Assembly (NCBI GenBank): GCA_903813345.2
Contig: CAIIXF020000002.1
Span: 24,814,455-24,878,454 of the forward strand
Source of the DNA: Owenia fusiformis
Lineage: Eukaryota; Annelida; Polychaeta; Sabellida; Oweniidae
Direction of reading: 5' to 3'
DNA: 64,000 bases
The position numbers and the translations under genes were made by a program. The stretch's first letter is position 1. Each line of letters starts with the position of its first letter. The notes beneath the pieces were generated by a model. The model was not told the origin of the DNA. It made no database searches and worked only from the letters and a program-made list of their open reading frames with translations. Shown here one piece after another: positions 1 to 64,000 of the stretch.

Positions 1-780
1 CTAGCCGTAAAAATGAAAAATCGCTACATTGTAGCAATTTCGCTGAGATATGGGCCCTGAAAATCATGTAATTTTAGCAAAAAATGAAGAAATAACCTGC
101 AATTTTGACGGAATTTCAGAGGGCTCTCTTTCACCCATGACCCTCCACGGGCCTCTTATGACCATTCTTATACTCATAGAATGGTTGAAAGTGATTTCAA
201 ATCATTGTTTGGCCTACGCAGAACGAAAAAATCGATTCTGTTCTCAAATTCTGCTAGAATATTGGTCTCTGGCCAACTAGCAGACAATTTTAGGCCTCAT
301 ATTAAGGTATGAGTACCGTAATCCAACACCAAATTCGAAAATTCATAACAATACTTTGCACATATGGCGTTCGTGACCAACCATAAAACGCTTACCCCCC
401 ATAGTGTTATATATCAAAATGTACCTGTTCATATAGGGGTTCGATTGATCTACATCAAATTATAGGGAGTCAGGTTACTTTTTGAGATATCAGCGTCCAT
501 TTATTGTGACTCGCGTTTGCTACCACTTCCTCAATTCTGATATGACGGGCAAACGCGTAGTAAACACCTTCACGTCGGAACTATTTTTGACCTACATCGC
601 TATTTTCGTAATTCAAATGAAAGTTGAACTCCTCCTCTTTATTTTGATACCAAATAGTGGCATACTAGGTACCCTAGAAGCAAACTATGGCCTTATTTAG
701 AACAATACCACGAGTTTTTAAATGGACTATATAGGGGTCATACCTTTTGGCGGATGGATATGGAACCTCATACCCTAACG
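1..780. other. Gene-free AT-rich stretch
   Basis: Only short open frames of 60-80 codons occur here. None has splice sites, domain motifs or protein-like composition. I see no repeat or RNA gene. Confidence 0.5.
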
Positions 781-789
781 ACAATTTTG

Positions 790-1262
790 GTAGAAGGCGG
801 CCATTTTGAAAAATGGCCGCCATTTTAACGTTCGAAAAGTAGTGAAGCAATTGTGTTCATATTTGATATGTGAATAATATAAGCATGGTACACTGTCTAA
901 TGACACGTTGGGGAGTAGGCGACCATTTTGAAAAATGGCCACAATTTTTAGGTGTGTTATTTTACCTTTTTCACTATAACTCAAAAGGTAATAGAGCAAT
1001 TTTGAAAAACTAACTACCTTGAAGGATTAATGAAATGATCATGGTGTGATCCAATATATTTGGCTTATATCGTGTGAAAAAATAACTAAGAAAGGATAAA
1101 AATGGCAAAAAACAGGCAGAGGATCTGAAATTCTTGATCACACCTCGCACGTGTTTGCAATTTTGTTGAAAGTTTATATGTGTCTTCTTAGAAGCATACA
1201 TCACTTTCTGATGACAATTTGGCTATAGTGAGCAACCATTTTGAAAATGGTAGCCATTTTGT
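790..1262. repeat. Three degenerate copies of a CCATTTT-GAAA-AATGG hairpin motif
   Basis: Near-palindromes built on CCATTTTGAAAAATGG lie at about 797-821, 918-940 and 1235-1251. The second and third are followed by a shared GTGTGTTATTTTAC string, so the copies belong to one degenerate repeat family. No coding sequence is supported. A short minus-strand open frame across the first two copies is a by-product of the repeats. Confidence 0.6.
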
Positions 1263-2538
1263 GTGTTATTTTACGATTGGATTTGCTAACTTTTTGGCGT
1301 TGCTGTTGTCTAGTTTCTAATCCATTCAGGTTTTTAATCAGTAACAAGTGAAGTTGAACGAATGTGTTCAAGTATCCCCAATACAGATGTTGTTAGAGAT
1401 AAGGTAAATGTGAGTTTTGACCTCATGTTGAGTGCTATTTTATTCAATGAAATTCTTGGTTCTTAATAGATTCAACATCGTGATCATTTGGCGTTTGTAC
1501 GTTTACGTTCTGTTAAGATTATAATTTTATGAATTTTAATAATTTTAAGAAGTTGATAGAGAGATCGCAATACTAGGTACAGCTAGTCGAAGATGACTTT
1601 TAAAATCCCGTCCATGCGTTTGTATATCTGGAAAGTGCAGAGGTTCAGTGGTGCAACAAGTTGAAGTAATACTGTAATTGTTCAGCTTCAGTTCTAAATA
1701 CATTGACCCCCGTCGATTAATGGTTTAAAAAATACGTTGTCTGCAATATGGTTAACTGTGAATTGATATGTGTAATTTCAATGGGACAACGTACACTGAA
1801 TTGACAACGTACACTTGTGATTTTTCAAATTGTAGCCAAAAACGTAAATACTTGTTTAATCTTCAAACGACCTAAATTTTGTAAGTTCGAGAAACATATT
1901 CTCATAAAAACAATCGACACTCGTAGGCGCCAGGGGAACAATTATCAAAGTAAATGTGAAAAAACAACATTTTCCAACCGATAAATTTTGTGGGTAGATT
2001 TACTACGAAAAAGAGCATCTTTTGACGTAATCAGAAAGCTAAAAGTCTTTCGAAGCGAATACTCACGAAATTAAACATGAAATCCTTTATATATAATTCA
2101 GATTAGATTTTTAAGACGTACATCAAATCTACATCATAGTTTTTGTTTCAAATCACTTAATAGTGACACAGTTCATCTGAAGTGTACGACGGTATATTTT
2201 GTCACTGTACGTTGTCTTTGGTTAGGCGTGAACAATAAACCAACACATATTTGATTTGTTAAGTGTGGTGAGTAATTATATGAATTCAGAGATATTTTCA
2301 GACATTTTATACATGTAGTTAAACAATTCAAATTGTATTGTCATATTTTGCCCGTGAATAAAAAATGACATGCAATATTTATGTGTTGGATGTTTTATTG
2401 TTGATTTTATGAAAACTTGAATTGAAAGGTTGACATATTAAGGTAAAATAGTTAACATGGACTTAAATTTCTGACAGGCATCCAGGAATACGGACTACTC
2501 ATCCTAGGCATAGGACATACAGTCCTAAGGAAAATATA
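1263..2538. other. Gene-free stretch with ACAACGTACAC motifs in both orientations
   Basis: The string GACAACGTACAC occurs twice near 1785-1815, and related inverted strings (GTGTACGACGG, GTACGTTGTC) occur near 2180-2217. This could be an old ~430-bp element with short inverted ends, but I could not define a target duplication. No gene is visible. Confidence 0.35.
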
Positions 2539-2639
2539 TCCGATGGACTTATTTTCCTGGTTATGCAAGTCCCTGGACTTATTTTCCTAGGACTTATTGT
2601 CCGACGGACCTGCATTCCTAGGAAAATAAGTCCATCGGA
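2539..2639. repeat. 20-bp perfect inverted repeat with 61-bp loop
   Basis: TCCGATGGACTTATTTTCCT at 2539-2558 is exactly reverse-complemented at 2620-2639. The loop contains further partial copies of GGACTTATTTTCCTAG and GGACTTATTGTCC. The block is a small foldback built from repeated GGACTTATT units. Confidence 0.85.
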
Positions 2640-3754
2640 CGGTTCTAAGCTTACGAGTGTGACCGTATTTCTGTTCCTATAAACAGACGAGGTGAGTACT
2701 TGCTTTTTATGAACACTTTCGAACGTTTTCTTTTTATCCTACTTGATCAATGAATGATACTTGGTAAACTTATAATGCCAGGCATATCACAAGGGGCCTT
2801 AATCAAGAGAAAACGTATTAATATTAGATTGAAGCCGTAAAATCCTAGTTTCCAGCATCTCTGATCAGTTTTTGTTTAACACAACGCAACTCCGAAGAGG
2901 ATGACACATCTTATGTAAAATATATAGCTAGATCTACGAATTAGTCATGAATATTTTAAATAATTTAGCCTGCTTTGTCCAAATATGATACATCTTTGAA
3001 TTTTTGAGAATACGAATGTCACTGGTGCCCCATTATTGGAGAATACGGTTGTGAAACAATCAGTGGGCCGTGTTACACTCGTTTCCATGACATTTCACAA
3101 GCGTATCCTCTGGGAAAAGATAAATCCTTCTCTTGCTCATTCTACGGGGGATCATATAAACTGAGATTTGGAGATCATGTTCAGGTTAGCCATAAAAAGG
3201 TTTGGGATTTGTTTTTTTCTACTGTGATATTAATGATTTGGCTCTAAGGCGAGAAATCTGTACTTTCTGATTGATATTCCATTATGAACAGTTATATTGC
3301 TAAAATAGCTCATGTTTAACATTTTTTTGTTACATTACTATTAAATACAGCATAAACTATATTCAACAAACACAATTTCAAAAAGGATAATATAGAAGTT
3401 AACCTTTATTTTCCATTTTAAGCAGCTGTGCCTCTCATGACTTTCTAAAACAGGTCATATTCGTAGCCTAAGAACCGGTCATACTCCATATACGTGGAAA
3501 CTCTATTAGCCCGTGTTTGTTGAACCTGAAGAAACATATCAATTTTTTGTTAAATAAAGTAAGCAAATTCAATTGCCTGCCTAACTCGTATTTTTTGCAA
3601 GGACTCGGATGGATGGATATTCTGTCATATGACTTGCGGCAAACCTATCATTTCCCATTGGTTAACATGGGAATGTCGATTTTCAAAAATTCATCAAATT
3701 TATCATCAATTTTCGACCTATTGTAATTGAGGAAAAAAATTGAGAAAATTTGGA
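2640..3754. other. Gene-free stretch
   Basis: There is no convincing ORF, RNA gene or repeat. A 69-codon plus-strand frame at 3517-3726 has no supporting motif or splice site. Confidence 0.45.
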
Positions 3755-3902
3755 GGTATTGGAAATAAAGTCAAATTACGTTTCCATCAATAGTATAAGT
3801 ATTTTCATCGCAGGTTAAGTAAATAAAAATTCAAAGGTAAAGAGGCTTTAACACGTAGTTCAATGGGGAAAAAAGGTTGCCAAACTTATGGAGGGGAGTG
3901 TA
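3755..3902 (+). repeat. Solo arm of a dispersed foldback element
   Basis: This stretch, with landmarks GGAAATAAAGTCAA, GCAGGTTAAGTAAATAAAAA, GTTGCCAAACTTATGG and a GGGAGTGTA end, matches the right arm of the complete foldback at 52869-53244 in the same orientation. The matching left arm is absent here, so this is a broken copy. Confidence 0.75.
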
Positions 3903-4651
3903 GATTCGTGGCAAACATATTAATGCATTCGACTCTCGATAGTGCTTGAAAAATTCTACAAGTCCTTTACGGAACCACCTACCTAGACTTTGATTTCTTA
4001 CGTTGTGATGAACGTCAACCGGGAACAATATGACGTCACGTCCTGAGAAAAACCTGCGTGCGCCTTCCCGTTCGCGGTTTACGTTGTAGAAAGTAGAGTA
4101 AGTGATGCTTAACCTCTCTAATATGGATGAACTTCCTGGATACGAGTTTTTTGTTTTCTCGATTTAAACTTACGTTTAAGTCATATTGCGAATTATCATT
4201 GGCACAAAGTTAGACGATTGTCTTGCTTTTAGAAATGCTCTTGGTTTTGGAATTTGATTTTTAAATAAAGCTGTAATTTATGCACTTAGACCATCGCTTT
4301 TGTTACATCGACGTAAATCGTCAAAGTAACATATAATCTGCATTTTCCAAATATTTTGATTTGTCATAATTATCAATTCAGCCTGAATTTTTCCTCCTGT
4401 TTCAATTTGTCTTTTCAAAACTTCAGTAATGTTTGTTATGGTAACGTGTGTTTCCAGTCACGTGATTAATGAAATAACGCTATATTTTCCCGATGACTTA
4501 TGTCTATATAAGTTAATAACTTATATTAAAGTCCTGAGGCCCGGGTATACTGTCATTCATAAAAAGTCAGTCTTATTCTTACCCATTAAGCTTATAAAAA
4601 CAGTCTTATTCGTATACATGTAAGTAATCTAGTAAAAGAATAATATTATAA
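3903..4651. other. Gene-free stretch
   Basis: I see only short open frames and no repeat structure. Confidence 0.4.
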
Positions 4652-4787
4652 GTTATTCAATGATTCGAGTGAAATACAGAAAATATTCTTCCCGAGAAGG
4701 TTGTATTTCACGATGCGCTAGCAGAGTGAAATACAGACGTTCAAGGGAAGAATATTTTCTGTATTTCACGAGAAATCATTGAATAAC
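4652..4787. repeat. Hairpin element, ~42-bp arms
   Basis: Left arm 4652-4693 (GTTATTCAATGATTCGAG then GTGAAATACAGAAAATATTC) is reverse-complemented at 4745-4787 with one small difference. The loop holds two more GTGAAATACA/TGTATTTCAC half-sites. The right flank reads TTTTATTCCATGATTAC, which closely resembles the flank of the hairpin at 5761-5929, so both may belong to one miniature-element family. Confidence 0.85.
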
Positions 4788-5760
4788 GTTTTTATTCCAT
4801 GATTACCCATATAAAACTCGCCTAAATCAAGTCCCTTGGCTTGGGGCCGGAGAAACAGATCAACCTTCTCACCTCAGAGATATTTTACTTCGATATTCCT
4901 TCAAAATCTTTATGGCCTTGTTGTTTGCTTTTTATTGTATTATGCGAGACGTTTGATTTTCTTTCTTTTTTCTTCAATTTCATCAGCTGGAAGTGCAGTG
5001 AAGCGAAACGTTTTTTCGACTTTCGTCTGCCATATTGGATTTTAATTAGTTCATGAAAACAATGTGTATGTTTTAAATTGATTTCTTATATTTACAAAAT
5101 TGCGTTTTTTATCCTAAAATTATTGATTGTGGTGATCACAGTATACGTTTCTGATATTTGAATCAGATATTTATAGCAAAATTCAAAGATAAGCAGCGTT
5201 GGTGTAAAGTAATCGCCATTGATTTTTTTCAGTAACAGTCATATCCTGGATGGAAATCTGGGGCGTTTTTATCCCAACGGTGACGTCATTTTCACTCTGT
5301 ATCCCACGCTAAGTAAGAGGAGGGAAAGTCCCAGAGTTTAAAGATGACAGACATAATTACCTCTCTTGCTTACCACCTTCGTTCGTTCGAATTTCCATCG
5401 GCTAGTAATCAAATACTACACTTCGATGGGATGTTTTAATTGACATAGGCATATTCCGTACACCTTGCTTTATCTTGTTGTGAAATGAGAAGCTATGATA
5501 TTGGTTAACACGCCAGAAATGAACATAATATTATTCGAAGCGTATTTCGAAAATTTTGAAACCGCCATTGATGACGTCATTTGTTTGTCGATTTTTGACC
5601 AATCAGCGACAATGTCATCTCAATACAGATTTACATTATAAGCGTATGTCATCTTTGAACCCTGGTGTTTCTCCCCCTCTTACGCTAAGTGGAAAGTGCG
5701 TGTAAATACAATACATATTTAAGTCACATGGACCAATCAGGTTGCAGGGAATTTCTCCAT
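4788..5760. other. Gene-free stretch
   Basis: Two overlapping ~70-codon plus-strand frames at 4836-5056 show no domain motif or splice support. I call no gene. Confidence 0.4.
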
Positions 5761-5929
5761 CATGGAATAAGTACAGAATATCACATCATTTTGAGTGATA
5801 TCATTTTTATCGCCGAGTTGATAGCAAATATCAACACGAGTGAGCGAAGCGAATGAGTGTTGATATTTGGATCTACGAGGCGATAAAATGATATCACGAG
5901 AAATTATGTGATATTGGGTTTATCCCATG
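5761..5929. repeat. Hairpin element with GAGCGAAGCGAA loop
   Basis: The arms run CATGGAATAA...GATATCA...CGCC...AAATATCAACA on the left and the reverse complement through ATCCCATG on the right (about 5761-5836 and 5859-5929). The loop reads GAGTGAGCGAAGCGAATGAG. This is a miniature foldback with imperfect ~75-bp arms and no coding capacity. Confidence 0.85.
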
Positions 5930-6973
5930 ATTACAATCACCTTGTGATGTTCTGATCCAATTTCCAGGACATTGGCAGACAATATAAACTAGAAATTAGA
6001 ATATCAATTGAATATTTGAAACACTTTATTTTAACAATTAAAAGTAAATAACATGATATAGTTCGTCATTAATACCATTTTTAATCGTAAGTTAGCAGCC
6101 TTCTAATCAAATTATATACACAATCGTAATTCAATACACCAATGAAACTTAAAGAGAATAAATTAATGGACCTATTTTCTCAAAAGAGAATAAATTATCT
6201 GACCTAATTTCCAACAACATTGTGGCGCGAAATGCAAATGTGATATCACACGGATATGCGTGAGATAAACGATATCACACGCATATGAGTTTGATAAACG
6301 ATTTTCTGGAAAATATCACACGGATTTCAATAATATCAGAAATATCAACAGCTGTTATTGTACAGATAACACATTAATCGTGGGATAAACATGTTTATTC
6401 CATAGTTAGCATGATATTCATAGGATAACATGTGAAAATAAAAACGGTATTTTTGTAATCAGTGGTAAAATATGATATTTTTGACAAATTTTCACTTAAC
6501 CATAACATACGTTTTTTTAGCCATGACATACGACGTCGTATGCGATGGTTTATGGATTTTTGCTAACGCATTGCCAATTAAAGTCCATAACCGGTTCTGA
6601 TCTTGACGTCATGTTTTTTCCGGGAAATCTTATTTTGGCACTGAAAGACAATCAGATGAAGATGTGAGTCTGTTGGTATACTGTTTCTGCCAACCAATTA
6701 TAGTGTATTTATTGCATCAATATTCTTAACATTAATATCTTCGGTTTTTACCCCACGGAGTAAGTTAAACCGAACATAGACAAAACCAGTTACAACAAAT
6801 GGTACCTACTATCCCACATATAATTGACTGCCTTACACAACAAATATGTAAGATGCTTCAAAACTGTATTCGACCCGATCAAATATAAATTTGATAAGTA
6901 TTTTAAATATGTGTGATGCCAAGTACCATTCGCATTGGGTAAACATATTCATTTGTGGTAAACATATTCATTT
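5930..6973. other. Gene-free stretch with ATATCACACGG repeats
   Basis: Around 6238-6440 the motif GATATCACACG(G/C) with GATAAACG recurs three or four times and ends near TTTATTCCATAGTTAGCATG. The same vocabulary appears in the intron-10 satellite at 29081-29790, suggesting relatedness. No gene is visible. Confidence 0.45.
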
Positions 6974-7403
6974 GTGGGGTAAGTCACGTGACTTACCGAA
7001 TGATTTTATATAAACCAACGTTCACTGTTTTGATGTGGGGTAAGTCACGTGACTTCGGCCACGTGACTTGCGCCATCTATATATTCAAAGAACTCTGGTG
7101 TGATTCGTGAACACGTATCTTCCATTAAGAAAGGATCGCTTGAAGCCCCATGCCTGTTGCAATGGTCTAATAACTTCTCAAATTCCCCTCTGAATTGTGA
7201 ATATGAATCGTGTTCAAATTCTTTTTCCTCGCTTATTTCATCCATTTTGAAATAATTTCTACGTCACTGGTCACGTGATTTACCGAATGGTTTTATGCTA
7301 CATGCACATGCAGCATGTGTCATTTATGTGGGGTAAGTCACGTGACTTACCGCACATGATTTTATGCGAAAGTAATGTCATTAATTATGTGAGGTAAGTC
7401 ACT
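6974..7403. repeat. ~60-bp repeats carrying GTCACGTGAC palindromes
   Basis: The 20-bp palindrome GGTAAGTCACGTGACTTACC is perfect at 6978-6997 and 7332-7351, partial at 7038-7057 and 7269-7284, and half present at 7392. Unit starts near 6974, 7034, 7266, 7327 and 7387 show a ~60-bp step, interrupted by a block holding a minus-strand ORF. The core GTCACGTGAC is an ideal E-box for bHLH-zip factors of the USF/MITF/TFEB type. Whether it works as a regulatory site is inference. Confidence 0.75.
7045..7245 (-). CDS. Small acidic ORF, unknown function
   Basis: A 66-codon frame begins MDEISEEKEFEHDSY on the minus strand and is rich in Glu/Asp and aromatic residues, with composition unlike the surrounding AT-rich noise. 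It sits exactly between two blocks of the GTCACGTGAC repeats, and its stop lies inside the repeat. There is no signal peptide, membrane segment or recognised domain. It may be a short peptide gene, one exon of a larger gene, or chance. I found no clear splice site, so the level of support is low to moderate. Confidence 0.35.
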   Translation of the reverse strand: MDEISEEKEFEHDSYSQFRGEFEKLLDHCNRHGASSDPFLMEDTCSRITPEFFEYIDGASHVAEVT

Positions 7404-8991
7404 ATATGTCCGTGCTATTTTGTACACTATGATTGTTCGGTAAAAGAACATTGTTTGGTTCTAAAGTGTATTTGTATTTGATGCTTGTTCTAAACATATG
7501 TGTCAACCGTCTTTGTTCGTGTGTGTACATGGACTTAAATATGTGATATTTTACCAAACACTGAATAACATAGACCGCATATACAAGTTCATTTACCGCA
7601 TATATAGGTACATAAATCAAATATAAATGTGTAAAAACAAACAAGTTTATTACGGGTTTCGAATTATTTTAATAGAGTGGAATATCGAATGGTTGTAATC
7701 AAATATAAAAGTGTGAAAATCGAATAAAGATGCAGAAAAATTCCATAACCAATACCCATTGGATCTATTTGTGTAAAGAAAAATAAATGGAAATTACCGA
7801 ATTTGCACTTTAATTTTGCACTTACCTGAAACTCCCACAATGATCATGTGATGAGAACGATATCTTGATAATGAATGTGATTAGGCCTAATATTTTTGTT
7901 TTATGAGTCCAAAGTTTACTCTTATTTTAACGTAGCAATATAATAGGCAGCTGCTGTATTGATTGTCTTTCGAAGAAAAACTAAACCTAACTAGAATTAA
8001 TCATTAACAACGATAATTTAGCCAGTGCAAGTGTGCGCATATACATTTTACTTACACACGTGTAATTTATCAAAAATCGATACCTATGGTGTATAACCAT
8101 GTATAACCATGTTAAATCAATTGACAAAAGAAAAATATAAATTGAAAAATACCAGAACTCGTATTCACCTTTTTCACAAAGTAAAAAAACACTTAATTTC
8201 CGGCGCGCTGATTGGTTATATGCAAATGAGTTAAATCTATGACGTCAATGACTGAAAGTTTTGAAGAATTAGTACAGCCAGCATAGAAATATTTCGAATC
8301 AACTGCAATAAAAAGGATTATACATGCCCAATGGACTAATTATTTTAATCATATATGAAATATGGACGGGCCACTTTCATTCCGAATCTTATTTAATTTG
8401 ATTTAATCAATTTTTGACAGAACTATTGTTTATTAAGACTTGATTCTCAGATCAGCCTCAAATATCTCGTGCGATTGTAAACAACAAATGTAAGTTGCCA
8501 TTTCCGGATCGCATGGCGTTCACTTGCAAGTCGTATTTAAGTTTGATAACAATATTAGTTTGCAGTAAGTCTGATAACAATATTAGTTCCGGAAAGCAGA
8601 ACAAATCGGAACAATAAGTTAAATTGCACCATTGCTTGATTTCATTGTAATCACAAGACGTACATTTATCACATGCTCTGTAAAATTCCAGTAATCTGAT
8701 TGGTTATTTACCGTGTGAGTTTTCCCGTCTCACACGGCCGTCTCACACGTTACTAGAGGCAACCAGTGATAATCAATAGCAACGATGTGACGTCACTGAT
8801 TATATCACTTCTAGCTAAGGAAAACAATATGACGTCATACTATTTCACAAACAAGTACGAATACAACGGTATGACGTCATATTGTTTCAAAGCGAAATCA
8901 AAAATTATAATAGTTACCAGAAGTACTGAACACAATCATAACTGACCAAATCAAAATGCTTCAAAATTCCTAGACATGTGATAAAATCGTC
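7404..8991. other. Gene-free stretch
   Basis: The stretch is AT-rich and holds only short frames, including an unsupported 80-codon minus-strand frame at 7402-7644. A small GTCTCACACG repeat lies near 8725-8750, followed by several TGACGTCA-like sites (8790-8880). No gene is supported. Confidence 0.4.
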
Positions 8992-9130
8992 ATCACACGT
9001 TTCAGCTTATGTGATACAGGAAATATTCCACTCGGGTAACAATGTATCACCACTCAAGCTTCGCTTTCGTGGATGATACAGTATTACCTTTCGTGGAATA
9101 TTTCCTGTATCACATGCTGAAACGTGTGAT
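8992..9130. repeat. Hairpin element with CTTCGCTTTCG loop
   Basis: ATCACACGTTTCAGC and GATACAGGAAATATTCCA on the left (from 8992) are reverse-complemented up to 9130 on the right. The loop contains CAAGCTTCGCTTTCGTGG. The design matches the hairpin at 5761-5929: long arms, a ...GAAGC... loop and a ~140-170 bp total. Confidence 0.85.
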
Positions 9131-9205
9131 AACTGATAGTTTCAGGCGTGACAATGAATTATAAAAATGCAATTTAAAAAATAAACCGCATTCAAGAAAA
9201 CGTTC

Positions 9206-9415
9206 TTAAGGTGGCATATAACCCTGTTTATTTTTTCGTGAAGCCACTCAGTAAGATTATGATTTCTCTGCACCCTGATGTCTAATCAAGATCATTCGAG
9301 TATCTATGTGTTCCTGACACGTTGGGGCATCCGGAAATGACAACGTCTACCCAAAGTTTGCACGTCATATTGACGTAATCTATGAGTGAAATCGGAAAAA
9401 CAAAATAGTGTGATA
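9206..9415 (+). repeat. Left arm of large foldback (pairs with 19432-19650)
   Basis: This arm shares long strings with the reverse complement of 19432-19650, including TTTATTTTTTCGTGAAGCCA, GATCATTCGAGTATCTA and GACAACATCTAC/GACAACGTCTAC. Differences are scattered point changes and short indels, so the two arms diverged some time ago. Confidence 0.85.
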
Positions 9416-10643
9416 TTATTTCAAGATTGTTTTTAATAACAATTTACAAAAATGTTCCCGAGACACAAATCTCTTAAGGTAAGGGTTTGTTTTAAAGTCA
9501 GAAAGCCCCAATGAGACAATACAAATCCAGAGAAAACCCGGAAGACTGCAGATTTCATGCAATGTTTTACGTTCAAGTAAACAAGTAAAGTACATCTAAT
9601 CCCTATATAAAACACTGGCCCACGTGACATGTACTAACATGTTCAAACTGTTTTATGAACCTTTTCAATATGGCATTTGCTTCCGTGCTCTGTATATCCC
9701 TCTACCTGCTTAATAAAGCAATGTTTCTTCAAATTAAATCTTAGCCAAGTAGAATAGAGTCTATGGAACACTTCCACCCATTCTCAATAAGAATGCAAAT
9801 TCCAGGTATGAATCTGACGAAAATTAAAGTAGCTTTGAATGGTTTAAAGTTGATGTATTTTTATTTGAATATATGTTAAGTATCTAAAGTCAAAATATCT
9901 TCATCAATCTCATACCCCTTCATGGAAAAGTCACATGTTGAAGCTTATCTAGTGTTTATTTAAAAAAGTAAGTCTCTGTCATTTACGTTATAGAGAGTTG
10001 TCGTAGCAAGAGACCTATATTTTCATTCAACATATTATTCTCATGTCTGTTTTTGTTCCTAACAATAAGGATATATTTTGTCTTAATACTAAATCATACA
10101 TCAGGCATTTTGAAGAGACATAAGTGGAAAGAATTCACATTGAAGTCAACAATTACATGTGACTTATTATTCCTTTTCAGAAACAAAACCTAAGTGCTAC
10201 ATGTCATTCCAATTTTATAGAAAATCAGTCTGTTAACATTAAATTTATCTTTCTTTTCTGATTAGAAATAGTGTTCAGAATCAATTGATAGCCATATCTT
10301 GGTGTTTGATATGCCATACAAAATTTATTTGAAATTTGTATATCGTTACACCCTTGGTAACGTATATGATCCAAAAATAGTAACACCGTAGAATGAGTCA
10401 TATCATATGTGATCATGGTTAAACCATCAACTGGTGCTTCCTTTATCATGTTTACACTGCATTTTTACCAATAGTAACATTTAAAACAAACATAGTTCAG
10501 TGGACCATCAAGTAACGTAAATGATGGAGAAATTAACTAACTTTTGCAATGGAAACATTAAAGCTAACACACTCATTATTTATGCACAAAACACGCAATG
10601 AATTGATATATTGTCACATACGCTATATGTTGGAATGAATATA
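9416..10643. other. Spacer between foldback arms, no gene
   Basis: I see only short frames. A small string near 9779-9800 (ATTCTCAATAAGAATGCAAA) is inverted near 19388-19410, so pairing with the right side continues in patches. Confidence 0.45.
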
Positions 10644-10793
10644 TACTACTCTAAGAGCGAGGAGGAAAATTCTTAATAAATGGAGTATAGTTGGTTTGGC
10701 AGCATTTTCAGTTAGGGGGAAGTCTTGGATGAAAATTCTACCTAGGTGATAGCTTCACAGAGTGGTACATAATTCTTTTTTTTCAGGGGTTAG

Positions 10794-10823
10794 CCCCCCA
10801 CCCCCCAAAAACACCCCACCCCT
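10794..10823 (-). other. C-rich tract: G-quadruplex motif on the minus strand
   Basis: The C runs CCCCCC-A-CCCCCC followed by CCCC-A-CCCC mirror the G-rich tract in the opposite arm of the foldback element. The reverse complement satisfies a four-run quadruplex pattern. Confidence 0.65.
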
Positions 10824-11205
10824 GTAAAATAATTTTTTCATTCTCAATAACTTTAGATATCTTGATGTTTGTAAGCTTCATACATAGACATTATATATAT
10901 GAATCATTTGAAAATAAATAATGCCAATCACTCCTACAGAATTTGAATTATAGTACAAAGTGTGTACCCTAGGGGGCAAATTCGTGACCCATTTTGTTAC
11001 TATTTAGAGCCTCACTTTTCAATTAGACACTGGAAGACATTGGAAAAATTCATGTGAAGTGCCCAGTAGCATGCCTATGAGCCCTGGAAGGTTCAAACTA
11101 ATTGAATCAGAAGAAGCCAAGAAAAAATTGTTGATTTTTTGAAAATTTTGACATTTTCGAGATGGGTGATTTTGTGTATGACTATAGCTGACGCTTATAG
11201 TTTCT

Positions 11206-12410
11206 AGATCCATCCCTCTTTGATGTTAAATATGGTTTTAAAGTGTAGAACTAAGATGTAAAAAATAATTAAGATGGGTTTTAAGGAAGTTTAAAGTTTT
11301 AAATAAGTCCAAAATTTGAAGAATTGTACAATATCAGGTCTGAATTTACGAATTTCAGGTATGACCTTGAATGACCCTTATGTTTTTTAAATCTGTCCCT
11401 CTTTGTTGATATTTATGGTTTTTTAGTAACAAACTAAGCTGTAAAATATAATTTAGATGGATTTTAAGAAGGTTTAATGATTTTAACAAGTCAAAATTTA
11501 AAGAATTGTACTATATCAGGTCTGAATTTATGAATTTCAGGTTAGACCTAGGGTAAGCCTTATATTTTTTACATCAGTCCCTCTTTGATTATATGTATTG
11601 TTTTGTAGTGTGGAACTAAGACGTAAAAACAATTAAGATGGATTTTAAGAAGGTTTTAGGATTTTCACAAGTTCAAAATTTGAAAAATTGTACAATATTA
11701 GGTCTGCAATTAACACATTTCAAGTATAACCTTGGTTGGTTCTCATGTTTTTTACACCTATCCCTTTTTCATGATATATTTGGTTTAGTAGTGTTGAAAT
11801 AATATGTATAACATAATCTGGATGGGTTTTAAAAAAACTAAATGTTTTAAACAAGTTCAAAATCTTGGCGAATTGTACAATATCAGATCTGAAATTAACA
11901 GATTTCAAGTATAACCTTTGTTGGCCCTTATGTTTTAAACATCCCTTTTTGATGATATATATGGTTTAGCAGTGTGGATCTAAAAGGTAAAACATAATTA
12001 AAATGGGTTTTAAGGAGGTTTAAGGTTTTAAACAAGTTCAAAACTTGACAAATTGTACAATTAAACCTGAAATAAACAAATTTCAGGTATGGCGTTAGAT
12101 GAGCCTTATGCTTTTTACATATATCTCTCTATGATAACATATATGGTTTTGCAGTATGGAACTAAAGTGTAAATCATAATTTAGATGGGTTTTAAGGAAA
12201 TTTTAGGTTCTAAAGAGGTTCAAAACTTGACAAATTGTACAATATCGTATCAGGTCTGAAATTATCAAATTTCAGGTATAGATTTGAATAATCCTCATTC
12301 TCTTGACATTCTAAACCTCTTTGATGATTTACATGGTTCTGTAGTGTGGGACTAAAATGTAAAACATAATTTAGGAATTTTGGGTTTTAAGGAAGTTTAA
12401 CCCTAATGTC
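11206..12410 (+). repeat. Left tandem array, ~183-bp monomer, 6-7 units
   Basis: Landmark strings (TCCCTCTTTGATGAT..., a TATGGTTT core, ...ACTAAGATGTAAAA, ...GATGGGTTTTAAGGAAGTTT, ...TTGTACAATATCAGGTCTGAA) recur from starts near 11206, 11389, 11571, 11753, 11936, 12121 and 12310. The spacing is 182-189 bp. Units are diverged by substitutions and small indels. Open frames inside are short and not conserved between units, so the array is non-coding. Confidence 0.85.
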
Positions 12411-12699
12411 TGCAGGGGAGGGGGGGGTCAAATTGACATACCCTTCTGTTTTTTAAATGGTACTTTTTGCAAGTTTTTCTTGTGCCATCATTATTATTTT
12501 TAGCTTGAGCCACAGATAAATGACACATTTTGGTGTAAAGATCAAGGTAATTTGGGGTAGAGGTGCAAAGTTATGATAGTCCGAAGTTGATCCCAATAAA
12601 GATGAAATTTATGAAATATTGATGGTTACCCTGTTCTTAAAACTATAAAAAAATGCAAAATGATGATAATTTCTAGATAATCATTTAGCAATAAGTAAT

Positions 12700-15300
12700 A
12701 AATATAAACCTCCTTAAAACCCCAAATTCCTAAATTTTGTTTTACATTTTAGTTCCACACTACAAAACCATGTAAATCATCAAAGAGGTTAAGAATTTCA
12801 GACCTAATATTGTACAATTTGTTTTGTTTTGAACTTCTTGAAAACCTTAAAGAGAGAATCAGATTCAGCAAGCAGCCAAACAAAAAATTGTTTAAATTTT
12901 TGAATATTTCTGGCTTGTGTCATTCCTTTTCATGTCTATTTGCTAAAAATCCCCAAAGTACACACTTTAGTGTAGGAAATCTAAAGATTTCTACAATAAT
13001 ATATTATTTTTCCATAAGAATGGAGAATGGTTACCATTCTTATTATTTTGGGAGTATTTAAACACCTTTCCCCCATTTTTGCACTTTGAATCCATTATAA
13101 CTTCATCAGTTTTTAACACATCATGAATCTTTTTAAAGATATTGTATTTTAGATTGTAAGGAATAGATTGGTAGGTGAATTGTACATGTTGCTTGTAATT
13201 TTATCACCCCTATAGATCTGATTCTGCCTTTTAACTTCCTTAAAACCGATCGATCTAAATTATGCTTTACATCTTAGTTCCATACTACTAAACCATATAT
13301 ATCATCATAGAGAGATATATACCTGAAATTCGTTAATGTCAGATATGATATTGTACAATTTGTCAAGTTTTGAACAGCTTTAAAACCTTAAACTTTCTCA
13401 AAACCCATCTAAATTATGTTTTCATTCTTAGTTCCACACTACTATGTATTACCAACCATATATTATATAATCATTGAGAGATAGATGTAAAGAACAAATA
13501 AGGGCCATCCACAGTTATACCTAAAATTAATAAATTCCAGACCTGTTATTGTACAATTCTTCATATTTTAACTTGTTTAAAACCTGTCTAACTTATGTTT
13601 GATATCTTAGTTCAACACTACTAAACCATATATGCCATCAAAAAGGGATAGGTGTAAAAAAACATAAGGTTCGTCCAAGGTAATACCAAAAATTCATTAA
13701 TATCAGCTCTGATATTGTACAATTCGTAAAAATTTGAACTTGTTGAAATCCTTAAACTTCTTTAAAATCCATCTCAATTATGTTTTACATATTAGCTCCA
13801 CACTACTATACAATATATACATATATCATCAAAAAGGGATAGATGTTAAAAATATAAGGGCCAAGCAAGATTATACTTTAAATTCGTTAATTTCTGATAT
13901 TGTACAATACACCAAGATTTTGAACTTGTTTAAAATGTTAAGCTTCTTTAAAACCTATCTAAATTATGTTTTATATATTTCCACACTACTAAACCAAATA
14001 TATCATGAAAAGGGGATAGGTTTAAAAAACATATGGGCCAACCAAGGTTATACTTGAAATCTGTTAATTGCAGACTTGATATTGTACAATTCTTCAAATT
14101 GTTTAAATCCTTAAACCTTCTTAAAATGCATCTAAATTATTTTTACATCATAGTCCCACACTACAAAACCATACATATCATCAAAGAGGGACAGATGTAG
14201 AGAATATAAGGCTCATCCAAGGTCATACCTAAAATTTGCAAATTCAGACCTGATATTGTACAATTCTTCATAACTTGTTGGAATCCTAAAACCTTTTCAA
14301 AATTCATCTAAATTATATTTTACATATTAGTTCCATACCATAAAACCAGGAATATCATCAAATGGGGATATAGATGTAAAATATAGATGTAAAAAAACAA
14401 AAGGGTCGTCCACGGTCATAGGTGAAATTCAAAATTACAGATCTGATATTATACAATTCTTCAAATTTTGGACTCATTAAAATCCTTAAACACTCTTCAA
14501 AACCATCTTAATCATTTTTGCATCTTAAATCCACGCTACAAAACAATACATATCATCAAAGAGTGACAGATGTAAAAATATAAGGCCCATCCAAGGTCTT
14601 ACCTGAAATTCGTAAATTCAGACCTGATATTGTACAATATTTCAAATTTTGAACTCATTAACATCCTTAAACCTTCTTAAAATTCATCTACATTATATTT
14701 TACATTTTAGTTCCACACTATAAAACCATGAATATAATCAAAGAGGAAAGGATGTAAAAAACTTAAGGCTCGTCCAAGGTCATACCGGAAATTCATGAAT
14801 TCAGACCTGATATTGTACAATTCTTGGACTCATTTAAAATCCTTAAACCTTCAAATCCATCTAAATTACTTTTACTCATTAGTTTCACACTACAAAACCA
14901 TACATATCATCAAAGAGGGACAGATGTAAAAATATAAGGCTCATCCAAGGTCTTACCTGAAATTCATAAATTCAGACCTTATATTGTACAATTCTTCAAA
15001 TTTTGGATTTGTTAATATCCTTAAACCACCTTAAAAACCATCTAAATTATTTTGTACATCTTAGTTCCATACTACAAAACCATAAATATCATCAAAAGGG
15101 GACAGATGTAAAAAATCTAAGGCTCATCCAAGGTCTTACCTAAAATTCGTAATTTCAGACCTGATATTATACAATTCTTTGAATTTTGAACTTGTTTAAA
15201 ACTTTTAACTTCCTTAAAACCCATTTTAATTATTTTTTACATCTTAGTTCCATACTTCAAAACCATATTTATTATCAAAGAGGGATAGATCTAGAAACCA
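12700..15300 (-). repeat. Right tandem array in inverse orientation, ~12 units
   Basis: This is the same ~183-bp monomer, reverse-complemented (TTGTACAATTCTTC, CTTAAAACCCATCTAAATTA, CTTAGTTCCACACTAC, ATCATCAAAGAGGGACAGAT). Copies are recognisable near 12779, 13300, 13467, 13637, 13826, 14004, 14179, 14355, 14554, 14737, 14910, 15091 and 15273. A non-repeat block of about 360 bp (roughly 12840-13205) interrupts it. The right array has about twice as many units as the left. A 107-codon open frame at 13734-14057 is repeat-derived. Confidence 0.85.
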
Positions 15301-15677
15301 TAGGCCTCAGCTATAGTCATACACAAAATCACGCCTCTCAAAAATGTCAAATTTTTCAAAAAATCAACAATTTTTTTCTTGGCTCCTACTGATTCAATTA
15401 ATTTGAATCTTTCAGGGCTTATAGGTCTGCTACTTGGCACTTCAGGTGAATTTTTCCAATGTCTTCCAGTGTCTGATTGAAAAGTGAGGCTCTAAATAGT
15501 AAGAAAATGGGTCACGAATTTGCCCCCCAGGGTACACACTTTGTACTATTATTCAAATTCTGTAGGAGTGATTGGCATTATTTATTTTTCGAATGATTCA
15601 TATATATAATGTCTATGTATGTAACTTACAAACATCAAGATATCTAAAGTTATTGAGAATGAAAAAAATATTTTACA

Positions 15678-15706
15678 GGGGTGGGGTTATTTTGGGGGGT
15701 GGGGGG
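15678..15706 (+). other. G-quadruplex motif in right foldback arm
   Basis: The runs GGGG-T-GGGG-TTATTTT-GGGGGG-T-GGGGGG form four G-tracts of four or more with short loops, mirrored as C-tracts in the left arm. Confidence 0.75.
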
Positions 15707-15853
15707 CTAATCCCTGAAAAAAAAGAATTATGTACCACTCTGAGAAGCTATCACCTAGGTGGAATTTTCATCCAAGACTTCCCCCTAACTGAAAATGCTG
15801 CCAAACCAACTATACTCCATTTATTAAGAATAATCCTCCTCGCTCTTAGAGTA

Positions 15854-18241
15854 TACAGGATTAAAGGGACTTAGTCTTTCTTCACACATTTGTAATGCTA
15901 AATCCTTTGTAACGTAAGTGATTACAAAACTTACAATCGCAAGATCAAAACTATACTATATAATTTGTGATTATCGTCAAAAAGTAACAACATTCAGTGT
16001 CTCCTCTAATACCATAGGTACATATGAACTCCTGAAAACGTTACTTAATCCTAGCTTGGACATATAAATCCCATAGAACACGAGTTTGAATCTCAGGACA
16101 CAGATCTAGAGTTTAAATAGCCCTTTAAACTTCCCTGTTGGAATTGACTCCTCTACTACACACTCAAAATCTGAGACTCTCAGCCAAATAACGTAACATT
16201 CTAGAGACCATTGGACATTCTTCTTTTCTTAAAAAATAGTATTTATTATCATCAGTATCTACATGCAGTGCCTTTTCGACATACCAACAGTAATTGTAAA
16301 CTGCAGTGAAAAAAAGATGTAGCTCCACTCTCAGTCTGCATGATGGCCCTGTCAGAATACTCTTGGATAGCTATGTTGTCTCTTCTTGTATGTCATTCCT
16401 GATTTGTTTCACTTTTGTGCGGGGCGCTTTTAACACTGTTTATTTGCTTCAACAAATTTATATTCCTTTGCTTGTGGTAAACGTCGAGTACTCATTTCAT
16501 TTTTGTCCAGCCAAGCAAGGCCCTTAAGCTTGTATCACCTTCCATCGCCTTTAGTCATATTATATCAACTAGATTTGAACACTCTTTCAGGCATTTCCCC
16601 GCCAGTCATGTTGCGTCTGCTTCAACTCTTGAACTACTATGTTAAAGTTTGCATCGCATCACTTTTCCCCTGCACTCTTTGGTGTTTTTGGCGTGCTTGG
16701 ACCCTTGGTTCTATTTTTCTCTGCTTCTGTAAGATCCTTTGGAATGATTTGTGATTGTTTTTTCCATGTTTATCTATGTTCAGGGAGCTTTGTTTTCTTA
16801 TGGGTACGTACGTCCCCAAGTTCTACTTATCCGTTTTCTAAAGAGCCATGCATGTCCTCTTGCAAAATTCCAGGCAAAATTTATATGAACTATTAATTGT
16901 GTGTTACTTGTACCACTGCCATAAACACGGTCACAATCATTGTTATCGGCATTACTTGGGAAATTGCTAACAGTCTCTCTTCTTTTTGATTTGTCTCCTG
17001 TATTATTACGCTATCTGAGACTAACATAACATGTCTCGGGCGCAATGACATAATTTTTTCTTTTATGGTCTTTATCTTTTTCAGATAGTGCACTCAGCTA
17101 TTGAGACAATGCATTTATGAACCCGAGCACGCTCTTTTTGGTGCTTTTTCCTATCACTATAGTCTTTTTGAATTTCAGCAGGATGCTTTCCCATCTACGA
17201 AAAGTATACAAGTTGATAAATGAACATACCTGTAAAGATTTGACGACAGAAAATGTGTGCAATAGAATTTATCAATTACGTTACCTATAGTAACGTAATT
17301 TATGACATAGAAAACGCAAGACTATAGCTTCAATTCAAATTGAATGATAGAAAAGTGTTTTTATATTCATTTTCACATTTATACTGACTGTCTTTATGCC
17401 ATAGATAACATCAAATTAACACTACATCTTCGTTTTACAAGAGAGATACTATATTAGGTGTCATATATACCTTAAATTGTGTGGATTTACTCTACAAAGG
17501 TGGTAGTGTTTCTTTATTCAGATTCAAATGAATATGAATACTCAAATTTCCCGCTTTATAAACTTTATTCAGAGCTAGGAGTATGGTAACCGTTATTTTC
17601 GTACTACTAGGTATCGTAAATGATGGTGTCGTAAATGATGCAAATACCCCTTTGCTGGCTGTATTATATTCAAACAATGTCAATTTAGTTAAAAATACTG
17701 ATCAACAAGGATCACTCCTACCACACAATAAGGTGATATAACATTAATTTGCTCAGACACGTATTGCCTGTGAAAACTATGACCACGTAAATGATTTTCT
17801 TATCTATAACTTCATGAAAAACGGGAATTATAATTTTCTGGCCCCAAAATCTCAACGTTTCAAATATCAACTTTTACGACTTTATATTAAGTATTCAAAT
17901 TGGAATCCAGATACGTATATGGCACATATGAAACATTAATTTTTCACCAGTTTTTATATGATTTATAGCACAGGGGGGTTGATATAAAAAAGTCTGGCGA
18001 CATTGGTCAAGGAACAGTTTCAACATGTTAAAAATGTCAAAATGATAGTTTCTGTCATTTAACCAGAAGCTGGGATCGTCTTGTGTATAATACTCCACTT
18101 TATATGGGATGTTATGCATGAAAAATTCTCTAATGGCACCATACAATCCTGATTTTTGATATGGCGACAGTCACGTAACTGATGAATAGTCCTATTCTAG
18201 TACATATAATAAAATATGTGTAACTGAGAAATCATATATTA
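15854..18241. other. Spacer between foldback arms, no supported gene
   Basis: Both strands contain 60-85 codon frames between 16306 and 17093, some lysine-rich. All are interrupted by stops and lack splice signals or domain motifs. A decayed coding sequence on the minus strand (about 16545-17093) is possible, but I cannot identify it. Confidence 0.4.
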
Positions 18242-19294
18242 CAGGGCGTTCAATAAGTATTGCTAATTTTGCTATAACTTTTGGTCTGTTAGTTTTTCCT
18301 TCATGATACTTCCACAACGTAAGGTACATATATCTGACTATATTTTATGAAAGTGTCAAGACAATCGAATCAGTATTGACAAAGTTATGGTTACTAAGGT
18401 AACCAGTATCATGGATATGCGGGGCAAATTCCTCACGTCACTTTGGATGACATTATGAGTGTTGAAAGCAGTATAATTTATACCATTTAACTCTTGGGAT
18501 ATGAAGTGCAGTTACAAATAACTCATTCCAGAATAACTTCAAGATCCATATTAACTTCATGAGGTGCTCAAAATAGGCACCCTTAGCGTCAATGCACAGT
18601 TGCTGTCTGGCGACCCACTCGTGGTACACATTTTTGAAGCCACCCTTAAAGTGTGTGGTTAGGGGGTATTCACTGCAGACATCAGCTGATTGAGATTCTG
18701 GTGTGATATTCCTCTCAGATCCCTTTTCACTGGGGCGAATACAACAAAATCAAGTGGGGCCTTTTCTGGGAAATATGCTGTGTGGGGCAGTGCTTCCATG
18801 CCAAGCGCTGTTATTGTATTTAGGAGAATAGAGGATCTGTGAGCAGGGGCCTTATCCTGGTGGAACGTATAGGTCGATATTGCTCTTTGAGGACTTTGAA
18901 GTGTGTGGCTAGGGATGTGCAGTGTTCACTACAGACATTCGCTGATTGAGATTCTAGTGCGACAATTCTCTCAGATCACTTTTCACCGCTGTTAGATAAT
19001 ACATATAATTCGAACTGACAACATCAAGATTTGACCAAATCAACAGTTTTTATTCATCAACGTGTTTATTTGATGTATAACAATAAGTCATCATGAAAGC
19101 CCTTAAGGTTGCCCCGCGTATCCGTGACAGTGGTTACCATAGTAACCATAACTTAGTCAATACTATGTCGGGTGTCTGGAAATTTGGATAGAATAAGGTC
19201 AGATATGTGTTGCTTATGTTGTAAAAGTTTCATGAAGGAAAATGCAAGATAACAAAAGTTATAACAAAATTAGCAATACTTATTGAACGCCCTG
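18242..19294. mobile_element. Mariner/Tc1-type element remnant with ~190-bp inverted ends
   Basis: The ends read CAGGGCGTTCAATAAGTATT and its reverse complement, flanked by TA on both sides (18240-18241 and 19295-19296), the standard IS630-Tc1-mariner target. Inverted pairing extends about 180-190 bp and includes the GGTTACCATAGTAACC region. Length is 1053 bp. A degenerate transposase reading frame lies inside on the minus strand, so the copy is dead. It sits inside the larger foldback. Confidence 0.85.
18536..18873 (-). pseudogene. Mariner-family transposase C-terminal remnant
   Basis: Minus-strand translation gives FHQDKAPAHRS near the high-coordinate end, then a YFPEKAPLDFVVFAPVKRDL stretch. 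This matches the catalytic 'HxDNAPxH ... SPDLAPxDFxLFPxLK' pattern of mariner transposases, with the third acidic residue region present. Stops and frame breaks follow (after ...LMSAVNTP), and the N-terminal DNA-binding part is not seen. It is the internal gene of the TA-flanked element and is not functional. Confidence 0.75.
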
Positions 19295-19431
19295 TACAAA
19301 CGTGCTAGGTAGAGGGTCATATATACTATTTATATATACAACAAAAAGTGATGTTGGTAATGAGAATGCTGAGATTGAGCCCTGGGTCACCTATTTTGCA
19401 TTCTTATTGAGAATCACAAGCAATTTTGTTT
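19295..19431. other. Short spacer right of mariner remnant
   Basis: This spacer contains GCATTCTTATTGAGAAT, the inverted partner of 9779-9800. Nothing else is evident. Confidence 0.45.
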
Positions 19432-19650
19432 GTGTAACTCAAATTTTGTCTTCTCGATTTCAGTCATAAATTACGTCAATATAGCGTGCAAACTTTGTGT
19501 AGATGTTGTCATTCCGGGATGCCCAAACGTGTTAGGAACACATACATGTAGATACTCGAATGATCTTCATTGGACATCAGTGTGCAGAGAAATCGTAATT
19601 TTACTGAGTGGCTTCACGAAAAAATAAATAGGGTTATAAGCCACGTTAAA
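19432..19650 (-). repeat. Right arm of large foldback (pairs with 9206-9415)
   Basis: This is the reverse complement of the left arm, including TGGCTTCACGAAAAAATAAA and GATAGCGTGCAAACTTTGTG-like strings. The arms are separated by about 10 kb that holds the 5.2-kb foldback element and a mariner remnant. Confidence 0.85.
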
Positions 19651-21890
19651 TGATATCTAAATTCTAACCTATTTGACTTAGATTAGTTGAAATTGCTAAC
19701 CTTCAATCTTGTTTCATTCCTACCGTTCATAGAAACTGCAACGTCTGCAATAGGGATGTTGAAGCTATTTGGAATCTGAAAGTGAAAGTCAGATTTCAGG
19801 GGTCGTATCATAAGTTCAGTAGCATTAAAACTTAATTCTAGGTATAATTGATAAATCAATAGTTTCGAAGCTATTCTCAGTGTAAAAAGTGTTTGGGTTC
19901 ATTTTCTGGCCTATTAATTTCATAGGGTGTTAATGAATCAATTTAGCCAAGGGCAAATGGGAGATCGTTCCAAATATTCCTCATATTGTTCCATTTTTCA
20001 AGAGATGGCCAGCGAGCATTTGATGCGGGTAGCAAGGGCAAGATCTCAGCCAGATCAATGTGTTGAGAAGTCTATTGTAAGGTGGCAAGCTATGTCAAAA
20101 GTTCGAGGCAAAAAATTCCCTGCCATCTCATGAAATGTATTATAATTAACTGTTTCATCCAAAGTTTCGAAAAACTCATATGGGTGTATTTCAAATAATC
20201 CAAGGACATCCCGTCCTTGCCGGCAGTTGTTGTTATTTAGCCCTATCTGTGGCGACAATTTAACAAGGAATACGGAGGAGGCGCAAATAAAAAACATCAT
20301 CGCTGGAATTTTGTCATTTGGAAGGCCTTCTGGTGGTAGTGCAGCTAGAAACATTAAGCAATGCAACTAAAGCATGCCTCTCTCTTAGGGTCAAAGTATG
20401 CCTTCTACTAAAAATGCAATCAAAAACATACTTGACCATTTTTGACATTTTCTCTGAACAAATTGCCTAAACAACCTCATCATTTATATCAAAAGCTTCA
20501 ATGGGTATAATATTATAATTATGAGAATAACCGAGTAGAGAGAACTAAGTATAGTATGTGGATGTATACATTCTTTAGAAGTATTTAATTTTGGTCCATC
20601 AAATCACTGTATTGCCACTGGAAACCAACTTTTCATTTCGTACACATTTGAAACCACACCTTTTACACAAAACAATTGTATTGTTTAGTATATTTTTGAA
20701 AGTACCTTTTTACCACCTAACAGTCATCCGATAAACCATTCATGAAGGAACAGACATATGAAAACAAATAACATAATCATTACTAATAAGTCAAATGGGT
20801 TGCTCATGAACACCAAATGCAAGGTATAGTAGAGTGATTTATAGACAATAACTGAACGGCTTCAAATACAATCTATAGTAATAAGAATATTCAGTGGTGC
20901 AGTTATACTTTATAAAAGATGTAACTGCATTGAGATATTTGTGCACTGTAGGATTATATATGAAAATACAGCATGCACGGTTGTCAATATACTGTACACG
21001 ATAATATATGAAAACACAGTCATGTACAGTTGTCAATATACTGTACACGCAGATAAAGTTCGGAAATGAAATTTAAAATAGATTGTTTTTTCCAAACCCG
21101 TATGACTTGAACCCTGAAAGCTCACTTTCACTTTCCCAGGAAAGCTCATTTTCAGATTCCGAATGGCTTCAAGATCCCTAATAGAGTAACGTTTGTACTA
21201 CCGACAAAACAGGAGATACGTTGAATTGATACTACCATCACATTTTCACTCGACCAAAACCGAGAGAAGTATGTTAGAAAAAGAATCACTGGAAAAACTA
21301 GGAAAATAATCGGTTTAAGAACGAGAGATATCTTGCAAAAGTGGCAGAATTCGAGCATTGAACGTTCACCGTCATTTTTCCGGATTTTGACATTTTTTGG
21401 GCTGTAAAAAGCAAATTGTGTTTTTCGTCAATTTTTATTCTGGGCTGTTAAAATAATTTTCATTAATATGTACTGATTTTAAGCAGGTTTATGAATTGAT
21501 CTGGATGTACCAAATGGGAATAAGTAAGGATTATGAAGTAAGGGATTGCTCTTCCCATTTGAACCATGCAATTTGTGTCGAAAAAAGTGTTGTCAACCTA
21601 TCAATATTATCCATACTATATTTTTTTATCCAAATCTTTAGGAACCAAATTAGCGGCCCCTTTTGGACATTAATGAACCTTTTTAATTTAGCCTTATTTT
21701 TCATTTTAAGCCAAAGTATCATGAAAATTGGGCTTGATTTGATTTGTTTTAAGGGTCCTAAATGCTAGTTTCAGATCCGCCCCTGTGCAACTATACTCAT
21801 CCTTAAATGTATTGTGCTAAATGTATTTTGTTTTTGTGTATCGCATAAATGAATATTGAAAATGTAGTATTACTGGTTGAGTAAGCATAC
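19651..21890. other. Upstream intergenic region of the SLC6 gene
   Basis: A 103-codon minus-strand frame (20055-20366) has a hydrophobic start, but no domain or splice support. Near 20955-21053 a ~50-bp tandem duplication (TTGTCAATATACTGTACACG) occurs. A string ending TTGAAGC(C/T)ATT(C/T)GGAATCTGAAA appears on the plus strand near 19750 and inverted near 21150. No gene is called. Confidence 0.4.
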
Positions 21891-21928
21891 ATATAAGACA
21901 CGCATTTTAAACTTCTTCCAAGTCATTC
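21891..21928 (+). promoter_or_regulatory. Candidate TATA/Inr core promoter of the SLC6 gene
   Basis: ATATAAG at 21891-21897 is followed about 30 bp later by GTCATTC (21922-21928), which fits an initiator. The start codon is at 21973. The spacing fits a TATA-type promoter, but AT-rich DNA yields such matches by chance. Confidence 0.3.
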
Positions 21929-21972
21929 AGCAATATCAAACGCTGTAAGATCAAAACATAAAAACGTCGAAA

Positions 21973-22072
21973 ATGGAAATTCGAAATGTTTCCGGTAAAA
22001 GTGAAAAAATTGTCAATTATGACGACTCCAACGAATCCCAGGATGGTGCTGTTGCACGAGGGAACTGGTCAG
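21973..22072 (+). CDS. SLC6 exon 1: N-terminus
   Basis: The start ATG is the first in frame, and the exon encodes residues 1-33 plus one base. It is acidic and polar, ending ARGNWS, the conserved cytosolic gate motif (Arg29, Trp32). The donor is GTAAGG. Confidence 0.9.
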
Positions 22073-25000
22073 GTAAGGCCAATAAAATATTTTTATAATT
22101 TTTCTGCAACGATTTGCCTGCCACCATAACAAGGGGTAGACGTAGAGATTTTCATTTTAAAGGACACAATTCGTAAATCTAAACAACACTGGTCCCCTCT
22201 TGGTTATAAAGACGTTACAAAATGGATGATTTTCCGTTGGAGAACATTTACTCTCTGGCAACACTGACGGTAAACCATTGGAGCGAGCTCATCTGCCCTT
22301 GTTTAATTTTTTTTTCCAGAATTAAAATCCTTCAGGAATGGAAAGGAAAAAGATACTAACCAGTGATTATTACATATGAAACAAACATTTTGATTGTTTT
22401 TGATTGTGTGTCTGGCTAATACATGTTTAATTTTTATATATAGAGGTCTCTGGTATATTAATCCTGCAATGCACAATAGTTAGGTGTCTTAATGTGAATG
22501 TATTTCCATAATTTTATAGTTTTACACAGTGTTCCAATGGCAAAGACAGATCTAGATATACAGTGAATTTGACTATAGTATCATTTTATATTATAATTAA
22601 GTACTAGTACTTACTATAGGAAAACTGGAGTTTTTGCTGTCTTGCCTAACATTTGCTGTTGGACTAGGAAACATATGGCGATTTCCGTACCTTTGCTACA
22701 GAAATGGCGGTGGTGAGTTATAATAATTTTGATATGCCAATGCAATCAGACTGGCTTGTTTTATTCAGTTTATTATATTATTTTGGAGAGCACATCTCGA
22801 GGGCAAATTTAAGAATTGCAATATAATTGTACAGATAAAATAATTATAATGCACTTTAAGTAAAACATATCCTTGGGTTATGGGTGATTTATTGAGAAAA
22901 CTGATCCTGATATTGTAAATGTTAAAGGTAGTGTCCACTCGGTGCCAAAGGGATAGCTCTATATTCAATCAAAACTAAAAATTATACAAAGTCAAATCAC
23001 ATGCAATAAACAGTTTAACTTGTGGAAATCAAAATTCTGCCAAATAGTCAATTTCGGTTCAACATAATATCCATGAATGCACAGTGATCTCTTCATCACC
23101 AAATGAATACTATCTTAGGCTAAATTGGTTATTTTCTGGATATATGAGGAGAGTCTGACCAGCGTTACTCCATTTTAGTGCTGGACTACGCGTTATTTTA
23201 GGCGAGTCGCAGTCTATTACTGGAGAGGTTAAGCTAACGATGTTTTTCACAACGTAACCGTGAACGCAAAGTACAAAAATTAACAAAGGAATGTATCGAG
23301 CGCTCATAGTTTTATGCGCGCTTAGTCTACTTCAGATACTCTTTCAGCTTCAGAGTTTCGGGTTTAGAACGGGAGATTTGAATATTTGACGTTGGGTCAA
23401 CGGGAACCATTTTACTCGTGTCTATTGAACACTATGCTGTCAATTTTGATTTCGATGTACAGTTGAATTCTTGCTGAACACGATGATGTATGTCATGCAT
23501 GATTTAGCGCCAAAAATCTTACGAAACGAGCTCGTTTAAAATATGTATTAGAAAACCAGCTATAAAACCGCATCAATGACATACTATAGAATCATTACAC
23601 GCTATGGTGTAGTCTAAACAAACACTGGATTTGAACGGCTATTTATATGAGAAGGCTACATGAATTTGTATATGGTCGAGTGATACGTACAGGTTCAGTT
23701 TCGATTATATATGCAAAGCTTAACCTCTCCACTGTGACTTCTATAACATAAACCACACTGATGTCATGTCTTCGTTTACTAATGTATATACCTATTTTTG
23801 ATTACAACTCTTAGTCAAACGTAACGGTAGTGAAATAGAGAAGTCAAATACCCGGTTAACTTTTTAACCTTAAATACAAATAAATGAATGGATGTATTGA
23901 TGGATTTCATTCGTAAAGACCAATAAAGCTGAGGTTTCGCAAGTGTCACATCATGGACATTATTCTAGATGTTTTGCTTTTTTGACAATTTAGTCTATTC
24001 AAGCCTTGTAAATGAGCTCACTCAGTTATAAAAATCACACGCCAACTGGCAAGCATACAACTCGGTCAGTCATTCTCAAAAACTGGGTCCATTTGATGTT
24101 CAGAGCAACAGGCATGGGTAGAGATTGCCAATATCCATTAGCCACACATCTGCATTTATTTAATTTAATTCCAATTTCCAGGAGCATTCTTGTTTCCATA
24201 TTTGCTGTTCGTTGCCCTCTGTGCCATGCCGTTATTCTTTTTGGAAGTGGCGATTGGGCAATTTGGAAGTCTTAGTTCAATAGCAACATGGAAGCTGAGC
24301 CCATTATTCAAAGGTATGGGAATGATGGATTATTCAACGTTTACTATAGTTAAGCAGAAGGTCATACATGTCATGCATATTTAACATACATAAATTGTAC
24401 GATAGATAATTTTTTTACTGTTTTTATAACTATACCTTTAGAAATGTAATTTTATTCAAACCTTGGATTCCGTTGACATCAGAAATTAAATTGATAATGG
24501 TAAAACACAGTATTTTTACTTTCAAAACTAGATGAATGCAGTATATGATATTTCTTTTTCTAGGTATAGGATACAGTATGACCCTTCTTGTGTTTGTGGT
24601 AAATATTTACTACAACGTAATCGTAGCCTGGACAATCTACTTCATCTTCGCTTCATTTACTTGGACTCTTCCATGGAGTACGTGTGGTAATTCATGGAAC
24701 ACGCCCCAATGTAGCTTAATAGGACAGGTGAATAATATATTGTTCATTTTGATTAACTTTTATTCATATCGTATGACTTCCCCATTGTTTTGCCGTTTTA
24801 CTACTTGCCACAATCAACCTCACTGCCAGCATATCAAGCCAAGCCCAACTACAGTACTTTCGGGTGGATATCCTTCAAAAATCAAGTTGGCATGGTTACC
24901 AAAGCCTATTAGTTACCATGGCAACCGTGGAAATGGGGTAAAAAATGAGAGCAAAAAAGCACCCAAAACCAACATAATGGCACTAATTTATAAAATATTT

Positions 25001-28000
25001 CTTGTCAAACAATTTTTTTAAACTTTGGAATCATCGAGGACACTTCTAGACAACAAAACATGTCAAAAATTGGTTTAATTACCACTTCGATTTTTTTATA
25101 TGATTGGTCAAAGTAAACCAACAAAAAGCACTCATTTTCACTATGCCAACACGTGAAAAGGCCATTTTCCCACTACTTTTGGTGTAATAATTCCATATAT
25201 ATTTCTTCAAAATAAAGGATTTTCCTACACAATTCAACATGTGGTCATTTTTAAGATATGTATCTAGGTCAAAAACTCTAAAACAATATCTTCTTTCTTT
25301 TCATAATAGTTGTCACTTAATACCTTCCATTGAGGCCATTATGCTATTTTTGTTTTGTTGCGACGGTCGACGGTTGGTATTCGGTGGCTGGTGTTGTGCG
25401 TTCGGCATCTGTAACAAATGTATGGTGGTGAGATTTTGCATGTTATTGAATTGTTTATATTTGCTAGGCCAACACTACATCAAATGGTACAGTTGACTAT
25501 CTACTCAAAAATTTCACAGCGTACAAAATAGGGAATATAAATGTCTCAGTAGATGTAGCTGATAATGGAAGCACTTTAGTGAACACTACTCTAAGACGAG
25601 TGTCTCCAAGTGAGGAATATTGGAGGTATTTTCAAATGACTTTCCCTTTAATTCTTTTCTGGCAGTCGGACCACACCTTAAGCTTAAATCTTATTTGCAC
25701 TGTTATCTACAATTACAGATTTTAAATCTACTATAATTCATAGTAACAAGTGGAAGGCAAGGGGGAGGGTAGATTGTCTACCGAGAGAGGCGGAATGTTT
25801 ATTTAGCATTCACGTACATAGCATAAAGTATGTACATGGTATGGCTGTTGCAGATATCTTCTGAATGTATGGAGATGATGTGAAAAATATTAAGCAACTG
25901 GTCTAGCTACAAGCCCTTGTGGCCCCCACTACAACAAGTGTGTGAGAAAGTGTTTAGTCAAGTAGATGGGAGGGGGTTACAGAGACTTGTAGCTAGGCTA
26001 ATAAACGACCTGTTTTAACTATTGTACATGTTAGAATGAAAAAAATAAAATAAATAAATAAAGATAAGATAGAGTATTAGAGTACAACAAGGGAATCATT
26101 ATCATCAAAAAGTATTTTTTTACTTATTGCACATATTTGATAATATATTTTTTCAAATTACAGTCGTTATGTCCTCAATATAACTGATGGTATTGAATAT
26201 ATGGGTTCTGTCCAATGGAAGTTGTTGCCTTGCCTTGCGGCGGCCTGGATGGTAGTGTTTCTGTGTATCATCAAAGGCATTAGGACATCTGGTATGAAAA
26301 TGTCATTACAGAGTGTGCCAAAAACGCCACTTTTTTCAAAATTCTATAACTTTTTTAATTTTGATCTAAAATCATAATTTGCATACCAAATGGAACTTGA
26401 AGATGCAGTCTAGCCATGAATTATGAATTGTACACTTTTAATTGAATGGAATATCCTGAATATGTCACCTGCGTCTCACTTAAACTCACGTCTCACTTAT
26501 GTGGTATGCCATGAAAAATGAACAAAGTTTGCATAATGTACCTGAACTGATACGGCCTGATGACCACCGAGCTGAGTGAGTTTAGTGTAAGGGAAGATCT
26601 CCAGGAGATGGTATAAAGGCACCCAATCTCAAATATTGCTTAACTAAAGCTGGCAATTAAGACAGGTCGAAAGAAACTTGGTCAACATTTCATTGATACT
26701 GCTATATCAGCATGGCGACTAAGACTTAAGGCTATCACCAAAGAGGGTGGCGGACCAATTGAACTCCTCTTTTAGATCAAATACAATTCAAGTTGAAGGA
26801 ATTGTTACATTACTTTATAACTTAGGACCCCTGGCACTATATAACTGCAATATTTGGTTATGTAGGTCGGAAACTGAAAAAGTTATAGTGTCTTGAAAAA
26901 GAGTGACGTTTTTGGCCCACCCTGTAGAAGTCCATATTGTAATAACCTTCGATAGCAAGTTGCTACTATAGTCTCAGCTGAAGTGTGTAGCCCTTATGGC
27001 TCAGGGGTAGAGCGTCTGATTCGAGAGTGTGTAAGGGCCTGGGTTCGATTCCCGCATTGGACATTGAGTTTAGCACACTACCTTTGAGTCTAGTATCTGG
27101 CTATGTACACTACAGCTCGACGGACGTGCCAAAGGGTCGGTACAATATCAACAGCCTCTCTATTAGCTGACATGCGAAGTGGAGTAATTTGAACCGATGC
27201 AAGCATATGTATCGTTATGACAAGAAAGGGAAAAATAAGTAAATGATAGTAAAACTAAATCTAACTATTACTGCTGTTGGAGTAAACGTGCGCAATTCAT
27301 ATGCATTCAATTTCCGAAAGTTAAACAAATGTCCTATTTCAATATAGGCAAAGTGGTATACTTCACGGCTACCTTTCCTTACCTAATACTCACAATCCTG
27401 TTGATACGTGGTGTGACCCTCCCTGGAGCAGCAGATGGTCTGAAGTACTACCTCATTCCCAAGTGGGAAAAACTTGGCAGCTTTAAGGTAAATATTACAT
27501 ATTATATTTATCATATGATCAACCCTAGCTTGTCAATGAATGGAAGCATTTTGCAATTTAAAGTATATGATCAATCCTAGCTTGTCAATGAATGGAAGCA
27601 TTTTGCAATTTAAAGTATATGATCAATCCTAGCTTGTCAATGAATGGAAGCATTTTGCAATTTAAAGTATATGATCAATCCTAGCTTGTCAATGAATGGA
27701 AGCATTTTGCAATTTAAAGTATACTGATCTAGTTTGCACTCGGTCTGCTTCTCTATTGTTTTAACAGATTCCTAAGATTGGTCGTGACCACCAAAATGGC
27801 TGTGTACTATGGTTAACCTACTGCATGTTCACTGTTTACTTTCAAATTCTCATTATTTAGTACATAATAGTAATACTTTGTTAAAATAACAAAGCTCGAC
27901 GAATTAAGCGTGCGATGAACTAAGCATAAAAGAGTGGCCAAAAACTTAAAAGTATGTTTTAGGTATGGGGTGAAGCAGCTATGCAAATTTTCTATTCGTC

Positions 28001-31000
28001 CGGTGTAGGTTGGGGTGCTGTTGGCACGATGGCCAGCTACAACACGTTTAACAACAACTGTCACAGGTGATTTCGTTTGATTCCAGTTGGCAGACATTAT
28101 TCAATAGAATTACATACTCCTATCAGTCGCCATTCCACACAAATACGTTCAAAAAGCAAATCGTTCTGAGGTCTTGCCAATATGATACAGCCAAATATTT
28201 TAATTAATACAGATAATCTCAAAATGTCAATTTTCGTTACAGAGACTCCATTTTAATTCCAATCATGAATGCTGGTACGAGTCTATTCGCTGGTCTTGTG
28301 ATCTTCTCCATTGTTGGATTCATGGCTCACGAAACTGGCGAGAGTATTGAGAACGTCGTTACTCAAGGTAGTAAAGGAGTACCAATTAACCAGCATTTTC
28401 ATGTCGCACATAAAGTAGTGTAAGACAAGGCATTCACATGACAAATTATCACCACCCCTGAACGTCCTTGAAAATAAACGAAAGTTCAAATCCCAAATCT
28501 AAAGTCAGACTTGAACTCCTGAGAACTTGTAAATGATAAAAGAATTAGTCAATTTGAAACAAGTTGCTCACTAGCGTCGGCAATAGCCAACCAAGATTGA
28601 GTGTTCAGCAATGCTGTGAATCAAACTTATCAATCATGACTTTCATTACCTTGTTAAGGTATAGACGTAACCTGATATTTTAATGGTAGTTGCTAAGACG
28701 TTTGCAATTCTTGCTTAAATCCAATCCTTTTCAATTAAGGTCCTGGGCTTGCTTTTGTTGTATACCCAGAGGCTGTGACCAAACTCCCGGCTGCTCCTGT
28801 GTGGTCCGTGTTGTTTTTTACGATGGTTCTGACAGTCGGCATTGGTAGTCAGGTAAACGTTTTCTTGATCAAACAGTCATATTTATACATTTTGGTTTTT
28901 CAAATAACTTTGTTAAAATAGATGGAATCCTATTGGTTATTCTGATATGAGTAAAAATAATGGTTGAATAATTTATAACAATCAAAATTGATAAAAATCG
29001 AATTCGTTCATCATACGGATGTGCGACTGATGAACAATATCAGTCGCATATAGGTTTGCAAAACTCTACATACCACATTGGTTATCAATATCATGGTCAG
29101 TATCACATGGCTCTCTACAATATCACTCTCGTCATTAATATCATCGTGAGTATCACACGGTTCTGTACAATATCACACTCTTTATTAATATCATTGTGAG
29201 TATCACATGGTTCTCTGCACTATCACATTTTTTATTAATAGCATCGTGAGTATCACATGGTTCTCTACAATTATACACTCTTTAGTAAAAGCATCGTGAG
29301 TATCACACGGTTCTCTACAATATCACACTCGTCATTTATATCATCGTCAGTATCACATGGTTCTCTACAATATCACACTCTTTATTAATAGCATCATGAG
29401 TATCACATGGTTCTCTACAATATCACACTCTTTATCAATAGCATCGTGAGTATCATATGGTTCTCTACAATATCGCACTCGTCATTAATATCATCGTACG
29501 TATCACATTGTTCTCTACACTATCACACTCTTTATTAATAGCATCATGAGTATCACATGGTTCTCTACAATATCACACTCTTTATCAATAGCATCGTGAG
29601 TATCATATGGTTCTCTACAATATCACACTCGTCATTAATATCATCGTCAGCATCACATGGTTCTCTACACTATCACACTCTTTATTAATAGCATCATGAG
29701 TATCACATGGTTCTCTACAATATCACACTCTTTATCAATAGCATCGTGAGTATCATATGGTTCTCTACAATGTCACACTCGTCATTAATTGGGTGTTATA
29801 TGCATAAAAGACAATAATCATGGGGTAAATGTATAACACTGATATAGTTATATATTGATTGTAGTTTACCATGGTTCAAAGCATAGCTGTCTCTGTTGTT
29901 GACGAGTTCAACTTGTCTAACAGGAAAGTACTAGTAACAGCAATTCTATGTATTGTAGAATTTGTCCTGGGTTTACCAATGATAATGCAAGTAAGCAGTA
30001 CTTATACTTATTGCTTTTCAATTTTAGTTTAAAACTTTGTGGCAAGAATCATATATCATCCCAATGTCTGTGACTCACCCGTTTATGTTGAAATAATAAT
30101 GGCATAATGTTACATCATTGCAAAACTCAAAATTTAACTGACATGCAACAATAACATGTTTTGATATTCTGAACAAACGGACGCAATTAATGCAAGTGCT
30201 ATCAAGTCAATCAACAACTTTTGTATTGCCTTAACACGTCTAATTCTTTTCAATGTTTCTTTAAGATTTTGAACAGATTGTTTTAAATTCGATCGCTTGT
30301 TTTAAGGGCGGCATGTACGTGTTACAAGTGATGGACTGGTACGCCGTTACATTTGTCATAATGATTGTAGCATTTACAGAGTGCGTAGCAGTTGCTTGGA
30401 TATATGGTAAAAACAAATTATTTTATGTTGCAGTGACCATCGCTCTTCTGAAATTGATTCATTCAATGCGCCGGCGGTTAATCATTGTGCTATCCGTTAT
30501 AAAATTTACCATGCCAATTCTCTCCTTAGATCCAGGGCATCCAACATTTAAGAGTTGGTATTTGGTCACGTGGTATCCATGTGATGGATCCATATAAGGC
30601 CTATAGGATCATATAGGAATCCGATTTACTGTTTGTCCACCATTTGAATGTCATATGATAGATCAAAACATGGCCTGTAGGACCATATAGGGAATGCTTA
30701 AGGGAAGCCACCAATGCAAATTAATACCAAATAAGTATTGGAGCTACTCACTATTTCTGAGCGGTTCATCCAATACTTTTGACTTTTCTTTTTATCCTTC
30801 ACATATGTATGATATTTACATGTAATAACGAGCACTCATGTCAGAATACCTCTAATATATGCATACTTTTAATGTCCTTAATGTCTTCAGGCATGAACCA
30901 GTTTTCCAAAGATATTGAGTTGATGATTGGTTTTAAACCATGCCTTTGGTGGAAGATGTGTTGGCGATTCCTTACACCAGGTCTCGTATTGGTAAGTTGC

Positions 31001-31890
31001 ACAACACAAAGCGCGGAGCATCAAATAAAAACAAATGTATTTTAACAATGAACATAATAACATTTTCAATGGCATATTGCGCAAAAAAACATAGAATCTC
31101 AAGCCCGAATCTCAATCTTAATTCCTGTATTATAGTATCCCATGGCCACATATAGTATTACATCGCATTGTATAGTCCTGTTTTGTATTGTTTCGTCTTG
31201 TATTATATTGTATTTTATTGTGTTATATTATATTGTATTATGTTATATTATATTAAATTAAATTATATTATATATCATACCATTTCATGTTATAATATAT
31301 ATATATATAATGTTTTGCGTTACAGTTCATATTTTGCTTCATAATCATCACCCACGTACCCGTGACATACGGGGATTATACGTATCCTGACTGGGCAATT
31401 GGTGTAGGATGGATACTGGCTGTTGTATCATTTGTACCAATACCTGTATACGCATGCTATCGAATATACAACACAGATGCTAGTACTTTTGTACAAGTAA
31501 GTAGGTCACGAGCACACGTGCACCTATTTTGTGTTCTTTGTATCAATAATGTAAAAAAGATAAATACAAAAGTTCGAAAGTACAAACACTTGGAACGAAA
31601 AGTGTTGTAGGATTATATCTGCGCAAATAATCCTGAAATAGTTTTTTGATCCGACGAGAAGAACACAACATAACATACCATGAATACAAGTGTACTATGT
31701 CATAACACTAAGTTAATCATATTCGTCTCTTCTCCAGCGTTTACGACTCCTGAGAATGCCTGAACCAAGTTGGGGTCCATCGCTTGAAAAAAATAGAGAA
31801 TTGTATATCAGTACACTGGATGAGAGAGTAAAACGACACGTTTTGGGACAAATGGACTTGGATTCGGCCTCGATACCACTTAAACAATGA
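21973..31890 (+). CDS. SLC6 family sodium/chloride-dependent amino-acid (glycine-transporter-like) transporter, 15 exons
   Basis: A plasma-membrane symporter that would couple Na+ and Cl- gradients to uptake of a small amino acid. Fifteen exons join without frame breaks into 635 residues, normal for SLC6. RGNWS (29-33) is the cytosolic N-terminal motif. TM1 carries [12 protein letters not shown] (46-57) with Gly48 where monoamine carriers have Asp, so the substrate is probably an amino acid. All five chloride ligands of the family are present (Tyr71, Gln313, Ser317, Asn349, Ser353). Tyr125 in TM3 and Trp322 in TM6 resemble glycine transporters. Cys149 and Cys158 would form the EL2 disulfide. 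In TM8 the usual Na2-site Asp is Gly417. All introns are GT..AG. I am certain of the family; the exact substrate is inferred. Confidence 0.95.
22620..22712 (+). CDS. SLC6 exon 2: TM1
   Basis: Encodes [19 protein letters not shown] and the [12 protein letters not shown] signature. It includes Na1/Na2 ligands around Ala46-Asn51 and Gly48 at the substrate-carboxylate position. The donor is GTGAGT. Confidence 0.97.
22713..24181 (+). other. SLC6 intron 2 (1469 bp)
   Basis: The longest intron of the upstream half. It contains an antisense 65-codon ORF with a signal peptide (23110-23307). No other repeat stands out. Confidence 0.8.
23110..23307 (-). CDS. Antisense ORF with signal peptide inside SLC6 intron 2
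   Basis: A 65-codon minus-strand frame starts [20 protein letters not shown]: one basic residue, a hydrophobic core of about 12 residues and a plausible cleavage near HG. The following ~45 residues are polar, with one Cys. It could be a small secreted peptide or the first exon of a secreted or surface protein. A possible donor GCTG-GTCAGA lies within the frame. No family is recognised. The ORF overlaps no SLC6 exon. Confidence 0.35.
   Translation of the reverse strand: MSARYIPLLIFVLCVHGYVVKNIVSLTSPVIDCDSPKITRSPALKWSNAGQTLLIYPENNQFSLR
24182..24313 (+). CDS. SLC6 exon 3: TM2 and first intracellular loop
   Basis: Encodes residues 65-108, including AFLFPYLLF with chloride ligand Tyr71, [12 protein letters not shown] (81-92) and [10 protein letters not shown] leading into TM3. 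The donor is GTATGG. Confidence 0.97.
24564..24727 (+). CDS. SLC6 exon 4: TM3 and start of EL2
   Basis: Encodes residues 109-163. TM3 has [10 protein letters not shown] with Tyr125 at the conserved substrate/gate position. [15 protein letters not shown] carries the paired cysteines 149 and 158. The ORF runs past the donor into the intron to 25021, which is not coding. Confidence 0.97.
25468..25625 (+). CDS. SLC6 exon 5: large glycosylated EL2
   Basis: Encodes residues 164-215 with six N-X-S/T sequons (Asn165, 169, 178, 188, 196, 202), ending SPSEEYW, which matches the SLC6 position before TM4. The donor is GTATTT, weak but in phase. Confidence 0.92.
26164..26291 (+). CDS. SLC6 exon 6: end of EL2 and TM4
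   Basis: Encodes residues 216-258, with a seventh sequon at Asn221. The stretch [20 protein letters not shown] is TM4, followed by KGIRTSG, the conserved IL2 start. Confidence 0.96.
26309..26924 (+). mobile_element. IS630/Tc1-mariner-type remnant in SLC6 intron 6
   Basis: The ends CAGAGTGTGCCAAAAACGCC and inverted GTTTTTGGCCCACCCTG are flanked by TA (26307-26308, 26925-26926). The inverted match covers roughly 45 bp. A transposase C-terminal frame lies near the right end. Length is 616 bp, so most of the gene is deleted. Confidence 0.75.
26682..26775 (+). pseudogene. Transposase C-terminal fragment
   Basis: The frame [16 protein letters not shown] followed by a GGGPIELLF end and a TAG stop resembles the 'AIxxWRxRLxxxxxxxGGHIEHLF' terminus of mariner/IS630-like transposases. 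It is a fragment only and lies inside the TA-flanked remnant in intron 6. Confidence 0.6.
26985..27245 (+). repeat. tRNA-derived SINE-like sequence in SLC6 intron 6
   Basis: TATGGCTCAGGGGTAGAGCG (from 26995) matches a Pol III A box, and GGGTTCGATTCCC (27041-27053) matches a B box at normal tRNA spacing. The anticodon arm and acceptor stem do not pair properly, so it is not a functional tRNA. About 190 bp of unrelated sequence follows, ending in an A-rich tail-like segment near 27225-27245. The 3' limit is a guess. Confidence 0.6.
27348..27487 (+). CDS. SLC6 exon 7: TM5 and EL3
   Basis: Encodes residues 259-305: [20 protein letters not shown] (TM5), the family [10 protein letters not shown] motif, and WEKLGSFK before TM6. 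Confidence 0.97.
27515..27722 (+). repeat. 52-bp minisatellite in SLC6 intron 7, 4 copies
   Basis: The unit starting ATGATCAATCCTAGCTTGTC repeats four times, with the copies nearly identical (one substitution in the first). It starts 28 bp after the exon 7 donor. The low divergence means a recent expansion. Confidence 0.95.
27963..28066 (+). CDS. SLC6 exon 8: TM6 substrate/ion core
   Basis: Encodes residues 306-339. [20 protein letters not shown] includes chloride ligands Gln313 and Ser317, the unwound segment around Gly319-Gly321, and Trp322, the aromatic cap typical of glycine carriers. SYNTFNNNC follows, the family intracellular motif. Confidence 0.97.
28243..28367 (+). CDS. SLC6 exon 9: TM7
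   Basis: Encodes residues 340-381 with [20 protein letters not shown]. Asn349 and Ser353 complete the chloride and Na1 sites. It ends [14 protein letters not shown] (EL4 start). Confidence 0.97.
28740..28852 (+). CDS. SLC6 exon 10: EL4 and TM8 start
   Basis: Encodes residues 382-419: [16 protein letters not shown] is the EL4 signature. TM8 reads VLTVGIGSQ, where most family members have GLDS or GIDS, so the Na2 Asp is Gly417. Confidence 0.97.
29081..29790 (+). repeat. 50-bp satellite with 150-bp higher-order unit in SLC6 intron 10
   Basis: Fourteen or so 50-bp units of the type TATCACATGGTTCTCTACAA... fill the intron. Three variants alternate in the right part: A with GTCATTAATATCATCG, B with TTTATTAATAGCATCATGAG, and C with TTTATCAATAGCATCGTGAG. 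The A-B-C trimers repeat near 29330-29480, 29480-29630 and 29630-29780. Unequal exchange of trimers is the simplest origin. Confidence 0.92.
29865..29990 (+). CDS. SLC6 exon 11: TM8 end and TM9
   Basis: Encodes residues 420-461: [15 protein letters not shown] (end of TM8 and loop), then [19 protein letters not shown] (TM9). The donor is GTAAGC. Confidence 0.96.
30307..30406 (+). CDS. SLC6 exon 12: TM10
   Basis: Encodes residues 462-494: [13 protein letters not shown], the GG-Y-xxx-D gate segment with Asp471 as the extracellular-gate acid, then a hydrophobic TM10 ending VAWIYG. Confidence 0.96.
30891..30991 (+). CDS. SLC6 exon 13: IL5 and TM11 start
   Basis: Encodes residues 495-528: [16 protein letters not shown], the family 'xFxxDIxxMxG' motif, then [16 protein letters not shown]. 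Confidence 0.97.
31160..31325. repeat. TATT-rich low-complexity tract in SLC6 intron 13
   Basis: Short TTATA/TATTG-type repeats run up to the ATATATATAT tract just before the exon 14 acceptor. It is a simple repeat, and it leaves a poor polypyrimidine tract. Confidence 0.8.
31326..31496 (+). CDS. SLC6 exon 14: TM11-TM12
   Basis: Encodes residues 529-585: [40 protein letters not shown] (TM12) and a cytosolic [13 protein letters not shown] start. Confidence 0.97.
31738..31890 (+). CDS. SLC6 exon 15: C-terminal tail and stop
   Basis: Encodes residues 586-635: [20 protein letters not shown], the 'P..WGP' tail motif common in SLC6, then a polar tail and TGA at 31888-31890. The stop closes a full-length protein. 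Confidence 0.95.
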   Translation, partial: RLRLLRMPEPSWGPSLEKNRELYISTLDERVKRHVLGQMDLDSASIPLKQ

Positions 31891-32778
31891 CACATCAGAA
31901 ACACCATTTTGATTGAAAGATTGTATATTGTGTATACTGTTACCATGGTCGTAAAAGGCTAGAACATCAGGTTCTGTAAAATAAATTAAGCATACCAGTC
32001 TTAATGCTAAACTTTTCATATTGAAATAAATGACATGTATTTCTGAAAGTATAAAACATGACATAGCCCATCCAAAGAGCAAATGCGATTGAGGCATTTG
32101 TGACAAATAAATCAAAGGACCAGTTTTGCATAATTACAATAATATTAAATATACATGAAACTTTGAAAGTACTTTATAAAGGATCATTAACGTACATTTT
32201 TTCATGAAGAAAATCGATGCACTTTTTAAAGATGAAAAATATGGAATGCCCTAAAAACCTTTCGACCTTCGACCCGCACTTTCGAAGGTCGACCTATTGG
32301 GTGTCCCAAAAGAACAGTTAATAGGAGCTATTTTTGCCGATCTCGAAAAGCACTAGGGACATTCTGCACGAGGTTCGAGTTTTTGCGTATGCTCACGAAT
32401 AGAGGTATTTCATTCCCATGATTCAAGTTGCTTTTAGGTGATCGGTTGGGATCGATACTTTTTGTTGTTTTTACACCAAACAAATTTCCACAACATAGGG
32501 TCATTATGGGAAGGGACTGATGTGAATTTTTAAACGTAAATGATATATTTCTCAAAATACATGTTCGTATTTCAGTCATAGATGGTGCATGCATTTTAAT
32601 AATTTAAACAAACCAAATTTAATGATTTGATGTTCATGTTGAGGCTAAATACGGTAGTCTCAGGACAAATGAAAACCTCACACGAACATATAATTTGCTT
32701 TTAAATCGCAAAAGTATTTTATTGATTAATAAATAGGTTTTACAACTTTAATATAACGAGTTTTTAACTATGTTTCAG
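31891..32778. other. 3' UTR candidate and downstream gene-free DNA
   Basis: Both strands carry only short frames; a 124-codon minus-strand frame (31741-32115) is antisense to the last SLC6 exon. Nothing else is recognised. Confidence 0.5.
32106..32111 (+). promoter_or_regulatory. Candidate polyadenylation signal of the SLC6 gene
   Basis: AATAAA lies 216 bp after the stop codon. Another AATAAA lies at about 33549, inside the neighbouring repeat region, so the true 3' end is uncertain. Confidence 0.3.
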
Positions 32779-33215
32779 TTGTTGGATTTACACTAGAGCC
32801 CTAAGACGTCTTGGCCAAAACGTTTCAGCGTTAAAACGTTTTACAAATGTAATGTAAATCCAGATTTTCTCAAGAGCTCTCGGCTAAGAGCGCCTAGCTA
32901 AAACGTTTTACAAGCGAGTGTAAATCCATCGGTTTTAGGACTTATGTTTTAATGCCGATGCATTCTTTAACACAAAGCATAGACGCGGGAAAGGAATAGC
33001 TCTGTTGACTGACCCGTCCTTCAAACAGTGCTAAACTGCCTTTTTCAATTTACATGTATGCCTACATATCTCTAAAACGTTTTAGAAAAACATGTGTAAA
33101 CTCAACCATATTTCGTAAGACGTCTTGAAAATGGTGGTGTAAACTCAACATAATTTTTCTAAAACGTTTTTTCCAAAACGTCTTGGAATGTCGCGTATAG
33201 TGTAAATAGGGCTAG
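32779..33215 (+). repeat. Outer left arm, rich in AARACGTYTT palindromes
   Basis: AAAACGTTTT, AAGACGTCTT or one-off variants occur about nine times in 437 bp, each centred on ACGT. The strings are interspersed with GTGTAAAC/GTGTAAATCC sites that also repeat. This looks like a field of protein-binding sites in subterminal DNA. Confidence 0.8.
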
Positions 33216-34568
33216 TCTCTCATAAGCCAATTGCCGGCTGGGCTGAAAATGTTTTGGTTTTGTATGTATTGTGAAATTTTCATTCTTATTAGCGTGTGAT
33301 GTAAAATAATTATAAAACTAAAAACTAACTAGTACTTGAGACAGGCTTTACCTTGCTAGAGGAAGCTCAAATGAAATCAGGCTATTGAAATAGCTATACC
33401 CTATAACAAAATCTGTTTATGTACAAAATATTAATGTTCATACTTTTTCGTATGAACTTATTTTTGTTTTGAAGAACAATCTGTGTAAATATTGTATGTA
33501 TATAAATATTAAAAACATGCACATTTCACTGTATCGAAATTTATTGTAAATAAAGTTTGCGGGATAAATGTATAATATATGCAATCAATTTCGTAGTGTT
33601 CAACATTGCATGAATTACACGAATTATATTAGTAGGCTATATGCTATTGTAGAATATGCCTAATCTAGCTAAAGCCATTTTGAGCCACACTCCAACTTGT
33701 TGGTGAAGTGCATAAGAGTCCACAGTCTTGAAGCAAGAGTAGAAAATGCCTTGAGAACTGTCGATAAATGGCATATTGTTTATGTTGTACCTTGATCTAT
33801 CACAAAAGAGTGACAACGGTTTAAAATGCAGATAAGACCTTAGATTAGCATTAGAATTTGTTCAGAATGTATGTTATTATTAAAAGTAGAGGTAAAGATT
33901 GTATCCAACTCCACGTGGTATGATAATCCCAAAAGGAAATTTGAACTTTGTAAAGATAGGAGGTATGGCATTTCGGTTTACCTAACCTCTTATCTTTGGA
34001 TTATCATAATTAAAATTATTGTATATAAATAGGAGGGAGGCTAATGGACGAGCTCAAATAACTTAATTCTTGTTATTTTCACAAAGCTGGTCAATGAATG
34101 CTTGCCGATGAATCGCAGCAAATGTGACCCAGGCGAAACCCGGTCGCTGACCTAAATAACGGGCTAATGTGCCTATTGATGCCCGAGTCACACTTGCCCT
34201 GATTCATCGACCGGCGCCCGTCCGATTGATTATTTTGATCAAAACTAAATACACTTTGATTAAAATACTCAATCGGCCATATTCCGGCCGATAACTTGGA
34301 AAAAAGTTGACCCAGGCATTAGCAACATGTAACAATATCAAATGTTCTGTTTGCTAATTCGATTGAGCGCCTTTATTATAAATGATCCTTTCATTGGCAT
34401 AAAAAGTTGTGTAACAATTGATCACTGTTCGTCGAATAACATATTAATTTTAGGAGATCTGCATTTGTAACCATTAAAGACTAACATTTTCTTCTATTTG
34501 ATGGCATATTTGAATTCTGTATGTTATTTTCTATCAAAACAACTTTGATTTGCACCATTATTTGCCTT
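33216..34568. other. Gene-free spacer of outer element, left side
   Basis: No coding sequence is seen. The only structured item is a GGCGCC-type hairpin near 34179-34321. Confidence 0.5.
34179..34321. repeat. Copy of the CCGATTGAGTATT/GGCGCCCGG hairpin family
   Basis: CACTTGCCCTGATTCATCGA, CCGGCGCCCGTCCGATTGAT, then the inverted AATACTCAATCGGCC and a GACCCAGGCATTA end. It is a diverged copy of the hairpin at 47911-48056. Confidence 0.7.
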
Positions 34569-35662
34569 TAAACAGGATCTTAAGAGGTTCTGGACAAATC
34601 ATTTGATTCTGGACTTGTCATATTTTTTTTTCAACGAAATCACATCCAAGGGTTGAATTTTTATTAGCTATTTAGAGAGTGAGTCCTGCCTAGTATTAAT
34701 TTCAATAAAAAAGTTAAAATAGAACCCTATTTGAGAGTCAATCTAATACTTACATTACATTGATAAATTAAGGCAAATCCTGAAATATTTTTAAAGTGCG
34801 TTTTTTAATGAAATATTATCCAGCAAGTATTTAAATGAAACGGTCTTATTTAAATACAAATCATAACATGATATTTTTCATGAAACATTTTTCAATGAAA
34901 TTCAATTGAAGGGTCAAGATAAAACGAGCTAATTTAGGTGAAAACCCTTACATGATGATGTGTTTTCATAACTTCTTTCATAAAATTCCATCAAGGGGTG
35001 AAGATAAAATGATCGAATTTAAGTGATTTAAGGATCACGAGAATATGTTTTCTTTGATATTTTCTATGAAATCCCATCCAATGGTCAAGGTAAAATTTTG
35101 ATTTTGATTTTGATTTGGTCACGTGTTCGAAAGATCCATATAAGGCCCATAGAATCAAATAGGAACGTCATTTTGAATGTCACGTGATAGATCCATATAA
35201 GGCTTTTAGAACCATTTATGGAAAGATGAGGGAAGCCCCTGACACCTGTTTCACGATTTTTATGCACTTCATTATTGTACCGAAGTTTGCCGATTCGATT
35301 CGTCGTATGTCGGAATCCTGGTGACAATTTTATACTCCATTGGAGTATTTTTGACCTACTTCTTATGACGGAAATTCCCGAACCTTGTTCGGATTAATCC
35401 GGATTTTCTGACCTACTTTATCTACCGAGATTTCACGAGTTAACATTCGTCTCATTCCGGAATCCTGGTGACAATTTTATACTCCATTGGAGTATTTTTG
35501 ATCTACTTTTTTCTGGATTTTGCCCTACTTATTATATCTTGACAACAAGCAAATCAAAAAGTTCGACATGAACGGGTCTCGATCAACTAACCTTGACTAT
35601 GGAAGCCAGGCACGCTAACCATGAGGCCAACGAGCTACCGATATGAAAGAACAAAAGTATTA
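34569..35662 (+). repeat. Inner inverted arm, left
   Basis: Starts AAACAGGATCTTAAGAGG and ends at ...GAACAAAAGTATTA. It is nearly identical to the reverse complement of 41676-42768, including an 80-codon frame present in both arms that is non-coding in appearance. The high identity means recent insertion or ongoing gene conversion between the arms. Confidence 0.92.
35573..35641 (-). other. tRNA-like Pol III promoter in left inner arm
   Basis: This is the inverted copy of the tRNA-like segment at 41699-41765. See that entry. Confidence 0.5.
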
Positions 35663-37351
35663 TATATTTATACCGAGCGTCAATTCAAAATGATCCTCAC
35701 TTTTGTCTCCACTTAAATACGACTCGTCAGTTGCAATTGTATCCAGAATAGTAGAACGCCTATGCCGCTAGTGAATAACCAAGTCCCAGGTGAGTGGTTC
35801 GTATCCCTCCGTGATATACTGTTTTTGTTTTATTAAATACGACAGAAAGGAGCAAGGTGTAGGTTGAAAACAAGACGTTAGTTTGTTTCAAAACAGTTTG
35901 GAAACATTAATCTCTGGAACATTATTTTTTCAACACTGATACAAATTTCCCTGACATTTCCCTGACATGTCTACCGTTTCAAAATTCCCGGTCATCTTTG
36001 GCCCTTTTGACCTAATTTTAAAATTACCTGACATTTCCAGCACTTGGAAAATCAAGTCAATTTCCCTGACATTTCCAGGTGTGTATGAACCCTGGAAATA
36101 TCCCACTGGCTCGCCCTATGAATCGCTAGCACAGATTGGATTGATTAGTGTTTCAAAATGGTGGACGAAGTGTTTGATTAGATAATTTACATATTAAGCT
36201 TCTTAAAGGGGCAACAAGGCCTGTACATAGAAAATTCGAAATTTTTACATTTTCTGAATTTTTAGGGCAACATTTGGCTTTAACATCTTTTTTTATACAT
36301 TTTTTCTTAAAATGTATGGATAAACAATAAAATTTCAGCATTAAGCAGTGCAAATTCAGTTCAAAGATCCGACTCGTTTAAAGAAGAATATCAGCAGCTT
36401 AAATCACGCCTTGTGATCATACAAAATGGATGGAGGGGGGGGGGGGGGTAGGCGATTTCTGCAAGAAAACTCAACAAATTTGGAAGATTTATTTTTTTCA
36501 AGATAAAATTTACAACTGAATTGCCAAATGAATAGGCGCAGTGCATGGCAAAATATGTAAGGTCTTCTAGTAATTTTTGAACTGATACGCTTCTAAGATA
36601 TGAGATCTATTATAAAAGGCGCATCATCATCATCATCATCAACGTGCAAAAGTCAATGATTTTGCTATAAATCAGGCAACAATGGTCTACACGACCTGTA
36701 ATAAATAGGTATGAGGGGCGTTATTAGAGAATTTTCGTTATAAGTTTTTTAACTTATACGTATACTTATACTTATAAACCCAATAAACAAGGTGTTTCAT
36801 AATTTCCTAATTCGTCGGGAAATATCTCCTAGGACGGTAATAAAAAGGGCCAATGGCATACCATCCGTACCCCCTTGATGTAAAGCATGTTTAGTTGTGT
36901 CATATGTGTTTTCTAGAATCAAATAGGCTGATATAGCACAGGGGTTTTACAGATTTATCTACTCTCAAATATATTTTTTGTAGATGATCGTTTTGAATCA
37001 CCTTGTAGAAATAACGAAGGGAGAATTAGTTCAGCTAATGAATGAGTCGAGCTATTTGATTGGATACTATGCCTATTCAGCCGATTAATTTTAATAAGCC
37101 ATTCTGGTCAATAGGTCCACACATATACTATGCGGAGATCCAACTCTGTAAGTTTATAATCTGCGTATAAAGGCCCTTTTATACGTAAAAACTTAAAAAT
37201 TGACCTTATAATTTCATGAGAACTTTGAAATGATCGACTCGTTCGTGTAGTGATTCACTTTAAAGGGTCTTGTTTATCGTACACTACAAGGACCCGTCAA
37301 CTAGAATTTAGTTTATCGTGTTCATAATTGACACTAGCAAAGGACATTGTA
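35663..37351. other. Interior of SGNH/Gag element, no ORF
   Basis: Repeated TTTCCCTGACATTTCC strings occur near 35945-36080. A G15 homopolymer lies near 36432, and a small (ATC)n tract near 36620. TTAGAGAATTTTCGTTATAAG at 36719 is inverted at 38575-38616, and AAAGGGTCTTGT at 37262 is inverted near 38541. A further element may therefore surround the mariner remnant. No RT or recombinase motif is seen. Confidence 0.5.
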
Positions 37352-38439
37352 CGAGGGGTGATCAATAAGTAATGGACGCTTTTTTACACAGATACTTTTT
37401 ATAGACCAATCCCTTTGATTTTCCTACCAGTGATACGTCATTCAATTATCTATCAATTCTGAAAATTTGAAGACAAAATATATAATATATGTTGATATAT
37501 CCTTATTTCCGTGAAGGAGGTACAGGTACCCCGGGACCGACATTTACGTCATATATTCAGTTTTTAGCCAGTTTGGCAAATTTCAGTTAGATTTGAACTT
37601 TTTATATGCAACAAGTGTTGTGTTGTTTGACATTTTTTGCTGACTGGTAACACATAAACAGAAAGTATTGTGATGTCAGAGTGTTGTATGGAAGGGGTTT
37701 GCAGGTCAATTTGAGAAAGCATTGTGGAAGAAAGGGGTGGTGAGAGAAGGGAACACCCTACTCCATATGGACAATGCACCTGCCCACAGATCTCAAAATG
37801 TTCAGAAAACAATATCCCTGGACCTCAAAATTGAGCTCTTGGCCAATGCACCATATTGTGCAGATCTGCTCACATGTGACTTATTTATTTCTATACTACT
37901 TATTTCTATAGAGAAAGGATGCAGGTTTATTGCCATTGATGAAATAAAACAACTCGTGCAACTGCATCTTGCTACCATGTCAGAGAATGGATTCAGCCTT
38001 GTCTCACAATCTTGCGAGTTAAGAGGATGAGTAATTGTGTACATGTAGCATTTGATTGAACCTATGTAGAGGGACCTGTGGAATGAATGTGGCATGAATA
38101 CCACATAGTGATGATAAAATATTCAAAATCAACTATGACATAACAAAATGGGGTAATTCATGACCATAATGGTTTGTTTTGTTCAGCCTGCATTCAACTG
38201 CATTGCATGTTAAACAAGTTAAAATAACTTTAGAATGTTTGACGTAAATGTCGGTCCCGGGGTACCTACACATCCTTCACGGAAATAAAGATATATCAAA
38301 ATATATTACATGTTTTGTTTTCAAATCTTCAGAGTTGATAGATAATTGAATGACGTATCACTGGTAAGAAAATCAAAGGGATTGGTCTATAAAAAGCATC
38401 TGTGTAAAAAAGCGTCCATTACTTATTGATCACCCCTCG
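37352..38439 (+). mobile_element. Mariner-type element remnant with ~200-bp inverted ends
   Basis: The ends CGAGGGGTGATCAATAAGTA and its inverse are flanked by TA (37350-37351, 38440-38441). Inverted pairing runs about 200 bp, to GACATTTACGTCA on each side, including GGTACCCCGGGACCGACA. The internal transposase is truncated. Length is 1088 bp. It is inserted within the SGNH/Gag element. Confidence 0.9.
37722..38030 (+). pseudogene. Mariner transposase catalytic-domain remnant
   Basis: The 102-codon frame contains LLHMDNAPAHRSQNVQ, the classic mariner motif around the second catalytic Asp, then YCADLLTCDLFI in place of 'SPDLAPCDFFLF', which holds the third Asp. The DNA-binding domain and first catalytic Asp are missing, so the protein is inactive. 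It lies centrally between the long inverted ends, as expected for the element's own gene. Confidence 0.85.
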
Positions 38440-38748
38440 TATTCGCAGTCCCTAGTTGATGATGAAGCTTGACTATATCGGGAATAGTTATGCCCCACTT
38501 GGTACAGATTATGAAAATCAATTTGAATTGATTTTAGTTCGACAAGACCCTTTAAACTATAAGTATACGTATAAGTTTTTGAAACAACTTATAACGAAAA
38601 TTCTCTATTATCACAACACTGACATTGCTCACTTTTTAAAGTTGTTTCAAAGCGTTATATGTAAATGGGCGTGTGGAAGGCCCGTGGGTGGCAATAAAAT
38701 AACTCGAACTTCAAATTAAAATATATATAAAATAGTATATTTCAAACT

Positions 38749-39612
38749 TCAATGTTTACACTTAAAGCAATAGTGGTGGAATTTGCATTCAGATTTTTTG
38801 AAGCAAGTTTGGCCTAATTGGAATTTGTAACAGAATCCTTTGGGGATGTTTGGTTTTGACTTGCTATTGCTTGGGTATTGAGAGTTAATGTGCTTGTTAT
38901 TTTGCTGTTGCTTTCCCTCGAGGGAAGTAAAAATGAATAACGTGGGATGGGGCTGGTCCCAGGGTAATGATATATTATTGGCCCTTGCCCGTCGAAAATT
39001 TTCGTCGTAGTAGTTCCAGTCCAAATGATTTTCCGCTAATTTCCTTACATTCTGGCCATAGTGCATTAACGGAATTGCATCCGTGCCATATTTTGTGCAA
39101 TGTATGGTGGTGAAAATATGGAAAGCGGAAATCCATTCTTCAATGGAAACTAATTTAAAATTACCTTGGGCCTTGGTTATTTTAAGATTACCTGATTTGG
39201 ATTGTTTCAAATCGAATTCTGAGTCTTTGACTCGTGAATGTTTAGGGAGAAGTGACCCGAACTCTACGTACTCGTTATTCCAGATTTTTTGCTTAATAGC
39301 TGTTGGCACATGCATGTCGATAGGTATTTGGAAAGAAAATGCCTTAGAAGGAGCTTCGGGCTCATTGAGGTTTGTTTCCGTACCTAATCTTGGGAATGAG
39401 ACCTCGCCGTCTGAATCCCCAGAGTCCTCGCGATCGCTAGTAGAGTTGTCTCCTGTATTTGCTGATGTTGCAGGTTGCTGGGATAGACTTTCTACCACCC
39501 GTTTCGTGATTTCCACCACCAACTCCTCATTCAACTTCTGCTTCTTTGTTGAAGGTTTTCTTCCGGGTGCCCTTGAAGGCGATCCCCTGGGTCTTAGTTG
39601 TCTCTTAGGCAT
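38749..39612 (-). CDS. Gag-like nucleic-acid-binding protein with CCCH zinc finger (retroelement ORF)
   Basis: The 287-residue frame is read from the second ATG (MPKRQLRPRG...), because that gives a basic, proline-rich start. An in-frame ATG 18 codons upstream is possible, but a TTTTATTTGCAG acceptor-like site precedes ATCATG, suggesting a spliced leader exon. Order: basic N-terminus with KPSTKKQK; Ser/Asp-rich acidic linker; a central region with WISAFHIFTTIHCTKYG, typical of Gag-like ORFs paired with tyrosine-recombinase elements; a Q/N-rich stretch; and a C-terminal CYKFQLGQTC...C...HH finger (C-x8-C-x5-C-x3-H). Its role would be binding element RNA. The frame is intact. Confidence 0.65.
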   Translation of the reverse strand: MPKRQLRPRGSPSRAPGRKPSTKKQKLNEELVVEITKRVVESLSQQPATSANTGDNSTSDREDSGDSDGEVSFPRLGTETNLNEPEAPSKAFSFQIPIDMHVPTAIKQKIWNNEYVEFGSLLPKHSRVKDSEFDLKQSKSGNLKITKAQGNFKLVSIEEWISAFHIFTTIHCTKYGTDAIPLMHYGQNVRKLAENHLDWNYYDENFRRARANNISLPWDQPHPTLFIFTSLEGKQQQNNKHINSQYPSNSKSKPNIPKGFCYKFQLGQTCFKKSECKFHHYCFKCKH

Positions 39613-39762
39613 GATCTGCAAATAAAACGAGAGACGCGGTGGGAAAATAAAGAAAGTTAAGGACATATGATTAGATATTCGTTGATTTATTTATACGATT
39701 ACGTAACAGCGATATTTTACAATTTTAATAAAGCAAGACAAACAAAGACAAACAAATTACAA

Positions 39763-40320
39763 GCCATATTTTGTCTCTACAGATAATAATTTCAATCCGT
39801 GAGATGAAGTATGAGGATAATAATTTCAACCCTCGAATCAAACGATTTAAATGCCATTTTTTGTCTCAACAGATACGAATTTCAATTCGTGAGATGAAGT
39901 ATGAGGATAATAATTTCAATCCTCGATCAAACAATTTAAATGCCATTTTTTGTCTCAACAGATACTAATTTCAATCAGTGAGATGTAGTATGAGGATAAT
40001 AATTTCAATCCTCGAACAAACAAATAAACGCCATTTTGTCTCGACAGATACTAATTTCAATCTGTGAGATAAAGTATGAGGATAATAATTTCAATCCTCG
40101 AACAAACATATAAACGCCATTTTTGTCTCGACAGATACTAATTTCAATCCGTGAGATAAAGTATGAGGATAATGATTTCAACCCTCAAACAAATAGAACG
40201 TAATACTATTTAAGAGGGCACTAAAGTCTTTAATTAAGGATACTTATTTCAATCCTTGAGACCGTTAAAAAGGTAATAGTTGTTGTCCGTAGTTTGGATA
40301 TGATTTCAATCCAAGGGACA
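39763..40320. repeat. Tandem array of covarying hairpins with constant ATTTCA loop
   Basis: Five ~86-90-bp units (starts near 39763, 39853, 39942, 40030, 40116) each hold two hairpins, followed by two lone ones near 40236-40260 and 40294-40316. The loop core is ATTTCA throughout, mostly AATTTCA. Stems differ but stay paired: ACAGAT/ATCTGT, GAGGAT/ATCCTC, AAGGAT/ATCCTT, TTGGAT/ATCCAA. Outer TCTC/GAGA pairing extends some. It lies between the SGNH and Gag-like ORFs of the element. It looks like CRISPR superficially, but it is not: there is no unique spacer series and the host is an animal. Confidence 0.85.
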
Positions 40321-40623
40321 AGTGAGCCTTGTGGTTAAATCTCACAATCAAATGCTCAGAAGCTGATTCTGAGCGATGCACAAACAATGATATAATTCAA
40401 ATGGCTACTGTATTAAGACAAGGAATGGTTACCCAGCTTTCGGCAGCTCGAGAAATATATATTGAGTGCTGCATTACCTTTGCCCTGTTTGCGTGATGAT
40501 ATATATAAAGATATATTTCTAATACAATAATTGTTTTTCAATTAAATCTTTATACCACTACCCCATGCTACGAGTAGAAAAATACAATAATGGGTCTTAC
40601 CAGCAATGCTTATGTTTTGTATA
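40321..40623. other. Short gap between hairpin array and SGNH ORF
   Basis: Nothing recognisable beyond AT-rich sequence. Confidence 0.4.
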
Positions 40624-41196
40624 TTAATTAAGTTGGCTTTCACCGAAGATGCATGCTTGCTTGTAGCTTTGATAGAGTTTATAATTTCCGCGATCATTGT
40701 AATGGACACCGTCTTCAATGTAGAGGTTAAATTGGCTATTCCTAATACCTCTGTGGTGCCACAGCTTTGCGAATGGAATGTGCTCTAATAATGCTGTCAG
40801 AATACGATTGCATAGCATGACATTTTCATTGTATTTTAAAGGAGCTGATTTTCTTTGTATAAGTTCAGATACTAAAATGTATTCGACGTGATATTCTTGG
40901 TGTAATTTTATGACTAGATTTTCTATATCGGAGGCTACTGTTTCGGGTCTTTTTCCGTTTGAGATATCATTTCCTCCAATTTGTAAGATGACTATGTTTG
41001 GCGGATTTTTTAATTTATTTTCCAATGTTTCATTCAATATTGTCCCTACTTTTCTACCGCCCAAACCGTCATATCTAATATGAATGCGTTCTAGCCCAAG
41101 ATTCCATTTAACGCGTTTGTCTTCAGTTGTGCGAACATAATTCTTAAAGCGCCTAACAAAGGAATGTCCAATTAGCATTGCTGATAATCCATCCAT
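40624..41196 (-). CDS. SGNH/GDSL-type hydrolase (retroelement-associated)
   Basis: The 190-residue frame has the SGNH blocks in order. Block I is MLIGHSFVRRF with nucleophile Ser12. A DGLGGRKV glycine block (43-50) could supply the oxyanion hole. Block III is LQIGGNDIS with Asn76. Block V is DGVHYNDRG with Asp162 and His165. All catalytic positions are present and the frame is open, so it could be active as an esterase or lipase-like enzyme. SGNH ORFs accompany Ngaro-type tyrosine-recombinase retrotransposons and the ORF1 of some CR1-like LINEs; here the partner is the Gag-like ORF on the same strand. The host gene alternative is less likely because of the inverted arms around it. Confidence 0.75.
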   Translation of the reverse strand: MDGLSAMLIGHSFVRRFKNYVRTTEDKRVKWNLGLERIHIRYDGLGGRKVGTILNETLENKLKNPPNIVILQIGGNDISNGKRPETVASDIENLVIKLHQEYHVEYILVSELIQRKSAPLKYNENVMLCNRILTALLEHIPFAKLWHHRGIRNSQFNLYIEDGVHYNDRGNYKLYQSYKQACIFGESQLN

Positions 41197-41675
41197 GTTA
41201 CAAAATGTATAAAGGAACAGATACTCACAGGGTTTAATAGATATCGCTTTAGATGGTGAAGAGATTTATATCCTCCTTCCGAGTCCTGTCCACTATGGAA
41301 TTTGGTAAATGATCGAATTCAATCCACAAACTGTGTATTTATTAACTTATAAGTTCGTAAAGTAAAAATATGTTATAAATTGTATATAAATAGTGTTCTT
41401 TCTTATGTTATATAATATTTTCTTAATATAACAATGCTGAATAGCTTGTAAAGTTGAAACAATAATTTTTTAACAAATCAATGCTTATTTATGTTGTCTG
41501 TTTCGAAACATGAAACTGAATGAAGGATGCTGTCTAGCTAGGAAGTAGTAGATAGACCCAAGATGTAACTCGAGACACACGTGTATAACTGAAAGTGAAA
41601 GCCAGTACATGATTGGATATCCGGCCAGTCGGTATAAATCCATTTAAGGTCCACTTGCAGATTCCTTAAATTACT
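41197..41675. other. Upstream region of SGNH ORF
   Basis: This should hold the promoter for the minus-strand ORFs. I see TATATA-like strings near 41385 but nothing decisive. Confidence 0.35.
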
Positions 41676-42768
41676 TAATACTTTTGTTCTTTCATATCGG
41701 TAGCTCGTTGGCCTCATGGTTAGCGTGCCTGGCTTCCATAGTCAAGGTTAGTTGATCGAGACCCGTTCATGTCGAACTTTTTGATTTGCTTGTTGTCAAG
41801 ATATAATAAGTAGGGCAAAAATCCAGAAAAAGTAGATCAAAAATACTCCAATGGAGTATAAAATTGTCACCAGGATTCCGGAATGAGACGAATGTTAACT
41901 CGTGAAATCTCGATAGATAAAGTAGGTCAGAAAATCCGGATTAATCCGAACAAGGTTCGGGAATTTCCGTCATAAGAAGTAGGTCAAAAATACTCCAATG
42001 GAGTATAAAATTGTCACCAGGATTCCGAAATACGACGAATCGAATCGGCAAACTTCGGTACAATAATGAAGTGCATAAAAATCGTGAAACAGGTGTCAGG
42101 GGCTTCCCTCATCTTTCCATAAATGGTTCTAAAAGCCTTATATGGATCTATCACGTGACATTCAAAATGACGTTCCTATATGATTCTATGGGCCTTATAT
42201 GGATCTTTCGAACACGTGACCAAATCAAAATCAAAATCAAAATTTTACCTTGACCATTGGATGGGATTTCATAGAAAATATCAAATAAAACATATTCTCG
42301 TGATCCTTAAATCACTTAAATTCGATCATTTTATCTTCACCCCTTGATGGAATTTTATGAAAGAAGTTATGAAAACACATCATCATGTAAGGGTTTTCAC
42401 CTAAATTAGCTCGTTTTATCTTGACCCTTCAATTGAATTTCATTGAAAAATGTTTCATGAAAAATATCATGTTATGATTTGTATTTAAATAAGACCGTTT
42501 CATTTAAATACTTGCTGGATAATATTTCATTAAAAAACGCACTTTAAAAATATTTCAGGATTTGCCTTAATTTATCAATGTAATGTAAGTATTAGATTGA
42601 CTCTCAAATAGGGTTCTATTTTAACTTTTTTATTGAAATTAATACTAGGCAGGACTCACTCTCTAAATAGCTAATAAAAATTCAACCCTTGGATGTGATT
42701 TCGTTGAAAAAAAAATATGACAAGTCCAGAATCAAATGATTTGTCCAGAACCTCTTAAGATCCTGTTT
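41676..42768 (-). repeat. Inner inverted arm, right
   Basis: Nearly identical inverse of 34569-35662; ends ...CCTCTTAAGATCCTGTTT. It contains the tRNA-like segment at its inner edge. Confidence 0.92.
41699..41765 (+). other. tRNA-like Pol III promoter at inner edge of arm
   Basis: TTGGCCTCATGGTTAGCGTG resembles an A box, and GTTGATCGAGACCC, about 35 bp further, resembles a B box. The cloverleaf stems do not close, so it is tRNA-derived rather than a tRNA. The same segment sits inverted at 35573-35641, so each arm begins with it. Confidence 0.5.
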
Positions 42769-43477
42769 TTATTCAAATTCTAATGATTTTCTAGTTGTCT
42801 TAAAATGGTCGGGCTAAATCCCCATTGACACAACGCTGAAAAACCTTTAAAAGTTCATTTATTATTATAAAGATCACAATTATAATGTGAAATCACAATC
42901 CACATGTCAATAAGGTCGTATATAAGTTATATTCAAATGGTGTTTTAATTGATCCAAATGGAATTGTTTCTTAAATCAAGAAATTTAGTGACTCTGGGAA
43001 TACATTTACATGTATTCTAGCCCTACCCCAGCCCTTCCAATACCCATGATGCCATCTATTTTCCATTTATATGGAAAAAGGTCAATTGAATCTGAAAGAC
43101 ATCGCACGGGTATCAAAGGCTGTATTTAAACAATTTAAACATATCGAAAGTCTCCTCAACAATATATTAATAATTTCTCATAGGGAAAACTCGTGCTATC
43201 AATTGTTTTCAGCATGATTTTGGTCTTCGGAAATTGATATCTTCAAAACTAGACATTCAATACCATTTTATTTTTGAACATGTCTTAGATCCCTTGTTGA
43301 ATAATGTTTTCATGCAATAAAAATCAGAAAAAGAAGATCCTCTTATGAGTAAATAGGTTCAATATTCTGAAAAATGTTGACATGGGGTCCCTCATAATTT
43401 TTCGAATTGTTTGATTGATATTTTTATCATCATGGGTACTTCACTTGAAAGAAAACTTATTGTTTTAATAAAAACTA
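42769..43477. other. Gene-free spacer of outer element, right side
   Basis: AT-rich, with no ORF or repeat. It is not similar to the left spacer. Confidence 0.5.
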
Positions 43478-44725
43478 TTTACACTACACGCGACATTCCA
43501 AGACGTTTTGGCTAAAACGTTTTAGAAAAGGTATGTTGAGTTTACACCACCATTTTCAAGACGTCTTACGAAATATGATTGAGTTTACACCTGTTTTTCT
43601 AAAACGTCTTAGAGATATGTAGGTATACATGTAAAATGAAAAAAGCAGTCCAGTACTGGTTGAACGACGGTTCAGTCAATATAGCTATTCCTTTCCCGCT
43701 TCTATACTTTGTACTAAAGAATGCATCGGTTTCACAAAAATATGTCCTAAAGACAACATTGTCAAAAGCATGAAAGAGAGCAGGGAGATATTATGCACAA
43801 ATTAGGATTATGATAAATCTCCAGGCAAATAAGTTATTTTATAATTTTCGGATGAAATTGGGAACAAGCGATAACACCCTATGCAGACAGAGCCTGTGGG
43901 AAATATTGGGTGCGGCGCAAATGAGCGGAGGGTGCGGAGCTAACGGTCATTTTTGAATTTCAAATTGGGATATTTCTGAAGCTATGCCGGAGGTACGTTT
44001 ATGGAGCTGCTCCGCACCAAATATTTAGAGGGGGCTCATATCTGAAAAACATTTCCGAATTTTTATAAAATCACACAGATACTGCCTGGCTTCCAAGATG
44101 CAAAATTAATTTGTATAGATAGTGTACCTTGAACACCATTTTTATGAATGCTGGGGACTCAGTATTAAAAGGATAATTTCAAAAGATATAGGTCTGGGAA
44201 AGGTTTAAGGCACACTGCGTCGCTATAGAATGAATTGCACTACTATTTTCACAATTGTATTGATATTTGGTGTCAAATACACATATCTTGGTATGCTTGA
44301 AGTCCCAAAACGGCTTAGTTTCAGAAATATCCCAAATTTAAATTCAAAAATGACCGTTAGCTCCGCACCCTCCGCTCATTTGCTCCGCACCCAATATTTC
44401 CCACAGGCTCTGTCTGCATAGGGTGGATAAGACAAAAGAAAGGACCATGCAACATGTGTAAATGGAAAGTTTCAAATATTTCGTTCGGCGCAACGCAAAA
44501 AAACGGGCTAAGAGCTCCTAGCTAAAATCGATGGATTTACTCTCGCTTGTAAAACGTTTTAACGCTAAGACGTCTTGGCTATGACTAGGGTCCTAAAACG
44601 TTTTAGCTAAGCGCTCTTAGCCGAGAGCTCTTGAGAAAATCTGGATTTACATTACATTTGTAAAACGTTTTAACGCTAAAACGTTTTAGCCAAGACGTTT
44701 TAGGGCTCCTGTGTAAATCCAACAA
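43478..44725 (-). repeat. Outer right arm, ACGT palindromes, split by insertion
   Basis: Inverse of 32779-33215 in two blocks (43478-43760 and 44500-44725), with AAAACGTTTT-type palindromes about eleven times. The second block contains an extra duplicated segment (GCTAAGACGTCTTGGC then GCTAAAACGTTTTAGCC), so it is longer than the left arm. Confidence 0.75.
43875..44425. mobile_element. 551-bp element with ~100-bp TIRs and 5-bp GATAA duplication
   Basis: The ends CACCCTATGCAGACAGAGCC and its inverse pair for about 100 bp, including GGTGCGGAGCTAACGGTCAT. It is flanked by GATAA on both sides (43870-43874, 44426-44430), a clean target duplication. There is no transposase inside; a 63-codon frame at 44230-44421 runs through the right TIR. 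The 5-bp duplication and CAC...GTG ends are compatible with few superfamilies (Transib makes 5-bp duplications, but its usual heptamer differs), so I leave it unassigned. Confidence 0.88.
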
Positions 44726-45337
44726 GTACTCATGGTGAAAGATATGACTGTATTAAATCACTTGCCCTGCTGCACATGGTCTTTTCATCAAAGTGCACCC
44801 TGACCTTAATTCATTTTTAGATCTTTCATATAAACAAATACTATGTCTACATGTCCATCCGATGCTATTAGCAAAATCCCCTATTTCTGCATCTTTCTTT
44901 TGTCTATTCTTGTAAAGAGAATTAGTTTGGTCATAAGAAAATGACCTATCTGCAAAGAAATTGGCAATTTTTCTTCTATTTCAAGCTGAGACATACACGA
45001 TTAATGTGAACATAAGCTAAGAACGACTTTATCAACCCACCCATCCACTCACCCGACCATTCAAATGTGTGTCGTTGTTTTTCAGTAAGCTTAATCGTTC
45101 CATTTATGATTTATAAAAAGTGTCTGTGTAGTAATTATAATTGCTTACCTCATTATTTTTAAAACCTTTATATCACTTTATAAGTAATCATTATTGCGAT
45201 TTATGTTACCAAGGAATTATTTAGCAAAATGGTAATAATTGAGATTTAAAGAGGTTTCCTATGAGGTTAATAAAAGGTTATAGGCATTCTTGATTTTCTT
45301 AATTTTTTTCAAACTCCCCTGCAAGTTTAATTCGATC
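44726..45337. other. Gene-free stretch
   Basis: Short frames only; nothing recognised. Confidence 0.4.
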
Positions 45338-46540
45338 ACAAACTGCGTGCCTAAGAACATTGGATCATTTAAGTTGGAGTGTGTATTTTGAAACGTTATT
45401 TAAAGACATTTATCCTGCATTGTTTTCTTGTTCAATGCGTTCATTCTGTGGCGAATATACGAATCTTGCAAATACTAGGAAAAACTGTGTGCAAATGAAT
45501 TTTAGTTTTAAAACATAAGCAGATTAATGGCATTTTCGTCACTGATTTAATGGGAATTTATACGTAAATCGATCTAGCACTTTAAACATAAATGACAAAT
45601 ACTTTAGACTCGTTTTATATTTATATTTTATATTTAATTCCTTACACATTTATCATGTTTGATTCAAAATATTTCGAAATAAAACAGATAATCAGGAGAT
45701 TAAAAAGAAATAAACCACAAACTGCGCGCCTATTTTAGGCAGAAATTACAATCTGTGCGCATACACTATTAAAACTACATATTATCATTGGAATTTCTAC
45801 AGAGGTACGTGTAGGTGTTTTCGATGTAGCTTTGGAAATTTTGCTTTATCGTCAGATTTTATGAGATTTTCATATTGAAAGTCAAAATGTATGATAGAAG
45901 TGACAATTAAGTTGGGAACGAAAAAAACATTTATTTTCAGATCACCATCTTGGTGGATGGACTCTCATAGTGTTTCAATTATGGGGTTCTACTATTAGAC
46001 ACATATATGCCTTGTATGGCCCTTATGTCCTCTAATAATACAAAACAAGCTTGGATAGGCAAGCAGTTTTGAAATATTAGGCACGCAGTTTGGGAAATAC
46101 ATGTGAATATAGGCGCGCAGTTTGACAAGAAAAATGTTTAAATCACGTTTATGGCGTATTATCGTTTTGAACACAAACTTGGCTGTTTTAATCAGATGGA
46201 GTGATCCTATATATTCTAGCATACACAGACACAATGGCTGAATAAACGGCAAATGACGATAAAAAGACATAGATATAACTTTACACTGTAAATTTTGAAC
46301 ACAGAAGTTACTTAAGACCCTTATATTGAGATAACTAGGTTTACATCGGGAAAAACATTGAGTACTATGAGTAAATTAAGTTCATCTTCACAGAATGGTA
46401 CTATCTTTAGAACGAGACTAACCTTGTATTTTTCGTATTTTGGCTCTTTTTGGGAGTCGTGTCCTCCCCGTCTCACATTTTGAAATATGCGCGCAGTTTG
46501 TCAGAGTTTCAAACTGCGTGCCTAGTAGGCACGCTGCTTG
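45338..46540. repeat. Dispersed CAAACTGCGYGCCTA motif, 8 copies in both orientations
   Basis: Forward copies lie at 45338-45353, 45717-45732, 45748-45763 (diverged) and 46510-46524. Inverse copies lie at 46078-46092, 46110-46124, 46487-46500 and 46526-46540. The last pair forms a tight palindrome around CCTAGTAGG. DNA between copies is unrelated and has no supported gene; a 91-codon minus-strand frame at 45995-46270 runs through two copies and is not convincing. Confidence 0.75.
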
Positions 46541-47236
46541 ACATGGGCATCGTGGCTCTGTTAAAATAGATCGCATTAGATATGTTAATAGAAGTAATAG
46601 AATGAAGTTTATATTGAAGTAAATCGCAATAGTACACTTATAAATAATTTAAGGTTGTAGATAATAATTAGGGCTGCCGATGGTTAACCGGTTAATGAAC
46701 TGCAGATAGTAGCTTACTCGAGTAAGAAAGGATGGGTATCGATATGGTGAACATTTTGAACACACGTTTCTCTTAAACCAGTCATCAAACAATTCTGAAA
46801 ATTTCACGCATTGTCAATTTGATGGTCATCTTTTGATTGCAGTTTTTTGTTCAAAACTGATTTCAACTTGCTCGAAATTGACTAAACCATTTTTTAAATC
46901 ATGTACAAGTTCTCAGGAGTTTTCATCTGACCTCAAATTTCAGATTTGACCTTCAATTTTGAACAAAATATTCACTCGACCGGGCGCCGGAGCAAATATT
47001 ACCTAAAAGTCCTGACTTTTTAATAAAGGAAAAAACCATCTGTTCCTTTTATTTCAGTCAAAAAATGAAAAAATACCATTGTAAAATGTACTTTTAGAAA
47101 TCATTTGCTTTATTTCAAATAGACAATTTGTAAATTGTACAACTACATTTACTTTATATTCGTACATCAGTATTAATATTTAAGCTTTTGCTGCCAATAT
47201 AAGCTAAACAATCTATCAAAAATTTAATTTGTCGAG
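46541..47236. other. Gene-free stretch with half hairpin copy
   Basis: Near 46968-47008 the string CACTCGACCGGGCGCCGGAG followed by CAAATATTACC is one arm of the hairpin family seen at 47911-48056. Nothing else is visible. Confidence 0.5.
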
Positions 47237-47880
47237 TATAGAAATTTCTATACGAGAAAAATGGCTGAATGTACAGACATTTCTATATCAGACTTAAAAT
47301 GTCCCTATAGAAATTTCTATAAGAAACAAGCTGCCCATTCGTATAGAAATTTCTATACTAGAGAAACGGATGCATGTGAAAAAAATATATTATGTCCGAT
47401 AACTGTGCATGTTCGTATAGAAATTTCTATACGAGGCAAGTACTGTATAAATATTTCTACAGCAAACCCGATAACTACCCGCATAGAAATTTCTATACAG
47501 ACAGTATAGACATTTCTATAGCTTATCCGATAACTGTCCGTATAGAAATTTCTATACGAGGCAAGTCAACAATGTATATAGAGATATCTATATTGGGGAT
47601 ATGTCTGCCTGTATAGAAATTTCTATAGCATACTCGATAACTGTCCGTATAGAAATTTCTATACGAGGCAGGTTTACGTATGTAGAGATACATGTATCTA
47701 TATTGGGGATATGTCTGCCTGTATAGAAATTTCTATAGGATACTTGATAACTGTCCGTATAGAAATTTCTATATGAAGCAAGGTTACATAGAAATACAAA
47801 TTACAAATTACATACAAACAAATTACATAGAAATATATTTACAAGAGAAATGGCTACCTGTATATGGATTTCTATAGAAG
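47237..47880. repeat. Array of TATAGAAATTTCTATA palindromes phased at ~36 bp
   Basis: The 16-bp palindrome (exact or 1-2 changes) starts at 47237, 47306, 47342, 47416, 47482, 47505, 47541, 47577, 47612, 47648, 47722 and 47758. Degenerate forms lie between and after, to about 47880. Most steps are 35-37 bp or twice that. Sequences between sites are partly shared (CGAGGCAAG, GATAACTGTCCG, GGGGATATGTCTGCCT) and partly not. Open frames through the array simply read the repeats. It is not a CRISPR: the host is an animal, and the intervening sequence is itself repetitive. Confidence 0.9.
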
Positions 47881-47910
47881 ACTTGGTGACAAGACAGCCA
47901 TGGGTAATAA

Positions 47911-48056
47911 TAATGCCTTGGTCACATTTGCTCCGAATTTTACTACGGCGCCCGGCCGATTGAGTATTATGTTCAAAATTAAATAGAATTGTAAACAAAA
48001 TACTCAATCGGCCGGGCGCCGACCGATGGTTTGGAGCAAATGTGACCACGGCATAA
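47911..48056. repeat. Hairpin element, GGTCACATTTGCTCC...GGAGCAAATGTGACC ends
   Basis: The arms hold GGTCACATTTGCTCC, CGGCGCCCGGCCGATTGAGT and the near-exact inverse, with a ~30-bp AT loop. It is the best copy of a family with further members at 34179-34321, 46968-47008 (half) and 56540-56650. Confidence 0.9.
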
Positions 48057-48187
48057 GAACAAAAATATCTATCCTTATAAGTATAAAAGAGCTCCAATGA
48101 CTTCTTAATTATAAACATGTACATTAGACAAAATGGCGGTCTGTGAAAATCTGTATGTTGTTACAAATCACAACCATAGTACTATAT

Positions 48188-48313
48188 ACAATTATTGACC
48201 TCTCCAGAGGTTTACTGTCAAAATTATATCCCGAGACTGTAAACCGAGACGTCTCGGTTTACAGTCTCGGGATATAATTTTGACAGTAAACCTCTGGAGA
48301 GGTCTATAATTGT
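48188..48313. repeat. 106-bp perfect palindrome without spacer (126 bp with one mismatch)
   Basis: 48198-48303 reads identically on both strands, centred on GAGAC/GTCTC between 48250 and 48251. Pairing resumes beyond one mismatch to 48188 and 48313. Uninterrupted palindromes of this size are unstable in most genomes, so this is probably recent, or may be an assembly artefact. Confidence 0.93.
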
Positions 48314-48317
48314 TTTG

Positions 48318-48608
48318 TTAGTCCGAAGAATATCTTAGATTTTTCTGACCCTTGAAGTTGACTTGAAGTTGGATCCAGACCCTCGAGACGTTCTTGTTGT
48401 ATTTCAGTATATCGGCAGTAAGTTCACTCAATGGAGTCAAATTACTCTCCTGGGCGAAGTCCACTAAAAGCTTTGTACAAAGTTTTAGATTTTTCTTCGT
48501 ATTTTGACTGTCTTTACTCTCTAAGAGACTTATAATATCCTCATCTACAACATTTTTGAAACGGCTAGTGCTAGCGGCGGCCATTTTATCGTCTGATAAT
48601 GACGTCAT
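48318..48608 (-). pseudogene. Crypton/DUF3504-like N-terminal fragment
   Basis: The 96-codon frame contains RFKNVVDEDIISLLESKDSQ, NTKKNLKLCTKLLVDF and a LTPLSELTADIL segment. This matches the N-terminal SAM-like part of Crypton-type tyrosine recombinases and of ZMYM/QRICH/KCTD1-related host proteins ('F..ls.e.i..ll..kds.nTkk..k....f..yl'). It then loses similarity and stops just outside the 106-bp palindrome. The catalytic core is absent. It is probably a broken Crypton copy, or one exon of a longer gene. Confidence 0.5.
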
Positions 48609-50089
48609 TTTAGTGGAATGCTGGGAATATTATTCACCGGCAATGCATTGCGCGGTGTACAGTCAAAATTATTCACCGCTCGTTGACCAATCAAAATCGA
48701 GTATTTCAACTGAGGTACTAACAATAATTATAGGTTGCCTCTTTCAGAAAAAGAGCAGAAATAGAAACAGGTTTTTACTTTTACAGAAGGACTGTCTTCA
48801 TAGAAATATCCACATGATACAAGAATGTGATCCGTAAAGAAATGCCTATATTGGTTGAAATACTTGTAGAAACCATTGATATTCTTCATAAGATTATCTT
48901 AAAACATTTTTCAATAATGACAATTACAATGGAAACAACGATGCATCTCGCATTCATGCTGCATTTACCTACTGTTACCATTCTTATAGCTTATAATTAA
49001 TTTCACTATATTATATCCAAAATGAACAATTAATGTCATGTTGATATTTTCAAGAAATAAAAATTGACAAGTTATTTTACACTTTATAACTACTACACTA
49101 GATTAACCAAGTCGTTTTTGCCTTAGATTGATCAATGTTCACAATGACCAAATCAGTTATAAATATAACTTCTAACAAATGCAGTATGCACAGAGTTACC
49201 TGATTTAAAATTGGTCATTTATATGATCCTACTATGCAAAATAGCAGCCTATCGTCACTTCCAATATCCTGTTAGAAAACTGGTATATTACAACGAGATA
49301 TGCGCATTATATCACAATGATGTGGAATGTTGCAATATTCTTGCACTGCTTTCAGAGAAATAGACTGATTGATATGCTCTCGAATATATGCTTTCAATAT
49401 TGCAAGATAGAGTACATAAATCAGATTTATGTATTGATATAGGAAAATGAAGTAAAAAATTAGATCAATATAAATCTGGAGATTGATAATAAAAAGTATC
49501 CAAATGTCCTTTGTTAGATCATATGGTATAAACTGTCCCCAGGGATGAAAATGAAAGCTGTCAGGTCTGCATCGATTCACTGAAAAATGAGGAAAAAGAA
49601 TAATTAGAACGAATAGCTTCAGCAAGTGCATGGGTGTGAGGGGCTCCCTTTGCAACTTGTTATAGTATATTGGGCAATGCAATTCTTCATCAATTTAAAA
49701 AACATTGGAGTGAATTCAATGATTCTGACCATTATTTTTATAATAACATGTCTGTAACAATTTAAATTGACAATACAGAATTAATATTATGAAATTAATG
49801 TTAGCTTTAAAGCTCTTGATAAGAAGTCTTCATAATCATGTTATCAAGTAATATGAAGTTCACCGATTTTCTGCCTCAACTTTGTCTTTTTTCTTTTCCC
49901 ATTCACATTTTCCTCAGAACAGGGCGGCCTTTTATTATCTTTTTTCTGAACTTCACCTAAAAAACATGCAATTTTTTTTATTGATTAAATGTTTATTTTG
50001 ACAACTCACACATTGTATCGAATATTTGTTTCTTTATGCACTGAATCCTCGACAAAGTTCGTTGAAATGCATTCATTTATTGACTGATG
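48609..50089. other. Mostly gene-free stretch
   Basis: Plus-strand frames here are short. On the minus strand a possible exon (49272-49579) is listed separately. Nothing else is recognised. Confidence 0.4.
49272..49579 (-). CDS. Possible exon of unknown multi-spanning protein
   Basis: A minus-strand frame follows a good acceptor (CCTCATTTTTCAG). It begins NRCRPDSFHFHPWG and contains a long hydrophobic, Tyr/Ile-rich stretch (DIWILFIINLQIYIDLIFYF and beyond) that could be two membrane segments, then an amphipathic tail. I found no clear donor or neighbouring exon, and AT-rich DNA favours such frames. It may be a chemoreceptor-like fragment or noise. Confidence 0.22.
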
Positions 50090-50245
50090 CTATATTTGAA
50101 GTTGTTCTAATTTGTACTCATCACGTATCAAATCCAATCGAAAGAGAATTTTTTTTACTTTTATTGATACTGTTGGTCTGCTTTGCAACTGTTTTGCTTT
50201 GTCCCACTCTTCCAAGAGATTGCTTCTTTCTTTTGGCAGGTTTGT
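50090..50245 (-). CDS. Possible terminal exon, basic helical peptide
   Basis: After a CTTCCAG acceptor on the minus strand, a 51-residue frame (TNLPKERSNLLEEWDKAKQL ... DLIRDEYKLEQLQI) runs to a TAG stop. Charge pattern and lack of low-complexity sequence look protein-like. It could be the last exon of a minus-strand gene, perhaps the transposase-like gene above 53715, but no linking exon is proven. Confidence 0.25.
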   Translation of the reverse strand, partial: TNLPKERSNLLEEWDKAKQLQSRPTVSIKVKKILFRLDLIRDEYKLEQLQI

Positions 50246-50755
50246 CTGGAAGCATGATTGTAACCATGATTATGCAATTCAAATTATTTAATAGTAAATT
50301 AATATGCAAAACAAAAACAAACCCTTGCACATTGAAATATCATGCCAAGTTCTCATTTTGATTAACTTTCAAATGGTTAGGGCGATATCTATACAGCCAC
50401 AAGGACCCTAAATAATTATAAGGATTTTGCCAACCGAGGACGTATGGTGTACATGTAGCCCCTATTGATAAATAACAAAAGACCTCCAAAATATGAAACC
50501 ATTAGTCCCATAGCGGCAGAGTATAAATGAAGATAAGATAAACAGATTGACCAGAATGATGCTAAATGGTCTTATCATAGGCAGTGACTAATTAATGTAA
50601 GTATAACGAAATGCTGTGTTCGAAACCAACCACAAAATGAATATAACAGATATTTGCGTACCAACTGTAAAGTGACACCTTAATAAATACAAGGACCGCT
50701 GGATACGAACCAATGTTTTGAAAGTTGTCAACATGCTTACAACATCAGTTAACTA

Positions 50756-51709
50756 CAGGGTGTTCAAAAAACGCAACCGCAATAAAACCGAATAACTTTC
50801 TAACCATAGAGTTTTGGCACCTCAAATTTGGCATAACTTATCTTCATTCAATATGTTGCAACTCTATAAGGTTTCATTAAAATCACTCCAGGCACTTTAC
50901 ATTTATGGTCATTTAAAGCACATGCTCTAAATGTTGGCCGACACTTTGCAGACACAGCTGTACTTCCCTAGAAAAATTTTGTATCACCAAATGGCTCACA
51001 CTCTTCTTGTTATTTCTTTTGTTGGGATCACCAATACTTGTAGGATCATACTGGGTAATATTATCCCTCAAAAAACCCCACAGATGGAAGTCCTGGGGGT
51101 TTATGTCAGAACAGTGTGGGGTCCATTCAATTGCCAGCCTGCGACTAACGATATCATATCGTTAACGTGTCGCCTCAGCCACCCCAGGGTCGGATGAGAG
51201 CAATAAGGTGTGGCTCTGTCTTGCTGGAACCACTGTTCATCACAAACAATGCATTTCCTCCATCCCAGGTCTGTGTAAAACTTTTTGAGAACTGTTTTGT
51301 ACCGCTCAGTGTTGATGGTGAGGGCACTTTCATTACTGTCCTCAAACCAGTAGTGCCAAATGATGGCTTAAAGCACCTAAGATTGTGTAATTTTCGCTTG
51401 AAGATTGATGGAACTTAATTTAAATGTTGCCCTTACTGTTTTCTTTCTTTGAAATTGATATGAAAATGTAAATATTCATGCATAGGACCAGCATGAAAAA
51501 ATTATGGTTTTTAAACACTGCGTTTTGAAGCATTTCTCTACTACGAATGTCTTTTGGGCAGATATCCAAGGCATTATGTCTTCCAACTAACTAACTACAG
51601 GAGCTATACATACATACTCTCCTCTTTCTTTGCTGAAAAAATGAACACAATTGGTTCAGTATTTTCCGAGATAGAGCAATTTCTTTGGGTTACGTTTTCT
51701 AACACCCTG
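50756..51709. mobile_element. Mariner/Tc1-type remnant with short inverted ends
   Basis: The ends CAGGGTGTTCAAAAAACGCA and inverse (...ACGTTTTCTAACACCCTG) are flanked by TA (50754-50755, 51710-51711). A decayed transposase lies on the minus strand. Length is 954 bp. Confidence 0.8.
51060..51240 (-). pseudogene. IS630/Tc1-mariner transposase remnant
   Basis: Minus-strand frames contain WFQQDRATPYCS near 51235 and, in another frame, PHCSDINPQDFHLWGFF near 51115-51065. These correspond to 'FQQDGATPH' and 'PPRSPDLTPxDFFLWG' of this superfamily. The two blocks are in different frames with stops after them, so the gene is dead. Confidence 0.7.
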
Positions 51710-52868
51710 TAAATGAAATAAAAGCACGTATGAACAAAACACTAGTCGAAAATTAGAATTTGTAACATGTCAGTTCAAATGATAACATTTCCCTACTCCG
51801 GACTATATTCGACAAAATAATGGCTAGTCGGTAGCCAGATGATCTTTGAATGGTCATATAACCAATTTGCCTTTACTCAGTCTGTACTTGACTTTTGATA
51901 GAATCAATTGAAATATGACCAGGAGCAGATTTCAATACCTGGCTGAGCAGTGATATATTATATTGTGCATCAAAACAGCACAACGAAAATTAAAACAACA
52001 ATTTCATAATTTATGTCACCTCTAACTTTTGACTAAATCATCTGTTTTCATACATAGCTCTTTTGAAAATAGTATGCAGCCGACTTTGATTGTAACAAGA
52101 ATTAGCAAAAAATAAAAAGTGTACAATTTATTTTTTTATTTTAGCAAACTAATTACAATAGATTATGTCAAATTCAGTCATTGGAAAGTTTGATCCATTA
52201 AATTGGTAAGTGCCACGCTTATTGGACTTCAATGGGAGAATCTGGTGAATTTAAGTGTTCAATGATGCAACCATTTGGTGTAAAAACTTATTTTAATGAT
52301 AGAGTGTTTAGAAAAAGGCGCAGCTAACTGATCTCGTAATATCACAAAATATATGCCCCAGTATTGACCTTCGTTTCCAAGCGGAGGATGAGGTACCCCA
52401 ACTCTCAATATCCTTATCTTACAATATAACAACATTTTAAGTAAACGTTATTGCTTCTAAATTACATAAATGAAATACGCTGATGATGAGTGAAATACAA
52501 TAGTTTTCCTAAAATAAGGTGTGCACTTTGGGGGTTTTATAGAAAATATAAAATATAAAATATACATGAAAAGAAACGACACGAGCCAAATTGAAATAAT
52601 TTTTTGGCTGGACGCTAGATCTGGTTCTCTCTTTAAACATACCTTCAAATAAATATATTAATTGATAATCAACCATTCTCAACGAAATCAAAGGGTATAG
52701 AACAACCTTCCATCTCCAGCCTCGGAGATAAAATCGGTTACCCGACCAATTCTGAATGAATCGGTATTAGAATTGGCCGAATCGAAAGCATCACATGACA
52801 ACGCATCTATTGGGCATACAATACTTAACATTATGGCTCTTATACCAAAGTTGTATATCCCATGGTAT
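51710..52868. other. Gene-free stretch
   Basis: Short frames only. No repeats recognised. Confidence 0.4.
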
Positions 52869-53244
52869 TACACTCCCTCCATAAGTTTGGCAACCTTAGC
52901 TACCCCATTGAATTACGTGTTATCGTCTCTCTATATTTGAATTTTTATTTTCTTAACCTGCGATGAAAATACTTATAATATTAATGGAAACGTAATCTTA
53001 TTTTATTCCCAAGATCTCCAAATCTTACCTCAATTTTACCTCAAATACAGTGGGTCAGAAATTGATCATTTGGATGAATCTTTGGATATAAAGTCAATAT
53101 TGGAAATAAAGTCAAGTTATGTTTTCCCCAATATTATAAGTATTTCTATGGCAGGTTAAGTAAATAAAAATTCAAATATAAAGAGACTTGAACACGTAGT
53201 TCAGTTAGGGAGCCATGGTTGCCAAACTTATGGATGGCAGTGTA
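52869..53244. repeat. Complete foldback miniature element
   Basis: The TACACTCCCTCCATAAGTTT ... GGTTGCCAAACTTATGG...GTGTA ends pair across ~150-bp arms (ATTTGAATTTTTATTT / AAATAAAAATTCAAAT, CATAGAAATACTT-type strings). The half copy at 3755-3902 is the same family. There is no coding sequence. Confidence 0.82.
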
Positions 53245-53714
53245 CATGTATCTCAAATGGGAAGTGACCTCAAGTTGACATCTCAATATTTGCCTGCTAC
53301 TATCAATTTCGTGAGGTCTTCAAAATTAAAGACACAAAGAAATGTCTTTGGGTAGCACACTTGTTACTCGATACAAATAAATGACCATACTTATCGCCAC
53401 TGATGACAAGAAATGGCTTCAAAGGTTTGTGACGAATTGTATCTTGCAGCTGTTGTTATTAGAAAGATATACGTGATGATGTCGTTTTTGCCGAAACTGG
53501 ATTCGCTATAAAGCTTGCTTAAAATGAATCTGTCGTTTGCATTGAACAATTTTCGAATAAAAAATAAATTTAAATTAAGGAACAAAGTTACCAGAGTTTC
53601 CGTTAGAGGACTTATTCACCCGAACTTACAAGGCAGGTTGAATGCAATTTTTAAAACATACTGAACATGATGCAACAATCATGTATGTCATTGCTAAAAA
53701 GTGGTACTACTTAC
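53245..53714. other. Intergenic or intronic DNA
   Basis: A minus-strand frame (53391-53585) could be read as a weak continuation of the gene above: in-phase after a poor CGACAG acceptor, ending in a stop. I do not trust it. Confidence 0.35.
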
Positions 53715-53836
53715 ATTTGCCTATTGTTATGCTCGTTGAGTGACTGTTTAATCAGTCTTCTTCGTTCCGGGTTCAGCGTTCTCTCAAGGCGTCTGTTTAG
53801 ACTCACACATTTATCACATTTAGTGAAACAGTTTGT
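53715..53836 (-). CDS. Transposase-like gene exon 4
   Basis: The acceptor ...TTATTTCAG and donor GTAAGT are both good. Encodes TNCFTKCDKCVSLNRRLERT and LNPERRRLIKQSLNEHNNRQ. The C-x2-C pair continues the family's metal-binding-like segment. Phase fits exon 3. Confidence 0.7.
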
Positions 53837-56800
53837 CTGAAATAAAAAACAACTTTTACTTGATATATATTCATTGATGATTTCGCCTTATTATCATATT
53901 ATAGTGAAGAGGCTTATCTCACCATGGTAAAAAGGCCAAATATCAAATGTTTAATAAAGAAGCCGTCATTTTCCAAAGTACCTGTCCACTAGTGTTTTGA
54001 GAAAGTGACCATGCTTTTGGGTGTTTGTGTATCATCAACTATGAATGACATCGCTTGACACTTCCTTACTAGTTTTCACTACTTGCAAAAAGCTGCCAAT
54101 TTTAAGATCTACTTACTCCATAATATCATAATACCTTCAATGTGAACTTCAACAGCTATTAAAATGGGAAAATGCCCCCCCCCCCTTTGAATATGCCTGT
54201 TAAGGCTCACACAAGGGAAAATTGGGTATGTCGTATAAATTACTCAGTTTTATGTTGCACTAATAACCTGATTATGATGTTTTGATATATATTTTAGCTG
54301 CGCATATCTGGTTTGTATAACAAGGTAAATGATGACACATGTGAATTTGGAGTTTCAGAAAGGTTCTAAGTATTAGTACATTTACATTTATTTGTTTAGA
54401 TGAATTTATTCACTTTCAATACTTTTCAAAATGATAAGACATCCTTGCTGCAATGTGTTTAATTTCACAAGTAAGCATAGATCAAGTCCTTTCAAGAGGG
54501 GTGTTCCCTACGCTAAATTACAATCAATTCTACTTGACACAGAGGCGAGCCAAATAGTGAACTTGAATTATCTTGTATAAAGATGCACTTGTGAGTGTTA
54601 TTTGCATTTAATAGGCTATAATAGAGTAAGCATAATTGAGGACCATAAAATAATGAGTATTTGATAGTCTAAATCAAATAATCTGTTGGTGGTATTTTAA
54701 TGTAGATGTATTTTCTATTATTATTACGTAACATCTTTTAATTAACGCATTATAATATCGTGTAACTTCAATTGTAGTTTATTATTTAAGTTTAGTTACA
54801 ATAAACTATTTGACCACATAGAAATAGTTTTGCATTATATTTTTCATATTTTGCATCATTGAAAAATAGGCAGTCAAAAGAGAATGTTGGCTAAAAAGTA
54901 TGTTTTGCTGCACTCAATAAAAGTTTGTAATTATACAGAGTTATATTTCGAGAACTGTTAACAATCTTCGTTTGGCGAGTAGAAGTATATTTCGGCAAAT
55001 CATGCCCAATTTTCGACGTTGTGGTCCGAATGCACTTTTCATCGGCGTTATGAATTCTATTTCATTTTTTGGGTTTGGGTACGGATGCAATTTCCATGGA
55101 AATGTGGGTGCATTCATAAACATTTCATATTATTCATGATACATGCATGGCTATAGTTATCCAGTCGTTGAACAATTATAGCATAGACGTATGTATTTGA
55201 TGTTTTAACGATCGAAACTAGTGTCAAATATCGAAGTTTCGATATTGCTGCTGTTAAAATAGGTGTAACAAAGAGGGCCACCCGTGTTGACATTCATTTT
55301 CATGTGCTATTTTCAGATAACCATAATTCATTCCACACATCGTCTTCATATTTCGTTTTTGCACAAAAAGTCAAAGTCTACTTCGATTTTTTATTGTAGG
55401 TCGGTAATTCTTTATAATGTACGAAAAACTAGAATATTCAGTGGTCTACTTTTTAAAATTGCAAAAATACAAAGTACACACTGACTTTAAGTCGTGATGG
55501 TATAAAAATACATGTAGGGCTTTTTAGTGAAGTTAAATGTTGCATATACCTAGAGGAAATGAAAGCCTTTGTTTTTAATTCATAACATGAACTGGTTTCA
55601 TATTACACTTACCTTTTTAATGTTGAGATGGGGAAACATGTCGGCCCACATACGCATAAAACTTGTTTTGCTGAAAAAGTTTCGAAATTTTTCGACTCTT
55701 TCGCTTTTGTATCGAAGGTACAATCCCTCTTTCCTCGTCTTGTAGGGAAGCATAATGTCTTCTGAATCGGGCATACGGTCAGCGTGATAAGTCGCATATT
55801 CTTCTAACCAAAATTTAGCATCATCATAGAGTGATGTTTTACTTCTGCGCCTTTGATAACCTGTTGATAAAACTCCGTTTTCGTAATCCTTCACTGATTT
55901 ATAATAGAATCCTTTGCTTATATAAAAAAGTTGGCAAAATGCTTTTGAACATATTCCCAATCCACTTTCAATCATTAAAAAATATTTGCCATTGCGATGT
56001 TTTGCGTCTCTTAATTTCTGAATCAACCATTCGTGTCTCGATTCGAAATCCTTCGTCCATAAAATCTCCCTACATCTACGAGCCATGTCCATGTTCAAAT
56101 TCAAATGACACTTTGAACTGCAGCATTTCTTCATATACTTAATCTGGAGTAATGAACCGTGTCTTAAGCTTTTTTCCAATATCCTAGAAACCGTTCTTTC
56201 ACGTTTTGGGGCTAAAATGAACAGAATTTTATACATTTAAAATATTCAGCTGGTGATTGTGTAATTTTGTGTGCTTTTTAACTTTAACTGATACATTTTC
56301 GCTGTGACTTTGTTTTCTAATTAAACACGCAATCTGACGTCTAATATCACTGAAACTTTACAAAAATACAGATTGAAATATTTAACGAAGAATTGATTTG
56401 CATTACATTTTATGTTAGATACAGCGTATAGTGTATGCTAGATATAAATGCATTAACATTTTAAACACAGTTATGAATGGGGGTCGCTAATTAACTGTTA
56501 AAATACATTGAACTTTTGAGTTGATCCCTTATATGCTAGCCTCGCATTAGCTCCGATTCATCGGGCTGCTTCAGTCCGATTGAGAAATTTGTTAGAAATC
56601 GCATTTCTGAACACAATACTCAATCGGCAGGGCGCCTATGAGAGCGGAATATAACTCACCTGTTGAGAAAGTAGCGATGTTGACCTTCGGGGTAACGCTT
56701 CCTAAGTCTTCTGGTAGTAACTCTTTTAAGCTATCTATAGCAGATGTTTCGTCGTCATAATCGCTAAAGCTTTCATCAGATTTTTGGATGGTGCAATGGG

Positions 56801-57408
56801 AGTACTGGTTAATTGTTTGTTTTCGTTATGCCGAGTTTTTGAAGGTGTTTTAACCGCTTTTTCGTATTTGTCATCATCGTCGCAAAAAGCAAATACATCT
56901 AGTTTTGAATTGTCAGCGCTAGTATCAGTATCATCTTGACAGATAAGTGAAATACCAAGTGGCTGATCATTATTTTCAAGAAATATTCCAAGAGGGTCTT
57001 CGTTGTTGTCATCGTTCGCTATATCGAGGGATATTCCAAGTTGATCTTCAGATGTAGTGTTTAAAAGGAAGCTTTCACCCTGAAAATCGAAATTGATTTT
57101 TGTTTTATTTTCACTGGTTTCATAATAACTACCATTCCTTGTTAATGTTTTGGCAAAGGAAGATAAGGAAGGAAGAGTAAGTATTGTGTAAACCAGATAG
57201 AAAACACAGTACTAGCCATAAGAACACCAACGCCGGAATTTATGATTATTATGCAGTTGCAATTATTTTTGTATTTGGGGGTTTCTTGTTAGAATTGGCA
57301 CATTAATTCATTACTTACCGCATTGTTGCAAGCACCGGGTGTTTTAGTTGAGTAAGGGTATCCATATATTAATAAAATGAGACAAATATATAGGGTCCAT
57401 CTATCCAT
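53715..57408 (-). CDS. Multi-exon transposase-like protein of unknown function, frameshifted
   Basis: Four exons on the minus strand join in phase: 57319-57408, 56660-57079, 55613-56211 and 53715-53836. The order of parts is a hydrophobic start (MDRWTLYICLILLIYGYP), an acidic Ser/Asp-rich linker, a Cys/Arg block (KKCCSSKCHLNLNMDMARRC then REILW), an FCQLFYISKGFYYKS motif, a KTSFMRMWADMFPHLNIKK block, and FTKCDKCVSLNRRLER. This pattern matches, from memory, a large uncharacterised family in cnidarians and other marine invertebrates that looks transposon-derived. The catalytic half is not found downstream. Exon 2 has a one-base frameshift. Role unknown. Confidence 0.6.
53837..55612. other. Intron 3 of transposase-like gene (1776 bp)
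   Basis: A C9 run lies near 54178. Otherwise AT-rich and without features; the 60-codon minus-strand frame at 54941-55123 has no splice support. Confidence 0.6.
55613..56211 (-). CDS. Transposase-like gene exon 3
   Basis: The largest exon, 599 bp, with acceptor CATTTTAG and donor AAG-GTAAGT. Encodes about 199 residues from PKRERTVSRILEKSLRHGSL to FPHLNIKK, with no stop. Cys-rich start (KKCCSSKC), RRCREILW, GKYFLMIESGLGICSKAF and a basic KRRRSK-like patch are visible. Confidence 0.75.
56540..56650. repeat. GGCGCC/CCGATTGAG hairpin copy beside exon 2 donor
   Basis: TCAGTCCGATTGAGAAATTT and inverted AATACTCAATCGGC with CAGGGCGCC. It ends about 10 bp from the exon 2 donor (56659-56658), so it inserted at the very start of the intron without destroying GTGAGT. 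Confidence 0.72.
56660..57079 (-). CDS. Transposase-like gene exon 2, with frameshift
   Basis: Acceptor GATTTTCAG and donor CAACAG-GTGAGT. The first frame gives an acidic stretch (GESFLLNTTSEDQLGISLDI ...). It is open until an A5 run near 56787, after which a second frame (SDESFSDYDDETSAIDSLKE ... NIATFST) continues to the donor in the phase needed by exon 3. One missing base explains both. Confidence 0.65.
57319..57408 (-). CDS. Transposase-like gene exon 1: hydrophobic start
   Basis: Thirty codons from ATG to a GTAAGT donor, in phase with exon 2. MDRWTLYICLILLIYGYPYS would be read as a signal peptide or membrane anchor, odd for a nuclear transposase-like protein. The true start could be another exon. 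Confidence 0.5.
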
Positions 57409-58417
57409 TTTCAACACTTTCTATGTCGACTTCTGATTCGTTTTCGAATTTCCAAAGTGTCCAAACTCTAGATTATTCCGTGTATTCGTCCTTCATTAAC
57501 TTATTTAGTTGGCATATAACGTCAGTTACAGGTAAACAAAAGATTCACTTGCGCACGATGTGTGGACACAATTATTTTAGTTTCTGGGTGACTTGTTGGC
57601 TCTTACCCCGAGGCTATGGAATGTCATGCATTTCACGACTGGTATGCCTTATCCAATTGGTTAACTTGATACGTGTATTTTACAATCTGCAATACAGTAA
57701 AACCTGATTAATCTGAACGCCATCGGAACGAGTTAAAGGTGTCGGATTAGACAGGATTTCGCATCTTTGAGATTCTGGATTTGGAAGGCCAGTTGTGATT
57801 TAGACTATTGGATTTTCTCTTTGGAAATATTGACACAAAAATAAACAAAAGCTAAATTAAAACCATTTGAGCAATGTTATGCAAAACATGTGAACTATTT
57901 TTGAAACAGTTTGAGTAAGACAAGCACATGTTTATATGAGTCACATGAGTGTTCAGTGTTCAAGTTAGGAGATGTTTGAATAAGATAGGTTTCATTGAAA
58001 TGAAAGTAAATGGTTAAGCAACGGGGACCAGAGAAAGTGTTCGGATTTGAAGGTGCTCGGAATATCCAGGTGTTCGAATTAACAGGTTGTACTGTGTCCC
58101 CTCTTTACTTTTGAAATATTGTTTTGAGATGCTAGATATAGTAACCTATCGTTTCAGTTTACAAAAAATATCAACCTCTCAAAAAGTAATTATGTGTCCG
58201 GAATTTCTATGATAAAATGTTCGATTCTAAAACCAGATGATCAAAATCAAAATCAAGGTCTCATAAATATAGCAAAGATGTGTGTTACGTTTGTAAGGGT
58301 TGAACGGTTGTGTGACTATCTTCTGGCCTTAGCGTCATAGTTTATAGCATCAACGTTTTTACAATCTGATATACTTATACACGCATGCAGACAATTGCAA
58401 TCGCTTGCAATTCCAAC
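57409..58417. promoter_or_regulatory. Shared ~1-kb region between divergent genes
   Basis: This lies between minus-strand ATG 57408 and plus-strand ATG 58418. About 40% of it is a TA-type miniature transposon (57695-58094). A 94-codon plus-strand frame from 57423 is not supported. Bidirectional promoter function is inference. Confidence 0.35.
57695..58094. mobile_element. Pogo/Tigger-type miniature element
   Basis: The ends CAGTAAAACCTGATTAATCT and inverse (ATTAACAGGTTGTACTG) follow the CAGTNNAACCTnNTTAATnnGAAC pattern of pogo/Tigger elements. TA precedes the left end; the right flank is TG, a probable decayed TA. It is 400 bp with no transposase. Confidence 0.75.
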
Positions 58418-58480
58418 ATGGCTTCGTTTCTGAATGATTGGCATATGATTGAAAGCGGTGGTAAAACATACCTTCAAAAG
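58418..58480 (+). CDS. Unknown gene, exon 1
   Basis: ATG to CTTCAAAAG-GTTAGA, 21 codons. The start is supported by an in-phase join to the next exon. An additional small exon may exist before 59012. Confidence 0.5.
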
Positions 58481-59428
58481 GTTAGAGACGGAACTCTATG
58501 AGATAAGGGGTGTTTACCAAGCAAAATTACAAAAGCAGGGCGAGAATATAAAGGTTAGTAATTTCTATTAGAATTGTGCAAATCGGGTTGACTTTGGAGC
58601 AATTCATGGGGAGTAAGGCCTCCATCCCTCTTTTCTTCTAGGCTATTTATTAACCTGTAAACATAGAGAATATAAGAGAGGGGTGACTTTCTCCCCGTGG
58701 TTCAATGAGAAGGAGTTCGCATAAAACTTTAGATCACGTAAATATTTATATTCTAGAAATCGGGTGTTGACAATTGTGTCCATAAGACCTTATCATATTC
58801 TTCCAGTATCTGCAATTTTTGAGGGGAACTATATGTTGACCAAAGTATCAATCTCGCGAATTAAAACTAGAGGAAATATGGCTTTTTTGCATACATCTGT
58901 AATTTTATAACCATTTACAATAGGTATGATTTTTGTGTTTGGGAAAATAATCTCTCCTTATGCACAAATGTAAAGGTGCACACTTGTTTCCAACATATAT
59001 TTCAATTACAGATGCTTATTTGGGACCATGTCCTCGAGAAAGCAGCAGACACAACCGTGCATCTGTTGTCCTTACAAACCGGAAAGAACGATTTTAGCAA
59101 AAGGTTTCTAGAGGCGGCAACTAGAGTGTCAAGAACGTTGTTCTGCAATCTTTGGGAGGAAACCGGTCGGAAATGTGAGTGTAAATACAATTTAAGTATA
59201 AACTATGTTGCAGTGGCTCGTTATTTTGCTATTCCAACTATGTTTGAACACAACTTAAATATTGCTTGTTAAAGTTCATAAGATCGATATGGCGTTCCAA
59301 TTTAAATGGCGTTCAGGATTTGATGTGTCATGAAACAGTATATTGCTTTTTCAGGTTTGCCCGATCCATTATCACAACAACAGCTAAGTTCCTTTGTAGA
59401 CGATGCTGATACATGTAACTTGGATTTG
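58418..59428 (+). CDS. Unrecognised multi-exon gene, 5' part
   Basis: Three exons join in phase: 58418-58480, 59012-59174 and 59355-59428. They give MASFLNDWHMIESGGKTYLQ, then KMLIWDHVLEKAADTTVHLL, SLQTGKNDFSKRFLEAATRV and a CLPDPLSQQQLSSFVDDAD end. The acceptors (TTCAATTACAG, TGCTTTTTCAG) and the last two donors (GTGAGT, GTGAGT) are strong; the first donor, GTTAGA, is weak. The product is soluble, helical and mildly charged. I recognise no domain. An exon at 63407 may continue it. The gene runs divergently from the transposase-like gene. Confidence 0.6.
59012..59174 (+). CDS. Unknown gene, exon 2
   Basis: The strongest exon of this gene: MLIWDHVLEKAADTTVHLLS to EETGRK, acceptor TTCAATTACAG, donor GTGAGT. 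No stops, balanced codon use. Confidence 0.7.
59355..59428 (+). CDS. Unknown gene, exon 3
   Basis: Seventy-four bases between TTTTTCAG and GTGAGT. Encodes CLPDPLSQQQLSSFVDDADT and CNLDL, in phase with exon 2. Confidence 0.65.
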
Positions 59429-60052
59429 GTGAGTATAAGATAATTGTTCTTTTTGTTAAAAGTAGGTTCTCTGGCAAGTAGCGACACAGCAAAAAACAAA
59501 ACAATATTTTGAATTTTTTGAAAAGTAGGCATTGCCTCGATTCACCAAATATGGGAATATAATGTTTACAAGGAATAATAAGTATGAACTTATTGAGGTT
59601 TGATTCAAACTGTGGAAATTAAGGAGAGCTTAAGAATGTGACCTTAAATTATATATTTCATATCTTGTCTTGAAAGTAAGCAACTCATATTAACTTCATA
59701 TTTGCTGACATTGACTGTTCAGTATACGGAAATTATTAGCATTCGGAAGGACGCTTTTAGAAACTATAAACCACTTTGCATTTGATTACACGTGGTCCGG
59801 AAACCTAGAACAACCTTTGATTCGATATTTTAACTTCGATTAAAGTTGAAAGATACTATGCGGTTTGAAATAAACATAGCAATAATATTATGTAACCAGT
59901 GTCAGCAAAGTGTAAAACTACAATGGATGGGTAAAATAATATCTCAATACAAATGTTGACTCAATAGTGCTTTATCAGAGTGATATATCAGGTAACCTTT
60001 TTGATACAATATAAAACATGGTTCTTAGGTATTTGAGAGATCTTATTTATAA

Positions 60053-60335
60053 GAGGGTTGTCCCAGAAGTAATGCAGTATTTGCTGATATATCAATACTT
60101 GATATTTTTCCATGAAATTTTCAGTGAATGATCTTCTCATCTACATGTATAATTGTTACGTGTAGTTAAATGTAACTTTGGTCAAATCGCAATCAAAACA
60201 TTCGGACAAAATGGTCAAACTTACTCGATCGCTTAAACCACACAGAGTGTAACTGATTAACATATTCCACGCTTTAACATTGACTTTATGAAATACGTGG
60301 GGCGATCAACAAATAACGGAAGTATACCCCTCATC
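60053..60335. mobile_element. Possible mariner end fragments
   Basis: GAGGGTTGTCCCAGAAGTAA at the left resembles a mariner end. AAAATGGTCAAACTTACTCG could be a transposase start, and TGGGGCGATCAACAAATAAC near 60300 resembles the TIR of the element at 37352. No clean target duplication was found, so this is tentative. Confidence 0.35.
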
Positions 60336-61865
60336 TCAGAAAATACATTATAATCGTCCCGTTATATCCCTAATGATGATATTCATGAATTGAACAGGCG
60401 CCGTCACATTTAAAACAATTGAAAAATATGATATGATATGGCTAAAATAGAGGACCACCTCTTAGGTATGATACATACGAACACCAGACTTGTAATTCGA
60501 CAAGGCTTAACAACCCCAAGTAATGGCCATAAATCAGCAACCATATAGCACAAGTACCGGACTAATTAAAACCTGCTGCTGTTATCAGTGTAGCCCTGGG
60601 TTTGCTTGCGATAACTATATCATTAACACTATCATTCAGTGGCAATTCATTAATATCAATTAAAAATTAGCTCCAAATGTGTTTATTTTCTAACTTTATA
60701 ATAAACCCGGGATAATAAACAATTATTTGTCATCAACTTGACAACAAACAACTGGTCAATCCTTCTTATTTTATTATATTGGGTAATTTATTATGTTCGT
60801 ATCAGGTATTGAGGATATGTATACCTAAATACCAACAGTCAATCATGATCGCGAGAATGGTTCTATTTCTGTTCTATTCAACGGTTTGAACGGTTTCCAA
60901 ACTTTGTACTGACCATGAAATTATGACTCACATCTATAATAGTTTGTGTGTTGTGATGTTTAACCCAACTTCAACTTACTAAAAACTTTCTAAACCCAAC
61001 TAAATAATCACAAGGCTGACTGGAATTTATGCATCAAACTCACATTTTAACAGTTATCAAAATGTTAAGGTTTGAAACACTTGTGCGTCTGATGGTCAAT
61101 GTATTTTTCTATCTGATTTTTGTCATTGATTTTTCTGATCAGATCATTTTGATGAGAAATGAAAGTTTCATTAATATAAAAATTAAAAACCAACTTATTG
61201 AAATACATGTAAATGATAAATAAAAAATATTGGTTATATTTTAATATATAAAACATTTGATTTGGCTTAAGTATGTTTATATACATTATACAGAGGCGAA
61301 GTCAACATTCAATCAGGGGTGGCATTTTAGAATATCCCGATAACTAGTGGGCAGAGCGATTTTATACATTTAAAACTTTAATATTCCTCAAATTTATGCT
61401 ATTCTTTGTTTCGTATGTGGTGGCTACTCCTATTTATTTAATTATAATTTTGTCACTAGTGGCTTCTCATATATTTATTTAACCCTCAAACGGTTTCTGG
61501 GGTTTGAACATTCTTTGCAAAATCAGAAATACTTATTTAATCTACATAAAATTCCACCTAATTCTCAATGTATTCACTTCCTTTCAGATAAAACAAACCA
61601 GATGTAAATCGCATGATAACTTTTTGTAGTACAAAGAACATCACTATCACAAAAATTATATTCAAATGATATACTGTTATATATAAATGCTGTCAAGTGC
61701 TAAAAAATGACCCCGTTCCTGTGTGATTAGGTTTACTCATATTTTCTTGCATCCAATAAATATAGTACATATCGTTGTGAATTTTGAAATTTAATATCTT
61801 ATAAAGGAGCCTGGGCTCAATGACCTACTGGGATAGATCTCAGTGAGAAGGGTCTCATTTCTCAT

Positions 61866-62087
61866 ATACCTGAAAGGGATTATATTTTTAATTGCTCCCC
61901 TCACTCTGTACTTTCACTGACTTCGTAATTTATTGTTTTACTAATTCAATAACCTTGAATGACAATTATTGACCCAACGAGCAGTATACCTGGAGTATCT
62001 TTTTAATTATTTTCCCCGCTCTGTCCTTTTACTGACTTTGTAATTTATTGTTTTACTCATTCTATGTCCCTGACATAGAATGAGTAA
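61866..62087. repeat. Duplicated ~85-bp unit ending in a 16-bp-stem hairpin
   Basis: ATACCTG...TTTTTAATT...TTTACTGACTT.GTAATTTATTGTTTTACT occurs at 61866-61950 and again at 61986-62067. The second copy runs into TTACTCATTCTATGTC-CCT-GACATAGAATGAGTAA (62053-62087), a perfect 16-bp stem with a 3-nt loop. Confidence 0.75.
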
Positions 62088-63406
62088 CCTCATAGAATGT
62101 TAACCTCATTGAGCCGCATGAGGAAAGATCAGCTTTTGTTATGAAGATGATTAATTGTTTAATATTTTATTTGACTCACTAGATCCTACTGTAATTGTAG
62201 TCACTTTTCAGCCTAGGTTTTGTGGATGCAAGATGTATTATTTTTGCAACTATTTTTGGATTAAACTTCGAAATTATGCTATTTTTGAATTGGAAGATAC
62301 CATCTCGCAATTACGATTTCATGATTCAAGGCGAAATATTTATGTAAGTGGTCAGTCATGGTCATTGACCATGACATGCCACACGCCTTCTGTTTGAGTC
62401 AGTTTACGCCCAACTTACTAAAAGATGAACATACTCTCACAAGTTCTCTTGATAGTAAAATAAAGTATATGAATAAAACAAAATATAAAATAGTCAGTTG
62501 GTTAATATAAAGGATGTAAGACCTTTTATAACATTATTAATAAAACTATGAGTAATGAGTATTAAGTAAAAGACTTTATCATTCTTTACAAAATTAGATT
62601 TAATAATGCATTGGACCGATGGTGTTTGGCATTGCTGAATTTTTCAGAGGTGATCAGGTTCATTATGCATGGACATGTTTTAAGTATTTGGGAGATAATA
62701 TCTGTCGGTCCCCGTACATTGCGAGACATAAATACATGTCAAGGAGTTAAAAAAATGTATGGTTACAAGTAAATTATAAACTATCGCATGTATCGTTAAA
62801 AGTGATATGACTGAATTTTGATAATATCGCTAGGCCTATAGTATCAACGATAGCTAAGCATGATTTATATGAAGTCTGTTACAACAACAGGGTACACCTA
62901 AATTCATGTTAAATTCAATTTTGGTCAGTCATACATCTAAGTTTAATTTTATCATTGGCTTCACTCTTGTACATTAGTTAAGCCATCGAGACGACATTAA
63001 GGCCAATCACAAATCAAAACATCAAATAAACTTCAAATGTCCACTGTGATGACACTTTCAGACCTATTGCGGGAACAAGAGTAAATTATCTTTTAAAAAC
63101 CAGTAACGCGATCAATGCCAATTCAGAATTAACTTGTGGATCAGTTACTATGAATAATTGCAATAAGTAGAGCTATTAGTGTAATATACACTGATCACAT
63201 TTCAACACGATTTAAAGATTTTTAAGATAAGAAGACTACCATGAAAATAGGGACATACAGGTATTTTATTTATATACGTTTCGTATTAACTTAGTCTTGC
63301 TACAAGACGTTGGATCCCCGCTTATATATTTCACATAGGGAATGTGTCATTGGTCGCCCGCTTGTTTTGCGATCGTCTATTTGTACTTTTTTTACTCTAT
63401 TTCCAG

Positions 63407-63471
63407 ACGTTCGATCAACCCCGTAGGGGCCAGTGGAGAAACAGATCTTGCGGTCAAGGCGCAACTTATTG
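63407..63471 (+). CDS. Candidate exon, possibly of the unknown gene
   Basis: Lies between a good acceptor (TTTTTTTACTCTATTTCCAG) and donor GTATGC. The frame with one leading base encodes RSINPVGASGETDLAVKAQL. That phase does not follow exon 59355-59428 directly, so another exon must intervene or this is a different gene. Confidence 0.45.
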
Positions 63472-64000
63472 GTATGCTAATAGTTTCAATCTTTTATTTG
63501 ATGTTAGCAACGCATAATATAATTAATCAACTCATCGAAATACGTATACACTTTACAAATACACATTGGTATTCCTAAATGATTTTAAGATAATCAGAGA
63601 GAACACTTTTTGAAAAGAACGATAACATTATCATTACTGTATATTTGTACTGAGTCAGTTTTTGAAGTTTTATCTCCTTGAAATTTTAACTTCGGTTATT
63701 TCCCATTTGGTCAATGCATACCATTGGTCTTACTTGATTCTTGAAGTACTGAACAATATTATGAATTTAAATCAATATGACACTTGATGGGCCATTTGCT
63801 ATAGCATGTTCAAGGTTCAAAGTTCAACATGACAATCAACTCTTGTAATAGCTTTGCTCATCTAAGTAGTTTGTTTGGGTAGGGGTGGAATTAGGAGTGA
63901 TTTTGTAAATAACTATAATCTCGAAATGTTACGTGATGTTGATAAGTTCTGTTTTGACCCAAACGGAAGATTGATTTTTGTACTTTATTAGCTACATATA
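63472..64000. other. Right end of window, nothing recognised
   Basis: AT-rich, no ORF or repeat of note. Confidence 0.4.

What the first reader, a model, noticed from the sequence alone, without database searches (positions are those of the whole stretch)
39763..40320. Tandem hairpin array with constant loop and covarying stems between SGNH and Gag-like ORFs
At least ten hairpins share an ATTTCA loop core (mostly AATTTCA), while the six-base stems change in paired fashion (ACAGAT/ATCTGT, GAGGAT/ATCCTC, AAGGAT/ATCCTT, TTGGAT/ATCCAA). Paired change with a fixed loop implies that the folded form, as RNA or single-stranded DNA, is selected. The array sits in the spacer upstream of the Gag-like ORF, where packaging, translation or recombinase-recognition signals would be expected. 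I know of no described array of this kind in tyrosine-recombinase elements.
Basis: partly seen in the sequence, partly recalled or inferred. Interest (0 to 1): 0.85.

Follow-up and report, generated by a model that had tools for sequence, protein, structure and literature searches.

The report
RNA hairpin array in jumping gene
A mobile element of the Ngaro type carries, just in front of its capsid-like gene, twelve short hairpins that share one loop but have differently matched stems, probably a tag by which the element's full-length RNA is recognised and copied.

Summary
On the minus (sense) strand there are 12 hairpins: ten in five ~89-bp tandem units, plus two single ones. The loop core UGAAAU is invariant; the outer three stem pairs change in matched fashion (96.7% of cells paired, 0 of 500 shuffles reach this), but only four stem classes are independent. 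The element is a Ngaro-type tyrosine-recombinase retrotransposon with split direct repeats; the window copy breaks off in gag. All 8 listed copies with the gag start keep the array. It lies between SGNH and gag, perhaps in an optional intron: acceptor-like site within 15 nt of the gag ATG in 16 of 17 families. A related family (L034) has its own array on other stems. A multi-copy form of it with broken genes (3 of 3 long stretches) and mostly decayed splice sites keeps more hairpins, and its stems vary less than its linkers. That suggests a cis-acting role. Best reading: a Gag-recognised genome-selection (packaging) signal. RNA folding, splicing, Gag binding and packaging are inferred. Templated palindrome correction is a serious rival for the matched changes.

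The parts
38756..41676 (-). copy of a Ngaro-type retrotransposon, 5' part only (A1, SGNH, array, gag cut off)
   Evidence: 99.0% identical to L009 532-3448; copies end at 41676
41385..41676 (-). A1 split direct repeat
   Evidence: matches A1 and A2 of L009
41223..41231 (-). donor-like site in the leader, CCU/GUGAGU
   Evidence: p 0.10 in this family, so weak
40624..41196 (-). SGNH/GDSL hydrolase ORF
   Evidence: Pfam Lipase_GDSL_2
40595..40603 (-). donor-like site after the SGNH stop, CUG/GUAAGA
   Evidence: (p 0.009)
40294..40314 (-). hairpin h1, TTGGAT/ATCCAA
40236..40257 (-). hairpin h2, AAGGAT/ATCCTT
40165..40186 (-). hairpin h3 (class A)
40131..40152 (-). hairpin h4 (class B)
40078..40099 (-). 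hairpin h5 (class A)
40044..40065 (-). hairpin h6 (class B)
39992..40013 (-). hairpin h7 (class A)
39958..39979 (-). hairpin h8 (class B, one U-U)
39903..39924 (-). hairpin h9 (class A)
39869..39890 (-). hairpin h10 (class B, other register likely)
39813..39834 (-). hairpin h11 (class A)
39779..39800 (-). hairpin h12 (class B)
39616..39633 (-). acceptor-like site, pyrimidine-rich stretch ending TTTGCAG, 3 nt before the gag ATG
   Evidence: (p 0.003)
38749..39612 (-). Gag-like ORF from the ATG after the acceptor; cut off in this copy; CCCH finger
   Evidence: no Pfam family above cut-off

Best explanation
It is an array of cis-acting stem-loops in the full-length transcript of a Ngaro-type retrotransposon. 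Stems of different sequence present the same short unpaired motif, UGAAAU in this family. Proposed working: the element's own Gag, which carries a CCCH finger followed by a CCHC motif, binds the repeated loops together and so selects the full-length RNA for assembly and reverse transcription. The array sits between SGNH and gag, in a segment that is probably spliced out of a gag mRNA, so that only genomic RNA bears the tag. Shown here: the hairpins, the matched stems, their persistence in copies with the gag start, lower stem variability, a comparable array in a second family that persists in a form with broken genes, and acceptor-like sites before gag. Inferred: RNA as the folded form, splicing, Gag binding, packaging, and the carry-over from the second family to this one.
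For: Matched stems round a fixed loop. Stems vary less than array linkers in this family (4 of 144 against 21 of 298 columns, p 0.049) and in the gene-broken form of the L034 family (4 of 168 against 46 of 599, p 0.007). That form has 25 listed places; in the 12 fetched it keeps 5-7, 5-7 and 2-4 hairpins of three kinds against 3, 3 and 1 in the coding form, while the donor is changed in 12 of 12 and the acceptor lost in 8 of the 11 where the site was found; in 3 of 3 long stretches gag changes frame at the same place and no ORF over 144 aa is left downstream. Gag ends in CX8CX5CX3H plus CCHC. Acceptor-like site before gag in 16 of 17 families. Precedents for separate RNA pools and export of unspliced RNA: PMC3735527 and PMC10309623 (abstracts).
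Against: No binding, splicing or packaging data. 7 of 12 places with most of the 3' end, and a short C6 copy, have no listed array. Nearest relatives L015-L018 and L030 show no UGAAAU hairpins. Excess structure is not general: 7 of 18 spacers against 5 of 30 controls, p 0.085. In this family the spacer outside the array varies as little (17 of 437) as hairpin stems. In the gene-broken form loops vary like linkers (7 of 93, p 0.58), and only 2-4 of the 5-7 Q hairpins have all six pairs. The finger's likeness to solved RNA-binding fingers is not significant (E 2.1 and up).
Confidence: 0.4

Rival explanations
1. The hairpins are bound in the nucleus, by a host or element protein, to keep the transcript unspliced or to export it, in the way of RRE, CTE or the Cer1 CERV route.
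For: Acceptor-like site before gag in 16 of 17 families and donor-like sites near the SGNH stop in 7 of 17; the array lies between them; Cer1 needs a special route for its unspliced RNA (PMC10309623 abstract).
Against: In the L034 family the array is kept and larger where the donor and mostly the acceptor have decayed.
Confidence: 0.2
2. The matched arms arise by mutation, not selection: template switching or palindrome correction copies one arm onto the other, and tandem duplication spreads the result.
For: Only four stem classes are independent; the tandem part clearly spread by duplication; such correction is known in general (recalled).
Against: The loop core is invariant in all 12 while flanking arms differ; stems vary less than linkers in two families, although correction could add to that.
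Confidence: 0.15
3. It is a cluster of duplex DNA sites for a host factor, such as an enhancer or insulator like that of gypsy; the + strand core is GATA plus ATTTCAATC.
For: All 12 share the core; gypsy has a cluster of Su(Hw) sites before its gag (recalled; listing only).
Against: A duplex site does not explain why the bases on its two sides change as matched pairs.
Confidence: 0.12
4. The array helps to translate gag from a transcript whose first ORF is SGNH (internal entry or reinitiation).
For: It stands directly before gag.
Against: It is kept in a form whose gag is broken; an acceptor-like site next to the gag ATG offers a simpler route.
Confidence: 0.08

Closest known systems
Repeated packaging-signal stem-loops of single-stranded RNA viruses (MS2, STNV; PMC3662417, abstract and outline; hepatitis B core, listing)
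   Same: Several stem-loops that share a loop motif on different stems, proposed to be read by the coat protein
   Different: Those are spread over a viral genome and tested; here they are tandem, in one spacer of a retrotransposon, and binding is untested
Retroviral psi and export elements (recalled; review listings)
   Same: Structured RNA upstream of gag, between donor and acceptor sites, so absent from spliced RNA
   Different: Not a tandem array of one hairpin; here gag, not env, would be the gene behind the acceptor
BARE retrotransposon RNA pools (PMC3735527, abstract)
   Same: A spliced mRNA for Gag apart from the packaged RNA; a parasitic subfamily without Gag keeps the packageable RNA
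   Different: LTR element of plants; no hairpin array is named in the abstract
Ngaro-like elements of Xenopus (PMC9210276, passages)
   Same: SGNH ORF, gag-like ORF, RT/RH, YR, split direct repeats
   Different: ORFs overlap there; 'hairpin', 'tandem repeat' and 'intron' do not occur in the text
gypsy insulator (recalled; listing)
   Same: A repeated motif upstream of gag
   Different: Duplex DNA sites; here the flanks of the fixed core change as matched pairs

Membership tests
Ngaro-type tyrosine-recombinase retrotransposon | split direct repeats A1 ... B1 A2 B2 | tested here: met
   L009: A1 528-823, B1 6681-6929, A2 6925-7220, B2 7435-7683; the window copy has A1 only
Ngaro-type tyrosine-recombinase retrotransposon | reverse transcriptase with RNase H | tested here: met
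   L009: RVT_1 72.4 bits; RNase H domain 24.7 against cut-off 24.8
Ngaro-type tyrosine-recombinase retrotransposon | tyrosine recombinase | tested here: inconclusive
   L009: Phage_integrase E 6.8e-5 but 23.2 bits against cut-off 27.1
Ngaro-type tyrosine-recombinase retrotransposon | no methyltransferase domain (unlike DIRS) | tested here: met
   none among the Pfam matches of four L009 ORFs
coat-protein packaging-signal array | several stem-loops with a shared loop motif on different stems | tested here: met
   12 hairpins, invariant UGAAAU, four stem classes
coat-protein packaging-signal array | bound by the element's coat protein, raising packaging | not testable with these tools
   no binding data; only the CCCH/CCHC layout
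retroviral psi or export element | present in unspliced, absent from spliced RNA | tested here: inconclusive
   splice-like sites on both sides, no transcripts, no spliced copy seen
gypsy-type insulator | cluster of duplex sites for a host zinc-finger protein | not testable with these tools
   no binding data; matched arms are not expected for such sites
known RNA family (Rfam 15) | match at the curated score | tested here: not met
   39600-41000: only two matches, both below the gathering score

The most novel reading that the evidence does not exclude
Tyrosine-recombinase retrotransposons mark their genomic RNA with fast-changing, family-specific arrays of stem-loops (one loop word per family: UGAAAU here, AUUUAU in the L034 family), read by a CCCH-finger Gag; the array is the cis tag by which gene-broken copies are mobilised by intact relatives.
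Probability: 0.25. Interest if true: 0.8.

Novelty: new variant of a known kind. Interest (0 to 1): 0.6.

Why it matters
In the papers listed or searched here I saw no account of how tyrosine-recombinase retrotransposons choose their genomic RNA. A compact array of repeated stem-loops, kept in a multi-copy form whose genes are broken, gives a concrete cis element to test, and families whose loop words differ give a natural comparison.

Tried and rejected
Rfam: nothing at the curated score. Word GATTGAAATNNTNATC over the genome: 77 places, 31 of them in copies of this element by my count of the listing; the other 46 are scattered, and the reversed control gives 28, so no other array of this exact word is seen. 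A spliced copy: the L033 relative at C4:25883027 begins 7 nt from the acceptor and has unrelated DNA upstream, so it is no evidence. Nearest relatives by SGNH or gag (L015-L018, L030): no UGAAAU hairpins; partial or decayed. L016 has palindromes with AUUUAU far upstream that I could not tie to the element. The rule 'all SGNH-bearing Ngaro elements have hairpin arrays' is not supported: 7 of 18 spacers against 5 of 30 control stretches (p 0.085); 11 spacers show no excess at my thresholds (L019, L022, L023, L025-L027, L031, L035, L038-L040); 2 of 14 gag-side stretches (L024, L031) show as many hairpins as in no shuffle (fewer shuffles were used than in 28). Covariation in the L033 array: not significant (164 of 500).

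Rows dropped or doubtful: from the 17-family splice-site count I left out L036 and L041 (gag ATG uncertain), L020 and L021 (near-copies of L019), L031 (no gag match), L037 (no SGNH match), L015-L018 and L030 (partial) and L042-L048 (no SGNH found). L024's ATG was set by likeness to L026 and reads only 50 aa. Site weights are recalled, the null comes from ATGs and stop triplets of the window, and SGNH starts of L009 and L038 were off, so those p-values are rough. In the sister-form alignment L057 fell out (anchor not found) and L056 kept a tail. The first P counts included a look-alike; one search gives strict counts.

Full report
What is there. The stretch 39763-40320 holds 12 hairpins on the minus strand, the sense strand of the element. 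Each is a six-base arm, a loop of 9-10 bases that begins UGAAAU, and a six-base arm. Ten lie in five tandem units (spacing 86-90), two per unit (A: GAGGAU or GAGGGU with AUCCUC; B: four variants of the 5' arm with AUCUGU). Two singletons with other arms (UUGGAU/AUCCAA, AAGGAU/AUCCUU) lie upstream in the sense direction.

Is it more than chance? Over the 12 hairpins (10 distinct rows) 96.7% of pair cells are standard pairs, against 81.2% when the 3' letters are dealt out anew (0 of 500), and the covariation score is 0.578 against 0.247 (0 of 500); slid registers pair in at most 54.2% of cells. The number of pairs changed on both sides, 3, is not unusual by itself (162 of 500). Tandem copies are not independent: four stem classes are. 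A simple composition model puts all 12 outer pairs of these classes at about 1e-5. The whole spacer (L009) has 10 perfect hairpins against 3.7 in shuffles (1 of 200).

Which strand? On the sense strand the departures are 5 G-U, 1 A-C and 1 U-U; read on the other strand, 90.0% of cells pair. The tendency (5:1, p 0.11; 9:3 over the 16 distinct hairpins of the copies, p 0.07) favours the sense strand but proves nothing, and local folding energy does not separate the strands (z -2.6 sense, -3.4 antisense).

The element. Copies elsewhere in the unnamed 498-Mb genome show split direct repeats A1 ... B1 A2 B2 and, in order, SGNH, gag, RT/RNase H and a tyrosine-recombinase ORF (L009). That is the Ngaro plan; the recombinase match lies below Pfam's cut-off. 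The window copy runs from 41676 to 38756 and stops inside gag. The array query finds nine places, seven over its full length at 98-100%, the window's own included. All 8 copies listed with the start of gag keep the array (122 of 126 candidates scored). Against this, of 12 places with most of the 3' end, 7 have no listed array within 10 kb; one of these (C12:29156604-29160072) has a 5' repeat too, and a short copy at C6:39884528-39885446 has both kinds of repeat, a gag piece and no array. I did not read these; they may be truncated or internally deleted. Inside the L009 element, hairpins of this kind were found only in the SGNH-gag spacer.

The spacer looks like an optional intron. In 16 of 17 families that I could annotate, an acceptor-like site ends within 15 nt of the chosen gag ATG (13 of 17 with p<0.05, Fisher p 2e-12); a donor-like site at the SGNH stop reaches p<0.05 in 7 of 17 (Fisher p 1e-6), one in the leader before SGNH in 5 of 17, this family not among them (p 0.10; Fisher p 0.004). 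The site weights are recalled and the null comes from the window, so these values are rough. In this family: CUG/GUAAGA at 40600 and UUUGCAG at 39616, 3 nt before the ATG. No transcript was available, and no spliced copy was seen.

Selection in this family. Over 8 copies, stem columns vary less than array linkers (4 of 144 against 21 of 298, p 0.049). SGNH (64 of 573) and leader (53 of 483) vary more, but the spacer outside the array varies little too (17 of 437), so the contrast is modest. Among the five window units 2 of 22 columns vary in A, 4 of 22 in B, 14 of 34 in the B-A linker.

A second family. The L034 spacer has its own array, with three hairpin kinds on different stems whose loops share UUAU within AUUUAU. 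A related form is listed at 25 further places. In the three long stretches that I read, gag changes frame at the same place, SGNH matches in different frames, and no sense ORF over 144 aa is left downstream, against 559 in L009 (the recombinase end of one stretch is cut off). So this form seems to have multiplied without its own proteins. Yet each of the 12 fetched copies holds 5-7, 5-7 and 2-4 hairpins of the three kinds, against 3, 3 and 1 in the coding form, while the donor is changed in 12 of 12 and the acceptor is lost in 8 of the 11 where the site was found. In 11 aligned copies stems vary less than linkers (4 of 168 against 46 of 599 columns, p 0.007); loops do not (7 of 93, p 0.58). 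In the three long stretches hairpin columns vary in 5 of 257, broken coding columns in 102 of 2549 (p 0.06) and spacer linkers in 22 of 571. The sixth pair of the second kind is broken in about half of its hairpins.

How general? Not a rule. Excess structure is seen in 7 of 18 spacers against 5 of 30 control stretches (p 0.085); repeated 9-mers cover more than 5% in 8 of 17 spacers against 10 of 60 control stretches (p 0.014). L033 has a 55-bp unit in 13.3 copies that folds strongly (z -10.3) but without significant covariation.

Mechanism. A fixed loop on matched but changing stems is what one expects when a protein reads the loop and the stem only presents it. In the L034 family the array is kept where gag is broken and splice sites decay, so there it seems to work in cis on what is mobilised, not for making Gag or for splicing. 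Gag is the obvious reader: it ends in CX8CX5CX3H followed by a CCHC motif in this family, L027 and L032, with variants in L019, L022 and L029; other families were cut before that point. The closest solved chains are CCCH fingers, without significance (E 2.1-2.9). I therefore favour a genome-selection (packaging) signal at 0.4, ahead of export (0.2), mutational palindrome correction (0.15), duplex DNA sites (0.12) and translation (0.08).

What is in print. Searches listed no paper that I could recognise, from titles and abstract starts, as describing such arrays in tyrosine-recombinase elements. In five papers on such elements searched for passages (PMC9210276, PMC3783388, PMC3266345, PMC4157794, PMC8547959) 'hairpin' and 'tandem repeat' (or 'tandem') do not occur. 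The SGNH ORF and split repeats are known from Xenopus (PMC9210276). The founding Ngaro papers were not read. BARE (PMC3735527), Cer1 (PMC10309623) and the packaging-signal review (PMC3662417) were seen as abstracts and outlines.

Noticed in passing
window 47228-47786: Another palindrome array, GTATAGAAATTTCTATAC and variants, with fixed arms rather than matched changing ones; strongest fold among 30 control stretches (z -9.4).
   Followed up: partly
window 34570-35662 and 41676-42768: Inverted repeats of 1094 bp, 99.5% alike, of a common repeat; their inner border meets the 5' end of the Ngaro copy exactly at 41676.
   Followed up: no
window 48170-48310 and 47915-48055: Two fold-back elements with long near-perfect inverted arms, read by eye.
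   Followed up: no
window 48318-48629, minus strand: ORF with a weak match to a phage-integrase SAM-like domain (E 0.058, below cut-off); perhaps the start of a Crypton-like gene (recalled).
   Followed up: no
window 37674-38030, plus strand: ORF that looks like a piece of mariner transposase (recalled motif), beside a repeat common in the genome.
   Followed up: no
window 29064-29789 and 11189-15297: Tandem arrays of 50-bp and about 180-bp units.
   Followed up: no
L035 1533-2037 and L023 1049-2349: Spacers of other Ngaro families with repeated short words (ATGGCTTTG 9 times, AGTCGCAAT 8 times) but without excess hairpins.
   Followed up: partly
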